Shown here: in pieces, positions 1-64,000 of the stretch
Numbering within the stretch: position 1 is the first letter of the stretch
How the letters are laid out: every line of letters begins with the position of its first letter
Assembly: GCA_011525625.1 (NCBI GenBank)
Contig: WYAX01000003.1
Coordinates: forward strand, 1 to 64,000
From: Nitrospira defluvii
GTDB lineage: Bacteria; Nitrospirota; Nitrospiria; Nitrospirales; Nitrospiraceae
DNA: 64,000 nt
Reading direction: 5' to 3'
Notes under the pieces: generated by a model
Databases searched by the model: none
The model's input: only the letters and a program-made list of their open reading frames with translations
Told to the model about the DNA's origin: nothing
Translations under genes and position numbers: made by a program

Positions 1-55
1 CGTACTCGTGCAGTACGGTGAGGGGCGCACGGCGCGATGAAGAACGAGCGCCACG
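1..55. repeat. Possible edge-truncated copy of the dispersed repeat
   Basis: The first 23 bases form an imperfect hairpin around a GTAC core followed by GGTGAG. They resemble the central hairpin of the repeat at 61671-61795. The window edge removes the rest, so the match rests on a short stretch only. From here to 173 no coding sequence is evident. Confidence 0.25.
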
Positions 56-173
56 TCTGTGCGCGCCGCCGAGTCGACGAGGCGGCCGGACCGGAGGGGT
101 GAGCCCGCCGGCCGAAGCCCGGTCGTAACAGTGAATCGGCGGGTGCAGCAGACATGCTCATGAATCATGCGGG

Positions 174-569
174 CTAGGGAATGTCGTCGAGCAGTCCGGA
201 CTGAATCGGGGGGAGCGGCCCAACATCGCGCGGCACGGGAGGGAAGACGACGGGAGAGCCGGCCTGATTGGCTCCCTGAATAAGACCCACCGACAGTTGC
301 GGCCCCAACGTCATCATCGCGCCGCTCCAGGCCTGCCCTGTTGTGGGATTTCTAAAGTTGTACGATTCGAAGTTATTCCCGGGCGTGTAGAGAAAGCCCT
401 GAGTCCCCTGGTTGTCGATATAGAGATTACCGGGCCCGACAAGACCAAACAGGGGCGCCACCCCTCCGTTAAAGCCGCGCACGCCGGAGACGGATTGGGC
501 CGACGCCGTGGTGCCCCATAACAGCATCGCCAGCGAGACGATCCCCATGATTTGAATGCCGCGGTGCAT
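174..569 (-). CDS. Small exported protein of unknown function
   Basis: This 131-residue protein has a clear Sec signal peptide: a short basic start, a hydrophobic stretch and a TASA-Q type cleavage site near residue 25. The mature part is rich in Gly, Asn and Pro (GVRGFNGGVAPLFGLVGPG) and has no motif I recognise. The ATG at 569 is chosen because a GGAGG lies just upstream; an in-frame GTG at 581 would overlap that site. It is divergent from the TolC-like gene, with about 110 bp between the two starts that should hold both promoters. Export to the periplasm or outer membrane is inferred; function is unknown. Confidence 0.6.
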   Translation of the reverse strand: MHRGIQIMGIVSLAMLLWGTTASAQSVSGVRGFNGGVAPLFGLVGPGNLYIDNQGTQGFLYTPGNNFESYNFRNPTTGQAWSGAMMTLGPQLSVGLIQGANQAGSPVVFPPVPRDVGPLPPIQSGLLDDIP

Positions 570-678
570 ATACCTCCGCACGTCCGAGCATGGACACTGG
601 TCTCCGTTTGTGATACCACGCCAGCATCGGTACGAATTCAGTATGGCTCAACCCAGACCTCGCATCAAGGAGTTTGTT

Positions 679-2229
679 ATGGCGAATTCATTCCTCCGGG
701 GATGCCTGTTTCTCGGCAGCGCGACGGCGCTGGTCCTCTGGACAGCGAGCGCATCGTTCGGCCTGGAAGTGACCAAACCGGTCCCGACCGAACGCCGTGA
801 AGCCATGTCGCTGGCGGACGCTGTCTTGAAAGCGCTGCAGAATAACCTCGATATCCATATCGGTCGGCAAACCAAAGAAAGTCGACTGGCGGATATCATC
901 ATCGAGCAAGCGAAGTTCGATCCGACGGTCAGCCTCAACGGCCAATACAACCGTCAGGTCGCGCCGCTGAACCGGCCGATCCTCGGTTTCACCGGCGCCA
1001 ATCTGCAGGACATCACCAAGTTCGACCAGAACACCTCCACCGTCACCGCCGACATTACACAAAATCTTCCGACCGGCGCGAACTACGACCTCAACTACAG
1101 CCCGCAACGCAGTTATGTGAGCGGGCCCAACACGTTTCTCTTCAACCCGGCCTGGACGGGCGGCCTCGCCCTGACCGTCACGCAACCGTTGCTGAAAAAC
1201 TTCGGCACCGACATCAACAGGACGTTCATTACCATCGCGCAAAACAACGCCACGGTCGAGCAGCATGTGTTCCTCGATCGCGTCCTCACGGTGATTGCCT
1301 CCGTCGAACAGACGTTCTGGGAAATGGTGTTTGCGAATGAGAACCTCAAGGTCGCGCAGGCGGCGCTCAAGGCGGCGGAGGAACTGCTGGCCAGCAATCG
1401 CGCGAAGGCGAAGGCCGGTGTCATGTCGATCGTCGACGTCCTGCAGGCAGAGGCAGCCGTAGCCTCGCGGGTCGAACAGATTCTCGTGGCAGAAAAATCC
1501 ATTCGCGACCAGGAGGATCAGTTGCGCCGCCTGCTGAACCCGGTCGAAGAAGAACTCCGACAAGACCTCCGCTTGGTCCCGACCGATCCACCGATCACCT
1601 CCCTGGAGCCGATCAGCCTCCAGGAAACCATCGATATCGCCATGGAACGCCGGCCGGAAATCCTGCAAGCCGGAAAGAACGTAGAGACCAGCGACCTCAA
1701 CGTGAAATTTGCCAAGAATCAGTTGCTCCCCACGCTGTCGGTACAAGGCACGATGGGACTCTCGGGTCTGGGAGCCGACTACGGTGACTCGACGAGACGA
1801 AATTTCGGCGGCGACTTCTACAACTACGGCGCCGGTCTGGTCCTGAGTTATCCGATCGGCAACCGCTCCGCTTACAGCACGTACAACAAACGGCAGCTGG
1901 AGTCGCGGAATGCCCAGTCGTCGCTTCAGAGCGTCCGCCAACAGGTGATCGTCGGCGTGCGGGAAGCCGTCCGCCGGGTGCACACCGACTTCAAGCGGAT
2001 CGAAACGACCCGGTCGGCCCGCATCATGGCCGAGAAGCAGTTGCAGGCCGAACAGGAACGGTTGAAGGTCGGCCTCAGCACCACCCGCTTCGTGCTCGAC
2101 TTTCAGCGCGACCTGGCCACCGCGCAAGGCAATGAACTCCGAGCCACCGTCGACTACAACAAATCGCTCTCGAACCTGGCGCGGAATAAAGCCACGACGC
2201 TTGATCGCTACAACTTGCGCCTCGAATAA
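679..2229 (+). CDS. TolC-family outer membrane efflux protein
   Basis: The 516-residue product has a signal peptide (ending near ASFG) followed by two repeated outer-membrane efflux halves typical of TolC. Long heptad-like helices such as EENLKVAQAALKAAEELLA and QVIVGVREAVRRVHTDFKR alternate with beta segments. Such proteins form trimeric channels across the outer membrane and periplasm for RND, MFS or ABC pumps or type I secretion. The ATG at 679 is preferred over upstream ATGs because AAGGAG sits 6 bases before it. No inner-membrane pump or adaptor gene is adjacent, so the substrate cannot be guessed. Confidence 0.9.
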   Translation: MANSFLRGCLFLGSATALVLWTASASFGLEVTKPVPTERREAMSLADAVLKALQNNLDIHIGRQTKESRLADIIIEQAKFDPTVSLNGQYNRQVAPLNRPILGFTGANLQDITKFDQNTSTVTADITQNLPTGANYDLNYSPQRSYVSGPNTFLFNPAWTGGLALTVTQPLLKNFGTDINRTFITIAQNNATVEQHVFLDRVLTVIASVEQTFWEMVFANENLKVAQAALKAAEELLASNRAKAKAGVMSIVDVLQAEAAVASRVEQILVAEKSIRDQEDQLRRLLNPVEEELRQDLRLVPTDPPITSLEPISLQETIDIAMERRPEILQAGKNVETSDLNVKFAKNQLLPTLSVQGTMGLSGLGADYGDSTRRNFGGDFYNYGAGLVLSYPIGNRSAYSTYNKRQLESRNAQSSLQSVRQQVIVGVREAVRRVHTDFKRIETTRSARIMAEKQLQAEQERLKVGLSTTRFVLDFQRDLATAQGNELRATVDYNKSLSNLARNKATTLDRYNLRLE

Positions 2230-2236
2230 CCAGTCG

Positions 2237-2920
2237 ATGGCCGAGTCTGGGGCGGTGTCCACGAGCCATGCCACTCAGACCGAAGAACGGGGGGCAGCTC
2301 TCGCGCTGCTCCCCCTCGTCGCTACGCTCCTGTATTACGGCTCCCCTCTCGAACTCCAGCAACAGTCCCTCTATCAGTTTCTTCCGCAAGCCTTCGCCTA
2401 TGCCGCGCTCCTGATCTGGAGCCGCATGAACGACGCGCCGGCCACACGACTCGGCCTCACACAGGCCCTCATCCCGCAAGGACTCCGCTGGGGCACGTGC
2501 ACCGGGCTGGTACTGGGCACGGTCAATCTCCTAGTGATCCTCTATCTGGTTCCGCGGCTCGGGGCGGACTATCGATTTCTCATCGACACGCCCCACGCGA
2601 AAATTCCCCTCCTCCTCATGGTGCCCTGGTTCATTCTGTTCATCGCGACTATGGTCGAGTTGAACTTTCGCGGCTTCCTGCTGGGCCGGTTGCGGGCCCT
2701 CGGGCTGCCTCCTCCCCTTGCCGTCCCGATCAGCGCGGTCCTGTTTGCCTTCGATCCCTTTCTGGTGGCAACCTTTCGTCACCTGCACTGGATCGCCGTC
2801 TGGGACGGCCTTGTGTGGGGTCTCCTGTACTGCAGACAACACAACCTCTATACGCCTATCGTCGCCCATACCGTGGAGGTCATCCTGCTGTATGTCGCGA
2901 TGCGAACCGTACTAGGATAA
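2237..2920 (+). CDS. CPBP-family-like membrane protein, probably lacking catalytic residues
   Basis: A 227-residue protein with several hydrophobic segments (about 21-36, 52-62, 86-105, 124-140, 160-172, 207-222). The segment at 139-151 (MVELNFRGFLLGR) resembles motif 1 (EExxxR) of CPBP/Rce1-type intramembrane proteases, but the first Glu is Val140. The position usually holding the motif-2 His appears to be Asp173, while a motif-3-like His remains at 211. It starts 7 bases after the TolC gene and is probably cotranscribed. Membership of the fold is moderately supported; protease activity is doubtful from these substitutions. Confidence 0.6.
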   Translation: MAESGAVSTSHATQTEERGAALALLPLVATLLYYGSPLELQQQSLYQFLPQAFAYAALLIWSRMNDAPATRLGLTQALIPQGLRWGTCTGLVLGTVNLLVILYLVPRLGADYRFLIDTPHAKIPLLLMVPWFILFIATMVELNFRGFLLGRLRALGLPPPLAVPISAVLFAFDPFLVATFRHLHWIAVWDGLVWGLLYCRQHNLYTPIVAHTVEVILLYVAMRTVLG

Positions 2921-2993
2921 CGACGGTTCCACCAGCCGGGACGTACCGTACGCGACGAAACCAACCCAGCCATGAAGAGCAGCAGGTGACGAC

Positions 2994-4013
2994 GTGAATC
3001 CCTCCTTCTCCGGCATCCTCGTGAACGACGTCTTCGGCGACCCCGGCCTGTTCGTCGAAGTGCGGTGGGCGAAGCGCGCCTTATTATTCGACCTGGGCCA
3101 CAACGATGCGCTTGGCCCGAGGCGCCTCCTGCGTGCGAACGACATTTTTATCTCCCACACGCATATGGACCATTTCATCGGATTCGACGCCTTACTCCGC
3201 GTCGCCCTCGGGCGCGGCACAACCCTTCACCTGTATGGCCCACCGGGCCTGATCGACAATGTCGAAGGAAAGCTGCATGGCTACACGTGGAACCTCGTGG
3301 ACGGCTACCCGCTCGCGATCACGGTGCAAGAATTCCACACCGACGGCATCCACACAACAACCTTTCATGCGGCCGATGGCTTTCAACGCCGCGATGCACC
3401 ACGTTCACCCACCGGCGACCACACTGTGGAGGAGTCCTTTATCGTGCTCCGTGACCCCATGTTCACCGTGCGCGCAACGGCACTCAACCACCGCATCCCC
3501 TCATTCGCTTATGCCTTGCAGGAACAGTTTCATGTGAACGTCAACAAGGAGCGATTGCATGAAGCGGGGCTCCCGGTGGGCTATTGGCTGAACGACGTGA
3601 AACAGTATCTCTGGCAAGGCAAGCCGGATGACTTTCGATTCGTGGCCACGCTCTACCATGAACACCGGAAAGACCAGCGCGAATTTCTCCTGGGTGAGGT
3701 TCGTGAGCGATTCATCACCATCACTCGAGGCCAGAAAATCGCCTACGTCGTGGATGCCCGCTACGACGAGGACAACGAACGCAAGATCGTGGAGCTTGCG
3801 CGAGGCGCCGACATCTTTTACTGTGAGGCCCCGTACCTGCACCGAGATGCGGACAAGGCGCGGGACCGATACCACCTCACCGCCAGACAGGCGGGCCTGA
3901 TGGCGAAACACGCCGGCGCGCGCGAGTTGGTCGTATTCCACTTTTCGCCGCGCTATACGGGACTGGGCCATGAGATTGAAGCAGAGGCGCGAGCGGCCTT
4001 TCGCGGGACGTGA
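2994..4013 (+). CDS. Metallo-beta-lactamase-fold hydrolase, RNase Z (ElaC)-like
   Basis: The 339-residue protein carries the metal-binding motif HTHMDH at residues 55-60, a LNHRIPSFAY stretch and a C-terminal FHFSPRY motif. This arrangement is that of tRNase Z-like enzymes, which remove the 3' trailer of tRNA precursors. The GTG start at 2994 follows a CAGGTGA stretch. It is longer in the middle than a minimal ElaC, and the sequence does not show whether tRNA is the true substrate. A GlpM-like membrane gene follows after 12 bases, suggesting cotranscription. Confidence 0.75.
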   Translation: MNPSFSGILVNDVFGDPGLFVEVRWAKRALLFDLGHNDALGPRRLLRANDIFISHTHMDHFIGFDALLRVALGRGTTLHLYGPPGLIDNVEGKLHGYTWNLVDGYPLAITVQEFHTDGIHTTTFHAADGFQRRDAPRSPTGDHTVEESFIVLRDPMFTVRATALNHRIPSFAYALQEQFHVNVNKERLHEAGLPVGYWLNDVKQYLWQGKPDDFRFVATLYHEHRKDQREFLLGEVRERFITITRGQKIAYVVDARYDEDNERKIVELARGADIFYCEAPYLHRDADKARDRYHLTARQAGLMAKHAGARELVVFHFSPRYTGLGHEIEAEARAAFRGT

Positions 4014-4025
4014 TGGAGGTGGTGG

Positions 4026-4364
4026 ATGGGTGAGTGGGCCAAGTACGGACTGTACTTCCTCTTAGGCGGCACAATCGTGAGTATCTCAACCTATCTCGGC
4101 TCGCAAGGCCGATCGTTTCTCGCCGCCTTCGCCAGCACCTTCCCCGCCATGACCGGTGCGACGTTTATCCTCATCTATCTCAACGGCGGCAATGAGCATC
4201 TTGTCACCTATGCCAAGAACCTGCTCTGGTTCGTGCCCCCCTGGCTGGTCTATGTGGGCTGCATGATCTACGGCGTGGAACGCATCGGGTTCTGGTTCTC
4301 CATGGCAGGCGCCCTCGTCCTCTACATGGCCTGCGTCGCGCTCGTGAAATTCCTGGCGCGGTAG
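4026..4364 (+). CDS. GlpM/DUF3147-like small inner membrane protein
   Basis: A 112-residue protein with about four hydrophobic segments: GLYFLLGGTIVSIS, a segment around FPAMTGATFILIYL, LLWFVPPWLVYVGCMIYG and the C-terminal MAGALVLYMACVALVKFL. Pattern and length resemble GlpM-type proteins, whose role is poorly understood. A GGAGGTGG stretch precedes the start. A shorter, frameshifted copy lies at 8080-8331, about 4 kb downstream, which shows a past duplication. Family assignment is by recall of pattern and is moderate. Confidence 0.65.
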   Translation: MGEWAKYGLYFLLGGTIVSISTYLGSQGRSFLAAFASTFPAMTGATFILIYLNGGNEHLVTYAKNLLWFVPPWLVYVGCMIYGVERIGFWFSMAGALVLYMACVALVKFLAR

Positions 4365-4928
4365 GACAATGACCAGTTCTGTCGGCAAGTCCGAGAGGAC
4401 AGTCGCGAGGAAGCCCCCTCGATCTCGCCGTAACAGCGATTCGGCTTCTCCTCTTTCCGCCAACGCAGAATCTGGCATGAATCGGACTCGGCTCACCTCA
4501 AAAGCGAGACCCTGTTAGTCCTTTGCCAAAGAGTCGAAGTGTATGCGGCAGTCCGTCTTCAATCATGTGAGAGCATGATCAGTGCTGGACGTACCACATC
4601 GATCAATTGTACCTATCGCGAGGAGAAGGTACGCCGCTCTGCACGTCGTGTAGGAAAATGACCGGACGAATACGCATTCACACACGGTGTGTCGGTCAGA
4701 ACAGTCACCGGGAGCCTGTATCCATTCTGAGGCCGCCGTATCGCATCGGATACGAACGCTCCGTGCTGGATGCTCGATCATCTCGCGCAAATCCGACAAT
4801 CCGCCTGCCAGATGCGTCGCCTACGTATGGCATGGTTATTGATGAATCATCCTCCCATCCAACCATGGCGTCGCGCTCGGGATGGCGCGGAGCCTTCCTA
4901 GCCGAAGCCACACACAAGGAGGTAGGTC
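4365..4928. other. 564-base intergenic stretch before the tyrosinase
   Basis: No frame here combines a plausible start, ribosome binding site and protein-like composition. The promoter of the tyrosinase gene should lie in its 3' part. I see no repeat or clear terminator. Confidence 0.5.
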
Positions 4929-6365
4929 ATGTCGAATCTGGACGACCGCATGCGGGCGATCATGCCGTCGCGGAGATCATTTCTTCAACGAATGGGATTG
5001 GGTGTCGGGGCGCTCGGCGCGGGCCTGTTCGGTGGCCTGACGTTGCCGGAGTCGGTGCTGGCCGTGTGCGAACCCCCGGGCAATCCCGGCACAGCAAAAC
5101 CGTGGCGCAAGGATTGTCGCATGATCCTCCCGCGCCGTCCGGCCAGCACATTGAGCGCGGCGGAGATCTCCCAACTCAAAGATGCCTACAAGGCCATGCG
5201 CGCACTCGATACCAGCGCCCCCAACGACCCGCGCGGATTCCTCCGGCAGGCCAACGTCCATTGTTGGTATTGCGGCGAGGGCACGCAGGTCCATTTCACC
5301 TGGCAATTCTTTGTCTGGCATCGCGCGTATTTGTACTTCCACGAGCGCATTCTCGGAAAGCTGATCGGCGACATGAATTTCCGCCTGCCCTACTGGGACT
5401 GGGACACCCCAAGTCACCGCAAGCTTCCCGGCGCCTATACCGATCCGAACGACAACAGCAACCCGCTATGGAACGGTAGCCGCGGCATGGATCCGACAGA
5501 CGAAATCCCGGAGGAGGATGTCGGGGAAGATGTCATGGAAGCCGCCCTCACGGCGGACAACTTCACGGAGTTCGGCGGGACGGCAAGCGGCAGCGGCATC
5601 CCTGAGGGAACACCCCATGGCGCGGTCCACGTCGATGTCGGCGGCGACATGGGCTTCTTCGATTCGGCCGGCAAGGATCCCGTCTTCTACGCGCACCATG
5701 CCAACGTGGACAAGATGTGGTCGGACTGGAACAAAGCCTCATCCATCCACACGAACCCGACGACATCGGCTTTCTTGAATCTGACATGGAATTTCTACGA
5801 CGAAAACAAAGTCTGGCGGTCGATCAAGGCGTCGCAGGTCCTGAACCACGACACCCAATTGCGCTATACGTATGGCCCCTCGAAGTTCTTGGAGCAGCTC
5901 CCCTGCCTCCTCGATTGGTTCCCCATCAAGACCGACTGGCGCGTCAGCCGGACCCTGAAGTTTGCCGGGCAGACGCGTGCTAAAATGATGAAAGTCGTCG
6001 AGCAGGGAGGACGCGCGAGACTGCACCTGACCGACCTCACCGTTCCCACGGAAAAGAGCGCTGTGTATCGACTCTATGCGACACCCGAAGCAGCGAAAGC
6101 CGATGAAGGCCCCGGCAGTAAGGGCTACCTCGGAACCGTGCCGGTGGTGTTGAACGATCGGGAGCGCCGGCATCTGTCCAAGCACGCACGAAACATCGCC
6201 GTCAGGCTCTCCACCGCCAAACTCGAAGCGTTGAGCGGGACCGTCGGTCCCGTGCGCCTGGCCCTGGTCGAGCGCGGAGTCAAACCTGAGGCCAGAAAGG
6301 TCATCCCGGTACGGGCGAAGGACGTCTCGCTGTCCCTCGCAGAGGTGGAACGCGAGGAACGGTAA
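4929..6365 (+). CDS. Tat-exported tyrosinase / polyphenol oxidase (plant-type architecture)
   Basis: This 478-residue type-3 copper enzyme should oxidise phenols or catechols to quinones outside the cytoplasm. A twin-arginine leader (SRRSFLQRMGLGVGALGAG, residues 14-32) opens it. Copper A ligands are His111, His122 and His131, with Cys115 placed four residues after His111, as in the Cys-His thioether of plant catechol oxidases. Copper B ligands are His230, His234 and His257 in a DPVFYAHHANVD motif. A DWL-like linker (RYTYGP, 312-317) and a beta-rich C-terminal domain (about 335-460) follow, as in plant polyphenol oxidases. AAGGAGGT precedes the ATG. An exported companion gene starts 2 bases after the stop. 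Confidence 0.92.
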   Translation: MSNLDDRMRAIMPSRRSFLQRMGLGVGALGAGLFGGLTLPESVLAVCEPPGNPGTAKPWRKDCRMILPRRPASTLSAAEISQLKDAYKAMRALDTSAPNDPRGFLRQANVHCWYCGEGTQVHFTWQFFVWHRAYLYFHERILGKLIGDMNFRLPYWDWDTPSHRKLPGAYTDPNDNSNPLWNGSRGMDPTDEIPEEDVGEDVMEAALTADNFTEFGGTASGSGIPEGTPHGAVHVDVGGDMGFFDSAGKDPVFYAHHANVDKMWSDWNKASSIHTNPTTSAFLNLTWNFYDENKVWRSIKASQVLNHDTQLRYTYGPSKFLEQLPCLLDWFPIKTDWRVSRTLKFAGQTRAKMMKVVEQGGRARLHLTDLTVPTEKSAVYRLYATPEAAKADEGPGSKGYLGTVPVVLNDRERRHLSKHARNIAVRLSTAKLEALSGTVGPVRLALVERGVKPEARKVIPVRAKDVSLSLAEVEREER

Positions 6366-6367
6366 CC

Positions 6368-6808
6368 ATGGGACGCATCTCCTGGCTCACGAGCGTCATG
6401 ATCCTGGCCGCACTGACGGTTCATGCGGAGGAAGGACCGCACCGGTTTTCCGTCGACTTACCGACCGGGTGGCAACAGGCCCCACATGTTCGATTAGTGC
6501 TGGAGGGTGTGACGGTCGCCGGGGGACAACCGTTCAAGCTGCGGGCAGCCGCCATCATCGAAGGGGCGGAACCGGTCATACTGGGCTCGGCGGGCATCGT
6601 GGGAGACCGATCGGTGGGATCGGCCCCGCGACGCCTGCCGACCCTACTGATCGATGTGACGCGCCCCCTCGGCTCGTTGGCCGACCGCCTGGGTACACAA
6701 ACGGCCATGACCATCCGCCTCGACCCCGTCGATGGTCGCAACGCCCCGTTGGATGGACTCGACTGGTCGGTGCAATCGGTGCGGCTGGAACGGGGTGGGC
6801 GCAACTAG
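6368..6808 (+). CDS. Exported tyrosinase companion, possible KFDV-like beta domain
   Basis: The 146-residue product has a short signal peptide ending at VHA-EE and a beta-rich body. Its later part (PVILGSAGIVGD, then LLIDVTRPLGSLADRL, then AMTIRLDP) has the same order of strands and helix as the C-terminal domain of the adjacent tyrosinase (GYLGTVPVVLND, NIAVRLSTAKLEAL, PVRLALVERG). It may therefore be a free-standing version of the plant PPO KFDV-type domain, which covers the copper site or assists maturation. This is my inference from pattern. The 2-base spacing shows translational coupling with the enzyme. Confidence 0.65.
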   Translation: MGRISWLTSVMILAALTVHAEEGPHRFSVDLPTGWQQAPHVRLVLEGVTVAGGQPFKLRAAAIIEGAEPVILGSAGIVGDRSVGSAPRRLPTLLIDVTRPLGSLADRLGTQTAMTIRLDPVDGRNAPLDGLDWSVQSVRLERGGRN

Positions 6809-6901
6809 CAGAACTACCGCCACGACAGGCTCGGGGAGGAAGATCGTCCACCCGGCATGATCCCACCGCTTGCGTGAGAAAATCATTTCTGGCACCAATT
6901 T

Positions 6902-6961
6902 CTCCCCGGAATCTGTGCTTCACCCGGCTCTCGCCGGGGCACAGGGGGAGAGAGGTTTTTT
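6902..6961 (+). terminator. Long bulged hairpin terminator after the tyrosinase operon
   Basis: CTCCCC (6902-6907), TGTGC (6914-6918) and CCCGGC (6923-6928) pair in order with GCCGGG (6933-6938), GCACA (6939-6943) and GGGGAG (6945-6950) around a TCTC loop. The 3' arm is continuous and the 5' arm has two bulges. Six T residues follow at 6955-6960. The remainder of 6809-7161 shows no gene. Confidence 0.7.
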
Positions 6962-7161
6962 GACCCCATTTCTATGCCCCTAACTCTTCGATGAACGATC
7001 GTGGGCAGAAACCGCAACACCACTCATCCGGAGGCCTTGTGACACGTATCACGGAGGAAATCATCGGCCTGCCGTGGGCGCTCCGCGTGAACGATCGGTT
7101 ACTCCGCACTCGGGAACTGCACAAGCTGGATCTCATTGCCTGCTGAATCCTTCGCCCAAGC

Positions 7162-7545
7162 TCACCGGCGTGATTGACGCCGCGAAGCGACAGCAAGACC
7201 GTCCCGTGGAGCGATCTGTTGGGCACGTTCACGTTCAAGCATCTCGATTTGCCGCAGCACCGCCAGAAACTTTTCGCCAAGTTCCGTGAATCCATACTCG
7301 ACATGCGGCGGGATTTCCGGGAACTCCGTTTTTTCGAGCACGCCATGCCTGACAAGCTTTCTCAAGCGTTCGTTGAGCACCTTGGTAGAAAGGCCGGAAA
7401 TGGCCCGTTCGATCTGCCCCGGGCGGTGAGTGCCTGCATGAATGGCACGCAGGATGCTCCAGGACCACTTGCAGCCCAACACGTCCTCCAACAGCCTGGT
7501 GATGCGCGTTGGCTGGACAGGAACCGTTTTGTCAGTGGGAACCAT
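7162..7545 (-). CDS. HxlR-family winged-helix transcriptional regulator
   Basis: The 127-residue protein has the MarR/HxlR winged-helix core: a segment around LGCKWSWSILRAIHAGTHRPGQ, then ISGLSTKVLNERLRKLVRHG (recognition helix region) and a wing around VEYGFTELGEKF. HxlR regulators are dimers that often respond to electrophiles, quinones or redox change and commonly control the gene read in the other direction. The ATG at 7545 is chosen over upstream starts because AGGAGG lies 6 bases before it. A divergent thioredoxin-like gene starts 86 bp away, and an inverted repeat lies between them. Confidence 0.88.
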   Translation of the reverse strand: MVPTDKTVPVQPTRITRLLEDVLGCKWSWSILRAIHAGTHRPGQIERAISGLSTKVLNERLRKLVRHGVLEKTEFPEIPPHVEYGFTELGEKFLAVLRQIEMLERERAQQIAPRDGLAVASRRQSRR

Positions 7546-7584
7546 TTTGTGCCTCCTTTTCAGGCGGTTCACGATGTGATTAAT

Positions 7585-7599
7585 AGTGTGCGTGACACT
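7585..7599. promoter_or_regulatory. Candidate HxlR operator in divergent promoter region
   Basis: AGTGT-N5-ACACT is a perfect 5-bp inverted repeat midway between the divergent HxlR and thioredoxin-like starts. Dimeric HxlR-type proteins usually bind short dyads of this kind. The site is an inference from position and symmetry. Confidence 0.4.
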
Positions 7600-7631
7600 C
7601 GGGCACAACCACAACCGAAAGGAGTTGCACC

Positions 7632-7868
7632 ATGGCGAAGAACGCAGTTTTTTACCACGCAGGTTGCTCTGTGTGCGTTGAAGCGGAGCAGAACGTGGCG
7701 GAAGCACTGGACCGCTCGCGTTACAACCTTGAAATCGTGCACTTGGGACAACACAAGGAGCGCCTCAAGGAAGCCGAAGCTGCCGGGGTGAAGTCCGTGC
7801 CGGCACTCGTGCTTGATGGGCTACCGTTTCATATCAACTTCGGGGCTGGCCTCGATGCGCTGAAGTAG
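7632..7868 (+). CDS. Small thioredoxin/glutaredoxin-like CxxC protein
   Basis: This 78-residue protein has a thioredoxin-fold pattern: strand AVFYHAG, active-site motif CSVC at residues 12-15, helix, strand NLEIVHLG, then the cis-Pro segment KSVPALVLDG. There is no signal peptide, so it should act in the cytoplasm in thiol-disulfide exchange. GGAG lies close upstream of the ATG. It is divergent from the HxlR gene and is probably its target. It is shorter than a full thioredoxin. Confidence 0.75.
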   Translation: MAKNAVFYHAGCSVCVEAEQNVAEALDRSRYNLEIVHLGQHKERLKEAEAAGVKSVPALVLDGLPFHINFGAGLDALK

Positions 7869-7877
7869 GACACGCTC

Positions 7878-7920
7878 ACAACGGCTCCCTGCGTCACAAA
7901 TGCAGGGTGCCGTTGTTCTT
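7878..7920 (+). terminator. Hairpin terminator of the thioredoxin-like gene
   Basis: ACAACGGC-T-CCCTGC (7878-7892) pairs with GCAGGG-T-GCCGTTGT (7902-7916), giving a 14-bp stem with a single T:T mismatch. A short TCTT follows. It begins 10 bases after the stop codon. The 3' end of a small convergent gene (7894-8067) runs into it. Confidence 0.7.
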
Positions 7921-8067
7921 CAGCGCCCAACGGCACAACTGTGCTAACGCGCTATCTGACTGCTCCCGAAAGACTCGCAGGCTCTCCGTACTGTACTGGA
8001 CGTGCCAGAGTTGCTTCAAATGCTGGAGCACCTGTTCGTGGGATCCGCCTCCAGCCACAGTAGTCAT
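7894..8067 (-). CDS. Possible 57-residue protein of unknown function
   Basis: A short frame encodes a Gln/Leu-rich, mostly helical protein starting MTTVAGGGSHEQVLQ and ending LKNNGTLHL. Codon choice is like that of the neighbours, and CGGAG lies 5 bases before the ATG. No signal peptide, membrane segment or known motif is seen. It is convergent with the thioredoxin-like gene and overlaps its terminator hairpin. Both the reality of the gene and its function are uncertain. Confidence 0.45.
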   Translation of the reverse strand: MTTVAGGGSHEQVLQHLKQLWHVQYSTESLRVFREQSDSALAQLCRWALKNNGTLHL

Positions 8068-8079
8068 AGACTCCGACCC

Positions 8080-8331
8080 GGGTTATCTCGCCGCCTTCGC
8101 CGGCACCTGCCCCGCGATGACCGACGCGACGTTCATCCTCATCTCTCTCAACGGCGGCACTGAGCATCTTGTCACCTATGCCAAGAGTCTGCTTTGGTTC
8201 GTGCCCCTTGGCGGGTCTATGTGGGCCGCATGATCTACGGCGTGGAACGCATCGGGTTCTGGTTCTCGATGGCAGGCGCGCTCGTCCTCTACATGGCCGG
8301 CGTCGCGATCGTGAAATTCTTGGCACGGTAA
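8080..8331 (+). pseudogene. Frameshifted partial copy of the GlpM-like gene
   Basis: From 8080 to the TAA at 8329-8331 the DNA matches codons ~35 to the end of the gene at 4026-4364 closely (shared LVTYAK, ERIGFWFSMAGALVLYMA and VKFLAR). The first third is missing, and one base has been lost in the stretch corresponding to VPPWLVYVG (near 8204-8212), so the two halves lie in different frames. No start codon or ribosome binding site serves it. It is a decayed duplicate sitting directly upstream of a toxin-antitoxin pair. Confidence 0.8.
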
Positions 8332-8358
8332 CGATCAGAGACCTCACAGCGCCGCTGC

Positions 8359-8388
8359 TTCGACATTTTGACACACGTCACGTATACT
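8359..8388 (+). promoter_or_regulatory. Candidate promoter of the mntA-hepT pair
   Basis: TTCGAC (8359-8364), an 18-base spacer and TATACT (8383-8388) lie 53 bases before the mntA start. The -10 is good and the -35 is weak. A TTGACA is also present but only 9 bases from the -10. Confidence 0.4.
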
Positions 8389-8440
8389 CGCCTCCAACCT
8401 GTCAACTCGTCTTAACGCCTATTGGCACTGCTGAACCATC

Positions 8441-8836
8441 ATGACTCCCACCGCAATGACAGAGTTTCTGACCGAGCATATCCCGGAACTCATCGCCATT
8501 TACCAATTCGGCTCACAGGCTCGTGGTGACGCCAGCCGGTCGAGCGATATCGACCTGGCCGTCCTCGCACGCGCCCCGATCTCGGCAGAGACGCTCTTTC
8601 AGATCGCACAGGATCTCGCCATTCAACTCCATCGCGATGTGGATCTTCTGGATCTTCGGGCAGCCTCCACAGTCATGCGCGCCCAAGTCATCGCCACAGG
8701 CCAATGCCTCGACAGCAAAGACGAGCCGGCACGGGCGGAATTTGAAATGTACGCCTACTCAGACTATGCACGGTTGAACGAGGAACGCCGGGACATCCTC
8801 AGGGACATCAAAGAGCGCGGGCTGATCTATGGCTGA
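8441..8836 (+). CDS. mntA: MntA-type minimal nucleotidyltransferase antitoxin
   Basis: The 131-residue protein has the minimal nucleotidyltransferase signature GSQARGDASRSSDIDLAVL (from residue 24), with metal-binding Asp37 and Asp39 and a later DVD (66-68). In characterised type VII toxin-antitoxin pairs, MntA adds AMP to a Tyr of the HepT toxin and silences it. The last 8 bases overlap hepT, which gives translational coupling. An alternative start exists at residue 6. It sits next to a decayed duplicate and other accessory genes. Confidence 0.88.
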   Translation: MTPTAMTEFLTEHIPELIAIYQFGSQARGDASRSSDIDLAVLARAPISAETLFQIAQDLAIQLHRDVDLLDLRAASTVMRAQVIATGQCLDSKDEPARAEFEMYAYSDYARLNEERRDILRDIKERGLIYG

Positions 8837-9242
8837 TGATGTGATCTTGAACAAAGCCGCACGCATCGAACGATGCCTGCGCCGCATCACCGAAGAGTAC
8901 GGCGGAGATCCACGGAATCTGTCAGGGAATCAAACCAAGCAGGATGCCATTGTACTCAACCTGCAGCGCGCATGCGAAACTGCCATTGACCTCGCGATGT
9001 ATGTCGTCAGACAGAAAGGCTTAGGACTTCCGCAGGAAAGCAGGGAGGCTTTTGCCTTACTAGAGAAAGCGGGGCTGCTCCCGGCTGAGTTAGCGAGCCG
9101 GCTGCAGCGAATGGTCGGCTTCCGGAATGTGGCCGTCCACGAATACGCCCGCCTGAACCTCGATATCCTCAACGCGATTATCACCACACACCTCGATGAC
9201 TTTCGCCGGTTCTCCTCGACCATCGTCAAGGCCTGTGCATAG
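8829..9242 (+). CDS. hepT: HepT-type toxin (HEPN domain)
   Basis: The 137-residue all-helical protein ends in the HEPN active-site motif RNVAVHEY (Arg99, His104, Tyr106; R-x4-H-x-Y). HepT proteins are toxic HEPN ribonucleases; the motif Tyr is the residue AMPylated by MntA in studied systems. It overlaps mntA by 8 bp and is the second gene of the pair. All motif residues are intact, so it is probably functional. Its stop is convergent with the next gene, 11 bases away. Confidence 0.88.
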   Translation: MADDVILNKAARIERCLRRITEEYGGDPRNLSGNQTKQDAIVLNLQRACETAIDLAMYVVRQKGLGLPQESREAFALLEKAGLLPAELASRLQRMVGFRNVAVHEYARLNLDILNAIITTHLDDFRRFSSTIVKACA

Positions 9243-9253
9243 ACGCCTGGCGG

Positions 9254-10540
9254 TTAGGCCCCCAGCAAGTCCCTCAATGGTTTCGCCCGGGCGAGCCGTG
9301 CGCGCAGGGAGTTGAGACCTTCCCGCCCGATTACCTCAGGCAGCCTCAGCCCTGGAGGCAAGACCGCAAAACGGAGCTGCCCGACGGACCGGCCACACCC
9401 ATCGATCAGATCGTGTAAAAACTCCACCGTGATGTCGTCTTGCCGGATGGGCCAGATCGCGCTCGGCACTCGCTGCAAATACAGGGTCAGGCGCCGGCCG
9501 TATTCTGCCGGGTCAAGTGGTGCCACATACACGGCTTTTTCGATTTCATCCTGGGCCAGCAGTACGACATCCCACGGTCGTTCAGCCAGGATCACCGCTG
9601 CAGATGACGCTCGCCCGGTCTCCGCAGACAAAACCAACCGATCAGCGCGATGGGGGGAAATCAGCCTGAACCCATACGGCAAGGAATACGAGGTCCACAT
9701 GGCCTCAGCATTCTGGTGCGTGGCTTGTTCATAGAACCCACGGCACCTCCCATCCGCATCCCTAGTCGGGATCAGTACCCGTATGTCTGATTCATCGCCA
9801 TGGCAAGCAAGCCATCCGGGGATACCGAAGTCCTCCAACTCGGCTTGATCGAATCCCTTTGTGCGAAGGTGCGGGATGAGCGTGTGCCGGATCTCCTTCG
9901 ACAGGAGGCCGAGCGAAAACTGTTCGCTGGCCTCTTGGGTCACACCTTCCCCTTCGATCCATTCACGGGCAGCACGACCAGCAGAACCCTGCTGCAGCGC
10001 CTCGCAGGCCAACCAGCACACTTCGTCAAGTGCAAGACCCATTCGCTCCAGCCAAGGTCGGTTTCCCTTCAAAGAACCGGAAGCCAGCAACCCAGTCAGC
10101 CTGGGAATCGCCTCCGCCGGTGTGAGCCGCTCCACACTGATATAGAAATCCAACGCGTGGCCGCCGGCAAGACAGTGCGTGCAGAAATAGGACTCGTCAC
10201 GGCTACCGACCATGAGCGAATCAGGGCCCTGACAACAAAAGGTACAGGGCCCCCGATAGTCGCGCGATCCAGCACCAACCGGCATGAGCTGGCTATAGCG
10301 CCCGATCAATTCGACGCCATCCAGATCATCCAACAGGTCTTCCCACTGCTCGACAGCGGACAGAATCGAAGGCGAGTCCCTGATTGCGGGGAGAATGTCC
10401 GAAAAAGTTTGACGAGCCAGAACTGATGAATGAGGGTTTGAGGTGGTTAGGCGGAGCTTTTGAGCCCACGCCTGATTCGGCCACACCGAGCGAGCGCCAA
10501 CTGCCACCAAGAGTTTGAACAAGGTGCGTCTTGTGAACAT
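9254..10540 (-). CDS. DnaG-primase-like zinc-finger protein with a Tat-type leader
   Basis: This 428-residue protein begins with a twin-arginine-like leader (TRRTLFKLLVAVGA at 3-16, then NQAWA-Q near 22-27). Next comes a DnaG N-terminal-type region (GVELIGRYSQLMP, 75-87), a CxxC...CxxC zinc finger (Cys99, 102, 120, 123), and the primase-core-like segments AAREWIEGEGVTQEASEQFS (190-209) and SDIRVLIPTRDADGRCRGF (251-269). The expected TOPRIM part is degenerate: Glu307 may remain, but no DGD motif is seen. GAAGGAGGGG just before the ATG at 10540 fixes the start, so the leader is real. Export of a primase-like protein is unexpected; the leader may only anchor it. Function is unknown. Confidence 0.72.
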   Translation of the reverse strand: MFTRRTLFKLLVAVGARSVWPNQAWAQKLRLTTSNPHSSVLARQTFSDILPAIRDSPSILSAVEQWEDLLDDLDGVELIGRYSQLMPVGAGSRDYRGPCTFCCQGPDSLMVGSRDESYFCTHCLAGGHALDFYISVERLTPAEAIPRLTGLLASGSLKGNRPWLERMGLALDEVCWLACEALQQGSAGRAAREWIEGEGVTQEASEQFSLGLLSKEIRHTLIPHLRTKGFDQAELEDFGIPGWLACHGDESDIRVLIPTRDADGRCRGFYEQATHQNAEAMWTSYSLPYGFRLISPHRADRLVLSAETGRASSAAVILAERPWDVVLLAQDEIEKAVYVAPLDPAEYGRRLTLYLQRVPSAIWPIRQDDITVEFLHDLIDGCGRSVGQLRFAVLPPGLRLPEVIGREGLNSLRARLARAKPLRDLLGA

Positions 10541-10772
10541 GATTCCCCTCCTTCATGTTGGATGAACGAGGGGAGCGTACTATAGACGTGTGACAGAGTA
10601 GGTCATGGGGAGGACCTGAACAACCAGACAAATCAATCAGTCGAAGCTTGCAGCCAACACAAGATTGATGACCGACCAACTTCTTGTGATTGATGCTGAG
10701 ACAGCATCAATTGTCCATGGTAATTTCTAACGCACCTTTGTCAAAGGGATGCTCTTCTTTTAACAATACCGC

Positions 10773-11906
10773 TCACTGCCCACTGGGAATAGGTGTTGCG
10801 GCGGTCAAGCCTGGCTTCCAATCAGGCGCCATAAACAATAACGCCTCTTTTGCACCACCGCATGGCTTACCGTTTGTCGCCATCAGAGGATAAGAATCCA
10901 TCATTCGCGTTAAATTGAGATATGCCTGCGGATGCTCTGTAAACTTCCCACTGCAATCCTTTAAATAAACTCCATATCTCAAACCATCGGTAACTATTAG
11001 CCTATGGCACTGACTTCTGCCCGGTTGGGATGCGTAATGCTCCGCTTTCGACCGCGCGGTTATACAGGAATCTCCCCGTTTCTTTGCCTCTACTGCAACC
11101 GCAAGATTACCAGCGTCGCGTGGCATTCGCTCAAAAAGAGCAACATCAACATAGTTCCACTCAACGGACATTTTCTGCGGCGTCCATCCCAGTGAGCGAA
11201 GAAGCGGCACAGCCAAGTATGCTACGGTTTCATGCTCCGACGGCTGTTGATTTGTTCGCTCGTACCACTGTGCAATTCGCATTAACTCATTAATGTTACT
11301 CATCAAAGAGTCAATAAAGGTGGCAGAAACACCTTGATCAAACAGATGGTCGCCGATCGTCTTCAGTTCAACCGTCTGCAACCGTTGAGCATGATTGCAC
11401 GAAGTCGGAAGCGAGCAGAGCGGCTTTGCCAAGGAATCCTGAGTCGGCTCAGGAAGCTGATCTAGCCATCTCATTAGCTCAGGAGCATCCTTGACCAATT
11501 GAACGGTATCACCAAACTTCATCGTGTATGCGGGAAACCTCTGTGGCTCATCTTCGCATTTCCAGAGCCACCTGACCCTTCGGACATGTTGTAAATCCCA
11601 ACCGTCGACATCTCCAAAATCATCTAACCATAAGTACCCTCCTTCGGCCTGCCCAACGCCATACACCTCACTAGTCCCCAAACGGAGCAGCACTAGATCC
11701 TCACTATGTATTCCTTCACAGAAGCGTTGAAGATCTGTCACCCTTCTCGACGTACTATTGCCTGACAATGCCTCCTTACAATTGGGCCACGGACCAGCGT
11801 CTCCAGGCCCCATTGCGATCACGTCCCATTCCAGAAGCAGCCTGGGATAGTTCCGATTCGTATCCCCTGAGCCAACCTGCCAGATGCGTTTACCGTCAAT
11901 ATTCAT
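10773..11906 (-). CDS. Candidate modification-dependent nuclease: PUA/EVE-like + PD-(D/E)XK
   Basis: The 377-residue protein has two parts. Residues 1-116 (IWQVGSGDTNRNYPRLLLEW, IAMGPGD, SEDLVLLRLG, VYGVGQAEGGYLW, VRRVRWLW) resemble PUA/EVE-like domains that read modified bases. Residues ~205-320 resemble type I restriction HsdR-N nucleases, with Glu226, Asp254 (YVDVALF) and Glu273-x-Lys275 (AVEAKK) forming a PD-(D/E)XK site. Together these suggest a stand-alone, modification-dependent restriction enzyme, though this is inference. The gene is visibly more AT-rich than its flanks, a sign of transfer. No methylase lies nearby. Only AAAGGG precedes the start. Confidence 0.65.
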   Translation of the reverse strand: MNIDGKRIWQVGSGDTNRNYPRLLLEWDVIAMGPGDAGPWPNCKEALSGNSTSRRVTDLQRFCEGIHSEDLVLLRLGTSEVYGVGQAEGGYLWLDDFGDVDGWDLQHVRRVRWLWKCEDEPQRFPAYTMKFGDTVQLVKDAPELMRWLDQLPEPTQDSLAKPLCSLPTSCNHAQRLQTVELKTIGDHLFDQGVSATFIDSLMSNINELMRIAQWYERTNQQPSEHETVAYLAVPLLRSLGWTPQKMSVEWNYVDVALFERMPRDAGNLAVAVEAKKRGDSCITARSKAEHYASQPGRSQCHRLIVTDGLRYGVYLKDCSGKFTEHPQAYLNLTRMMDSYPLMATNGKPCGGAKEALLFMAPDWKPGLTAATPIPSGQ

Positions 11907-12531
11907 CTATTTGCCCTTTCGTGAACTCCATGAAGGTGTGGACACACAATTTGCCTCGACCGATACTATTTTATAGCCCCCAATTAACTTCAGGTTTCCA
12001 CAGAGATCAATCCAGTCACGGCCTCACGCCGCAGCCTAGCAGCACAGTCCTCCACAAGCTGTCGACGGCGTTTAGGCGCTGAAATGGGTCGTCGATCTGA
12101 TTCGCCAGTTCGAATTCCGGCCTCGCCTCATCGAACTCCTTCCGGCAACTGATCTGCTCTTGAATGACCTGCGCCAAGGATTTGTTCAGCGTGAGCTGCA
12201 TCAGAGAATCTGCCGGAACCAGAACCTGCAGCATGAACACGACCAGTCATTCCATGATGAACCTCCGTGACTTGGCGTCTATCGCCTCAGCATGATCCGC
12301 ATTCGCCCCCCGCCCTTCACAGGGAGAGATCAAGAACGAGGGCCACAGTCTCTCACAGAGGCGTGACAGAAAATGTCAGAGGACAGGCGGCTGACAGTCC
12401 AACCGCGCGCAACCAACTGCAGCCTTCTCAGGCCGAACATGCCCGCCAAGCCCCATGGCATTTTCCTGACTGGGATAGAATTGGTCGTCCGAAACACGAT
12501 GGGCATTCGGAGTGCATGGTTGCAGAACGGA
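11907..12531. other. AT-richer accessory intergenic stretch
   Basis: Apart from one weak short frame (12016-12240, minus), I see no gene here. Composition is similar to the neighbouring nuclease gene. No integrase, direct repeat or tRNA marks an island border. Confidence 0.4.
12016..12240 (-). CDS. Weakly supported 74-residue hypothetical protein
   Basis: A GTG-initiated frame gives a mostly helical, acidic protein (segment QEQISCRKEFDEARPEFEL). A GGAGG lies upstream but about 20 bases away, and an ATG at better spacing runs into a stop two codons later in the same frame. This may be a gene whose 5' end has been damaged. Function is unknown. Confidence 0.3.
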   Translation of the reverse strand: MFMLQVLVPADSLMQLTLNKSLAQVIQEQISCRKEFDEARPEFELANQIDDPFQRLNAVDSLWRTVLLGCGVRP

Positions 12532-13539
12532 CTAGGAATAGTGTCGCAACGCGTGGGTCAGTCGAGACCTCACAAGCTCAACCAATACCGGAGGTTCGAG
12601 CACGACGGCGTCAGGGCCCCAAGATAGAATCCACGTCGCTGATCCGTCCGTGCCGCCGATGGACAATGTGACGACAATGGATCCATCTTTTTCGACCGCA
12701 TGCTTTTGGCTAGGGTGCTAGCGACGCTCCTTGATGAGATACGCCACTTCGGCACTGAAACGGATCCGCACCAGCTGCACCGGTTCGTCGATGAGACCAA
12801 AGAGCCGTTCATAGCTTGTATCTAGGTTCAAGTCCGTCAGTATCTCGAATGACTGGTCAGACACATCGACAGCGACGATGCGCTCAACCGCAAAGAGGCG
12901 AAGAGCCTGGGCACGATGCGAGAATCCCAACACATAGACGCCGAACTGATGAAACACCACGCGGTAAGGATCCACACGATGCTCGACAGGCTCCTCATAA
13001 TCCGGCCTGATGTGATGCAGTGTCACAGCCCGCTGAAGGAGCAGCGCCTTCTCCAATTTGGCCAAGACTTCAGCCTGCCGGGCATAGTCACGAACGGGCG
13101 CTTGTCGCGGCAGGAACACGTCGTGAATGCGGGCAAGATGGTTCGCCACTTTATCGGGCAGCGCACTCTCGACCTTTTCCGCCAGCGTGGTGAGGTGCTC
13201 GACCAGAGGCGTGCCCCTCAGATACGCCATATGGCTCTTTGCGCAATGCAATGGCATGAGCTCATAGGGTGTCACGGCAATTTGGGGAAGCCCTTTGTAC
13301 CCGAGTGGCAGTCGCCAGGTCTTTGCGCCATCCCCATCGGATTGTTCGAGTGGATGCCCTGCCTCTTGAATGCTCGCGAGATCGCGATAGACCTGACGCA
13401 CCGATATCGCAAGTTTACGAGACAGATCGCTCACCGACATCTCCCGACTGGCCAACACCCGAAGCATTCGCGTGAATCGATCCGCCTGGCTATAGGCTTT
13501 GGCCCGTCGTCCCAGCTTCGGCACTACGCGATCCGCCAT
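12532..13539 (-). pseudogene. WYL-domain transcriptional regulator with in-frame TAG
   Basis: An N-terminal helix-turn-helix (SVSDLSRKLAISVRQVYRDL, residues 35-54) and a WYL ligand domain (~160-245, DPYRVVFHQFGVYVLGFSHR) are intact. The frame then ends in TAG at 12718-12720, where the family has Trp in a WHPSQ motif. Beyond it the same frame continues HPSQKHAVEKDGSIVVTLSI and onward to a TAG at 12532-12534, completing the C-terminal WCX domain. A single TGG-to-TAG change therefore truncates a normal ~335-residue regulator to 273 residues. It starts 2 bases after the arylamine N-acetyltransferase stop and shares its operon. The shortened protein may still bind DNA. Confidence 0.82.
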
Positions 13540-13541
13540 CG

Positions 13542-14354
13542 CTACGCCTCCTCATCTTCCTCTTCAGCCTGAATCCCCGGTAGCTCTCTAAACGCCCCTT
13601 CGATCTTCAAGTTAAAGTGATTGTTGAGGAGAAGGCGGTATTCGCCTTTATCGCGTGGACGGATCTCATGCGCCCTGCCGCCGGATCGAATCTTCAGCAC
13701 CATATCCGTCAACGTCTTTCTCCCCTCCGGCGTCGGCATGGTGCAGATGCGCTTCTGCATAAACAGGGAATCCGGTGCGTGTGAGTGATAATAGCTGGCA
13801 AAGGTGTAGTCCACCGGGAGGCAGGCATCGAGCCCGAAGGAATAGAGGTCCACCCAGGCGCCCTCGCGCTCGCCTTGCAGGAGATACTCACCGCGTTCGC
13901 CGGCCACCAGCCTGAAGCACTCATGCCCCTGCCGCGCCTCCTCTCCAAACACCAACCTTAAAGGTTCAAGTAATCCATGACCTCCGAAGCCAACGTCCAC
14001 AATCCACGAGGTGTTTCCCAATGTGACCATCAACAATTGATGGCTTCTCGGCCGCACACCTTCCGCCCCGGATGACACGCGGGCAGCCAGCCTCGTGACG
14101 GCAAACCCTACGTCTTCCAAGAGCAGGGCAAACAGTCCGTTGAGCTCAAAACAGTATCCGCCGCGTCGATCGACGACGATCTTCCGAAACAGGTCGGCGG
14201 GGTCCAGCGAGATTGCCCGCCCGAGATGAATATCCAGATTTTCGAACGGCACCGTCATCACATGAGCCCTGTGTAACGCCCGCAGGGTCTCGATGGACGG
14301 AGTCAGCGCCCCCTCATATCCGATTCGCGCAAGATACGCATCACGATCGACCAT
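13542..14354 (-). CDS. Arylamine N-acetyltransferase
   Basis: The 270-residue enzyme transfers acetyl from acetyl-CoA to arylamines or related amines. The catalytic triad is visible: Cys68 in RRGGYCFELN, His105 in RSHQLL and Asp120 in IVDVGFG. Length and the N-terminal VPFENLDIHLG motif match the family. AAGGAGG lies before the ATG. It is the first gene of an operon with the WYL regulator and is divergent from the UvrA-like gene. An acidic tail (EEEDEE) ends it. The natural substrate cannot be told. Confidence 0.93.
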   Translation of the reverse strand: MVDRDAYLARIGYEGALTPSIETLRALHRAHVMTVPFENLDIHLGRAISLDPADLFRKIVVDRRGGYCFELNGLFALLLEDVGFAVTRLAARVSSGAEGVRPRSHQLLMVTLGNTSWIVDVGFGGHGLLEPLRLVFGEEARQGHECFRLVAGERGEYLLQGEREGAWVDLYSFGLDACLPVDYTFASYYHSHAPDSLFMQKRICTMPTPEGRKTLTDMVLKIRSGGRAHEIRPRDKGEYRLLLNNHFNLKIEGAFRELPGIQAEEEDEEA

Positions 14355-14497
14355 GCCGCCTCCTTTCCGGGAGCGCCATTATACGAATCCGGCCCACAGG
14401 ATCACAGACGCCCCTCCCCGACGCGAACGCCCCTCGTTGCGGTCGCCTCCTGCACTTGCTACGATGGTCGGTCATTCTTCGAGAGGAGCGCTTCAGC

Positions 14498-17311
<2,814 letters not shown>

Positions 17312-17395
17312 TGGCTCATGGCGAGGCCTGAATGTCGGCCCCTCTTGCGAAGGCCAACCATAGGCTACCAGCGATTCGCTATGAGCTCCGGAGTC

Positions 17396-17956
17396 TCAGT
17401 TGGAGGAGGGATCGAACGGCATATCGGCATAGTGCCGTGACGCCTCGTCGAGAGTCACGAAGATCTCCGGCCAAATACGGGTGGGGTCTTTGTCGAAGAC
17501 CAGTGAGGGATCCGCAGGCAACGTGATCCACGAACCATTCTGCATTTCCGTCTCCAGTTGGCCAGGGCCCCATCCTGAATACCCAAGGTAGGCCCGGAAC
17601 GATTCCTTGCCGGGCTGCTCCATCAGAATGCGTTCCATGATCTCCAGATCGCCGCCGAGGCAGACGCCATCGAAGACCTGGTGCGAATTTTCAGGCGTGT
17701 CGTTGATGCGATAGAGCATCATCACCTGATTGGTTTGCACAGGGCCGCCGGAGTACAGCACGTGGGGTTGTCCTTCGAGAATCGGGACTTGGGGCAACGC
17801 CTCGGAGATGGACATGGCGGTCGGCCGATTGACAATCACGCCCAAGGCTCCTTCAGGCCCATGCTCACAGAGCAGCACCACCGCCTGCCGGAAATTGGGA
17901 TCGTTCAATGCCGGCGCGGCGACGAGCAAGATGCCTTTACCGAGTGGAGTGGTCAT
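17396..17956 (-). CDS. YqgE/AlgH family protein
   Basis: A 186-residue cytoplasmic protein with the family hallmarks GKGILLVAAPALNDPNF at the N-terminus, GALGVIVNRP, and GYSGWGPGQLE in the C-terminal half. AlgH/YqgE proteins are widespread and linked to alginate regulation in Pseudomonas, but the biochemical role is unsettled. It is convergent with the UvrA-like gene and lies upstream of the nitrilase-type gene on the same strand as that gene's neighbours. Confidence 0.9.
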   Translation of the reverse strand: MTTPLGKGILLVAAPALNDPNFRQAVVLLCEHGPEGALGVIVNRPTAMSISEALPQVPILEGQPHVLYSGGPVQTNQVMMLYRINDTPENSHQVFDGVCLGGDLEIMERILMEQPGKESFRAYLGYSGWGPGQLETEMQNGSWITLPADPSLVFDKDPTRIWPEIFVTLDEASRHYADMPFDPSSN

Positions 17957-18020
17957 GAGTCATCCTACCGTGAGGGTTCGAGCGACGCAAGTTGAGTCAT
18001 GAAACGGAAACGACCTGCCA

Positions 18021-18812
18021 TCATGTGCCGTACAAAGAGGGCCGGCGGTCACGCAAGAGATCGTTATAGGCATTCAATGTCTTGCTGCGAGCCTCCGCCG
18101 GCTCGATGTCGACGAGGGCTAACTCTTCACCCTCTCGCGGAGCCCGATGCAAGATCCGGCCGCGCGGGCTGACGACCTCGCTCAGCCCGATAAACGTCAA
18201 TGGCTCCTTCCCGCCTCGCGCCTCGCGGCCGATCCGGTTCGCCGTCACGCTGAATACACGATTCTCCAAACAGCGCGTCACCATCGAGTCCGGACAATTG
18301 GGCAACACGAGGTTCGACGGATGGGCAATGATGTCCGCGCCTTGCAAGGCAAGGGTACGGGCCGACTCCGGATAGTACCAGTCGAAACAGATCATGACGC
18401 CGATTTTTGCCGGGCCGATGTCCCACACGCGAAACCCGCTGTCGCCTGGCGTAAAGAACAGCGTTTCCTCGAAAAAGAGGTGCGTCTTCCGATAGCAGCC
18501 GATCACGCCCTTCGGCCCGACCACCACCGCCGAGTTGAAGCAGCGCGAGCCGGCCCGTTCCGCCAATCCGGCCACAATCGTCATCCCACGACGGGCGGCA
18601 ATCTCCACCAGCCTGCGTGTTGTCTGGCCCTCGGGCACCGGCTCGGCCAGGTCCATCACTTCGGCCTGCGAGACAAACTGATAGCCGGTGGCGAACAGTT
18701 CCGGCAGGACGATCAAGTCGGCCTCGACCTGCTCCAGATGCCCCGTCACCCGATCGAGATTGCGCGCGACGTCGCCGAACGTCGGGGAAAATTGTAAATA
18801 GCCAATCCGCAC
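18021..18812 (-). CDS. Carbon-nitrogen hydrolase (nitrilase superfamily)
   Basis: The 263-residue enzyme has the Glu-Lys-Cys triad: Glu38 in LPELFATG, Lys109 in YRKTHLF and Cys142 in MICFDWYYPE. It should hydrolyse an amide or carbamoyl compound; sequence alone does not give the substrate. I start at the GTG at 18812 because the first beta strand (VRIGYLQFSP) follows at once and GGCGAG lies upstream. A longer frame from a TTG at 18836 would run into the terminator hairpin of the preceding gene. Confidence 0.88.
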   Translation of the reverse strand: MRIGYLQFSPTFGDVARNLDRVTGHLEQVEADLIVLPELFATGYQFVSQAEVMDLAEPVPEGQTTRRLVEIAARRGMTIVAGLAERAGSRCFNSAVVVGPKGVIGCYRKTHLFFEETLFFTPGDSGFRVWDIGPAKIGVMICFDWYYPESARTLALQGADIIAHPSNLVLPNCPDSMVTRCLENRVFSVTANRIGREARGGKEPLTFIGLSEVVSPRGRILHRAPREGEELALVDIEPAEARSKTLNAYNDLLRDRRPSLYGT

Positions 18813-18829
18813 GAGCTCGCCTTTCCGCA

Positions 18830-18865
18830 CAAACAAAAACGGGCAGGGATGCCCCTGCCCGTTTT
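18830..18865 (-). terminator. Intrinsic terminator of the SmbP-like gene
   Basis: AAAACGGGCAGGG (18836-18848) and CCCTGCCCGTTTT (18853-18865) form a perfect 13-bp stem with a 4-base loop. On the minus strand it is followed by a T-rich tail (GTTTTTGTTTG). It lies 31 bases after the SmbP-like stop codon; the A-rich other side could also stop plus-strand transcripts. Confidence 0.88.
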
Positions 18866-18896
18866 ATTGCACCCGTGTGGGACGCGTAAGAACCGC

Positions 18897-19253
18897 TTAC
18901 ATACCTTCGGACAGGTGGGGCAGCGCGTTCTCGACCGCTTTGGTCGCCACATCCGCGTGACCCGCCTTACCGTGCTCGATCCCGTCTTTCAGGCCCTTAA
19001 TGGCTTCGCCGACGTGAGGATTTTTGGTTTCGGCCATCGCGCCTTCGGCATGCTTCAACGCCGCTTCGGCATGCTTCACCAGTGCATCCGCATGCCCCTG
19101 CTTTCCGTGCGCCACGGCTTCCTTGGCGTGTTCGACGGCTTCGGCCTGATGCTTATTTCCTGCCGCGAAGGCCACGCTGGACACCATCGGCGCGCCGACC
19201 AGCGCCATCATGATCCCGGCCACCACGACTCCCCGCCACTTCGCAGTTTGCAT
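18897..19253 (-). CDS. SmbP-like small periplasmic metal-binding protein
   Basis: A signal peptide (to about VAFA-A, residue 31) precedes about 85 residues of helical repeats containing HA-x2-A-x2-HG-x2-GHA motifs (HAKEAVAHGKQGHADALVKH, then HAEAALKHAEGA, and again HGKAGHADVATKAVENALPH). This pattern is that of SmbP from Nitrosomonas, a periplasmic His-rich protein that binds copper and other divalent metals. GAGGAGG precedes the ATG. It is monocistronic, with its own terminator. A role in metal buffering is inferred. Confidence 0.85.
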   Translation of the reverse strand: MQTAKWRGVVVAGIMMALVGAPMVSSVAFAAGNKHQAEAVEHAKEAVAHGKQGHADALVKHAEAALKHAEGAMAETKNPHVGEAIKGLKDGIEHGKAGHADVATKAVENALPHLSEGM

Positions 19254-19333
19254 GAAACGCCTCCTCTGTAAGTATGTGCACTGCATGAGACCGATATCGC
19301 ACTATTTCAGCATAAAGAGGGCTTGGTATCCTG

Positions 19334-20227
19334 TCAAGACGGACGCATGCCGGTCGGCACCTGCGACTCCGACAGGCCGAGCAGTTTCTGCAATGCGAGC
19401 AGATCCTTCTCGACCGGGCAGGCAAAATCCCGACTCCATTCCCACCAGGAACCGGGATAGTTGCGCAGACGCCCATACCCCGCTAGACGCAACACGAAGT
19501 AGAGCCAGCCCGAGCGAACCCCGCCCGTGCAGTAACACACGGTCTCATGCTCCGGGTTCAAGCCCTTGAGGTTCAATTGCGCGTGAATCGCCGCCAGATC
19601 TTTCACGGTCGCATCCTGGTTGAGGAACCCGCTCCAGGCCACGTGGACGGCACCGGGAATATGACCGGGGCGCGGAATGCCCGACACTTCCTTCCCCAGG
19701 TATTCCTCCAGACTTCGGGCATCCACAATGGTCGTCGTCGGATGCGGCTTGCGCACGATCGACTTGAGTTCATCCTTCAACATGATGGCCGAGGCGACGG
19801 GCGACACGGTGAAGTTGCCCGGCTTGGGACGGACCGCGCCATGCTCGAACGGGCGCCGCTCGTGAATCCATTTCACCCATCCGCCGTCCAGCACCTTCAG
19901 GTTCTTATGCCCCAAGTACTCCAGCATCCAGAACATGCGGCCCTCGTCGCCCCAGTTATCGAAGGGATTCGAATAGATCACGACCTCGCTATCCTGGTCG
20001 ATACCCAGCGCCCGCAATCTCGCCTCGATGCGCTTCAGGTTCGGATCCAGCAGGCCCTTCGCAACCGCGTCGGGATCGCTATAGTCATGCCACGTGGAAT
20101 GCACGGCGCCAGGAATATGGCCGCCGAATTCATAGGTCGAACGTCCTCGCACATCGAGGATAACAAGGCCGGACTGGCCTAACCGTGTCTGGAGCGTTTC
20201 ACAATCGATGAGTAATGGGTGTTGCAT
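19334..20227 (-). CDS. Two-domain rhodanese (thiosulfate sulfurtransferase)
   Basis: The 297-residue protein has two rhodanese domains. The C-terminal one carries the active-site Cys233 in CYCTGGVRSG; the N-terminal one has SNPFDNWGDEGR instead, without Cys, as is usual for tandem rhodaneses. It transfers sulfane sulfur from thiosulfate or a similar donor. It has no signal peptide. It is the last gene of a three-gene operon after an HDAC-like protein and a pentahaem cytochrome, 27 bases after the latter. Confidence 0.92.
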   Translation of the reverse strand: MQHPLLIDCETLQTRLGQSGLVILDVRGRSTYEFGGHIPGAVHSTWHDYSDPDAVAKGLLDPNLKRIEARLRALGIDQDSEVVIYSNPFDNWGDEGRMFWMLEYLGHKNLKVLDGGWVKWIHERRPFEHGAVRPKPGNFTVSPVASAIMLKDELKSIVRKPHPTTTIVDARSLEEYLGKEVSGIPRPGHIPGAVHVAWSGFLNQDATVKDLAAIHAQLNLKGLNPEHETVCYCTGGVRSGWLYFVLRLAGYGRLRNYPGSWWEWSRDFACPVEKDLLALQKLLGLSESQVPTGMRPS

Positions 20228-20254
20228 GGGTTCCTCGATCTCGGTCGGTGGATA

Positions 20255-21529
20255 CTATCCTTGCTGGACTACTGACGGACTCACACAGGCCATGGGCGGC
20301 GGTTCCGGCAACGGATCGGCAAACGCGGACGCCAGCGCGCCGTTTAGCGGCACTTCGCGCTCATACACGGTAAAGGCATAGGGATCGTCCGCCATCAGTC
20401 CGTACTTGGTCTTCAGCATGTCGTGCTGCCCATCGGTCAAAATGTGGTACCGAACACGGGCCTGCAACGTCAACCCCTTCGAGGCCTCCGGCATCCGGTA
20501 CGCGAACGCATACTCCCGGCTGGCCAATGGGAGCAGCCGGTTATCGTACAACTCCACGATGGCCGGTTGCCACATAATCCAGCGCCCCATGGTATGACGT
20601 TTCTCAGCCAACACCTGCTGCCCGTCCTTGACCGTGAATTCGACGGTGAAGTGGCGATCGGGATCACCAGTGGGGATCTTATGCCCGGCGCCGGCGTTTG
20701 TGAGGGTTAACGCGAGGGTCATCTGCTCGCCCGGCTTCGGCGCAGGGGGATCGACCTTGACCTGAATCGCCACGGCCCGCTTGACCATGTCGGGATCGTG
20801 TCCGCCACGCCAGAGATGCCGGCGGCCCCGCCTGATCGGTCCGTTTTCTGCCACCGGGCGGTCGACTTCCGGCATGTGACAACTCTGGCAGATGAAACCC
20901 CGCTCCTGCATAAAATACTTGCCTTCGTATTCGGCATACGTCCCGCAGGGTCCTACATTGTAAAACTGCGCGGGTCCCGACACGACATTGTGGCAGCGCG
21001 AACAGAATTGCGCGTTGCGGAAACTCGGATCGAATTTCGTCGGATGCGGCGCGGCGGAATCGTCGAACGGCCCCAGAATCACCCCGTCCCGCACATGACA
21101 GGCCGCACAGGTGATCGACTCCTTTTGCAGCGCGGCATCGAAGTGGGGGTTCGGCTCCTGTACTGCCTTCTCCACACGTCCACGTGGAATGTCCTTCACC
21201 AGCGTCGGCTGCTGGTTTTCCAGCGGCGTATGGCAATTCAAACAGATCCAAATATTCTTGTCTTTCTTCCAGTAGGCTTGAAAAAAAGGATCTTCATAGG
21301 CCTGGGCATGAATACTGGTTTTCCACTCCTCATAAATCTCGCGGTGACATTGCCCGCACGACTCGGCCTTCAGGCTCGTGAGGCCTTCAGGAATCTTCTG
21401 GAATGGAATGGCATGGGCGTATTCGGGACGAAGCCCGAAAATCACCACCGGCTTCACCTCCGTGTAATAGAGATAGACGGCCCCGGCGAGCACGGCCACC
21501 CCCAGCCCCCATTTGAGCCAGCGTGTCAT
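20255..21529 (-). CDS. Membrane-anchored pentahaem cytochrome c
   Basis: A 424-residue protein with an N-terminal membrane anchor (about 5-22) and five CxxCH haem sites: 58-62, 96-100, 141-145, 176-180 and 214-218. The last ~170 residues lack haem sites and are beta-rich ([20 protein letters not shown]). The haem part resembles cytochrome c554/multihaem families. It should face the periplasm and carry electrons; the redox partner is unknown. Its ATG overlaps the stop of the HDAC-like gene by ATGA, so the two are translationally coupled. Confidence 0.9.
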
Positions 21530-22470
21530 GACTCCACCAGCGCCTGCACGTGCCGCTCCACCGAAGCGGCCAGTGCCGTGAGGTTGTAGCCTCCTTCCAA
21601 CGAGGACAGCAACCGCCCCCGACAGTGCTGCTTCGCGATGCCGGCCACGATGGCCGTCAGCTCCGCGTACCCTTCCTCCGTCAGGCCCATACTCGCCAGG
21701 GGATCGTCCCGATGTGCGTCGAACCCGGCGGACACAATAACCAATTCCGGCTTGAACGCATCCGCGGCGGGAACGAGGACTTTCTGAAACACCGCTCGAT
21801 AGTCATCGTCCCCTTCACCCGCCTCCATCGGCACGTTGATCGTAAACCCTTCGCCCGCGCCGATGCCGGATTCCGTCGCGCGACCGGTTCCAGGATAGTG
21901 TGGATACTGATGCGTGCTGAAAAACAGCACCGACGGATCACGTTCAACGCTGTGCTGAGTCCCGTTGCCGTGATGCACATCCCAATCGACGATCAGGACC
22001 CGCTCCAGACCGTGACGCCTCTGCGCATACCTGGCCGCGATCGCGACGTTGTTAAACAGGCAAAAACCCATGGCTCGCCCGGCTTCGGCATGGTGCCCAG
22101 GCGGTCGCACGGCGCAAAAGACATGCTGCACCTGATCGGCCATTATGGCATCCACCCCGGCCATCGCCCCGCCGGCGGCCAGATAGGCAGCCGTCAAGGA
22201 GCCGGGAGACATGGAGGTATCCGCGTCTAGCGCCACCCGTCCGCTGGTCGGAGCCTCTTGCTTCAGACGGGCGACATAGCCGGGAGTATGCACCAGCGTC
22301 ACCCACTCATCTTCGGCTTGCCGCGGTTCGATTCTGGTCAGTGTGGCGGTCAACCCGCTTTGCTCCAACCGCTGCATGATCGCACGGAGCCGGTTGGGCG
22401 ACTCCGGATGGCCCGAGCCCATGTCATGTTCGAGATAACGAGGATCGTAAACGAGACCGGTTCTTCCCAT
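21526..22470 (-). CDS. Histone-deacetylase-family (acetoin utilisation-like) hydrolase
   Basis: The 314-residue protein shows the arginase/deacetylase fold motifs: [16 protein letters not shown] (catalytic His pair), [27 protein letters not shown] (metal-binding Asp and His), [13 protein letters not shown] and SLEGGYN. Bacterial members deacetylate acetylpolyamines, acetyl-lysine or other acetylamides. It is first in the operon with the cytochrome and rhodanese. Substrate is unknown; all motif residues are present. Confidence 0.92.
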
Positions 22471-22646
22471 GTCAGAAAACGCTCGTGAATGGTGAAACGT
22501 ATCGCGTATCTCGTTTGTGAAGGGAGCCGACTGTCATATCGTTTGGTTTGTCGCGAGATACGCACGCCGCCCTCACCCTATCATGCAGGGAAGAGCGTAG
22601 ACAACGCAGAGACAACGCTGCTATCGTCTCGCCCAGGGAGGAACCG

Positions 22647-22964
22647 ATGCCGAATCCACGAATTGAACCGCTGAAACGGGTCCTGGCGATGGAGCCGGAC
22701 GACGATGTCGCCTGGTTCGGGCTGGGGAAAGCTTATATGGACGATGCCAATTTCGAGGAGGCCGCCAAAGCCTTGAGGCAGTGTATCACGGTCAAACCCA
22801 CCTACTCAGCCGCCTATTACGCCTTGGCGCAGTCGCTGCTGAAACTGGGCCGGATCGACGAATGTCGCCAGATATCGGACCAGGGCATGGAGGTCTCCAC
22901 GAAGAACGGCGATGCGATGGTCACCAAAAATCTCGAAGCGTTGAAAAGCAGCCTTTCCGGCTGA
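22647..22964 (+). CDS. Short tetratricopeptide-repeat protein
   Basis: A 105-residue helical protein with about two to three TPR units (DDDVAWFGLGKAYMDDANFE, then YSAAYYALAQSLLKLGRIDE). It has no signal peptide and probably mediates protein contacts. The ATG at 22647 is chosen for its GGGAGGA ribosome binding site; an upstream in-frame start would have an Arg-rich, unconvincing leader. Just after the stop, AAGCGTCTCTCGT occurs twice in tandem (about 22981-23009). Confidence 0.78.
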   Translation: MPNPRIEPLKRVLAMEPDDDVAWFGLGKAYMDDANFEEAAKALRQCITVKPTYSAAYYALAQSLLKLGRIDECRQISDQGMEVSTKNGDAMVTKNLEALKSSLSG

Positions 22965-23068
22965 GCGCCGGCCCGTTCGTCAAGCGTCTCTCGTGAAGCG
23001 TCTCTCGTAAGAGGCATCTGATATCACGAGGGTGACGTTACGACCGACCGACGTCGTCCGCCCGACAC

Positions 23069-23401
23069 TTAGGCCGATGCCGTGCCGGCCTCGTCGTCGT
23101 CGTCCCTGGTTGCGGCCTCCGTCTGCCGCTGCTCGGCCAAAGTCGTCGCCACCTCATCCAGCCAGCGCCCCGCGCCATCCAGCACTTCGCGCACCAACGG
23201 CTCCGGGTGGCCGGTGCGTTTCATGGTCCACTGACACAGATATCCCAGCAAATCCTCCCGCTCGAAGCGTCGACTCGATTGTGCGGAGAGCAGCGACAAC
23301 TCCGACAAGCCGGTCCGCAAGATTTCGCCCACGGTGTCCCGCCCATACGACGTCGCCGCGGTGACATATTGTATGGCACGATTGATTTCTTGTTCGGTCA
23401 T
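23069..23401 (-). CDS. Hypothetical 110-residue protein
   Basis: The N-terminal two thirds are helical (TEQEINRAIQYVTAATSYGR, then LSLLSAQSSRRFEREDLLGY), and the C-terminus is low in complexity and acidic (ATRDDDDEAG). GGTGGGGAC precedes the ATG at 23401. No known family recognised. It is divergent from the M3 peptidase gene, about 150 bp away. Confidence 0.65.
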   Translation of the reverse strand: MTEQEINRAIQYVTAATSYGRDTVGEILRTGLSELSLLSAQSSRRFEREDLLGYLCQWTMKRTGHPEPLVREVLDGAGRWLDEVATTLAEQRQTEAATRDDDDEAGTASA

Positions 23402-23549
23402 GTCCCCACCATGGGACGGATTGTAACACCAGAGGCACACCTGTCAACGGGGCATCTCGATGGACGCCGTCTGCCGTTAAAGAATCTACACGCCCGAACC
23501 CCGCGATGGTATGATTCCAGGCAACATTCACTTTGTAGGAGCCTCGACT

Positions 23550-25367
23550 ATGGCCGCTTCGCGCAAGACCGCCTCCGCCCGTCTCACACGTCGCACGGCG
23601 ACTTCCCGTGAGTTTGCAGATCATTGGGAACTCGCCGACCTCGTCACCGACCCGGTGAAACACTTCGACCGCTACCTCAAAGACCTGAGCGCGAAAGTCA
23701 CGCGATTCGAATCGGCCCGCACGGAACTCGCGGCCACGATGCCGGAGCAGTCGTTTCTCGATCTTTTGACCCTCTCGGAACAGATCGCGCGGCATTCGGG
23801 TCGGCTCGGGGCCTATGCGTACCTGTGGTTTTCCGAAGACACCAAACACCTGCAGGCCCGTTCCTTTAAGACCAAGGTGGAAGAACAGCTCACAGCCCTC
23901 CAGAATCACCTCCTGTTCTTCGATTTGTGGTGGCAGAGTGTCGACGACAAGAACGCCGAGCGGCTCATGGCCAACAGCGGCGACTTCCGGTACCACCTGG
24001 AAACGATTCGACGCTTCAAACCGCATACGCTGTCTGAACCCGAAGAAAAAATTATCAATATCAAGAACATTACCGGACAGAGCGCGGTGCATCAGCTGTA
24101 TGACGTCGTCACGAACGGGTTTACCTTTACCCTACGTGTCGGAGGGAAGAACAAGACGCTGAACCGCGAAGCCCTGTCGGCGTACTTACGAAGCCCGAAG
24201 GCGTCGGTGCGGGAAGCCGCCTACCGGGAAATGTATCGGGTCTACGAGGCCCAGCAGGATCTGCTCGGGGAAATCTACAAAGCGCTGGTCAACGACTGGA
24301 AGGCAGAGAATCTCCAGCTGCGGCGTTATAAAACACCGCTGGCCTCACGAAATCTCAGCAATGACATTCCCGATGCGGCTGTGGAGGCGTTGCTGGCCGT
24401 TTGCATGAAGAACGCGCCGATCTTTCAGCGATATTTCAGTCTGAAAGCCACACTGTGCAAGATCCGCACAATGAACCGCTACCACATCTATGCCCCTCAC
24501 CGGGCCGAACAAAAGACTTACCGGTACGCCGATGCGGTGCGGATGGTGCTGGATGCCTATTACGGGTTCTCGCCCCGCCTTGCGGAACTGGCGCAACGGG
24601 TCTTTGCCGACCGTCACATCGATGCCCGTACAAAACCGGGCAAGATGGGCGGAGCGTACTGCTACAGCGTCACCCCATCTCTCACGCCCTATGTCATGCT
24701 CAATTTCACCGGCGAGGCTCGCGACATCGCCACCATGGCCCACGAGTTGGGGCACGCCGTCCACGCCATGATGGCCGAGCAGCACAATGTCTTCACCTTC
24801 CACTCCACCCTTCCTCTTGCGGAAACGGCATCGGTCTTCGGTGAACGGATCCTGTCGGATGCGCTCATGGCCTCCGAAAGCAGCCGGGCGGTGAAGCAGA
24901 GTCTGCTGGTCAATCAATTGGATGACATCTATGCCACGGTCATGCGGCAGGCCTATTTTGTCGCCTTCGAACGCACCGCCCACGACATGGTGGCTCAAGG
25001 CGCCACCACGACCGACCTCGCAGCCACCTACATGACGCTCCTACGGCAGCAATTCGGCAAATCGCTGCGGGTCCCGAAGGAATTTCAATGGGAATGGCTG
25101 ACGATTCCCCACCTCTACGCCAGCCCCTTTTATTGTTATGCCTACAGCTTCGGCAACTTACTCGTGCTGGCGCTCTATCGCATGTACCAGGAACAAGGAC
25201 GTGCATTCGTTCCGAAATATTTGGACCTGCTCGCGGCAGGCGGCTCGAAGGCTCCGCAAGCAATTCTTGCCGAAGTCGGAGTCGATATGAACTCCCACGC
25301 CTTCTGGCAATCCGGATTCGATGCAATCTCAGGAATGGTCGACCAGCTGGAGCAGACAATGAAATGA
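23550..25367 (+). CDS. M3-family oligoendopeptidase F-like metallopeptidase
   Basis: The 605-residue zinc peptidase has the HEXXH motif HELGH at residues 398-402 and the downstream ETASVFGE segment carrying the third ligand Glu. PepF-type enzymes degrade short cytoplasmic peptides. The start at 23550 has a GTAGGAG upstream and is preferred over one 13 codons earlier. No signal peptide; the basic N-terminus (SRKTASARLTRRTAT) is unusual but short. Transcribed alone. Confidence 0.92.
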   Translation: MAASRKTASARLTRRTATSREFADHWELADLVTDPVKHFDRYLKDLSAKVTRFESARTELAATMPEQSFLDLLTLSEQIARHSGRLGAYAYLWFSEDTKHLQARSFKTKVEEQLTALQNHLLFFDLWWQSVDDKNAERLMANSGDFRYHLETIRRFKPHTLSEPEEKIINIKNITGQSAVHQLYDVVTNGFTFTLRVGGKNKTLNREALSAYLRSPKASVREAAYREMYRVYEAQQDLLGEIYKALVNDWKAENLQLRRYKTPLASRNLSNDIPDAAVEALLAVCMKNAPIFQRYFSLKATLCKIRTMNRYHIYAPHRAEQKTYRYADAVRMVLDAYYGFSPRLAELAQRVFADRHIDARTKPGKMGGAYCYSVTPSLTPYVMLNFTGEARDIATMAHELGHAVHAMMAEQHNVFTFHSTLPLAETASVFGERILSDALMASESSRAVKQSLLVNQLDDIYATVMRQAYFVAFERTAHDMVAQGATTTDLAATYMTLLRQQFGKSLRVPKEFQWEWLTIPHLYASPFYCYAYSFGNLLVLALYRMYQEQGRAFVPKYLDLLAAGGSKAPQAILAEVGVDMNSHAFWQSGFDAISGMVDQLEQTMK

Positions 25368-25428
25368 CCGGCAGGCCGGCATCCGCAGCCTGCAGCGGTG
25401 AGGGAGGGGATCGGAGAAAACCGAGGGA

Positions 25429-25677
25429 CTAGATGCGTTCGGAAGATTTATCCTTGTCGACCGGATGCCCGAGGATTTCCCGCTCCGCCTCCAGCCAGTC
25501 GTGCAAGTGATAGCCGTCCAAACACCCTCGCTGTTCATACAACTCATGCGCCCGAGCAGCGATGCGGACCTGAATGTCCTGGGCAGGCCCCGGCCCCTGT
25601 TGCTGCTCAGTCACCGCAGGCACCTTTTGTGCTGCCCGACGGGGAGCGGTCTTTTTCGGCACGACTGCTTTTTTCAT
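25429..25677 (-). CDS. DUF2934 domain protein
   Basis: An 82-residue protein with a basic N-terminal tail (KKAVVPKKTAPRRAAQK) and the DUF2934 core RIAARAHELYEQRG...DGYHLHDWLEAEREIL. The role of this small family is not known. I chose the start at 25677 because the upstream extension is Cys-rich and not protein-like. It is convergent with the M3 peptidase gene. Confidence 0.8.
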   Translation of the reverse strand: MKKAVVPKKTAPRRAAQKVPAVTEQQQGPGPAQDIQVRIAARAHELYEQRGCLDGYHLHDWLEAEREILGHPVDKDKSSERI

Positions 25678-25855
25678 ACGGACTCCCAACGATCTGTCAC
25701 ATACACAGCACGACACCTTCGACGAGCCGCCTCGGCAACGGTTGCCGCCACGATACCACATTTATCGCCATGAGGAGAATGCGGCCGCACAGAGCCTCCG
25801 CCGCGACTAGATACAGCCGACACGCCTCCCCACTGTACCACATGCGGCGACGCCG

Positions 25856-26296
25856 TTAGGAAGGAGACAATGACAAGCTGTCGCCGGCGCTGTTCTGCGA
25901 AACCACGTCTTGGTCGGGACAACCGCAGCTCATCTCCAGCACCCCTCGTACCACACCCAAGAGTCGCTGCGAATCGACTGGCTTTGCCAAGAACACGCAG
26001 GATCCATGCAGGCTGAGTCTGCTGGGCACATCGTGTAATTCCGCGGATAATAGAATGGTCGGAATCTGAGGCCACATGAGGCGGCTGAGGATGAGGAACT
26101 GTTCCCCGTCGAGGCGGGGCATACGATAGTCGGCGACCACCAGGTCGAACCGCCGTTTTTTCATCTCGCTTAGGGCTTCGAATCCATCCCCCGCCTCATG
26201 CACGATATACCCGGCCTGTTCGAGCACCACCGAAACCAAGCGACGCACACTCTCCTCATCATCCGCAACGAGCACGCGTTTCCCATACCCTTCCAT
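25856..26296 (-). CDS. Single-domain response regulator (CheY-like)
   Basis: A 146-residue receiver domain with acidic pair Asp12/Asp13, phospho-acceptor Asp56 in VADYRMP and the Lys in FLAKPVD. No output domain follows, only a ~20-residue Ser/Asp-rich tail, so it should work by protein contact in a phosphorelay. AAGGAGG precedes the ATG at 26296. No histidine kinase gene is adjacent. Confidence 0.9.
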   Translation of the reverse strand: MEGYGKRVLVADDEESVRRLVSVVLEQAGYIVHEAGDGFEALSEMKKRRFDLVVADYRMPRLDGEQFLILSRLMWPQIPTILLSAELHDVPSRLSLHGSCVFLAKPVDSQRLLGVVRGVLEMSCGCPDQDVVSQNSAGDSLSLSPS

Positions 26297-26751
26297 GGCG
26301 CCTCCTTCGTCCTGTTGCCTCTGCTGACCTAGACCGCCGGTCGACCGCAACCGGGATACACCGACCGCTTCTCTGCCCGATTTAGCACTTGCCCTGCTCT
26401 CGCATGCCTCCCCCCACAGCCCTCGTCACTGCGGACCGGGCTTCGTGATGCGGCGGAAATGGTCCGGAAGGCACCGCGCCATCCGGATCAACGCATCCTC
26501 CCAATTACCGCAATTCAGGCACCGGATGACCGGAACCCGGGTGTGGATCACACCCTCGCTGGGATCAACCAGTGCTTCCGTTGCGCGCCGCAACTGACCA
26601 TTGCGGCTTCACGAACAGGCATTCTTGTTTTCCTCCTCCGCGCAATCGTAGATGGTCGGGTCGAATTTGTTCCCCTAGGAAAACAAGCTGGCTACCAGCC
26701 CCATCTCTCTCCGTCATGCCCCCTTCATCACACCCGTTGTTACGCGCCCCC
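26297..26751. other. 455-base stretch without a convincing gene
   Basis: On the minus strand a GGAGGAGG ribosome binding site precedes an ATG at 26622, but the frame ends after 24 codons. Another frame then continues to 26426 with a CLNCGNW stretch. This may be a small gene broken by a frameshift, but the case is weak. Confidence 0.35.
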
Positions 26752-26994
26752 TCAAAGCGTAGGGGCACCCTCCTGACTCGGCCGCCATACCACCTCGTAG
26801 TCTGCGGGGAGTGCCAACAGTTCGATCTGTTCTCGGCGACGAAGCCGGTTCAATGCGGCGAAGAGAGACTGCCAGGTGTACACCGGGAGAGCATCGGCCA
26901 GCGTGAGAAACGTCAATCGTCGGTGATGCTGCAACAAGCCTAGGATCTGATTATCAAGCGCATCCTTGTTCGCTGACGGAGACTGAGGTCTCAT
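26752..26994 (-). CDS. Hypothetical 80-residue protein, winged-helix-like
   Basis: The predicted order of helices (DNQILGLLQHHRRLTFLTLA, then WQSLFAALNRLRRREQIELL) and a closing strand (DYEVVWRP) resembles a small winged-helix DNA-binding domain. A GGGAGGTGAG lies just before the ATG at 26994. No neighbour hints at a target. Confidence 0.6.
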   Translation of the reverse strand: MRPQSPSANKDALDNQILGLLQHHRRLTFLTLADALPVYTWQSLFAALNRLRRREQIELLALPADYEVVWRPSQEGAPTL

Positions 26995-27269
26995 TGCTCA
27001 CCTCCCTCGGGCGGGGCAGATGGTTGTGGGTTTCGCTCGAGCCCCTCGCCCTGATCATGCTCTGGAATATATGGTCCTAAGAGACACACTATCTCGGAGA
27101 ACGCCTCAGCCGCAGACTGAAAGGAGACTCATCACGGCAACCGAACCAATGCTCCTGAGCTCGGCCAAAAACCGGGATACATCCTGAACACACATGCAGC
27201 ACCATGCCCTATCGGATACGATAGATGTATCCCGGTACTCCTGCGGGGGAAACAATCACTAGATGCGGA

Positions 27270-27632
27270 ATGGCTATGGTCCAGATCAGGCGCGTGTACA
27301 GCCGACCGAGTCCACATGACGGCCTGAGGATTCTTGTGGACCGCATGTGGCCGCGAGGCTGCAAGAAAGAACTTCTGCGGCTTGATGCGTGGCGAAAAGA
27401 TCTTGCCCCGAGCACCGAGCTTCGCAAATGGTTTGACCATGATCCCCTCAAGTGGGCCGAGTTCTGCGTTCGCTATCGCAGGGAATTGCGGCGGCCGGAT
27501 CAGCACCGCGCCATTGAAGATCTGGCGAGACTGGCGCGCAACCAGACGGTCACGCTGCTCTTCAGCGCGGCGGATACGGCACACAATCAAGCCGTGGTCT
27601 TGAAGGAATTGATCGAACGGGCAGGAGGATAG
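27270..27632 (+). CDS. DUF488 family protein
   Basis: A 120-residue protein with the full DUF488 pattern: RVYSRPSPHDGLRILVDRMW PRG near the N-terminus, then DAWRKDLAPSTELRKWFDHD and a final helix. The family is widespread in bacteria and of unknown function. Two ATGs, at 27270 and 27276, are both possible; neither has a strong ribosome binding site. Confidence 0.82.
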   Translation: MAMVQIRRVYSRPSPHDGLRILVDRMWPRGCKKELLRLDAWRKDLAPSTELRKWFDHDPLKWAEFCVRYRRELRRPDQHRAIEDLARLARNQTVTLLFSAADTAHNQAVVLKELIERAGG

Positions 27633-27730
27633 GTCCCGAGTGAAGCGAGTATGGAGTGGCTGGGACTGCGGCGCGCGGGACACACATCCTGGACGCAGCC
27701 GATACGGCTACGCCAACCCCGCCTTGAAAT

Positions 27731-27832
27731 TCAGCTATTCAACCCCCAGGTGCTCCAGAGCGCAACCGCCGCAATCGCCAGCATGACCCAGGCCAACTCC
27801 CGATCACCGACTTTCTTCATCATCTTCACCAT
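27731..27832 (-). CDS. 33-residue single-span membrane peptide
   Basis: A very short frame encodes a basic start (MVKMMKKVGDRE) and one hydrophobic helix (LAWVMLAIAAVALWSTWG). AAGGAGGGG lies 5-6 bases before the ATG, a stronger site than most in the window, which supports translation. Orientation should be N-terminus inside. Function is unknown; it could be a small regulator of a membrane complex. Confidence 0.6.
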   Translation of the reverse strand: MVKMMKKVGDRELAWVMLAIAAVALWSTWGLNS

Positions 27833-28172
27833 CGCTCCCCTCCTTGCTCTAGGTATGCGAAAGATACGAACCAAAAGAGCAAAGCACATGCCATAAGAAC
27901 TCACTGCATATCCTGCGATTTTTCGTGCTGTCGGCTCACAAAATGAGCGAATTCGCACGTTGCGCACTGTGCGGAATGCAAGTGGCTCCCAGTCAGACTG
28001 GTCCGTAAAATGAGGGCCTCAACTGAGAATTGAGGAGCAACGCGAAGGCAGCGGCACCAGGCCGGAGAGGGCTCTCCTTCAGTGAACAAGCAGGACGCCC
28101 GAAGTCCGTCGGCACACGAGTGTGGAATTGTGGAGATTGGAAGTGAGAGGCGCCGTCAGATTAAGAAGTGAT
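27833..28172. other. Intergenic stretch of 340 bases beyond gltD
   Basis: No gene, clear terminator or repeat was recognised between the small membrane peptide and the end of gltD. Confidence 0.5.
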
Positions 28173-29606
28173 TCAGCGCCGCGATTTCGCCGACTTGCCG
28201 GCCTGCAGATATTGATTGATACCTGCCGCCATCTTTCGGCCTTCGGCGATCGCCCAGACGATGAGTGAGGCACCGCGTTTGGTATCGCCGCCGGCAAAGA
28301 TGCCGTCCAAGTTGGTCATGAAGTTCTCGCCGACGGGCACACAACCCCGGGCATCGTAGGTGACGCCAAGACTGTCGAGGAATCCGTTGCGTACCGGGCC
28401 GGTAAAGCCCATGGCCAGCAGCACGAGATCCGCATCCAATTCGAAGTCGGTGTTGGGCATCGGCACGAACTTGCCGGCCTCAAATTTCACGCGATTGGCA
28501 TGCAGCTTGGTGACATGACCGTTATGACCGGTAAATTTTGTGGTGGACACACTCCATTGACGATCGCACCCTTCTTCGTGAGCATGCGACGTACGAAGCT
28601 GCATCGGCCACAGCGGCCATGGCGTCGAACTGGATCGGGACGGAGGCGGCTCCGGCAGCACTTCGAACTGGTGCGCTTCGCTGCAGCCCTGGCGATGCGC
28701 AGTTCCTAGACAGTCAGACCCGGTATCGCCCCCGCCGATAATCACCACCCGCTTGCCCTTCGCGGTAATCGGCTCTTCGGAGACGGAGATACCAGCCGTT
28801 CGTTTGTTCTGCTGCGTGAGATACTCCATGGCGAAGTGGATGCCCTTGAGTTCACGTCCAGGCACGGGCAGATCGCGCGCCATTTCCGCACCCATCGTCA
28901 ACCCCACCGCATCGAATTGATTGCGCAACTGGTCACCGGTGATATCGACACCCGCCATCACACCGGTTCGAAATTCCACGCCCTCGGCTTTCATCTGCTC
29001 CAGCCGCCGGTCAATGACCCACTTTTCCATCTTGAAATCAGGGATGCCGTACCGCAACAATCCGCCGATCCGATCAGCTTTTTCGAACACGGTGACGCTA
29101 TGACCGGCTCGCGCGAGTTGCTGCGCAGCGGCCAGACCGGCCGGGCCTGATCCGATGATGGCGACTGTCTTCCCTGTTTTTCTGACCGGCAATGCCGGCT
29201 CAACCAGGCCTTCGTTGAAGCCGCGATCGATAATGTTCCATTCGAGCACGCGGATCGACACCGGGTCGCTGTTGATGCCCAGCACGCAGGCCCCTTCGCA
29301 AGGCGCGGGACAGAGACGGCCGGTGAATTCCGGGAAATTGTTTGTCGTGTGCAACGCCTTCAGCGCATCTTTCCAGCGGCCGCGATAGACGAGATCGTTC
29401 CATTCGGGAATCAAATTGACGACAGGGCAGCCGGTATTCCCCTGGCAAAAGGGCACACCGCAATCCATGCAGCGCGCGCCTTGAACCTTGAGCTTCTCCT
29501 CGGGGATGGGCTCGTACATTTCTTTCCAGTCGAGTACGCGCAACTCGACCGGCTTCCGCTTCGGTCCCTCACGCGCGTATTTCAGAAAGCCCTTTGGATC
29601 ACCCAT
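28173..29606 (-). CDS. gltD: Glutamate synthase small subunit
   Basis: The 477-residue FAD/NADPH-binding subunit passes electrons from NAD(P)H to the large subunit, completing ammonia assimilation with glutamine synthetase. It has the Cys-rich Fe-S segment (CMDCGVPFC, CPAPCEGAC, residues ~46-107), a dinucleotide motif GSGPAG (~153) and a second one, GGGDTGSDC, then a C-terminal GIFAGGDTKRG. Length is normal. It lies 74 bases after gltB in the same operon. Confidence 0.96.
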   Translation of the reverse strand: MGDPKGFLKYAREGPKRKPVELRVLDWKEMYEPIPEEKLKVQGARCMDCGVPFCQGNTGCPVVNLIPEWNDLVYRGRWKDALKALHTTNNFPEFTGRLCPAPCEGACVLGINSDPVSIRVLEWNIIDRGFNEGLVEPALPVRKTGKTVAIIGSGPAGLAAAQQLARAGHSVTVFEKADRIGGLLRYGIPDFKMEKWVIDRRLEQMKAEGVEFRTGVMAGVDITGDQLRNQFDAVGLTMGAEMARDLPVPGRELKGIHFAMEYLTQQNKRTAGISVSEEPITAKGKRVVIIGGGDTGSDCLGTAHRQGCSEAHQFEVLPEPPPSRSSSTPWPLWPMQLRTSHAHEEGCDRQWSVSTTKFTGHNGHVTKLHANRVKFEAGKFVPMPNTDFELDADLVLLAMGFTGPVRNGFLDSLGVTYDARGCVPVGENFMTNLDGIFAGGDTKRGASLIVWAIAEGRKMAAGINQYLQAGKSAKSRR

Positions 29607-29680
29607 GTCCTACTCGTATCTCGTCGTTCGTCGCTCGTCTCTCGCCTGACGCTTCACGAGGAACGCTTCAGGTTTCACGG

Positions 29681-32600
29681 TTACTTGACTGCTTTCGCTG
29701 CGGCAGCCTTTCGCTCGGCCAGCACACGCTTGTAATCGATCGGCATCACTTTCACAAACTTCGGCAAGATCGCTTCCCAGCCATCCAAAATACGCTTGGC
29801 ATTCCGGCTGCCGGTATAGAGGAAGTGCGACGTGATCATGTCGTGCAGCAGCCGCTTATCCTCGTCGCTCGCAACCGGCTCCAATTCCACCATGCCCAGG
29901 TTGCAACGAGATTGGAATTTATCCAACTCATTCAACACGAACGCCACCCCGCCCGACATGCCCGCGGCGAAATTCCTGCCGGTCCGGCCCAAGACTGCTA
30001 CGACCCCGCCGGTCATATATTCGCACCCGTGGTCGCCGGTTCCTTCGACGACGGCGCGCACGCCACTGTTCCGCACCGCGAAGCGCTCACCAGCCATGCC
30101 ATAGAAATAGGCTTCGCCCTGTGTGCCGCCATACAACGAGGTATTGCCGACGAGAATGGTTTCTTCCGGTGTGTAAATCGCGTTCTTCGGCGGGAAGACG
30201 ATGATCTTGCCGCCCGACAGGCCTTTGCCGATGTAGTCGTTCGATTCACCTTCAAGAATCAGCGTGATGCCGCGAGAGAGGAACGCCCCGAACGACTGAC
30301 CGGCCGATCCGTTGAACTTAATCGTGATCGTGTCGGCTGGCAACCCATCTTGACCGTACTTCTTTGAGATCTGGCTCGACAACATGGTGCCTACGGTCCG
30401 GTTTAAATTCCGGATCGGCAATTCAAGCGAGACCTTTTCCCCGCGTTCGATGGCCGGGGCACATTGTTCGATGAGCTTTCGGTCTAAAATCTCGGTTATG
30501 CCGTGATCCTGCTTCTGCGCGCAATACCGCGGCACCTCAGGACCGACTTCGGGCATTTTCAGCAGCGGCGCCAGATCCAGCCCCTTGGCCTTCCAATGTT
30601 CAACCGCATTGTGGATCTTGAGCTTGTCCACTCGCCCGACCATTTCATTGATGGTGCGGAACCCTAACCGGGCCATGATCTGTCGCAACTCTTCGGCGAT
30701 AAAAAAGAAGAAATTGACGACATGTTCCGGTTGGCCGGTGAACTTCTTGCGCAACACCGGGTCTTGGGTCGCAATGCCGACAGGGCAGGTGTTGAGGTGG
30801 CACTTCCGCATCATGATGCAGCCTTCGATGATGAGCGGCGCCGTGGCAAACCCGTACTCTTCCGCCCCCAACAACGCCGCAATAGCGACATCGCGGCCGG
30901 TTTTCATCTGGCCGTCTGTCTCCACACGGATCCGGCCGCGCAAATCGTTGAGGACCAGCGTTTGATGCGTTTCCGCCAAACCCAACTCCCAGGGCACACC
31001 GGCATACTTGATGGAGGACAGCGGAGAGGCGCCGGTTCCACCTGAATCGCCACTGATCAGGACCTTGTCCGCATGGGCCTTGGCAACGCCGGCTGCGACC
31101 GTGCCCACGCCGACTTCGGAGACCAGCTTCACCGAGACAGCTGCCTCGGAATTGGCATTCTTCAAGTCGAAGATCAGCTGTGCCAGGTCTTCGATCGAAT
31201 AGATGTCGTGGTGCGGCGGCGGTGAAATGAGCTGCACGCCAGGAGTGGAATAGCGCAGTCGAGCGATGTTCTCATCCACCTTGTGCCCGGGCAACTGACC
31301 GCCTTCGCCCGGTTTTGCGCCCTGCGCCATCTTAATCTGCAGCTCTTTGGCGTTCACCAGATAATGGCTCGTCACACCGAACCGCGCCGAGGCTACCTGC
31401 TTGATGTAGCTATTACGCGAGTCGCCGTTCGGAAGCGGCTCGAATCGCTCCGGATCCTCACCACCTTCTCCGGTGTTGCTCTTGGCGCCCAGTCGGTTCA
31501 TCGCGATCGCCAATGTCTCGTGCGCTTCCTTACTGATCGACCCGAACGACATGGCTCCGGTCGTGAAGCGTTTGACGATATCTTTGGCAGGCTCCACTTC
31601 GTCGAGCGCAATCGGCTCAGGGAGAAACTTGAACTCCAGAAGGCCACGCAGGTTCGAGCGACGCTTGCTTTCGTCATTGACCAGTCGGGAGAACTCGGCA
31701 AACGTCTTCGGATCGTTATTCCTGGTCGCATGCTGCAACTTGTAGATCGTATCGGGATTCCAATTGTGGTGCTCGCCTTGAATGCGGTAGTGAATCTCGC
31801 CGCCGAAATCCAATTGCCGTATCGGCACCGGTTCGTAGGCCACGCGATGGCGACGCAACGTTTCTTCCCCGATTTCCCGAATGCCGATACCCTCGATCCG
31901 CGACGGCGTGCCGGTGAAGTACCGGTCGATCAATTCATGATTGAGGCCGATCGCCTCGAAGATCTGTGCGCCGCAGTAGGACTGCACGGTCGAAATGCCC
32001 ATCTTAGAGAAAATCTTGAGCAGGCCTTTGTTGATGGCCTTGATGAACTTGCCTTCCGCGGTTGCGGCATCCAAACCCTCGGGGAAATATCCGTCACGCT
32101 CCAGATCCACCAGCGATTCGAAGACCAGATAGGGATTCACGGTCCCGGCCCCGAAGCCGATCAAGCAGGCGAAATGGTGCACGTCGCGCGGCTCGCCGGT
32201 TTCCACCGTCAGGCCCACTTCTGTTCTCGTGCATTCCCGCACCAGATGGTGATGCACCGCCGCGACACCGAGGAGACTCGGAATCGGCGCCCATTCCGCA
32301 TTCACGCCACGGTCGCTGAGGATGAGGAACTTGTAGCCTTCGCGGATGGCTTGCGACGCCTGCTTGCACAAGTCATCGACCGCCGCCCCCAACCCTTCAG
32401 GACCTTCGGCCACGCGGAACAACATTTTCAAGGTCTTGCTCTTGAAATGCGGGTCGGCGATCTCGCGGATCTTGTGCAGATCGGCATTGGTCAAAATCGG
32501 CTGCTTCACGCGGATGCGGCGGGCCGATTCCGGATGCTCGTCCATCAGGTTCGGCTTCGGGCCGATGCTGGTGGTCAGCGACATCACGAGCTCTTCGCGG

Positions 32601-34201
32601 ATCGGATCGATCGGCGGATTCGTCACCTGCGCAAACAGTTGCTTGAAATACTTAAAGAGCAACTGCGGCCGGTCGGACAACACCGCCAGCGGCGTATCCG
32701 TCCCCATCGACGAGATGGCTTCCTGGCCCTCCACCACCATCGGGGTGATGACCATCTTCAGCTCTTCGATGGTATAACCGAAGGCCTGCTGACGCTGCCG
32801 GATCGTGGGATGATCGGGCTGCGGCACGTTGATCGGATCAGGCAATTCATCCAGCGAAATGCGATGCTCAGTCACCCAGGACCGGTACGGCTTGCGACGG
32901 ACGATATCGGCCTTGACCTCTTCATCGTCAATGATCCGACCTTGGACGGTGTCCACAAGGAACATGCGTCCCGGCATCAAGCGACCTTTTTGACGGATGC
33001 GCTGCGGGTCCGTCGGCAACACGCCGGCTTCTGAGGCCAGCACGACCAACCCGTCGGTCGTGACCTGGTACCGGCAGGGGCGCAACCCATTGCGGTCCAA
33101 CGTGGCGCCGATCATCTTGCCGTCGGTGAAACACACGGCCGCAGGGCCGTCCCACGGTTCCTGCATGGCAGCGTGGTATTCGTAGAACCCGCGACGATCG
33201 AGGTCCATTTGCGGATTGGCCACCCACGGCTCGGGAATCAACATCATCATCGCATGCGGCAACGACCGCCCGCCGAGCACCAAAAATTCCAACGCGTTGT
33301 CCAAGCTGGCCGAGTCGCTCTGATTCTCGTAGACGATCGGGAACAGCTTTTTCATGTCCTCGCCGAACAGCTCGGAGTTCAGGCGCCCCTGCCGCGCGCG
33401 CATCCAGTTCACATTGCCCTTGAGCGTATTGATCTCACCGTTGTGGCAAATGTAGCGATAGGGATGGGCCAGCGGCCAGGTGGGAAACGTGTTCGTGCTG
33501 AACCGTGAATGGACGAGGGCTAGCGCGCTCGTAAGGCTGCCGTCCGTCAGATCCTGGTAATACTGCGGGATTTGGTGCGGGAGCAACAGTCCTTTGTACA
33601 CGATGGTGCTGCTGGAGAGGCTTGAAATATAGAAGTATTCCCGCCCGTCGATGGCCGATTCACGTACCGCCCGCTCCACGCACTTTCTAATCACGTACAA
33701 CCGGCGCTCGAACTCTTCGTCGGTGAAAATCCCGCGCGCAATGAAGACCTGCCGCATGAACGGCTCGGTGCTGCGCGCAACCGGTCCAATGGCGTCACTC
33801 TTGACCGGCACGTCTCGCCAGCCAAGCAGCTTGGCGTTTGCATCTTTGATCGTACGTGCGAACAGCGTTTCGCATTGCGCCCGGGCATCGGCATCGGGCG
33901 GCAGGAAGACCATGCCCACCCCGTACTCGCCCGCACCCGGCAGCTTGATCCCGCTGTCCTTGGCGGCACGCTTGAAGAACTCATGCGGAACCTGAAGAAG
34001 GATGCCAGCGCCGTCACCCGTACAAGGATCGCAACCCTGTGCCCCGCGATGGGTCAACGCCTCCAGTATTTGCAGGCCCTGCTCGACGATCCGATGCGAG
34101 CGCTGGCCTTTGATATCGACGACAAACCCGACCCCGCACGCGTCTTTCTCGTGCTGCGGATCGTAGAGCCCTTGTTTGGGAGGAAGCCCTGGTACATTCA
34201 T
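29681..34201 (-). CDS. gltB: Glutamate synthase large subunit
   Basis: The 1506-residue protein makes two glutamates from glutamine and 2-oxoglutarate. A short propeptide leads to the N-terminal amidotransferase nucleophile Cys (KDACGVGF). The central FMN/3Fe-4S synthase part shows [29 protein letters not shown] and [15 protein letters not shown]-terminal beta-helix GXGXG domain follows ([29 protein letters not shown]). The ATG at 34201 is chosen over an in-frame TTG at 34231; no strong ribosome binding site supports either. Confidence 0.96.
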
Positions 34202-34400
34202 GGCACGTATTCTCGTCAAAAAGGCAGGCAATTAACCGGGGAACAGACTCCCCTCTCGGGGACGTTGAAGCTGTCGCACGACCACGGTGACTGCTACCAT
34301 CATTATGGGGAAATAAGTGAGAGGTCACCTTACTGGATGGGCCGTGAAACTGTCAAGAGAACGGCGACGCAATCTGCCCCAAACAGACCCCGACCAGTGC

Positions 34401-34430
34401 TTGACTTAATGGAGTTTCCTGCCCTACTAT
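34401..34430 (+). promoter_or_regulatory. Promoter giving a leaderless polyprenyl synthase mRNA
   Basis: TTGACT (34401-34406), an 18-base spacer and TACTAT (34425-34430) precede the ATG at 34438 by only 7 bases. Transcription should start at or next to the A of the ATG, which fits the absence of a ribosome binding site. Confidence 0.6.
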
Positions 34431-34437
34431 CCGCCCC

Positions 34438-35442
34438 ATGTCGAACGGACCGACCACCCTCACACTCCACAGCATGGCCGATGTCTGGGATGTGTATCGT
34501 GAAGAGCTTGAGGGGGTCGAGGATCAGATCCGCAAGAATCTCGACTCCAGCGTGGCCCTGGTCAACACCGTCGCCGCCCACATTCTGAACAGCGGCGGCA
34601 AACGCGTCCGACCCCTCTTTGTGCTCCTGAGTGCGCACCTCTGCGGATACGCCGGGCAGGATCATCAGGCACTTGGTAGCCTGGTCGAATTCATCCACAC
34701 CGCCACTCTGTTGCACGACGACGTCGTTGATGACGCCGACCTGCGACGAGGCCGCCGGACCGCAAGCAAAGTCTGGGGCAATCAAATCAGTATTCTCGTC
34801 GGCGACTACCTCTATTCCCGCGCCATCTGCCAGATCGTCGATTTCCGCAACCAAGGCATCAACGAAGCACTGTCGGAAGCCTGCCGGAAGATGGCCGAAG
34901 GCGAGGTCTTGCAGTTGTATTATAACGGCAACCCGCTGATGCCGGAGCCTGAATACCTCCGCATCATCGAACACAAGACTGCCGGGTTGATTGCGGCGTC
35001 CTGCAAGATCGGCGCAATCGTCGCCGGAGCCACGGAAGAATTACAGGAGGCGCTGTTCCGGTTCGGGCAGCGGCTGGGCATTGCATTCCAACTGGCGGAC
35101 GATACGCTGGACTATACCGCCAACGGTGAGCATCTGGGCAAAACCCTTGGGCAGGACCTTCGGCAAGGCAAGGCGACACTGCCGTTGTTGCACCTTTTGC
35201 AACACTGCTCGGAGCCGGATCGGCAGCTGATTAAAGACCGCATGGAAACCAGAACTTTGACCGACGAGGAGCTCCGCCGCATCGTGGCTTTGATGCAGGA
35301 GTATGGGTCCATCGCCTACGCCATGGAACGGGCACACGCATTTGTCGCTGCCGCCAAACGCGATCTCGATCTGTTCCACGACAACACCGCCAAGCGCGCC
35401 CTGTCCATCGCCGCCGATTACATGGTGACTCGCGACCGCTGA
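34438..35442 (+). CDS. Trans-polyprenyl diphosphate synthase (IspB-like)
   Basis: The 334-residue enzyme lengthens prenyl diphosphates with isopentenyl diphosphate, most likely to make the side chain of a respiratory quinone. Both Asp-rich motifs are present: LLHDDVVDDADLRRGR (first) and QLADDTLDY (second), plus GGKRVRP near residue 55. Chain length cannot be fixed from the sequence; similarity in layout is to octaprenyl (IspB) or heptaprenyl types. The start at 34438 is supported by a promoter placed for leaderless initiation. Confidence 0.92.
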   Translation: MSNGPTTLTLHSMADVWDVYREELEGVEDQIRKNLDSSVALVNTVAAHILNSGGKRVRPLFVLLSAHLCGYAGQDHQALGSLVEFIHTATLLHDDVVDDADLRRGRRTASKVWGNQISILVGDYLYSRAICQIVDFRNQGINEALSEACRKMAEGEVLQLYYNGNPLMPEPEYLRIIEHKTAGLIAASCKIGAIVAGATEELQEALFRFGQRLGIAFQLADDTLDYTANGEHLGKTLGQDLRQGKATLPLLHLLQHCSEPDRQLIKDRMETRTLTDEELRRIVALMQEYGSIAYAMERAHAFVAAAKRDLDLFHDNTAKRALSIAADYMVTRDR

Positions 35443-35606
35443 GTTGCCCCCGGCTGGATTCACAACGCCCACGCTCTGCTGACCATGCAAGCCGTTCGGC
35501 ACCGGTGTCTATTCGCCGCCGGCGGATGGAAAGAGGATGTGGACACCCTACGCTCGACAGCCTGTTGTTTGTACCGCGTTCACGCGAGAAAAGGATAGGA
35601 ACCCGC

Positions 35607-36929
35607 ATGGCACACATCATCCCCTTTCACGGCACCCTCTATAACCCAGCGACGGTCGGCGACGTCAAGCAAGTGGTCGCACCGCCCTATGACATCATCG
35701 ACAAGGCATTGCAGCAGACGTTGCACGATCGCCACCCCAACAACGTCATTCGCCTGGAGCTGGGCTACGAGCAGGCCGGAGACACGGCCACCGACAACAA
35801 GTACACGCGTGCCGCGGGAGCGCTGAAAGACTGGTTGAAGACCGGGGCTCTGCGCAAGGACTCCCAGCCGGCGATCTATTACCACACCATCGAATACCGC
35901 CCGCCCTATTCGGCGCCCGGTACGCCGACCAAGGTCTTCAAGGGATTTTTGTCCACGGTGGAGCTCGAAGAATTCGGATCGGGCAAGATCTACCCGCATG
36001 AAAATACCCGCGCGGCGGCGAAAACGGACCGCCTCAATCTCTTGGAAGCGTGCCGCGCCAACTTCAGTGCCATCATTTCACTATATTCCGACCCGCAGAA
36101 CGAGGTCCTCGCCCTGATCGAACAGTCGATCGCCGCGGAGAAACCGCGCATCGATTTTCAGGACGACGAAGGCTTCCGGCAACAGCTGTGGAGCGTCACC
36201 GATGCGAACGTCCTCGCCAAGGTCGTTCAGATCATGCACACCAAACAACTCTTCATCGCCGACGGCCACCATCGCTACGAAACGGCACTGAACTATCGGC
36301 GCGCAAGACGGCAGCAGGCCGGAGTTGTCACCTCACCACAACCCTACGATAATGTACTGATGCTGTTCGCGAGCCTGGAGGACAAGGGCCTGACCGTGCT
36401 GCCGACTCATCGCGTCCTGACGACATCGGTCCCGGCGCCGAAGGATCTGCTGGGAAAATTCGAGCCGGTGTTTGAGGTCGCCGCGCTCCCGTTTCAAGCG
36501 GGCAATGAAACCCAGGTGCGCGCACAGTTCATCGAACGGCTACGCAGCCTAGGACAGTCCGTTCCGATGTTCGGCCTCGCCCTGAAAGACGATCCGCACT
36601 ACTACCTGCTCACGCTGCGGCCCGCACATCGCCCCATGGCATCAACTTCGCCGCGCGATCGGCTCGATGTCTCCCTGCTCCAACAGCATGTCGTTTCCAC
36701 CCTCTGCCCCACGCAGCAGGCGCAGGAAGCGATGCTCTATTCGAAAGACGACCACGAAGCCTTGAATTGGGTGCGCCAGGGCACTGGCACGGCTGCGTTA
36801 CTCTTGAATCCGACCAAAGTCGCGGAAGTGAAAGCCGTCGCCTCGGCAGGTGAGCGTATGCCCCACAAGTCGACGTATTTCTTTCCCAAGCCGCTGACCG
36901 GACTGGTCATGAATGTCATGGAGGGCTAG
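35607..36929 (+). CDS. DUF1015 family protein
   Basis: A 440-residue protein with the family hallmarks HIIPFHGTLYNP and VVAPPYDIID near the N-terminus, YPHENT, and ADGHHRYETAL in the middle. DUF1015 proteins are common in bacteria and have no firmly assigned activity; the conserved HHR suggests an enzyme. AAGGATAGGA precedes the ATG at 35607. The NtrC-type regulator gene follows 33 bases after the stop. Confidence 0.88.
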   Translation: MAHIIPFHGTLYNPATVGDVKQVVAPPYDIIDKALQQTLHDRHPNNVIRLELGYEQAGDTATDNKYTRAAGALKDWLKTGALRKDSQPAIYYHTIEYRPPYSAPGTPTKVFKGFLSTVELEEFGSGKIYPHENTRAAAKTDRLNLLEACRANFSAIISLYSDPQNEVLALIEQSIAAEKPRIDFQDDEGFRQQLWSVTDANVLAKVVQIMHTKQLFIADGHHRYETALNYRRARRQQAGVVTSPQPYDNVLMLFASLEDKGLTVLPTHRVLTTSVPAPKDLLGKFEPVFEVAALPFQAGNETQVRAQFIERLRSLGQSVPMFGLALKDDPHYYLLTLRPAHRPMASTSPRDRLDVSLLQQHVVSTLCPTQQAQEAMLYSKDDHEALNWVRQGTGTAALLLNPTKVAEVKAVASAGERMPHKSTYFFPKPLTGLVMNVMEG

Positions 36930-36962
36930 CACGGGGCCGCCAGTTCCGTCGAGCATGGCACC

Positions 36963-38342
36963 ATGACGAAAGCCAAGGTACTCATAGTCGATGACGATCA
37001 GGACATCGTGACGATGTTGCAGGATCGCCTCGACGCCGGCGGGTATAGGACCCTGACGGCCTCCGACGGCCAACGCGGCCTCGAGCTCATCGAACAGGAA
37101 TCCCCCAACCTGGTCCTGCTGGATCTTTACCTGCCGCGACTCAAAGGCATGGACGTGCTCAAGCGCATGGCCCAGAACAAGCAATGCGAAGACATTCCTG
37201 TGATCGTCATGACGGCCGCAGGCACGATTCCCGATGCCGTGGAAGCCATGCGCCATGGAGCGTATGACTTTCTGACCAAGCCGCTGGAGAAGGACCATCT
37301 CCTAATCGTCATTCAGAAGGCGCTGGAACGGGACTCGTTGAAGCGGCAGGTGGCTGCGCTCAAATCGGACATTCAAAACCGCTATGCCACGATCGTCGGC
37401 GATAGTCCGAAGATCAGGAGCATCATCGAATCGGCCCAGCGCGCAGCCAAATCGGATGCGAGCATTCTCCTGCTCGGAGAAAGCGGCACCGGCAAGGAAC
37501 TCTTTGCACGTTCCATCCACCAGTGGAGTCCGCGCCAAAGCATGCCGATGGTGGTCATCAACTGCGTGGCGCTCACCGAAACGTTGCTGGAAAACGAATT
37601 GTTCGGCCATGAGCGGGGCGCATTCACCAGCGCCGACCGCCTTCAAAAGGGCAAGCTTGAAATGGCCGACGGCGGGACTGTGTTCCTCGACGAGATCGGC
37701 GACATGCCGTTGCCCTTGCAGGCCAAACTCCTGCGCGTGTTGCAGGACAAGGAATTCCAGCGCGTCGGCGGCACACGATCCATCTCCGTCAATATCCGGT
37801 TTGTGGCCGCCACGAACAAGGATTTACGGCAGGCCGTGAAGGCGGGGCAATTCAGGGAGGATCTGTTCTTCCGGCTCAATGTCGTCAGCTTTACGCTGCC
37901 GCCGTTGCGGGAGCGCAGTGAAGATATCGTGGGACTCGCGGAGTTTTTCCTTAAGCGACATGCCTACGAGGCCAAACGCCCCGGCGTGACGCTGAGCGCG
38001 GCGGCCAGGGCCGCTCTCACTCACTACTCCTGGCCTGGCAACATTCGTGAGCTCGACAACGTGTTATCACGCGCCGTGGTGCTCAGTCCTGGGGATGTGA
38101 TTGAGCCGGAATTTCTGGGGCTCTCCGGCGAAGACGCGGGATCACTGAGAGGGGGAGACCATGCCCTGCCCTACCTGAACCTGACCTACCATGAATCCAT
38201 GGAGGCCCATAGCGCCTATATCATCGACCGGGCGCTGGAAAAGGCGGCGGGCAATCAAACGAAAGCGGCGGAATTCCTCGACTTGCAACGAACCTACCTC
38301 GCGCGCCTGATCAAGCAGCGGAAATCCGCTCCCGAGGAGTAA
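36963..38342 (+). CDS. NtrC-family sigma-54-dependent response regulator
   Basis: The 459-residue activator has a receiver domain (Asp10-12 cluster, phospho-Asp54, Thr83, Lys105), an AAA+ domain with Walker A GESGTGKE (170-177) and Walker B VFLDEI (238-243), and a Fis-type helix-turn-helix (GNQTKAAEFLDLQRTYLARL) at the C-terminus. The sigma-54 contact loop reads GAFTSA (217-222) instead of GAFTGA. It should activate sigma-54 promoters when phosphorylated; no kinase gene lies beside it. Target genes are unknown. Confidence 0.92.
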   Translation: MTKAKVLIVDDDQDIVTMLQDRLDAGGYRTLTASDGQRGLELIEQESPNLVLLDLYLPRLKGMDVLKRMAQNKQCEDIPVIVMTAAGTIPDAVEAMRHGAYDFLTKPLEKDHLLIVIQKALERDSLKRQVAALKSDIQNRYATIVGDSPKIRSIIESAQRAAKSDASILLLGESGTGKELFARSIHQWSPRQSMPMVVINCVALTETLLENELFGHERGAFTSADRLQKGKLEMADGGTVFLDEIGDMPLPLQAKLLRVLQDKEFQRVGGTRSISVNIRFVAATNKDLRQAVKAGQFREDLFFRLNVVSFTLPPLRERSEDIVGLAEFFLKRHAYEAKRPGVTLSAAARAALTHYSWPGNIRELDNVLSRAVVLSPGDVIEPEFLGLSGEDAGSLRGGDHALPYLNLTYHESMEAHSAYIIDRALEKAAGNQTKAAEFLDLQRTYLARLIKQRKSAPEE

Positions 38343-38350
38343 CCAGGCGG

Positions 38351-38536
38351 AGGCTGAAAAGGCCCGCCAGCTTCGTTCTCGCGAGACACTGCCGCCTCAC
38401 CGTCTCGGCGGCGTTCACAAACGTGACGCGCGTTATTCAGCGCGTCGTGAACCTCCGAAGCTCACCGTACCGCAAGGGTACGCCTCGCCTCCTCGCATTG
38501 TTGCGGCCTCGCTGGACGGCCTTTTTGCGCCTCGGT
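38351..38536. repeat. Dispersed repeat with terminal inverted repeats, copy A
   Basis: The ends match as an imperfect inverted repeat: GAGGCTGAAAAGGCCCGCCAGC at the left (from 38351, core AAAAGGCC and CCAGC), and GCTGGACGGCCTTTTTGCGCCTC at the right. The interior holds CGTACC-N5-GGTACG (38467-38483), identical to that of the copy at 52296-52421, and a GGCGTTCACAA segment shared with 45966-46040. It fills the gap between the NtrC-type gene and the convergent sugar nucleotidyltransferase. Confidence 0.75.
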
Positions 38537-39283
38537 TTAGACTGAAGAGCCGACCTTTCGAGCCGACAGACTGAGCAGCCCTGCCGCGGCATCCTGTTCC
38601 ACTTGGGCATACCGTTCCGGAGTCCCCACATCGCTCCAAAATCCGTCGAAATCGAAGCCGAGGATCCGTTCCCCGTCTTGAATACCTTTCACATACGCAT
38701 CGATGATCGAACATTCCGTGTCGGCCGGCAGGTAGCGCAACAGACGGGGATGGAGGATGTGGATGCCCGCAAACATGCGTGCCGCCGTGACGGTTGGCGC
38801 CGAGCGTCCGCGGCCCGTGATCCGGACGATCTCGGCACGATCCGTCACCTCGACTAAGCCCCAACGGGCCGCGTCAGGATCCTGCCGCAACACCAACGTC
38901 GCCGCCGCTGCGCGCTCACGGTGGAAGGCCATCACGGCGCCGAGGTCCAGCTCAAACAGCGTATCGCCGTTCAGCACCAACACCGGCTCCCCTTGGAAAT
39001 GCGGTTCTGCCTGCTTGATCCCGCCGCCGGTACCCAAAATCACCGGTTCGTAGGAATAGATGAGGCGCATACCCAGTGCGGAGCCGTCACCCAGGGCCTG
39101 CCGAATCATGTCGCCGAGATGATGGAGGTTGATGACAACGTCCCGGATGCCGTGGCGCTTCAGCAGGAGCAAATTCCAGACGATCATCGGCGTCCCGGCG
39201 ACCGGGAGGAGCGGCTTCGGCGTGACATCGGTGAGCGGCCGTAGACGAGTGCCGAGGCCCGCGGCGAGGATCATGGCCTTCAT
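38537..39283 (-). CDS. Sugar-phosphate nucleotidyltransferase, MurU-like
   Basis: A 248-residue enzyme with the nucleotidyltransferase signature AAGLGTRLRPLTDVTPKPLL (from residue 7) and LNGDTLFELDLG. It should couple a sugar 1-phosphate to UTP or GTP. Directly upstream on the same strand lies an APH-type kinase, an order typical of the AmgK-MurU pair that recycles N-acetylmuramic acid to UDP-MurNAc. That role is inferred from the pairing; mannose-1-phosphate guanylyltransferase is the alternative. The start at 39283 is where the fold begins. Confidence 0.82.
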   Translation of the reverse strand: MKAMILAAGLGTRLRPLTDVTPKPLLPVAGTPMIVWNLLLLKRHGIRDVVINLHHLGDMIRQALGDGSALGMRLIYSYEPVILGTGGGIKQAEPHFQGEPVLVLNGDTLFELDLGAVMAFHRERAAAATLVLRQDPDAARWGLVEVTDRAEIVRITGRGRSAPTVTAARMFAGIHILHPRLLRYLPADTECSIIDAYVKGIQDGERILGFDFDGFWSDVGTPERYAQVEQDAAAGLLSLSARKVGSSV

Positions 39284-39335
39284 GAGGACCACACGTCGTC
39301 TCTCACAGCCCCTTTCACCTTGATCGTTTCTCGTT

Positions 39336-40442
39336 TTACGCTGATTGCAGTTCAGCCACGTACGGCACCAGATGCTGCCGCAATACGCGCAGTTCCGGAT
39401 ACTTGATGAGGTTCCGTTTGACAAACCCGAGAACACGGGGAATATCGGCAAGAAATTTGGGATTGTGTTTGACCTGGTCGATATAAACAAACCGGCCGGC
39501 GGCTTTGAGATTGCGTTGGATACTGGTGAAATCGAAGAGGCGGCGAAACGCAGGACGATCGGCGATCTTCACCCCCTGCGCGGCCACACCGTCGAGAAAA
39601 TGCTCGATCAGCGCATCGACCAACGTGTCGTCCAACTCGATGTACGCATCCTTGAGCAACGACGCCAGATCGTACGTCGCCGGTCCCATGAGTGCATCCT
39701 GAAAATCGATGATGCCGATACGCGCGCCGTCCACCATGAGATTGCGTGAGTGGTAATCGCGATGGACCAAGACCTGCGGTTGTCCGGCCAACAACTCGGC
39801 AATGCGCTGGAATTCGGCACGAATCGCCGCGTCGTCCTCAGCCTTCATCGGCCGACCGATACGGGCGGTGATACCGTATTCCAGAAAGTGATCGAACTCC
39901 CACATCAACAGCGGCACATCGAAGCGCCGGTGGAACGCGATACAGCCCGGGGCCGGCGGGGTCGTACCCTTCACTTGCAACAGCACCAATTGATCGATGG
40001 CCCGGCGATATAACGCGTCCATCCTGGCAGGCTCAGCACCACGACAGGCTTCAGCCAGCGTCAGGTCGCCGAAGTCCTCCAAATACAACAGCCCGGCTTC
40101 CCGATCATAATAATGTAACTGCGGTACGGTCACGCCGGTACGCTGCAGATGCGTCAGGACATTGGTGAACGGGAGTTCGGCAATCTGGGCCGAGGCTCCA
40201 CTGACGGCTTCTTCTGACTTCTTAAACCCTTCCGGATCGGCCAACTGCATCAGAATCAACGCAGCGGGGCTGCCCTTCAGAGCGATTCGGAAATACCGAC
40301 GATTGGAGGCATCGCCGGCCAGTGGACTCAGCCCGGCCAGTTCACCGCGAAACGGCAACTGGGTCGCGAGGGTCTGAGCAATGCGGGCGGAATCCGGAGG
40401 CGCGAGCGGTGCCGCTGGTGCGGCTGGTTGTGTTGTCGTCAT
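39336..40442 (-). CDS. Aminoglycoside-phosphotransferase-fold sugar kinase, AmgK-like
   Basis: The 368-residue kinase has the APH catalytic motif HRDYHSRN (His227, Asp229, Asn234) and the metal-binding Asp246 in IIDFQDA. A nucleotide-loop-like segment (LAGDASNRRYFRI) lies at 41-53. In cell-wall recycling, AmgK phosphorylates N-acetylmuramate or GlcNAc at C1 for MurU; the adjacent nucleotidyltransferase fits this. A Pro/Ala-rich tail opens the protein. There is no ribosome binding site, but a perfect TATAAT lies 9 bases before the ATG. Confidence 0.82.
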   Translation of the reverse strand: MTTTQPAAPAAPLAPPDSARIAQTLATQLPFRGELAGLSPLAGDASNRRYFRIALKGSPAALILMQLADPEGFKKSEEAVSGASAQIAELPFTNVLTHLQRTGVTVPQLHYYDREAGLLYLEDFGDLTLAEACRGAEPARMDALYRRAIDQLVLLQVKGTTPPAPGCIAFHRRFDVPLLMWEFDHFLEYGITARIGRPMKAEDDAAIRAEFQRIAELLAGQPQVLVHRDYHSRNLMVDGARIGIIDFQDALMGPATYDLASLLKDAYIELDDTLVDALIEHFLDGVAAQGVKIADRPAFRRLFDFTSIQRNLKAAGRFVYIDQVKHNPKFLADIPRVLGFVKRNLIKYPELRVLRQHLVPYVAELQSA

Positions 40443-40451
40443 ACGATCGGC

Positions 40452-40457
40452 ATTATA
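40452..40457 (-). promoter_or_regulatory. Consensus -10 box just upstream of the AmgK-like start
   Basis: TATAAT, read on the minus strand within GGCTATAATG, ends 9 bases before the ATG at 40442. Transcription would begin about 3 bases before the start codon. No good -35 was found. Confidence 0.5.
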
Positions 40458-40593
40458 GCCAAACCCTTCCGAACTGCCAGCAGAAACTCACCTGCTGCAG
40501 TTGCTCCCACGCCGGGCGCGACCGGGACGCAACTCGAGCGGTTGTCAGCTTTCACACAAGCCGCTATGCTGACGTATTCAGCGAGGAGGCTCT

Positions 40594-41565
40594 ATGCAGT
40601 ATGTTCACCTGGGTCGCTCCGGCCTACGCGTCAGTCGGTTGTGCCTCGGCACGATGAACTTCGGTCCGCACACATCTGAGCCCGAGAGTTTTCAGATCAT
40701 GGATCGAGCACTCGAACTCGGCATCAACTTTTTCGACAGCGCCAATGTCTACGGATGGAAAGTCGGCGAAGGGATCACCGAACAGATCGTCGGACGCTGG
40801 CTCGCGCAAGGCGGCGGGCGTCGCGAGAAAGTCGTGTTGGCCACTAAAGTCTACGGACGTATGGGCGACTGGCCGAACCACTCGCGACTCTCGGCCCTGC
40901 ACATCAAACGCGCCTGCGAAGAGAGCCTTCGGCGGCTTCGCACGGATCACCTCGACTTGTATCAGATGCACCACATCGATCGTGAGTGCCCCTGGGAGGA
41001 AATCTGGCAAGCGATGGAACAGTTGTGTCGAGAGGGCAAGGTGCTCTACATCGGGAGCAGCAATTTCGCCGGGTGGCACATCGCGCAGGCGCAGGAACTG
41101 GCCAAATCGCGGCACTTCTTAGGACTGATCTCCGAACAGAGCCTGTACAATCTTCTTGAACGAACCGTTGAGCTCGAAGTATTGCCTGCCTGCCAAGCCT
41201 ATGGGATCGGCATCATCCCCTGGAGCCCCCTTGCGCGAGGGTTGCTCGGCGGCGTGCTGGACGCACCCACGACCGGTCGCCGGGCCGACGAGGACGTACG
41301 CCAGGAGATGGCAACGCACCGACCCAAACTCGAGGCCTATGAGCAGTTCTGCCGGCGACACCAATGGACACCCGCAGCTGTGGCGCTGGCCTGGCTGCTG
41401 CACCAACCGGCGGTCACGTCGCCGATCATCGGTCCGCGCACCATGGAACAGCTGACCAGCGCCGTCACAAGCCTGGACCTGTCGCTCAGCACAGCGCAAC
41501 GTCAGGAGTTAGAGCAGATGTTCCCCGGCCCCGGCGGCGCAGCGCCGGAAGCCTATGCCTGGTAG
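40594..41565 (+). CDS. Aldo/keto reductase
   Basis: The 323-residue NADPH-dependent oxidoreductase has the AKR tetrad Asp48, Tyr53, Lys85 and His126, and the C-terminal nucleotide-binding pattern SPIIGPRTMEQL. The layout resembles the YghZ/L-glyceraldehyde-3-phosphate reductase or general stress (GSP69) groups. It should reduce aldehydes or ketones in the cytoplasm. GAGGAGG precedes the ATG. Substrate is not evident. Confidence 0.92.
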   Translation: MQYVHLGRSGLRVSRLCLGTMNFGPHTSEPESFQIMDRALELGINFFDSANVYGWKVGEGITEQIVGRWLAQGGGRREKVVLATKVYGRMGDWPNHSRLSALHIKRACEESLRRLRTDHLDLYQMHHIDRECPWEEIWQAMEQLCREGKVLYIGSSNFAGWHIAQAQELAKSRHFLGLISEQSLYNLLERTVELEVLPACQAYGIGIIPWSPLARGLLGGVLDAPTTGRRADEDVRQEMATHRPKLEAYEQFCRRHQWTPAAVALAWLLHQPAVTSPIIGPRTMEQLTSAVTSLDLSLSTAQRQELEQMFPGPGGAAPEAYAW

Positions 41566-41730
41566 GCATCTGTCGTCGACCGCCACAGGCGGAAAACATT
41601 GCCGCCTCCCGTTCCGATAGTTCGTCACGATCTGCCCCAGCAACGCTCCGCTCGCTCCTCCCTTGCAGGCATCCTCTTTGCGTCCATTCAGCCGCATCCC
41701 ACCCACAATCCTCACACGCAGGAGGTCCGC

Positions 41731-42030
41731 ATGTCGCCACACGTTACTCATGAAAAGCCAGGCGCGGGGATCGCCGCCTCCTCTAAGACGAAACTCACCG
41801 CACTGACATGTGCACACTGTCAAGGACACCTTGTTGCCGACCTGTATGTTGACGCGATCGATGCCGGAGGCCATGTGTGGATTCGTATGCGTCGATGTGG
41901 CAGATGTGGCACCATCGAAGAAGCAGGACGCGCAGGACTGGCGTCTCATACACATGCGGGCAAAAACCGGAAACGAGAGGACACATTGCTGGAGGGACTG
42001 GACGATGACTTGATCGTGCTAGGCACGTGA
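41731..42030 (+). CDS. Small protein with two CxxC pairs (zinc-ribbon-like)
   Basis: A 99-residue protein with CAHC and, about 30 residues on, CGRCG, enough to hold one zinc. The tail is basic then acidic (HAGKNRKREDTLLEGLDDDL). CAGGAGG precedes the ATG at 41731. No known family recognised. Its last 12 bases overlap the end of the convergent VanZ-like gene. Confidence 0.65.
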   Translation: MSPHVTHEKPGAGIAASSKTKLTALTCAHCQGHLVADLYVDAIDAGGHVWIRMRRCGRCGTIEEAGRAGLASHTHAGKNRKREDTLLEGLDDDLIVLGT

Positions 42031-42477
42031 TTGCTGCACAGTGCTCGCCCGCCTATATCGTTCCAGAAACGACCACCCCCACGCCCCCATGGTGCCGCCG
42101 ACCGTATCAGCCACGAGATCGAGGAGATCCGCTTCGCGAAACGGCACAAACAGTTGATGTGTCTCGTCACTGAGGCCATAGCAGGCCGCTCCGAGTGCCG
42201 CCGCCGGCAACGCATGCCGCGACAGCCAATCCCCCGAGGCGTGCCGGCAGGCACGGTAGAGCAATCCACCCAGCACCGCATATTCGCAGAAGTGGAGGAC
42301 TTTGTCGGAAAACTTTTGCAGGACCGAGGAGATGGCTTCGGGCGGGCTCGACAGGGACGAGCCGAAAAAAATGAGCCCCGCGTAGAGGAGCACCGGGCCC
42401 CAATGCTGCAAGATGGAAAGCGGCGTCACGAGGCTTCCTGTCCGGAGGCCGGTCGAGAGGATCTGATCAGAAGCCAT
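42019..42477 (-). CDS. VanZ-like membrane protein
   Basis: The 152-residue protein has about four membrane segments and the VanZ pattern DKVLHFCEYAVLGGLLYRA followed by YGLSDETHQLFVPFREADLLD and ADTVGG. VanZ proteins confer low teicoplanin resistance in enterococci, but most bacterial members have no known role. The 3' end overlaps the convergent zinc-ribbon-like gene by 12 bases. Confidence 0.88.
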   Translation of the reverse strand: MASDQILSTGLRTGSLVTPLSILQHWGPVLLYAGLIFFGSSLSSPPEAISSVLQKFSDKVLHFCEYAVLGGLLYRACRHASGDWLSRHALPAAALGAACYGLSDETHQLFVPFREADLLDLVADTVGGTMGAWGWSFLERYRRASTVQQSRA

Positions 42478-42628
42478 TGTCAGGTATGCTCTCAGTCAGA
42501 GGCTGATTCGTGTTGGCGCAACTACTGTTCGCGGAAGGCCCTGCGACAAAGCTTTGGGATCCTGCCGTTTCGTTGCAACCCTCTTACCCCTATGACATAC
42601 TGCCCGTGAGTCTGCAAGAAACTTCCCG

Positions 42629-44833
42629 ATGAAAACCATACAACTCTGCTTTCTCTGGCATATGCACCAGCCGTACTACACGGACCCGCTCACGGGGTCT
42701 GCGAGTATGCCCTGGGTCCGCCTGCATGCGACCAAGGCCTATTACGATATGGCGTTCCTGCTCGATCGCTTTCCGCAGGCCCGCTCGACCTTCAACTTCA
42801 CCCCGTCACTCCTCCTGCAACTGGAAGAGTTTTCCGCCGGTCGGGTACGAGATCTCTTCCTCGAATATGCCCAACGTCCGGCGGCCGACCTCACGCCGAC
42901 AGAGAAGGCCTTCCTCATCCGCCACTTTTTTTCCGCTAACTGGGCCACGATGGTCCGCCCCTTTCCCCGCTACCAAGAACTTCTTGTGAAACGCGGCCTC
43001 GATATCCATGGCCAAGACTTAGAGCGTCTGGCGAAGCAGTTCTCCACGCAGGACTTCCTGGACCTGCAGGTGTGGCACAACCTGGCCTGGTTCGGCTACG
43101 GCAGCCTGGAGCGATTCCCGCGCCTAGCGGAACTGCGCGCGAAAAATCGAGGGTTCACGGAAGAGGACAAGCGGGAAGTACTGGCACTGCAACAGACGGC
43201 CATCAGGGATATCATCCCCATGTACCGTGCGCTGCAGGACCGTGAACAGATCGAACTGACCACCACCCCGTTCTTTCACCCGATTCTTCCCCTGGTCATC
43301 GACTCGGAGTTCACCCGCCGCGCCAGACCGGACCTCCCGCTGCCGGCACGCTTCCATGCACCGGCCGATGCGGAAGCCCAGATCCGGCGGGCCGTCGAAT
43401 ACCATACCCAGACGTTCGGTCGAGCCCCGGTCGGGCTCTGGCCGTCCGAGGGATCGGTCTGCCCGGAAATCCTACCGATCGTAAGCAAAGCCGGCATCCG
43501 CTGGTTGGCGACGGACGAAGGCATTCTCTTCCGCTCACTGCAGATGGCCGGGCAGGCCTGGAACCGCCATTTCCATCTCTACCAACCCTACCGGGTCGGC
43601 ACTGATGCGCAGCCCCTCTCAATGCTGTTTCGCGACCGCGAGATCTCGGATGCCTTCGGCTTCATCTACCACAAGACGACGCCGGAATCCGCCGCCGACG
43701 ATGTGCTCCGCCGGATTCGCAGCCTGGCCTACGACATCCCGCTGGAGCACGGCATCATCGGGGTGATTCTCGACGGGGAAAATCCCTGGGAGCATTACCA
43801 TGATGGAGGCGAGCGCTTCCTCTCGCTGCTGTTTCAGGCGTTTGAGGGGGATGGCCTGCACATCGGCCACGGTATCCGCGTTCGCGTCAACACCATTGGG
43901 CGCGCCATAGAAACCGCCCCGCCAAGCCAACACCTCGACCAGCTCCATTCCGGCTCCTGGATCAATCAGGACTTCAAGATCTGGATCGGCCACCAGGAAG
44001 ACAATCGCGGGTGGGACCTGCTGCAGCACACGCGAGCTCGGCTGGTCGAGGTCACCCCTTCACTTTCCCCCGATCGGGCACAGGCGGCCTGGGACGAGTT
44101 GTATGCCGCCGAGGGAAGCGACTGGTTCTGGTGGTACGGCGACGACTTCGATACGGACTACAAACAAGAATTCGATCGCCTGTTCCGCACCCACTTGCGC
44201 AATGTCTGGACCTATGCCGGCATGACGCCTCCGGAAATCTTGAATCAACCGCTGGTAGAGGCCCGCATACCGCAAGGCTTGGATCTAGTGCACCAACCAT
44301 TGGCCTTCATCACCCCGACATTGGACGGCATGGCTTCGAATTTCTTCGAGTGGCGCGGGGCCGGCACCATCAATCCGACGCCTCCGCTGGGGGCCATGTG
44401 GAAATCCGAAGGGCTCTTCACCGCGATGTTTTTCGGATTCGACCGGGAGCATCTGTACCTCCGACTGGATCTTGACGACGCATCGGCTCCACGCCAGGAG
44501 CAGTGCACGGCGGACCTGTACGTCGGGTCGGGTATCCAGCACTACCGCCTGTCATTTCCCCTGTCGGCCGCCGATGCCGACACGTTCCTCCTTGCACGGG
44601 CAGACGAATCCGGCGTCTACCGCGACGTCGGGTCGTATAGTACGATCTGCCGACGGAAGATTTTGGAACTGGGGGTGCCGTTCAAAGACCTGGAGATCGA
44701 GGTCGGTACGCAATTGCGGCTAACGCTCACGGTCTCCGAGCACGGAATGGAAATCGGACGATATCCCCATCATGGCCCGGCGACCTTCAATCGACCGGAC
44801 GATGATTTTGCCTCGACCATGTGGCGCGTCTAG
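42629..44833 (+). CDS. Glycoside hydrolase family 57 enzyme (alpha-amylase/glucanotransferase type)
   Basis: The 734-residue protein opens with the GH57 motif LWHMHQPYY. The probable nucleophile is Glu274 in LWPSEGS, and the probable acid/base is Asp382 in ILDGENPWEHY. The last ~170 residues form a beta-rich extra domain. GH57 enzymes act on alpha-1,4 or alpha-1,6 glucans by hydrolysis or transfer. No signal peptide, so the likely substrate is intracellular glycogen. galT follows after 116 bases, consistent with a sugar-phosphate locus. Confidence 0.92.
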   Translation: MKTIQLCFLWHMHQPYYTDPLTGSASMPWVRLHATKAYYDMAFLLDRFPQARSTFNFTPSLLLQLEEFSAGRVRDLFLEYAQRPAADLTPTEKAFLIRHFFSANWATMVRPFPRYQELLVKRGLDIHGQDLERLAKQFSTQDFLDLQVWHNLAWFGYGSLERFPRLAELRAKNRGFTEEDKREVLALQQTAIRDIIPMYRALQDREQIELTTTPFFHPILPLVIDSEFTRRARPDLPLPARFHAPADAEAQIRRAVEYHTQTFGRAPVGLWPSEGSVCPEILPIVSKAGIRWLATDEGILFRSLQMAGQAWNRHFHLYQPYRVGTDAQPLSMLFRDREISDAFGFIYHKTTPESAADDVLRRIRSLAYDIPLEHGIIGVILDGENPWEHYHDGGERFLSLLFQAFEGDGLHIGHGIRVRVNTIGRAIETAPPSQHLDQLHSGSWINQDFKIWIGHQEDNRGWDLLQHTRARLVEVTPSLSPDRAQAAWDELYAAEGSDWFWWYGDDFDTDYKQEFDRLFRTHLRNVWTYAGMTPPEILNQPLVEARIPQGLDLVHQPLAFITPTLDGMASNFFEWRGAGTINPTPPLGAMWKSEGLFTAMFFGFDREHLYLRLDLDDASAPRQEQCTADLYVGSGIQHYRLSFPLSAADADTFLLARADESGVYRDVGSYSTICRRKILELGVPFKDLEIEVGTQLRLTLTVSEHGMEIGRYPHHGPATFNRPDDDFASTMWRV

Positions 44834-44949
44834 ACGGCAGACCGACCTGTTTATGCAATGAATTGATCGACGATGCGCTGGTCTTGCCCGAGAGGCACAT
44901 GCCCTTGGGCCGGAACGTACCAGCATCATCTCGAACGTGAGGAGACGAC

Positions 44950-45951
44950 ATGCCTGAGTTACGCAGAGACCCGATTGTCGGTCGGTGGGTGATCATCTCA
45001 ACCGAGCGAAGCGGGCGCCCGCAAGATGTGCACATGCCCTCCGCCCCCTTGCCCTCAGCCGCCCTCTGCCCGTTTTGTCCCGGCCAGGAGCGTCTCACGC
45101 CGCGGGAAATCCTCGCCTACCGGCCGCATGCGTCAGAGCCGGACGGCCCGAATTGGACCGTGCGTGTCATCCCCAACAAATTCCCCGCCCTGCATGTCGA
45201 GGGAGACATGGGGCGCGAAGGACTCGGGCTGTACGATCGCATGAACGGTATCGGGGCCCACGAAGTCATCATCGAAACCCCGACCCACAAGGAACACCTG
45301 GCCGACCTGCCCACCAAGCGCGTGGAGGACGTGCTCTGGGCCTATCGAGACCGTATCCTGGATCTCAAAAAAGATGTGCGGCTGCGTTACATCTTGATCT
45401 TTAAGAACCATGGGGCGGCAGCGGGCGCCACACTGGAGCACAGCCATTCACAACTGATCGCCCTCCCCGTGGTCCCGACCAGCGTGTTGGACGAAATCAA
45501 CGGCTGCCGGCAACATTTCCAACAGAAGGAACGCTGCATTTATTGCGATATTCTGCGACAGGAATCTTCGGAAGGAGCGAGGGTCGTTCTGGAAAATCCG
45601 GAATTCCTCTGCATCACGCCCTACGCTGCGCGGTTTCCCTTTGAAATGTGGATTCTTCCGAAACGCCATGCCGGATACTTCGAGGAATGCCAACGCACCC
45701 AGTTCGAGTTTCTCGCCCCGATCCTCGGGGAAGCGCTCCGGCGTATGGATGCGGTCCTTGCCCACCCGGCGTATAACTTCATTCTGCACAGCTCTCCCCT
45801 GCATGAAAAGACCGGAGACTTTTACCACTGGCACCTCGAGATCATTCCCAAACTCACACAGGTCGCTGGGTTCGAGTGGGGTACGGGCTTCTACATCAAC
45901 CCCGTCTCGCCGGAAGAGGCTGCCAAGTGCCTGAAGGAAGCCGTGCTGTAG
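44950..45951 (+). CDS. galT: Galactose-1-phosphate uridylyltransferase
   Basis: The 333-residue HIT-superfamily enzyme has the active site HSHSQ (His164, Ser165, His166, Gln168), and CPFCPG and CIYCD pairs for metal binding. The C-terminal GFEWGTGFYINPVSPEEAA is typical of GalT. It exchanges UMP between UDP-glucose and galactose-1-phosphate; in organisms without galactose use it may act as a phosphorylase/adenylyltransferase on glucose-1-phosphate. Position after the GH57 gene favours a glycogen or UDP-sugar role. Confidence 0.9.
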   Translation: MPELRRDPIVGRWVIISTERSGRPQDVHMPSAPLPSAALCPFCPGQERLTPREILAYRPHASEPDGPNWTVRVIPNKFPALHVEGDMGREGLGLYDRMNGIGAHEVIIETPTHKEHLADLPTKRVEDVLWAYRDRILDLKKDVRLRYILIFKNHGAAAGATLEHSHSQLIALPVVPTSVLDEINGCRQHFQQKERCIYCDILRQESSEGARVVLENPEFLCITPYAARFPFEMWILPKRHAGYFEECQRTQFEFLAPILGEALRRMDAVLAHPAYNFILHSSPLHEKTGDFYHWHLEIIPKLTQVAGFEWGTGFYINPVSPEEAAKCLKEAVL

Positions 45952-46425
45952 CTGAGGCGGCACGGGCCGTGGAAAAAATCCGCCACCGGCGTTCACAAGG
46001 GTGACACGCGTGATTCCGCGCTTCGTGGACATCCCCGAGGCACACCTATGGCGCAATAAGCGAGTTCTCCGCAACCTGCGCCACAGCCAATCTGGCTCAT
46101 CCCCTCCACGCCCGTAGGCCGAACCGAAGATGGCTCCGCAGCCTGTCCGGTAAGTCCCCGCCGGTTTGCTCAGCGAAACCAGCTTTGTCACCTGCCACCT
46201 TTCGCCATGCCCATGTGGGTAAATTTCGATTCCTCTCCAAATTTGGTCGAATAGCTTCCCTTGCAATCTTCAGGTATGCGGGCGTATACAAACCAGGGGC
46301 AATCCCTAGGGCCTCCACGATAGGGGATAGTCATCAACTCACGCTCACAGGCACTCACACATTCATCCCAAGGATCGGGATGGGGAGGCACATGCTATCG
46401 GGAAAGCAGCAGACAGGAGGACATT
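45952..46425. other. 474-base intergenic stretch
   Basis: The first ~90 bases contain a fragment of the dispersed repeat. The rest shows no gene, no riboswitch that I recognise and no clear promoter, though the promoter of the small gene at 46426 must lie here. Confidence 0.45.
45966..46040. repeat. Partial dispersed repeat, copy B
   Basis: GGAAAAAATCCGCCACCGGCGTTCACAA and the following ACACGCGT...CGCGCTTCGTGGAC resemble the left end and interior of the repeat at 38351-38536. The right terminal inverted repeat is not found, so this copy is incomplete. Confidence 0.5.
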
Positions 46426-46578
46426 ATGAACGGACAAAACCTCGATTGGAAAAACTCCTCATTCAGCGCACTGGACGTCAACAACCAGAAGTATAAACGT
46501 CTGGCATTGGCATCCGCGATCTTCTTCCTCAGCGTAGTCGGCTTGCTGATCTACCAGATCATGCAGGGCGTCAAGTAA
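46426..46578 (+). CDS. 50-residue single-span membrane protein
   Basis: This short gene encodes a polar N-terminal half ([20 protein letters not shown]) and one membrane helix ([20 protein letters not shown]), ending MQGVK. CAGGAGG lies 5 bases before the ATG, strong evidence for translation. No homologue is recognised. It sits alone between galT and the sulfur carrier gene. Confidence 0.7.
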
Positions 46579-46715
46579 GGCCCACTACAGGTCCACGGGG
46601 ATGCAGCCCCTGCTTGCATCGGACAGCCTCACCGGACGGCACCTCTCACAGATTGATCATCCGCAGAACTCATGACTCGATTGCAATCCCGCGCGTCTCA
46701 GCCGTATCATCGCGC

Positions 46716-46910
46716 ATGCTCGTGCAACTGAGTCACCCCAACCGTCAAATTGAGGTCAAAGGGCCCAAGCGCACCAAAGACTTGCTGCGCGAGCTCAATC
46801 TGGTCATGGAAGCGCACCTGGTCATCCGAGGAGATGAACTCGTGACCGAGGATGAGTGGCTTGCCGACGCCGACCAGATTGAAATCCGGCCGGTCATCTC
46901 CGGCGGGTGA
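46716..46910 (+). CDS. Ubiquitin-like sulfur carrier (ThiS/MoaD/TtuB type)
   Basis: A 64-residue beta-grasp protein starting MLVQLSHPNRQIEVKG and ending in the diglycine VISGG that is thiocarboxylated in this family. Such proteins hand sulfur to thiamine, molybdopterin or tRNA thiolation enzymes. The TtuA-type thiolase gene starts 139 bases downstream, so a TtuB-like role in tRNA 2-thiolation is the best guess. The start lacks a good ribosome binding site and could be further upstream. Confidence 0.75.
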   Translation: MLVQLSHPNRQIEVKGPKRTKDLLRELNLVMEAHLVIRGDELVTEDEWLADADQIEIRPVISGG

Positions 46911-47049
46911 TTGTGCGTGCTGAGTTCCGAGTGGGGAGTGTTACGTCTACCGCCTGAACGCACGCGTTCACGTACACCCATTCGCGGCAACTGATTATGT
47001 CGGTCTCCCCACTCAACACTCACAACTAACAACTCAACACTGTGACGCG

Positions 47050-47994
47050 ATGAATTGTACGAAGTGTCCCACCAGTACCCGAGCGGTGATCGGCCTCCCT
47101 CGCCACAATGCCGCCTTTTGTAAAAACTGTTTCATTACGTTCGTTCACGAACAGGTCGCCCGTGCGATTAAATCGTTCAAGATGTTGTCGCCGGAAGACC
47201 GTATTCTGGTAGCAGTCTCCGGCGGCAAGGACAGTTTGGCGCTCTGGCACATCCTCCTGAAGCTCGGCTATCGTGCCGACGCCCTCTACGTCAATCTCGG
47301 CATCGGCAGCTACTCTGAAGAATCGCATCGGAAAGTGCGGCACTACGCGGACAATGAGGCCGCTGCCCACGGAGCAAAACTGATCGTCCATGTGGTCGAG
47401 CAGGAGGCTGGTGCGGGCATTCGGGAGCTGGCCACGATTCTGCATCGTCCGACCTGCTCGACCTGCGGAACCATCAAACGCTATCAGTTCAATCGCGCCG
47501 CGATCGAGCAGGAATACGATGTGATGGCCACGGGCCACAATCTCGACGACGAAGCGGCACGCCTGCTGGGCAACGTCCTGCACTGGCAGAACGACTATCT
47601 GGATAAACAGAGCCCCACCCTGCCGGCATCGGTGGAAGGATTTGCGAAGAAGGTGAAACCTCTGTGTCGGCTCTCCGAGCGAGAAATTGCGGCCTATGCG
47701 GTGGTCAATCGTCTCGACTACATCGTCGAGGAATGCCCGATGGCCAAGGGCTCGAAGATGATTTTGTACAAGGAAGTACTCAACCGGCTTGAAACGGAAT
47801 CGCCCGGAACCAAGCAGCGCTTCTACTGGGGCTTTCTCGACAAACAAGCCAAGCCCGAGGCGCCGGCCGAGTCCATGGCGGACAAAGACCAACGGACCCT
47901 CCTCCCCTGCGACTCCTGCGGACAACCGACCACCGCCGGCACCTGCACCTACTGCAAGATGATGGCGAAGGCCAAAAGCGCAACTCTGCGTTAG
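47050..47994 (+). CDS. TtuA/CTU1-type tRNA 2-thiolation enzyme
   Basis: The 314-residue PP-loop enzyme activates tRNA uridine or cytidine with ATP and inserts sulfur. It has an N-terminal zinc site (Cys3, 6, 24, 27), the PP-loop SGGKDS (57-62), Fe-S ligands Cys136, Cys139 and Cys229 as in TtuA, and a C-terminal zinc site (Cys287, 290, 299, 302). This layout is that of TtuA/NcsA, not TilS. The adjacent ubiquitin-like protein is its likely sulfur donor. TtcA is an alternative but lacks the two zinc ribbons. Confidence 0.88.
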   Translation: MNCTKCPTSTRAVIGLPRHNAAFCKNCFITFVHEQVARAIKSFKMLSPEDRILVAVSGGKDSLALWHILLKLGYRADALYVNLGIGSYSEESHRKVRHYADNEAAAHGAKLIVHVVEQEAGAGIRELATILHRPTCSTCGTIKRYQFNRAAIEQEYDVMATGHNLDDEAARLLGNVLHWQNDYLDKQSPTLPASVEGFAKKVKPLCRLSEREIAAYAVVNRLDYIVEECPMAKGSKMILYKEVLNRLETESPGTKQRFYWGFLDKQAKPEAPAESMADKDQRTLLPCDSCGQPTTAGTCTYCKMMAKAKSATLR

Positions 47995-48036
47995 GCTCGG
48001 CGTGAGCGCAGGGGGCATAGCCGCCTGATGCTCTCG

Positions 48037-48705
48037 TCAATAGATGCTCTTGCTCACTTCACTCGAAAGCAGACTCTCATTTCCGTTTACATCGTACGCC
48101 GTCACGGCAAAGTAGTAGGTTGTTCCGAGTTTCAGATTTGAAAACTGATAGGACGTGACCCTCCCCACATCAACCGGTGCCCCGTAGCGACCGGAAGAGG
48201 TCCCGGAATAGACTTTATATCCGGCTAAGTCGCTTTCGGCATTGGCATTCCACGCCAGAGCGGCCGTCGTGCCGGTGGTGCGTGTAGAAGTCGCAGCTGC
48301 GAGCTTGAGCGTCACGGGGATCGCCACAGTGCTTCCCCTGCTGGTCGTGATCGTCACCGTTCCGGAATAGGTTCCAGCAGCCAGCCCGCTAACGTTCACG
48401 GACACCGTCACCTGCGTGGAACTTCCCAGAGTGCCGGACGTAGGAGAGAGACTCAGCCAACCGGCGTTGTCCTTCCCGCTCCAACTGACCTTTCGACTGC
48501 TGCTCTTGTAAATCTTCACCGTCTTGCTGGATGGATTCGGGCCACCCTGCACGGCCTGAAAGGTCAAACTAGTCGGACTGGCTTGTAAGGCTTGGGCTTC
48601 GGAACGCATCATCTGACTTCCAATCATCAGCACGGCCAGGATCAACAGCATCCGAGGTAGACCCCCCACAGGCAACGAGAAGTATTGGCGCAGACCTCGT
48701 TTCAT
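48037..48705 (-). CDS. Exported protein with BACON-like and fibronectin III domains
   Basis: The 222-residue protein has a signal peptide (to about SEAQA), then a BACON-like Ig domain (SPTSLTFQAVQGG, VSWSGKDNAGWLSLSPTSGT, TYSGTVTITT, ~40-135) and a fibronectin type III domain (~148-222, TALAWNANAESDLAGYKVYS, TTYYFAVTAYDVNGNES). Such modules bind carbohydrate or proteins at the cell surface. GGGAGG precedes the ATG at 48705. No enzyme domain is present, so it is probably an adhesin or accessory protein. Confidence 0.82.
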   Translation of the reverse strand: MKRGLRQYFSLPVGGLPRMLLILAVLMIGSQMMRSEAQALQASPTSLTFQAVQGGPNPSSKTVKIYKSSSRKVSWSGKDNAGWLSLSPTSGTLGSSTQVTVSVNVSGLAAGTYSGTVTITTSRGSTVAIPVTLKLAAATSTRTTGTTAALAWNANAESDLAGYKVYSGTSSGRYGAPVDVGRVTSYQFSNLKLGTTYYFAVTAYDVNGNESLLSSEVSKSIY

Positions 48706-49134
48706 ATGACCTCCCACGTCCGACTAAGGGAAATACCATTTTTGACAATTGCCAGACGGCTCACCGGGCATCTCCTGACACGAACCACCGTCCCAGGCGG
48801 ACACATGGTTAAGAGCAGTGATCATGCCAAACAGACGTGTGCGAGAAAATCCTGCTATCTCATCTGGATTGACATGTATCTCCACTGCCGCTTGGGCAGC
48901 CGGTGTAGGGTTGAGACTTCAGGAAGGGTAGAGAATGTGCGCCCGGCGCAAGAGGCTCAATACCTGACGCTCAGATTCCAACCGGTGATCCTTGGAGAAC
49001 ATCTCATTCAGTCAAGACACCAGGACGCACTCGATCTGAACTATGTCTGTCGTGCGGACCTGAGCGCAGTGCGACCGCTGACCCATCCCGGAAAAAGCGG
49101 GCCGCATCTCCACTGCAACTGAAGCCCTGTGCCT
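48706..49134. other. Intergenic stretch of about 430 bases
   Basis: No protein-like frame or repeat was recognised between the BACON/FnIII gene and the ABC importer promoter. Confidence 0.45.
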
Positions 49135-49163
49135 TTGCATAGACCGGATGGACTGTGTATAAG
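49135..49163 (+). promoter_or_regulatory. Promoter of the sugar ABC importer operon
   Basis: TTGCAT (49135-49140), a 17-base spacer and TATAAG (49158-49163) end 11 bases before the ATG at 49175. Initiation would leave a leader of about 5 bases. Confidence 0.6.
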
Positions 49164-49174
49164 CTAGAGCTGTC

Positions 49175-50575
49175 ATGCGTCGCATTGTGCGCGCCTTTTT
49201 CACCGGCTCACGTCTTCAGTCCGTACCACGCTATCCGTTGTGTGCCAGCCACCAACGTCAACGCGGTGCGGCTCTACTCCTAGTCTGCTTCGTCCTCTTC
49301 GGTCCACCACGCAACGATTCAATTGCCGGCAAACCTGCAGTGCCGCCCAAGGGACAGCCGGCACCCGTCACCCTCCGTTTCGTCTCCTGGAAACCGGACC
49401 ATCCCCGCGTCTGGGAAGAGGCCCTCGCACGATTCACTGCAGCCCACCCTCACATTTCAGTGGTGCGCGAACTTGCCCCGCACTCCTCAACCGCCTATCA
49501 CGATCTCCTGACCCAAAAATTGAAAAATGGGGATACGACCGTCGACGTCTTTTTCATGGATGTCATCTGGGTCCCGGAATTTGCGGCAGCTCGATGGGCA
49601 AGGCCGCTCGACGACAAGTTTTTGCCGACGATGCGGGAAGCGTTTCTGCCCGCTACCACCGAGATCGGTCGGTATGAACAGCATCTCTACGGGGTTCCGA
49701 GCCGCATCGATGCCGGCCTGCTCTACTACCGCCGGGATCTGCTGAAGAAATATGGATTCACCGCACCCGCCACCTGGGACGCCCTTGTTCGTCAGGCGGA
49801 CACCATCTTGGCCGGGGAACGCACGACCGTCCCAACCCTTCAGGGGTACGTCGCCCAATTCAAACAATATGAAGGGCTGGTCTGTAACATGCTGGAGATA
49901 ATTGAGGCCCATGGGAGCAGCCTGCTGACCCACGACGGGACCCACTCGACTTTGTCGGCGGTACCGGCGCTTGAAGCGATACAATTTGTGCGCAATCGGC
50001 TGATCGGCCAAATCACGCCACGCGCCGCGCTCACCTATCAGGAACCGGAATCGCTCGCCCTGTTTCTCCAAGGCCATGCGATCTTTCATCGAAACTGGCC
50101 CTATGCCTGGGAACTCGCGAACAACCGAACCCGCTCCACCGTCGCCGGACAGGTCGGGGTAGCACCGCTGCCGGGATCTACTCCCGGGCAAACCGCTGCG
50201 GCGCTGGGTGGGTGGCTCTACGGCATCAGTGCCGCCTCACAACATCCAGAAGAGGCCTGGGCACTCATCGAATTCTTGTCCAGCGAAGCCATGCAGAAAC
50301 GGTTTGCTCAGGAGGCAGGCATCGCTCCGTCGCGAACGGCGCTGTTTTCCGATCCGGACCTCCTCGCCCACTCGCCGCAACTCCAAAACCACCTGACCGT
50401 CCTGCAGGCAGCGACACCACGCCCACGGTCCCCGATTTATCCCGCGTTGTCGCATCTCCTGCAGCGCTATTTCAGCCGCGCCTTGGCCGTGGAGGATCTG
50501 GATCTCCGACAGGAGGCCGCACGCACCGATGCACAGATCGATCGATTGCTCGCCCTGACGAGGCCCCGGCCATGA
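49175..50575 (+). CDS. Sugar ABC transporter substrate-binding protein
   Basis: The 466-residue protein has a long basic leader and a hydrophobic export segment (GAALLLVCFVLFG, ~31-43). The periplasmic binding fold of the MalE/family-1 type follows (VTLRFVSWKPDHPRVWEEAL, DVFFMDVIWVPEFAAARW, a hinge near GGWLYGISAAS). It should capture an oligosaccharide or polyol for the two permeases that follow. Its stop overlaps the first permease start by ATGA. The promoter position supports the 49175 start. Confidence 0.9.
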   Translation: MRRIVRAFFTGSRLQSVPRYPLCASHQRQRGAALLLVCFVLFGPPRNDSIAGKPAVPPKGQPAPVTLRFVSWKPDHPRVWEEALARFTAAHPHISVVRELAPHSSTAYHDLLTQKLKNGDTTVDVFFMDVIWVPEFAAARWARPLDDKFLPTMREAFLPATTEIGRYEQHLYGVPSRIDAGLLYYRRDLLKKYGFTAPATWDALVRQADTILAGERTTVPTLQGYVAQFKQYEGLVCNMLEIIEAHGSSLLTHDGTHSTLSAVPALEAIQFVRNRLIGQITPRAALTYQEPESLALFLQGHAIFHRNWPYAWELANNRTRSTVAGQVGVAPLPGSTPGQTAAALGGWLYGISAASQHPEEAWALIEFLSSEAMQKRFAQEAGIAPSRTALFSDPDLLAHSPQLQNHLTVLQAATPRPRSPIYPALSHLLQRYFSRALAVEDLDLRQEAARTDAQIDRLLALTRPRP

Positions 50576-51483
50576 CCCGCAGCGCGCGGCTCACAATGTC
50601 CCGTGAACGGCTGGCGGCCTGGTCAATGGTGGCGCCGGCGTTGCTGCTCACGGTCACCTTCGCGCTCTATCCCGTCGCAGACTCGTTCTGGCTCAGCCTG
50701 CATCATATCTTTATCGGCCTGCCGCAACTCGGCAGTCAGTTCGTCGGCCTCGACAACTACCTCGCACTCCTGCAAGACCCGGTGGCGCGACAGGCCTTGC
50801 TGGTCACCCTGGGCTTCGTCCTGCTCTCCACGGTGCTGGAACTGGCATGCGGGCTGATGATTGCGTTGGTGATACACGAACAATTTCGCGGGCGCGGGCT
50901 CGTCCGGGCCGCAATTCTGATTCCCTGGGCGATTCCTACGGTGGTGGCCTCCCAACTCTGGCGCTATATCTTCAACGACCAGTACGGTTTTGCGAATCTG
51001 TTGCTGTTCGGCGATCGCGTCACCGACTACATCCCCTGGCTGGCCTATCCGACCATCGCCTTCGGGATCGTCGTCCTGGCAGATGTCTGGAAAACCTCCT
51101 CGTTCGCCGCCCTGTTGATCCTGGCTGGACTTCAGTTGATTCCCGACGATCTGTACGACGCCGCAAGAGTCGACGGCGCCGGCGCCTGGCAACGATTCCG
51201 GCACATCACACTGCCGCTGCTCAAGCCGGCCCTGCTGCTCGCACTGCTGTTTCGCACGATGGACGCCTTTCGCGTCTTCGACCTGGTCTTTGTGATGACG
51301 CAAGGTGGCCCCGGCGATGCGACCCAAGTGCTGCAGTTCTATGGCTATCAGACGCTCTTCACCGAAGGCCGAATCGGGTATGGCTCGGCCGTGTCGGTGG
51401 CTGTCTTTCTGATGATTCTTGCCCTGTCGTTGATCTACCTCCGCGCCATCGGGTCGAGCCTCCTTGAGAGGAAGCGACCATGA
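50572..51483 (+). CDS. Sugar ABC transporter permease (MalF/UgpA type)
   Basis: A 303-residue inner-membrane protein with six membrane segments and the EAA loop DDLYDAARVDGAGAWQRFRH that docks the ATPase. The start overlaps the binding-protein stop and its own stop overlaps the second permease, each by ATGA, so the three are tightly coupled. Substrate is unknown. Confidence 0.93.
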   Translation: MTRSARLTMSRERLAAWSMVAPALLLTVTFALYPVADSFWLSLHHIFIGLPQLGSQFVGLDNYLALLQDPVARQALLVTLGFVLLSTVLELACGLMIALVIHEQFRGRGLVRAAILIPWAIPTVVASQLWRYIFNDQYGFANLLLFGDRVTDYIPWLAYPTIAFGIVVLADVWKTSSFAALLILAGLQLIPDDLYDAARVDGAGAWQRFRHITLPLLKPALLLALLFRTMDAFRVFDLVFVMTQGGPGDATQVLQFYGYQTLFTEGRIGYGSAVSVAVFLMILALSLIYLRAIGSSLLERKRP

Positions 51484-52295
51484 AACGCCGCATGCTGCTC
51501 GGCCTGGGCATCTTCCTCTCGGTCGGGCTCAGCCTCCTGCCGTTTCTGTGGTTCGTGTTGACCTCCTTCAAATCTCAAGCCGACATCGAGTCGATTCCGC
51601 CGACCTGGTGGCCGTCGGGCAACCTGGGCTTTTACCGCACCGCCCTGTTCGACCATCGCCTGTTCGACTACGCATTCAATAGCCTGGTGGTCGCCGGCTC
51701 GACCACCATCTTGGCGCTCCTGCTCGCCATCCCTGCCGCCTATGCCCTGGCGCGTCTGACCGTCCCGGGCAAGCGCGGCGTGCTCGCGGTCTTGCTCTGC
51801 GTGTCGATGTTCCCTCAAATGGCGATTGCCGGTCCGATCTGGCGCCTCCTCGACAGCATGGGAGGACTCAACCATCGCTGGGGCGTCGTGTTGCCCTACG
51901 TCGCGCTGACTCTGCCATTGGCGATTTGGATCCTTGCCAGCTTCTTCAAGGAATTGCCGCCCGAGCTGGAAGATGCCGCACGCATCGACGGCTGCGGACC
52001 GTGGAGTACCCTGTTTCGCATCACGCTTCCGCTCGCGACGCCGGGGATTTTCACCGCCGCGATTCTGATTCTGATCTATGCTTGGAATGAATTTTTCTTC
52101 GCGCTGCTCATTCTCACTCAACCGGAGCAACAGACCCTTCCCGTGGGCATCGCACTCTTCCAAGGAGAATTCACCATGCCCTGGGGTGAACTGGCCGCGG
52201 CCTCGGTGGTCGCGACCCTACCGTTGATTGTGGTCGTGCTGTTGTGCCAACGATGGATCGTGAGCGGATTGTCCGCCGGCGCCGTGAAAGGGTAG
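51480..52295 (+). CDS. Sugar ABC transporter permease (MalG/UgpE type)
   Basis: A 271-residue permease with about six membrane segments and the EAA loop PELEDAARIDGCGPWSTLFR. It pairs with the preceding permease to form the membrane channel. A dispersed repeat of 126 bp begins immediately after its stop codon and separates it from the ATPase gene. Confidence 0.93.
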   Translation: MKRRMLLGLGIFLSVGLSLLPFLWFVLTSFKSQADIESIPPTWWPSGNLGFYRTALFDHRLFDYAFNSLVVAGSTTILALLLAIPAAYALARLTVPGKRGVLAVLLCVSMFPQMAIAGPIWRLLDSMGGLNHRWGVVLPYVALTLPLAIWILASFFKELPPELEDAARIDGCGPWSTLFRITLPLATPGIFTAAILILIYAWNEFFFALLILTQPEQQTLPVGIALFQGEFTMPWGELAAASVVATLPLIVVVLLCQRWIVSGLSAGAVKG

Positions 52296-52421
52296 CAGAA
52301 TGTTGAAAAAGGGCTGCCAGCGGCGTTCTCCTGCGCACGCCTCCCTGCGACGTACCGCAAGGGTACGCCTCAGTCGACGAGCTTCGTGCGGCCTTGCTGG
52401 ATAGCCTTTTTGAACATTCTG
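52296..52421. repeat. Dispersed repeat with terminal inverted repeats, copy C
   Basis: CAGAATGTTGAAAAAGG (52296-52312) and CCTTTTTGAACATTCTG (52405-52421) are inverted repeats matching at 16 of 17 positions. The interior carries CGTACC-N5-GGTACG (52351-52367). It has the look of a small non-autonomous element or REP-like unit and sits inside the ABC importer operon, where the terminal stem could act as a terminator or attenuator. Confidence 0.85.
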
Positions 52422-52449
52422 TGCACACTGTTATTTTGCAGGAGTCTCT

Positions 52450-53547
52450 GTGGCTGAACTGGAATTGCGCGCCGTTTCAAAATCATTTCGGGATCAGCAT
52501 GTGCTGCGGGACATTTCGCTGCAGATTCCGGATGGGAGCTTCACGATTCTGCTCGGCCCGTCCGGCTGCGGAAAATCGACGTTGTTGCGCATCATCGCCG
52601 GGCTCGACAGTCAGACATCCGGCCAGGTGCTCATCGACGGCAGGCCAGTGGATCACTTGCCGCCGGCCGAACGTGACATTGCCATGGTGTTTCAGCAGTA
52701 CGCACTCTACCCGCACCTCTCCGTTCGTGAAAACCTTGCCTTTGCGCTGAAGATGCGCCGCGTCCCCCGCGACAGGATTGAAACCCGCATCGCCGAGGCC
52801 GCACAGTTGCTCGACATCCAGCCGCTCCTGGACCGCAAACCCAAAGAGCTCTCCGGCGGCCAGCGGCAGCGCGTCGCCATGGGCCGGGCCATCGTGCGGA
52901 AACCGAAATTGTTCCTCTTTGATGAACCGCTTTCCAACTTAGACGCGCAACTCCGCACCTCAACGCGGATTGAATTGAAGAAATTGCAGCAACGTCTGCG
53001 CGCCACCATGATCTATGTCACGCACGACCAAGTCGAAGCGATGACGCTGGGCGACCGTATCGTCGTCATCGAAGGCGGTCGCATTCATCAGGCAGATGAT
53101 CCTCAGCAGACCTACACGGCCCCAGCCGATCCCTTTGTGGCCTCATTTATTGGTACGCCCCCAATGAATCTCTGGGAGGGAACGCTGCGGACCGAAGGGA
53201 CAAAGAGCCTGTTCGAGGGTGGTGATATGACCTTCTCGCTGCCTGCACGTCTCCTACCGGCTTTGTCGTCGCCAGCATCGCCGATCACGCTCGGAATCCG
53301 CCCGGAAGACATTTCACTTCAGGAGACGTCACCATCCCTCCGAATAGAGGCGCAGGTGGAACTGATCGAGGATCTCGGCGCAGACCTGCTAATCCATTGC
53401 CGGGTCGGCCATCTCAAGCTGGTGGCTCGTGCAGGTCGGACGAATGGCATCGCCACAGGCGTATCCGTCCCCTTCTTTTTCCCCCTCAACAGCCTGCATC
53501 TGTTCATCGACCAACGCCGGACCGAGCTGCCCGACCTGCCCACTTGA
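52450..53547 (+). CDS. Sugar ABC transporter ATPase (MsmK/UgpC type)
   Basis: The 365-residue ATPase has Walker A GPSGCGKST (36-44), Q-loop VFQQYALYPH, signature LSGGQRQR, Walker B LFLFDEPLSNLD and a C-terminal MalK-like TOBE domain from ~240. It energises the importer encoded just upstream. The start is a GTG at 52450. The repeat at 52296-52421 separates it from the permeases, so expression may differ from theirs. Confidence 0.94.
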   Translation: MAELELRAVSKSFRDQHVLRDISLQIPDGSFTILLGPSGCGKSTLLRIIAGLDSQTSGQVLIDGRPVDHLPPAERDIAMVFQQYALYPHLSVRENLAFALKMRRVPRDRIETRIAEAAQLLDIQPLLDRKPKELSGGQRQRVAMGRAIVRKPKLFLFDEPLSNLDAQLRTSTRIELKKLQQRLRATMIYVTHDQVEAMTLGDRIVVIEGGRIHQADDPQQTYTAPADPFVASFIGTPPMNLWEGTLRTEGTKSLFEGGDMTFSLPARLLPALSSPASPITLGIRPEDISLQETSPSLRIEAQVELIEDLGADLLIHCRVGHLKLVARAGRTNGIATGVSVPFFFPLNSLHLFIDQRRTELPDLPT

Positions 53548-53707
53548 CTGTGCCCCGGGCTCTCTTATCTCTGTGATACAGACACCGGCGGGGGCAGAGA
53601 AAAACCGCTCGTTTACTTGCAATGCGTCTGGAGACCCCGTAAGCTCCTGAAAGGATTGCACTCTTTACCGCTGCTCCGCGAAATATCCAGATAGGAACCG
53701 ACCCCTG

Positions 53708-54742
53708 ATGGCGACAGCACAACGCGGCTACTACGAAATCCTCGGCATCCCGCGCGACGCCTCCGCCGACGACATTAAGAAGGCCTTTCGTCGTCGCGCG
53801 CGCGAAATCCATCCCGATCTCCACACCGGCGCAAAAAAAACCGAGATGGAGAAGAAGTTCAAGGAACTCAACGAAGCGCATGAGGTGTTGTCGGATCCGG
53901 ACAAACGGAAAAAATACGATCAGTACGGGCAGAACTGGGAACAGGCCGAGGCCTACGAAAAAGCCCGCCAGCAAGCAGGGGCCCATGCAGGGCGCGGCGG
54001 CCAGGCCGGCGGATTCAGCGGCGACTTCGGCGACATTTTCGAGACGTTTTTCGGCGGCCGGGGTCGTGGAGGTGGAACAGGAACCGCGGGGTTTGCCGTC
54101 GACGGCGAGGATCTGGAAACCGACGTGCACCTCAGCATTCGCGACGTTTTGACCGGTGTCACTCGTCGGATTGATCTGACGGAGCGAGTCGCGTGCAAAG
54201 CGTGCGGCGGCAGCGCGATTGTGCGAGGGCGACCCTGCGTGGTCTGCGGAGGGTCCGGCACTCAGGCGGAAAGGCGCACGATCGAAGTGAGAATCCCGGC
54301 AGGCGTCGAAAACGAGACCCGCGTGCGCATCGCGGGCAAGGGGCAACCGGGCGTCAATGGCGGCAGGCCGGGCGATCTCTACCTGCGGGTCCATGTACAG
54401 ACCAGCGGCATCTTCCGGCAGAAGGGCTCGGACATTCAGGTCACGCTCCCGGTCTGGCCCTGGGAAGCGGCGCTCGGAGCCGAAGTGATGGCCCCGACGC
54501 TGACCGAACCGGTAAAGGTCAAGATTCCCCCCGGCAGCAAAGCCGACAGTAAACTGCGCTTGAAAGGCAAAGGGTTGCCCACCGCCACCGGCGAACCGGG
54601 CGATCTGTTTCTCAAGCTGAAAATCGTCATGCCCGCCGCCGTCTCCGATGAGGAACGCGCGCTCTACGAACAACTGAGCCGCGGTCGCCACAGCGATCCG
54701 CGAGCCGACATCCTTGCTGCATCCAGACGCAGTTCATCCTGA
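53708..54742 (+). CDS. DnaJ-family co-chaperone with a half zinc finger
   Basis: The 344-residue protein has a J domain with His35-Pro36-Asp37, a Gly/Phe-rich linker (~91-127) and two C-terminal beta domains. The Cys-rich region is shortened to two CxxC pairs (Cys163/166 and Cys177/180), whereas DnaJ has four and CbpA none. It should stimulate DnaK ATPase and present substrates. No dnaK or grpE is adjacent. It is an intermediate between DnaJ and CbpA layouts. Confidence 0.9.
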
Positions 54743-54767
54743 GGAGCAGCACGGAGACCGGCCTTCC

Positions 54768-55415
54768 ATGACGACGGTCGAATACGCGCTCCTCGCGTTC
54801 AGCTCGCTCTTCGTGATTGTGGATCCTATCGCCGTGGTCCCGGCCTTTCTCGCCATGACCCCACGCGATTCCGTGGCCCAGCGGCTCCGCACGGCGCGTG
54901 TCGCCTGTCTCGTGACCGTCGGATTGTTGAGCGGATTCGCCCTCTTCGGCCAAACACTCCTCAAGCTGCTGGGCATCACCTTGCCGGCGGTGCAGATCGC
55001 CGGAGGTCTCATCCTCTTGTTGGTCTCACTGGACATGCTGCGCGCACAACGATCCACGGTCCAAGAAACAGCAGCGGAAACCGCCGCCGGTACCGGCAAA
55101 GACGACATCGCCATCACACCGCTTGCCATTCCGATGCTCGCGGGACCGGCGGCCATCTCGACGGTGATTCTGCTGGAAACGCAGGCCACCACCTGGATGC
55201 TGCGCGCCGTATTGTTGGGATGCCTTGTACTGATCGGATTGGCGAGTTACAGTATATTAGCGATCGGCGCACGCAGCGCGAAGTGGCTCAATCCCATCGC
55301 CGAGAAGATCATCGCCCGGCTGATGGGCCTGTTGCTTGCCGCGCTGGCCGTTCAATTTATGGTGAATGCCCTCACCGGGGACCAAGGGCTGTTACGCGGG
55401 CTGACCGGACATTAA
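54768..55415 (+). CDS. MarC-family integral membrane protein
   Basis: The 215-residue protein has six membrane segments and the family pattern FVIVDPIAVVPAFLAMT near residue 17 and IAITPLAIPMLAGPAAIST in the middle. MarC proteins resemble transporters of the LysE/UPF0056 group; a role in drug resistance was proposed and not confirmed. The start at 54768 is chosen because the first membrane helix follows directly. Confidence 0.9.
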   Translation: MTTVEYALLAFSSLFVIVDPIAVVPAFLAMTPRDSVAQRLRTARVACLVTVGLLSGFALFGQTLLKLLGITLPAVQIAGGLILLLVSLDMLRAQRSTVQETAAETAAGTGKDDIAITPLAIPMLAGPAAISTVILLETQATTWMLRAVLLGCLVLIGLASYSILAIGARSAKWLNPIAEKIIARLMGLLLAALAVQFMVNALTGDQGLLRGLTGH

Positions 55416-55440
55416 TCGCTTTCAACTCAAGGAGGAACGA

Positions 55441-56049
55441 ATGACGACGAAACTGTTCACATTTGCCACCGCTTCGGCCATCGCCTGCGCACTGACGATC
55501 TCCCCTGCCTGGGCGAATCCCGAAGGCGGATACGGCGGGCACGGCGGCGGTTACGAGAAAGATCGCCACGGCATGGGTGCCGCGATGATGGAGATGATGA
55601 TGCACGGGGGCGCCGGCCACCTCATCCGGCATCTCCTGAAACACGAAAAAGACATCGGGCTGAGTGCCGACCAGGTGACAAAGCTCAAAGACCTCCAGCT
55701 CAACCTCGACAAGAACCGCATCAAGATGGAAGCCGATATTCAGGTCGCCGAGCGGGAAGTGAAAGCGTTGACCGAAAACGAAAAATCGGATATCGGCGCT
55801 ATCGAAGTCAAACTGAAACAGAGCGCGGACGTACAGATCGGTCTCCGCGTGCTCTCGATCAAGACCAGGCGTGAAGCCCTTGCCCTCCTGACCCCGGAAC
55901 AACGCACCAAGGAGCAGGCGGAGCATGAGAAGATGATGCAGCAGCACAAGGGCATGGGCGCCCCGCACGGCAAGACCCCCCATGGCGGCAACCCCCACGG
56001 TGCGAATCCGCATGGCGCCAATCCACACGGCGAGGCGAAGCCCCAATAA
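55441..56049 (+). CDS. Spy/CpxP-like periplasmic protein with His-Gly-rich ends
   Basis: After a signal peptide (to PAWA-N, ~25) the 202-residue protein has a Gly/His/Met-rich stretch, then a long helical part with LSADQVTKLKDLQ and LLTPEQRTKEQ, the two LTxxQ motifs of Spy/CpxP/ZraP. The tail repeats PHG-x-x/N units (PHGGNPHGANPHGANPHGE), likely to bind metal. Such proteins act as periplasmic chaperones or metal sensors. CAAGGAGG precedes the ATG. A PepSY protein gene follows 29 bases on. Confidence 0.85.
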   Translation: MTTKLFTFATASAIACALTISPAWANPEGGYGGHGGGYEKDRHGMGAAMMEMMMHGGAGHLIRHLLKHEKDIGLSADQVTKLKDLQLNLDKNRIKMEADIQVAEREVKALTENEKSDIGAIEVKLKQSADVQIGLRVLSIKTRREALALLTPEQRTKEQAEHEKMMQQHKGMGAPHGKTPHGGNPHGANPHGANPHGEAKPQ

Positions 56050-56078
56050 CCGTCATCAAGGTAGATCGGAGGTCACAC

Positions 56079-56438
56079 ATGATCAAGCACGTGACAGTCC
56101 CCGCACTGATGGTTGCAGCCCTGTGTCTCACGACGACTCCCGCCTGGAGCGATAAGGGGCACAAGGGCAAGGACGAGAAGTGTGATGTCGCTGAGTTGGT
56201 GAAAGAGGCCAAAGTCACCATCGACCAGGCCATCAAGACCGCTCTGGACGCAGCCCCAGGCACCGCAGTCGAAGCTGAACTGGAGAAAAAGCACGACAAG
56301 ACCGTCTGGGAAGTCGAAGTGCTCGGCGCCGACGGTAAGATGACCGAAGTGCATATCGACGCAGCGACCGGTGCCGTCATCGACAAGGAAGCGAAACACG
56401 AGAAACACGAAAAGAAGGACAAGAAAGAGACACACTAA
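56079..56438 (+). CDS. Exported PepSY-domain protein
   Basis: A signal peptide (to PAWS-D, ~24) is followed by a PepSY domain (VTIDQAIKTALDAAPGTAVE, WEVEVLGADGKMTEVHIDAATGAVID). A Lys/Glu/His-rich tail ends it. PepSY domains often inhibit or modulate proteases or bind metals in the periplasm. It is the second gene after the Spy-like protein, and a strong terminator follows 8 bases after its stop. Confidence 0.88.
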   Translation: MIKHVTVPALMVAALCLTTTPAWSDKGHKGKDEKCDVAELVKEAKVTIDQAIKTALDAAPGTAVEAELEKKHDKTVWEVEVLGADGKMTEVHIDAATGAVIDKEAKHEKHEKKDKKETH

Positions 56439-56445
56439 CTCTCGT

Positions 56446-56485
56446 CGGCAGGGTGGTGGCCTTCAACGCCGCCCTGCCGCTTTTT
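56446..56485 (+). terminator. Intrinsic terminator after the Spy-PepSY pair
   Basis: CGGCAGGGTGGT (56446-56457) pairs with GCCGCCCTGCCG (56468-56479), 12 bp with two G-T pairs, followed by CTTTTTC. It separates these genes from ilvD. Confidence 0.85.
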
Positions 56486-56654
56486 CTCAGTTCTTGCCAT
56501 CGCCGCTCCCCCCTCGCTCCCCTTGACAGGCCCGGAGATGATCGAAGCCGCCGCAGATTGACCCCCTCGGGCCATCTATGCGAAAGTTTGCGATCATTCT
56601 CCACACGCACGCTTGCTGAAGCGGAGTTCCCGTCCCGTAACTGAAGGAGTTTCC

Positions 56655-58328
56655 ATGACGACCGACCCTCGACACAAAAGCCACAATCTGCTCGACGGAC
56701 CGGGCCGCGCACCGGCCCGCGCCATGCTGAAAGCCGTCGGCTTCACCGATGCCGACCTCGAACGCCCGCTGATCGGCGTCGCCAACACGTGGATTGAAGT
56801 CATGCCCTGCAATTTTCACCTGCGCCGCTTATCGGAGCGGGTCAAGGCCGGCATCCGCGCAGCAGGCGGCACACCGATCGAATACAACACCATCGCGGTC
56901 TCCGACGGTATTTCCATGGGCACCGAGGGCATGAAGGCATCGCTCATCAGCCGCGAGGTCATCGCCGATTCCATCGAGCTCGTGGCACGAGGTCACCTGT
57001 TCGACGGCGTCGTCGCCCTCTCGGGGTGCGATAAGACCATTCCCGGCACCGTCATGGCACTCTGCCGCTTGAACGTCCCTTCGCTCATGCTCTACGGCGG
57101 CTCCATCATGCCGGGACAGTTCCAGGGCCACGACGTGACCATTCAGGACGTCTTCGAGGCAGTCGGCAAACATGCGTCCGGAAAAATGACGAATGCGGAA
57201 CTGAAAGACCTGGAAGACCATGCCTGCCCGGGACCCGGCGCTTGCGGCGGACAGTTCACCGCCAATACCATGGCCATTGCGTTCGAGTTCCTCGGGATCT
57301 CACCGATGGGACGAAACGGCGTGCCGGCCATGGACCAACGCAAAGATGATGTGGCGTTCGAATGCGGCAAGCTGGTCATGGACCTGCTCAAGAAGGACAT
57401 TCGCCCGAAACAGATCATCACGCGCCGCTCCATCGAAAATGCCATCGCCGCAGTGGCGACGACCGGCGGCTCGACGAATGCGGTCTTGCACCTGCTGGCC
57501 GTGGCGCGCGAAATGGGCGTGCGGCTCACCATCGACGATTTCGACAAGATCAATCGGAAGGTGCCCCTGCTGGCCGACCTGAAGCCAGGCGGCCGCTTCA
57601 CGGCTGCGGACCTCTATGCGGCCGGAGGCACGACCCTCGTAGCCAAACGGTTGGTCGATGCCAAACTCTTGCACCCGGACCAAATCACCGTCAGCGGGCG
57701 CACGATTGGGGAAGAGGCCAAATCCGCCTCGGAGCAGCCGAACCAACAGGTCTTGCGACCGCTCACGCAGCCGATCAAGCCGACCGGCGGCCTGGTGATC
57801 CTGAAAGGCAACCTGGCTCCGGATGGATGCGTGGTGAAAGTGGCCGGACACTCCATCATGCATTTCAGCGGACCGGCCAAGGTCTACGAGCGCGAGGAAG
57901 ATGCCTTCAAAGCCGTGCAGGCGGGAAAGATCAAGGCCGGCGATGTCGTCGTGATTCGGTACGAAGGTCCATCTGGCGGTCCCGGTATGCGGGAGATGTT
58001 GGGTGTCACCGCCGCAATCGTCGGCGCCGGACTCGGAGATTCAATCGCGCTGCTCACCGACGGACGGTTCTCCGGAGCCACTCACGGCCTGATGGCCGGA
58101 CACGTGGCCCCGGAAGCCATCAAGGGCGGACCGATCGGAGCTGTGAAAACCGGCGATATCATCACGTTCGACATTGCGAAACGGCGACTGGACGTCAACG
58201 TGACGCAGAAGGAACTCGCCGCCCGCCTCAAGAAGGTCAAACACCCGGCACCCCGCTACGTATCCGGCGTGATGGGCAAATATGCCCGCCACGTCTCATC
58301 CGCCTCCGAAGGTGCGGTGACCAACTAG
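56655..58328 (+). CDS. ilvD: Dihydroxy-acid dehydratase
   Basis: The 557-residue Fe-S enzyme makes the 2-oxo acids of the valine, leucine and isoleucine pathway. Cluster ligands lie in [12 protein letters not shown] and [10 protein letters not shown], and the metal-binding DDVAF and C-terminal [10 protein letters not shown] motifs are present. Length is normal. AAGGAG precedes the ATG at 56655. No other branched-chain genes are adjacent. An exported protein gene starts 2 bases after its stop. Confidence 0.96.
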
Positions 58329-58330
58329 TC

Positions 58331-59239
58331 ATGGCAACCTTGCCTCGATGGGGTCTCGCGGCGGCGATCTTCGCCGCCGCCTGCCTCATCGGTGCAGTCG
58401 CCTCCGCAGACGCAACCGGACCATACCAGAGCCCTTGCACCGACTGGCAGAGCCGCCATTCCCAATGGATCTGGTGCGACGACTTTGAAGTCGACCGTCT
58501 CAGCAGCTATTTCGAATACGACATCCGGCATGGCCGGTTTGTTCGTGAAGCCGGGGCAGGAGCAGGGGCGTCCATCGGCATGCGGGCGGAGTACCTACCC
58601 GGCGATCCACACGGAGGCTCGCTCCACCTGGCGTTCGGCAAGACGCCCATCGCGTACATGAAAACGGTCGATGCCGGAACCGCTCACTACCGGGAGATCT
58701 ACTGGCGGTTCGACCTTCGACTGCAACCTGGGTGGATCGGCGGCGGGGCCGATAAACTCACTCGAGCGACGATCCTGTCGAGCGAGCGGTTTGCCCAGGC
58801 TGCCATCGGCCACCTATGGAGCGGAGGCCTCCCCGGCTCCGATCCCGAACGGCTGTACCTCGATCCCGCATCCGGCACCGATGAGTTTGGCAACTTGCGT
58901 ACCACCACCTACAACGATTTTCCTCGCTTGCGATGGCTTGGCGCCGCCGGCGGCGAGACGCCGCTGTTCAATGCGACCTCTATCGGTCAATGGTTTTGCA
59001 TCGAAGTCCATATGAAACTGAACCAAGCCGATGCGAGCGACGGCGTATTTGAATATTGGATAAACGATCGACTGGAGGCACAACGAACCGGCCTGAACTG
59101 GGTCGGAACCTATCAAGACTTCGGCATCAACGCCGTGTACCTGGAACAGTATTGGACTTCGGTTCCATTCAACAAGGTGCAACAGCGCTACTTGGACAAC
59201 TTCGTGGTCTCCACCGCCCGCATCGGATGTGCCCAATAA
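58331..59239 (+). CDS. Exported beta-rich protein, lectin/polysaccharide-lyase-like
   Basis: A signal peptide (to VASA-D, ~27) leads to a ~275-residue domain rich in aromatic beta strands (REIYWRFDLRLQPGW, GQWFCIEVHMKLNQ, GVFEYWINDRLEAQR, YLDNFVVST). The order resembles concanavalin-like folds found in polysaccharide lyases and surface lectins. No catalytic residues can be assigned. It follows ilvD by 2 bases, so it may share its transcript, an odd pairing for an exported protein. Confidence 0.65.
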   Translation: MATLPRWGLAAAIFAAACLIGAVASADATGPYQSPCTDWQSRHSQWIWCDDFEVDRLSSYFEYDIRHGRFVREAGAGAGASIGMRAEYLPGDPHGGSLHLAFGKTPIAYMKTVDAGTAHYREIYWRFDLRLQPGWIGGGADKLTRATILSSERFAQAAIGHLWSGGLPGSDPERLYLDPASGTDEFGNLRTTTYNDFPRLRWLGAAGGETPLFNATSIGQWFCIEVHMKLNQADASDGVFEYWINDRLEAQRTGLNWVGTYQDFGINAVYLEQYWTSVPFNKVQQRYLDNFVVSTARIGCAQ

Positions 59240-59281
59240 CACGAAACGCCCGACGACACATCGGACGGCAACCGGAAAGAG

Positions 59282-59325
59282 TTAACCGTTTCTTGAGCGA
59301 CCAAGTCGCCCGACTGCTGTAGACT
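59282..59325 (+). promoter_or_regulatory. Pho-box-like promoter of ppk1
   Basis: TTAACC (59282-59287) and TTGAGC (59293-59298) start 11 bases apart, the spacing of PhoB/PhoP-type direct repeats. A -10 box TAGACT (59320-59325) lies 38 bases from the first unit, with no good -35. The same layout recurs at 61525-61578 and 62887-62940. The -10 ends 15 bases before the ppk1 ATG. Confidence 0.5.
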
Positions 59326-59340
59326 GCGCGCTCACTCACG

Positions 59341-61479
59341 ATGGCACCGCGACGTACCGCTACAGACCCTCAAACATCAGGCCCGACTGCTTCACCAGCC
59401 GGCGGCCGCCCCATGACCAGCGATCTGTCCCGTCCCGAATGGTTCATCAATCGCGAGCTGAGCCTCCTGGAATTCAACCGCCGGGTCCTCGATCTCGCGA
59501 AAGATCCGAAAGTGCCCCTGCTGGAGCGGTTGAAATACCTCTGCATCGTCAGTTCCAATCTGGATGAGTTTTTCGAAGTGCGCGTCGCCGGACTCAAGGA
59601 GCAGGTGACGCACGGGGCCGAGCAGCGAGGCGCAGACGGCCTTACCCCATCTGAACTCCTGAGTCGCATCGCGGTCCTCACTCACCAGTTGGTGCACGAG
59701 CAATATCATGTCCTGAATCACTCGCTGATCCCGAAGCTCGCCGAAGAACGTATCCGGTTTCTCAAGCGGGCCGACTGGATGCCGTCGCACATCCGCTGGA
59801 TGCGCCGGTTCTTTTCTCGGGAGTTACTGCCGCTCCTGAGCCCGGTCGGCCTCGATCCCGCGCACCCGTTTCCGAAACTCCTCAACAAGAGTCTGAATTT
59901 TCTGGTCACGCTCGAGGGTACCGATGCCTTCGGTCGCCCGAACGGCACCGCGATCGTACAGGTCCCCCGCTCACTCCCGCGCGTGATTCACCTGCCCGTG
60001 CGCAACGCCGCCTGGCCGCATGATTTTGCATTCCTGTCGTCGGTCATCCACGCCTTCGTCCACCAGCTGTTTCCCGGCATGCAAGTCACGGGTTGCTACC
60101 AGTTTCGGGTGACGAGAAACAGCAATCTCTTCGTCGACGAGGAAGATGTCGATGATCTTCGGCGTGCACTGGAAGGGCAATTGCCGGATCGGCGCTTTGG
60201 CGACGAAGTACGGCTTGAGGTGACAGACAACTGCCCTCCCGATCTGGTCTATTTTCTTCGGGAACAGTTTCACCTCGACGCGCGCGACGTCTACCAATGC
60301 CATGGGCCGGTGAACTTGCACCGGTTGATGGCCGTGCCGGACCTCATCGACCGACCCGATCTAAAATTCACCCCCTTCACACCCAGCGTGCCCACGACAC
60401 CGGTACCCAGCGAGGACTGGTTCGACGCCATTCGACAGGGAGACATCCTGCTGCATCATCCCTATCAGTCGTTCACTCCGGTAACGGAGTTTCTCCGCCA
60501 GGCAGCTACCGATCCGCACGTGCTCACGATCAAACAAACGTTGTATCGGACCGGCGCCGATTCAGCCATTGTGCAATCGCTGGTGGATGCCGCGCGCGGC
60601 GGGAAAGAAGTTACCGTCGTGATCGAGTTACGAGCCCGCTTCGACGAGGAAGCCAACATCGAACTGGCGCACGATTTGGAAGAAGCCGGCGCCCATGTGG
60701 TGTATGGGGTCGTGGGCCTCAAGACACATGCCAAGATGAGTCTGGTGCTCCGGCGGGAAGGCCGGCTCCTGCGCAGTTACACCCATCTGGGAACGGGCAA
60801 CTACCACGCCCGCAACGCAAAGCTCTACACCGATTTCGGCCTGCTCACCTGCGATGCGGCGATCGGACGCGATGTCCGCACGGTGTTCCAACAACTCACG
60901 TCCCTGGGGCAACCGGGGCGCCTCAAACATTTGCTGCAGTCCCCGTTTACCTTGCATACCACGCTCCTCAAATGGATCGGACGTGAAACCGACCGGGCCA
61001 AGCAGGGCAAACCGGCCCACATCATCGCAAAGATGAACGCGCTCCTTGAACCCCAGATCATTCGCGCATTGTACAAAGCCTCCCAAGCCGGTGTGAAAAT
61101 CGATCTGATCGTCCGTGGCCCCTGCGCCCTACGGCCCGGCATCGCCGGGCTGTCGGAACATATCCGGGTGCGTTCGATCATCGGCCGGTTTCTTGAGCAT
61201 AGCCGGATCTTTTACTTCTTGAACGACGGCGACGACCGGGTCTTCCTCTCCAGCGCCGACTGGATGGATCGGAATTTCTTTCGACGGATCGAAGTCGCGT
61301 TCCCCGTTTTGGAGAAGACCCTGCGGCAACGAGTGATCGACGAAGGACTGCGCCCCTTCCTCGAAGACAATACCCACGCCTGGATCCTTCATCGTGACGG
61401 CACCTATCGGCGGCAGACGCCGGGACGCCGGGCCCCTCGTTCGGCGCAACAGTACTTGATGAACACACTGGTCACATAA
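59341..61479 (+). CDS. ppk1: Polyphosphate kinase 1
   Basis: The 712-residue enzyme makes polyphosphate from ATP. The N-terminal PPK domain opens with FINRELSLLEFNRRVLDLA, followed by NLDEFFEVRVAGL. The phospho-His is probably His463 in GLKTHAKMS, next to RSYTHLGTGNYHARNAKLYTDF; the C-terminal domain has RGPCALRPG and SADWMDRNFFRR. The first 24 residues are low in complexity, and a start at 59413 is possible, but the promoter fits 59341 with a short leader. Regulation by phosphate is suggested by the upstream repeat. Confidence 0.95.
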   Translation: MAPRRTATDPQTSGPTASPAGGRPMTSDLSRPEWFINRELSLLEFNRRVLDLAKDPKVPLLERLKYLCIVSSNLDEFFEVRVAGLKEQVTHGAEQRGADGLTPSELLSRIAVLTHQLVHEQYHVLNHSLIPKLAEERIRFLKRADWMPSHIRWMRRFFSRELLPLLSPVGLDPAHPFPKLLNKSLNFLVTLEGTDAFGRPNGTAIVQVPRSLPRVIHLPVRNAAWPHDFAFLSSVIHAFVHQLFPGMQVTGCYQFRVTRNSNLFVDEEDVDDLRRALEGQLPDRRFGDEVRLEVTDNCPPDLVYFLREQFHLDARDVYQCHGPVNLHRLMAVPDLIDRPDLKFTPFTPSVPTTPVPSEDWFDAIRQGDILLHHPYQSFTPVTEFLRQAATDPHVLTIKQTLYRTGADSAIVQSLVDAARGGKEVTVVIELRARFDEEANIELAHDLEEAGAHVVYGVVGLKTHAKMSLVLRREGRLLRSYTHLGTGNYHARNAKLYTDFGLLTCDAAIGRDVRTVFQQLTSLGQPGRLKHLLQSPFTLHTTLLKWIGRETDRAKQGKPAHIIAKMNALLEPQIIRALYKASQAGVKIDLIVRGPCALRPGIAGLSEHIRVRSIIGRFLEHSRIFYFLNDGDDRVFLSSADWMDRNFFRRIEVAFPVLEKTLRQRVIDEGLRPFLEDNTHAWILHRDGTYRRQTPGRRAPRSAQQYLMNTLVT

Positions 61480-61524
61480 GGCCGACGGTCCCGCCATTCC
61501 CTTTCAACATTCCACCACCTTGTG

Positions 61525-61578
61525 TTAACTCGAACTTAACCGTCCTCATATGTCCTTGTCGCTTCCCTGCTGTAGTCT
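61525..61578 (+). promoter_or_regulatory. Pho-box-like promoter downstream of ppk1
   Basis: TTAAC at 61525 and 61536 are exact direct repeats 11 bases apart, followed at 61573-61578 by TAGTCT within CTGCTGTAGTCTGCG. The ppk1 promoter has the near-identical CTGCTGTAGACTGCG. The transcript would run through the repeat at 61671-61795 into the DksA/TraR-like gene at 61823. Confidence 0.55.
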
Positions 61579-61670
61579 GCGAGCGAGCACCTAGCAGGCT
61601 GCGGAAACACTCGTGTTTTGTTCGATAGGCTCGGATCAACTCATGCGCCGGATCGGTAGCAGAATACCCC

Positions 61671-61795
61671 GCAGGATGCGCAAAAAGGCCGTCCAGCAAG
61701 GCCGCAGCGAGCGACGTGGCTCACCGTACTCACGCCGTACGGTGAGCCGCTGAGGGATGCGAGAACGCCGCTGGCGGATTTTTCCCGCATCCTGC
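61671..61795. repeat. Dispersed repeat with terminal inverted repeats, copy D
   Basis: GCAGGATGCGCAAAAAGGCC (from 61671) and the right end GGATTTTTCCCGCATCCTGC (to 61795) are imperfect inverted repeats. The centre is a perfect 12-bp hairpin, GGCTCACCGTAC (61718-61729) with GTACGGTGAGCC (61737-61748). A fragment of the same end (CTAGCAGGCTGCGGAA) also occurs at 61591. It lies in the 5' leader region of the DksA-like gene. Confidence 0.8.
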
Positions 61796-61822
61796 TAGAC
61801 ACAGTGTATGGAGGAGATTGTC

Positions 61823-62215
61823 ATGGAGAGAACAGGGACAGGCCGATTGCGCTCCCGCCGCCAGGCCTTTCGATCCATCCGTCGGCAGCTACTGCAAGAT
61901 CGGGACAGGCTGTTGCGTCAGACAAACGCCCGACGCTCTGATCAGACAACGAACGAACCGGCTGCCGACGTGCTGGACTTGGCGGCCTCCGAGCGGGACG
62001 TCCTATTCGACGATCTTATGACACAACGTGCCCATCTCAAGCTCCAACAGGTCGAACGTGCGCTCCATCGTATAGACGATGCCTCCTATGGTGTCTGTCA
62101 TCTCTGTCGAACGGACATTCCTTTGCCTCGCCTTCGCGCGCAACCCGATGCCACGCTGTGTATTCCTTGCAAGACTGAGTGTGAAGACCGTTCCTTGTTG
62201 CACAGCAGGACATGA
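61823..62215 (+). CDS. DksA/TraR-family zinc-finger protein
   Basis: A 130-residue protein with a long N-terminal helical part and the family finger YGVCHLCRTDIPLPRLRAQP...LCIPC. DksA-type proteins bind RNA polymerase through the secondary channel and, with ppGpp, alter promoter choice. The DxxDxA-type tip is not obvious, so its effect may differ from DksA. The start at 61823 has GGAGGA upstream; an ATG at 61808 would overlap that site. It lies downstream of ppk1 behind a promoter of the same layout. Confidence 0.85.
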   Translation: MERTGTGRLRSRRQAFRSIRRQLLQDRDRLLRQTNARRSDQTTNEPAADVLDLAASERDVLFDDLMTQRAHLKLQQVERALHRIDDASYGVCHLCRTDIPLPRLRAQPDATLCIPCKTECEDRSLLHSRT

Positions 62216-62632
62216 CCGATATGCATCAGGCGCCGAGCGCACCGACGACGTCGATGGGTATTGGGAGTTGAGCTGCGTCCACCTCTCCGCACCTCTCTCC
62301 CGGGCTGTTCCCCTCTTCTGAGCCGGAGCGGGACAGCCCTCCCATTCGCTCGATTTTAGCGCTGGATGGCACCGGGCGTGGGGTTCGAGCCAGCCCCTGC
62401 ATCTTCATCCGTTACGCTCACGAGCTTGACGCATCAGGCAGGAGGAGCGAGCACAGGAAGTGGACCTGGCGTCGCCGATCGACCGCACATCCCCTCCATC
62501 GAACGACCGGACGAGCAGAGAAGACTGCGCACAATGGGCTCGAATACAGAAACCGAACAGAGGGCATGGGTGCAAGGCGAGAAGCCGAACAGCATCCCAA
62601 CGACACCGACCCGCCTTTTTACCTACCGCCGA
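62216..62632. other. 417-base stretch between two DksA-like genes
   Basis: The convergent genes on either side end here. No protein-like frame, tRNA or clear terminator was found. A GGGGTTCGAGCC stretch near 62380 recalls a tRNA T-loop, but no flanking cloverleaf exists. Confidence 0.4.
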
Positions 62633-62848
62633 CTACAACGCGTCGGCAGCAAGGTTGTCGATGCGTTCATCGATACAGGCGGGGCAGAGGATTGCCTGCG
62701 ATCGTCGGCGCGATTGCGCGAACGGAATCTCTTTCCAACACTCCCGGCATGTGCCGGCAACGAGCATGGGCGCGGTGCGAAGCGACAGGACATCTTGACG
62801 GCGCGGACGAGACCGATAGATCCGAAACCCTCGGTGTACGAGTTGCAT
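62633..62848 (-). CDS. Small zinc-finger protein, truncated DksA/TraR-like
   Basis: A 71-residue protein with a basic N-terminal half (HRGFRIYRSRPRRQDVLSLR) and a CRECWKEIPFAQSRRRSQAILCPAC finger, the same Cys spacing and order as the DksA/TraR finger. AGGAGGGAG precedes the ATG. It lacks the long coiled coil, so it may act as a short TraR-type RNA polymerase ligand; this is inference. A promoter with the 11-bp TTAAC-like repeat precedes it. Confidence 0.65.
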   Translation of the reverse strand: MQLVHRGFRIYRSRPRRQDVLSLRTAPMLVAGTCRECWKEIPFAQSRRRSQAILCPACIDERIDNLAADAL

Positions 62849-62886
62849 GATCTCCCTCCTATGCTGGCAGCGACCGTGTCATGATC

Positions 62887-62940
62887 AGCATAGAATGTGC
62901 ACATCACACCGACGTCCGGAGAAGGTAAACGTTTTGTTAA
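62887..62940 (-). promoter_or_regulatory. Pho-box-like promoter of the small zinc-finger gene
   Basis: Read on the minus strand, TTAAC (62940-62936) and TTTAC (62929-62925) start 11 bases apart, and TATGCT (62892-62887) lies 37 bases from the second unit. The spacing equals that at 61536-61578. The start codon is 38 bases beyond the -10 box, with a good ribosome binding site between them. Confidence 0.45.
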
Positions 62941-63006
62941 CAGGGGAACGGAGGCCCAGGGTGGGACCCGGCAGAAATTGCACAGACACACGCACGTGCC
63001 TCGCCC

Positions 63007-63759
63007 CTACCGTGACGGAGGACGATACCGATCGATCACAGGCGCCCAGGATGGTTCAAGATCGCGCCTGGCGGTAGCGAGAAATCGAGCTTCGGCCTCA
63101 GCATCTCGGCTCCCTCGCTTGACACCGACCGTATGGACGGCGAAGTAGGCCGGCGTCCCCAGGACTTGGAGATCAGCGATGACCTGGGCCAGCGGCTTCC
63201 CCCAGAATGCCTCGAAGTAATGCTCCTGCACGTCGTCGGCAGCCTTCTCCTGGAGCACCATCGTGGAAGCTCCCACTTCGTATTCTCCCATGAACGCGAT
63301 CGCACCGGGCGCGACGGTCGTGTCGCTTTGAGCGACAACCGACTTCGGCAGGAGAAACAGGGTGACTTCCCTCACCTTGCCGAACCCCTTCTCCGAGGTG
63401 CTGAATGCTACCGCCGCGTATCGCCCGGGCGGGACATTCTGCACATACACCGTCCCACCACCGGTGCTGCCAGGGGGCGGGATCACGAGGCTCGTCGGAA
63501 TCAGCTTCGTTCCCTCAAACAGGTCACGGTCCTTCTCGATCTTAACGAGATAGAGGCGGTCTTCCGTATTCGGCACCCAGGCAGGGCTCTTGATGGTCAG
63601 ACCGATCACCGCACTCTGCTGATCAACCGGTTTTGTAATGTGGACCGGAGAAACAAATTCTCCGGCAAGTACCTGAAACTGCTTCTTCGGGCGTTTGCCG
63701 GCACAGGCCACACTGGACAGCAGGGCCATGGTCACGATGGCGATCAAGAGTGTCTTCAT
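63007..63759 (-). CDS. Putative lipoprotein of unknown function
   Basis: The 250-residue protein starts with a lipoprotein-type leader (MALLSSVAC, Cys near residue 19). A beta-rich domain follows (~35-160) with VQNVPPGRYAAVAF, a phrase seen in carboxypeptidase-regulatory-like folds. The C-terminal ~80 residues are helical. AGAGGGAC precedes the ATG at 63759. It should be anchored in the inner or outer membrane. No family is recognised and no neighbour explains it. Confidence 0.7.
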   Translation of the reverse strand: MKTLLIAIVTMALLSSVACAGKRPKKQFQVLAGEFVSPVHITKPVDQQSAVIGLTIKSPAWVPNTEDRLYLVKIEKDRDLFEGTKLIPTSLVIPPPGSTGGGTVYVQNVPPGRYAAVAFSTSEKGFGKVREVTLFLLPKSVVAQSDTTVAPGAIAFMGEYEVGASTMVLQEKAADDVQEHYFEAFWGKPLAQVIADLQVLGTPAYFAVHTVGVKRGSRDAEAEARFLATARRDLEPSWAPVIDRYRPPSR

Positions 63760-63944
63760 GAATGTCCCTCTGGGTGGAACCACGCGGTTTGGGGGCCACA
63801 GTGTAGGAGATTCGAAGATGCCCCACAAGGGCGACTTCTCCAGGGTATCAACCGGTTGTGGGGACGAGGGTCGAACGGCAGAAACGTGATGGCTGTACAC
63901 GATGTGTGACGCTGTGAATCGGCGAATCGATACGTGGAAACAGG

Positions 63945-64000
63945 CTAGGGAACGGGCACGACCGGAGCCAAAGGGACCTCTGAGGCGGTTTTTCCCTGAC
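63945..64000 (-). CDS. Possible C-terminal end of a gene cut by the window edge
   Basis: The frame ending in TAG at 63945-63947 reads QGKTASEVPLAPVVPVP back to the window edge. This Pro/Val-rich tail looks like a natural C-terminus, but only 17 codons are visible. No function can be assigned. Confidence 0.35.
   Translation of the reverse strand, partial: QGKTASEVPLAPVVPVP

Follow-up and report, generated by a model that had tools for sequence, protein, structure and literature searches.

Zinc-ribbon proteins usually work in the cytoplasm. In the bacterial primase DnaG (TIGR01391), such a ribbon is followed by an RNA-polymerase-domain core and a helicase-binding C-terminal domain. In archaea, a DnaG-type protein has the role of a binding subunit and not that of the replicative primase; it differs from the protein described here in forming part of the cytoplasmic RNA exosome cap, in lacking a leader and in its domains (PMC4227792). 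Among the WYL regulators, PafBC, DriD and SiwR bind single-stranded DNA and switch genes on in response to genotoxic stress (PMC11804915, PMC12340889, PMC10693628), and BrxR-type regulators are found beside defence systems (PMC9122601). In these cases the presumed target adjoins the HTH-WYL-WCX regulator, and defence genes are often close by (PMC9122601, PMC11804915, PMC10693628).

The gene analysed here lies in a window of 64,000 nucleotides, the whole stretch of Nitrospira defluvii DNA that was examined. It encodes a protein of 428 residues, hereafter Tat-DnaG, which opens with a Tat leader and continues through a variable linker to a DnaG zinc ribbon and then a complete core fold of the DnaG type. 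Comparison with bacterial DnaG showed that zinc ribbon and core have the same fold and come in the same order. However, Tat-DnaG has an added Tat leader and linker and a C4 instead of a CHCC zinc site, and is without the catalytic acids, most of the conserved basic residues and the helicase-binding C-terminal domain. It resembles Tat-exported metalloproteins, such as the tyrosinase encoded at 4929-6365 of the window, in its SRR/TRR-x-F-L-K-type leader, which is typical of proteins exported folded with their cofactor, but its cargo is a primase-derived zinc protein. Like the targets of PafBC, DriD, SiwR and BrxR, it belongs with a WYL regulator; unlike them, it is a dead and predicted-exported primase paralogue, for which WYL control is proposed by analogy only. 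A search of open papers for a Tat-targeted or inactive primase-fold protein found nothing relevant. Separately, fold and leader are known; neither their lasting combination nor the loss of catalysis nor the WYL unit was found described in the literature searched. Overall, the observation of the original prediction was confirmed and its interpretation was supported in part. The features of the gene are as follows.

9254-10540, minus strand: Tat-DnaG, second paralogue ('MFTRR' type), intact
10547-10552, minus strand: Shine-Dalgarno sequence AGGAGG, ahead of the ATG
10460-10540, minus strand: Tat leader, residues 1-27 (RR at 4-5, h-region, AWA-Q)
10370-10459, minus strand: variable, disordered linker, residues 28-57
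10079-10369, minus strand: DnaG-type zinc ribbon with C4 site, residues 58-154
9257-10063, minus strand: DnaG-type core fold with degenerate TOPRIM, residues 160-428

The Shine-Dalgarno sequence is a perfect match (6/6), and a scan of the first 75 codons found no internal in-frame start with more than 4/6 matches, in agreement with the earlier claim that the ribosome-binding site fixes the start and that the leader is no artefact. A match of 4 to 6 of 6 precedes the conserved start across the Tat-DnaG members. A wrong start or annotation artefact was thus ruled out by the Shine-Dalgarno sequence at the conserved start together with the retention of the leader in 24/24 members. True DnaG is encoded separately in the host genome and matches the Tat-DnaG query weakly (E 1.1e-6).

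Pfam recognized Zn_ribbon_DnaG (PF01807) at residues 66-148 (E 1e-6, above the cut-off) and DNAG_N at residues 186-273 (E 3.5e-4, below the cut-off). A profile of 21 members matched the E. coli DnaG core with an E of 4.7e-31 and the A. aeolicus structure of zinc domain plus core with an E of 8e-26. The AlphaFold model has a mean pLDDT of 75, with a disordered leader and linker (pLDDT under 50 for residues 13-59). Alignment of its residues 160-428 against the E. coli DnaG core (3b39) gave a Z of 21.1 and an rmsd of 2.9 Å over 250 residues, and residues 58-154 aligned to the B. stearothermophilus primase zinc domain (1d0q) with a Z of 11.1 and an rmsd of 2.3 Å over 94 residues. The DnaG order proposed from the sequence is therefore borne out, and the profile matches and structural alignments indicate that the whole core fold is present, beyond the mere start that had been suggested. 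Its last residue, 428, aligns to residue 374 of E. coli DnaG, so that the ORF ends with the core and the helicase-binding domain is absent.

The zinc ligands are four cysteines (C99, C102, C120 and C123), and this C4 site is found in 24/24 members, versus CHCC in 11/11 DnaG proteins of the phylum. The active site differs from that of DnaG. In the DGD motif, the absence of which had been noticed originally, the equivalent of D309 is lost in 13/21 members and kept in 8/21, and that of D311 is lost in 20/21 and kept in 1/21; in the DPD motif, the equivalents of D345 and D347 are lost in 19/21 and 21/21, respectively. Most of the basic residues conserved in DnaG are replaced (R168, R231, R233, R251, K259 and K271 in host DnaG numbering), and the mature proteins are mostly acidic, with a pI of 4.9-7.0, whereas five DnaG segments have values of 6.5-9.1. 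The tree splits DnaG from the Tat-DnaG family with a support of 1.000 and a branch length of 1.52. With the catalytic metal sites and most of the DnaG-conserved basic residues gone and a mostly acidic mature protein, Tat-DnaG looks like a dead paralogue, and the sequence-based loss of acids and basic residues argues against primer synthesis.

These changes also bear on an alternative in which the exported protein binds nucleic acid, with zinc ribbon and primase groove holding single-stranded DNA or RNA on its way into or out of the cell during phage infection, conjugation or uptake. Primase ancestry, an intact zinc ribbon, a WYL neighbour of the ssDNA-sensing type and a defence-type neighbourhood all speak for it, and the ribbon alone could still bind. 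However, the TOPRIM acids are lost in most members, the basic residues are replaced and the mature protein is acidic, which makes binding in the primase groove doubtful, and we consider this alternative unlikely. Hence the original view of a DnaG-derived zinc protein with a leader, which proved to be conserved, holds, whereas its suggested action on incoming DNA is weakened.

The N-terminus of the window protein reads MFTRRTLFKLLVAVGARSVWPNQAWA-Q. Arg4 and Arg5 are invariant in all 24 members despite the use of four and five different Arg codons, and RRx[LF][FLI][KRQ] is present in every one; position 7 is L or F, position 8 is F, I or L, and position 9 is K in 22. Not a single acidic residue occurs among the first 22 residues of any member. 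The 338 further gene calls in these loci contained the RR leader motif only in the Tat-leader tyrosinase (four copies) and in one spurious ORF. Given this near absence and the RR at positions 4-5 throughout, the leader is beyond chance, and the original reading of a Tat-type leader ending AWA-Q is upheld. Of the two outcomes named originally as speaking against that reading, neither occurred: the leader is kept by the homologues, and the predicted structure has both the zinc and the core domain of DnaG. In ten close pairs the dN/dS of the leader is 0.2-0.4 where computable versus 0.3-1.0 for the linker, the counts being small. The curated Tat models match a minority of members, as is common with short models: PF10518 (TAT_signal) matches 4/21 with a best E of 7.5e-4 and TIGR01409 matches 4/21 with a best E of 0.022, the window copy not being among the reported matches. 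The leader is therefore named Tat-type by its anatomy and conservation and not by a predictor. Two TatC genes in the host genome (E 7e-60 and 1e-59) represent the translocon. Judged from sequence, the leader is genuine, conserved and of the Tat type, and export itself is predicted.

In the window copy, AWA-Q resembles a signal-peptidase A-x-A site, and near positions 22-36, 19/24 members combine an Ala at -1 with a -3 residue that is small or aliphatic. A clear site is missing at the scanned positions in four or five members, so the leader may stay uncleaved. Tat-DnaG could then be a cytoplasmic protein tethered by an uncleaved membrane or Tat-docking anchor, with its domains inside as the partner-binding subunit of a defence or replication complex. 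A conserved leader without a uniform cleavage site would fit such an arrangement, as would the generally cytoplasmic place of zinc-ribbon proteins and of the cargo nucleases. The full Tat anatomy, namely the RR motif, a weakly hydrophobic segment, the lack of acidic residues and an A-x-A-like site in most members, is against it, and we regard the tethered form as rather improbable.

Relatives were searched in the genus, the family, the order and a sample of the phylum. Among the 236 genomes of the order, 18 have a match with E <=1e-45 and one further genome (G120) has a truncated copy, giving 19/236. The 24 leader-bearing members were all found in the Nitrospira order, one of them in a second family; this genome (G275) is the only one outside the home family with a member, and it too has a Tat-type leader (MVSRRTFFKNIMGCLGAGIVWPAIGYGE). 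The other matches listed for the phylum sample start downstream of the leader and belong to long frames, the pattern expected of DnaG itself. A scan of genome contigs found a single relative, a Nitrospira, and a scan of viral contigs found none. A one-off fusion in this genome was ruled out by the relatives found in other genomes of the order, and tblastn of plasmids and phages, which gave only DnaG-like matches without a leader, rejected a phage or plasmid origin. Several genomes have two or three paralogues within a few kb, with the 'MLTRR' type adjoining the WYL gene and the 'MFTRR' type, to which the window copy belongs, further on. Cluster c15 (L044:7349-7657(-) and relatives), a conserved protein of about 80 aa (YIYTNWRGKQFVIDESFIDDMKK...) without a Pfam match, precedes the second paralogue in several genomes.

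Truncated members (L044, L045, L047, L055 and L056) and broken neighbours in this genome might suggest that Tat-DnaG descends from a mobile-element primase, picked up a Tat leader by chance and is now decaying without a present function. However, the dN/dS of leader, zinc ribbon and core is mostly 0.1-0.5 in close pairs, and by this measure they are under purifying selection. In addition, intact copies occur in several genera and in the second family, and no leader-bearing phage or plasmid relative was found, so that mere decay is very unlikely. A working primase or other membrane-directed enzyme with an altered TOPRIM site is scarcely credible, since despite an E265 equivalent kept in 15/21 members and a D or E at the D269 equivalent in 21/21, the DGD and DPD acids and the template-contact residues are lost, and the TIGR01391 equivalog score of the window protein is 43.9 bits against a cut-off of 283.6.

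In 13/17 loci, the gene immediately upstream of Tat-DnaG, in the same direction and 78-374 bp away, encodes a WYL-WCX regulator. These loci include that of G275 in the other family, where the wider neighbourhood is unrelated. This WYL subfamily occurs in the same 19/236 genomes as Tat-DnaG, a sharp match that is partly circular because the profile used in the search came from WYL genes next to Tat-DnaG. A looser cut gave a co-occurrence with p 1.7e-19, to be read with the subfamily cut having been chosen after the data were seen and the genomes of one order not being independent. Among the weaker WYL homologues, some are followed by other neighbours, without Tat-DnaG. In L121 and L125-L130, Tat-DnaG is replaced by a conserved downstream neighbour of 410-430 aa (MSESLYLQRQSNRFLAAHPREAGW...), and the WYL gene belongs to a different subfamily. 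At the end of the first paralogue, several loci have a small protein, c11, that overlaps or adjoins it. In L117 (G003:C16:281534), the WYL gene belongs to the Tat-DnaG-associated subfamily but is far from the Tat-DnaG remnant; c11 follows this WYL gene in the place of Tat-DnaG, and a GmrSD-like gene precedes it.

We propose a working model that we hold to be about evenly balanced as a whole: a family of dead DnaG paralogues under WYL control, acting by binding at the envelope, jointly with Tat-DnaG being a Nitrospirales-specific family of non-catalytic DnaG paralogues (across the order, the phylum sample and one contig scan). By analogy with PafBC, DriD and SiwR, the WYL protein would sense single-stranded DNA or another stress signal and switch the unit on. 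Tat-DnaG would fold around its zinc in the cytoplasm, and Tat would then carry the folded protein to the outer face of the inner membrane or leave it tethered there. At this place it might work by binding, most likely to a protein partner and with less likelihood to nucleic acid, in a response to envelope stress or invaders. More specifically, and only tentatively, the WYL-switched dead primase, exported folded by Tat, could be a periplasmic binder of phage or conjugative components or a signalling partner of c11. The anatomy and the leader are the most secure parts, export is weaker and the defence role is weakest. Replication enzymes are cytoplasmic, and a conserved non-catalytic primase fold behind a Tat leader would show repurposing outside the cytoplasm. 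The compact unit of WYL regulator and predicted-exported protein can be tested in few experiments, and its presence flags a variable locus rich in nucleases in Nitrospira, one of the major genera of nitrifiers.

Within Nitrospira, the unit is flanked by uvrA/NAT on one side and by a metallo-beta-lactamase-like gene on the other. The same flanks enclose other contents in six genomes that lack the unit; WYL is absent there, and one of these genomes holds a Tat-DnaG remnant of 39 aa. Six of the loci contained no tRNA gene and thus show no sign of tRNA-targeted integration. Between or beside the paralogues are exchangeable restriction or candidate defence-type genes (PDC-M15A/B, PDC-S01, PDC-S02/Mrr, PDC-S26, GmrSD_N, MazF, PIN and MNT-HepT, most of them candidate systems only) and toxin-antitoxin pairs. 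The toxin-antitoxin pair and nuclease noted originally belong to this exchangeable hotspot cargo; the steady partner is the WYL-WCX regulator, which had gone unmentioned. The defence link, the weakest part of the model, rests on this neighbourhood, and hotspots collect cargo whatever its function. In the window, the neighbours are as follows.

8441-8836, plus strand: MNT nucleotidyltransferase antitoxin, cargo (PF18765, E 3e-19)
8829-9242, plus strand: HepT ribonuclease toxin, cargo (PF01934, E 3e-28)
10773-11906, minus strand: nuclease-like cargo gene, 377 aa (weak PADLOC match to PDC-S02, E 8e-4; no Pfam match)
12019-12297, minus strand: c11, which follows the first Tat-DnaG paralogue elsewhere; in-frame stop near the N-terminus here
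12298-12534, minus strand: expected place of the WYL-adjacent 'MLTRR' paralogue, absent here and in L042
12535-13539, minus strand: WYL-WCX regulator broken by a single in-frame TAG (ORF 12718-13539); relatives intact

The window WYL gene is about 2 kb from Tat-DnaG, and tblastn of all neighbours found no piece of the WYL-adjacent paralogue between 12297 and 12535. With stops in WYL and c11 and this paralogue missing, the window Tat-DnaG may no longer be WYL-controlled. Elsewhere in the window, two frame-shifted pieces at 8084-8328 form a second copy of a 112-aa membrane protein that is intact at 4026-4364. The tyrosinase with its classical Tat leader is followed by a 146-aa gene (4929-6808 together), and the pair recurs in the same hotspot in L045, L047, L054 and L146.
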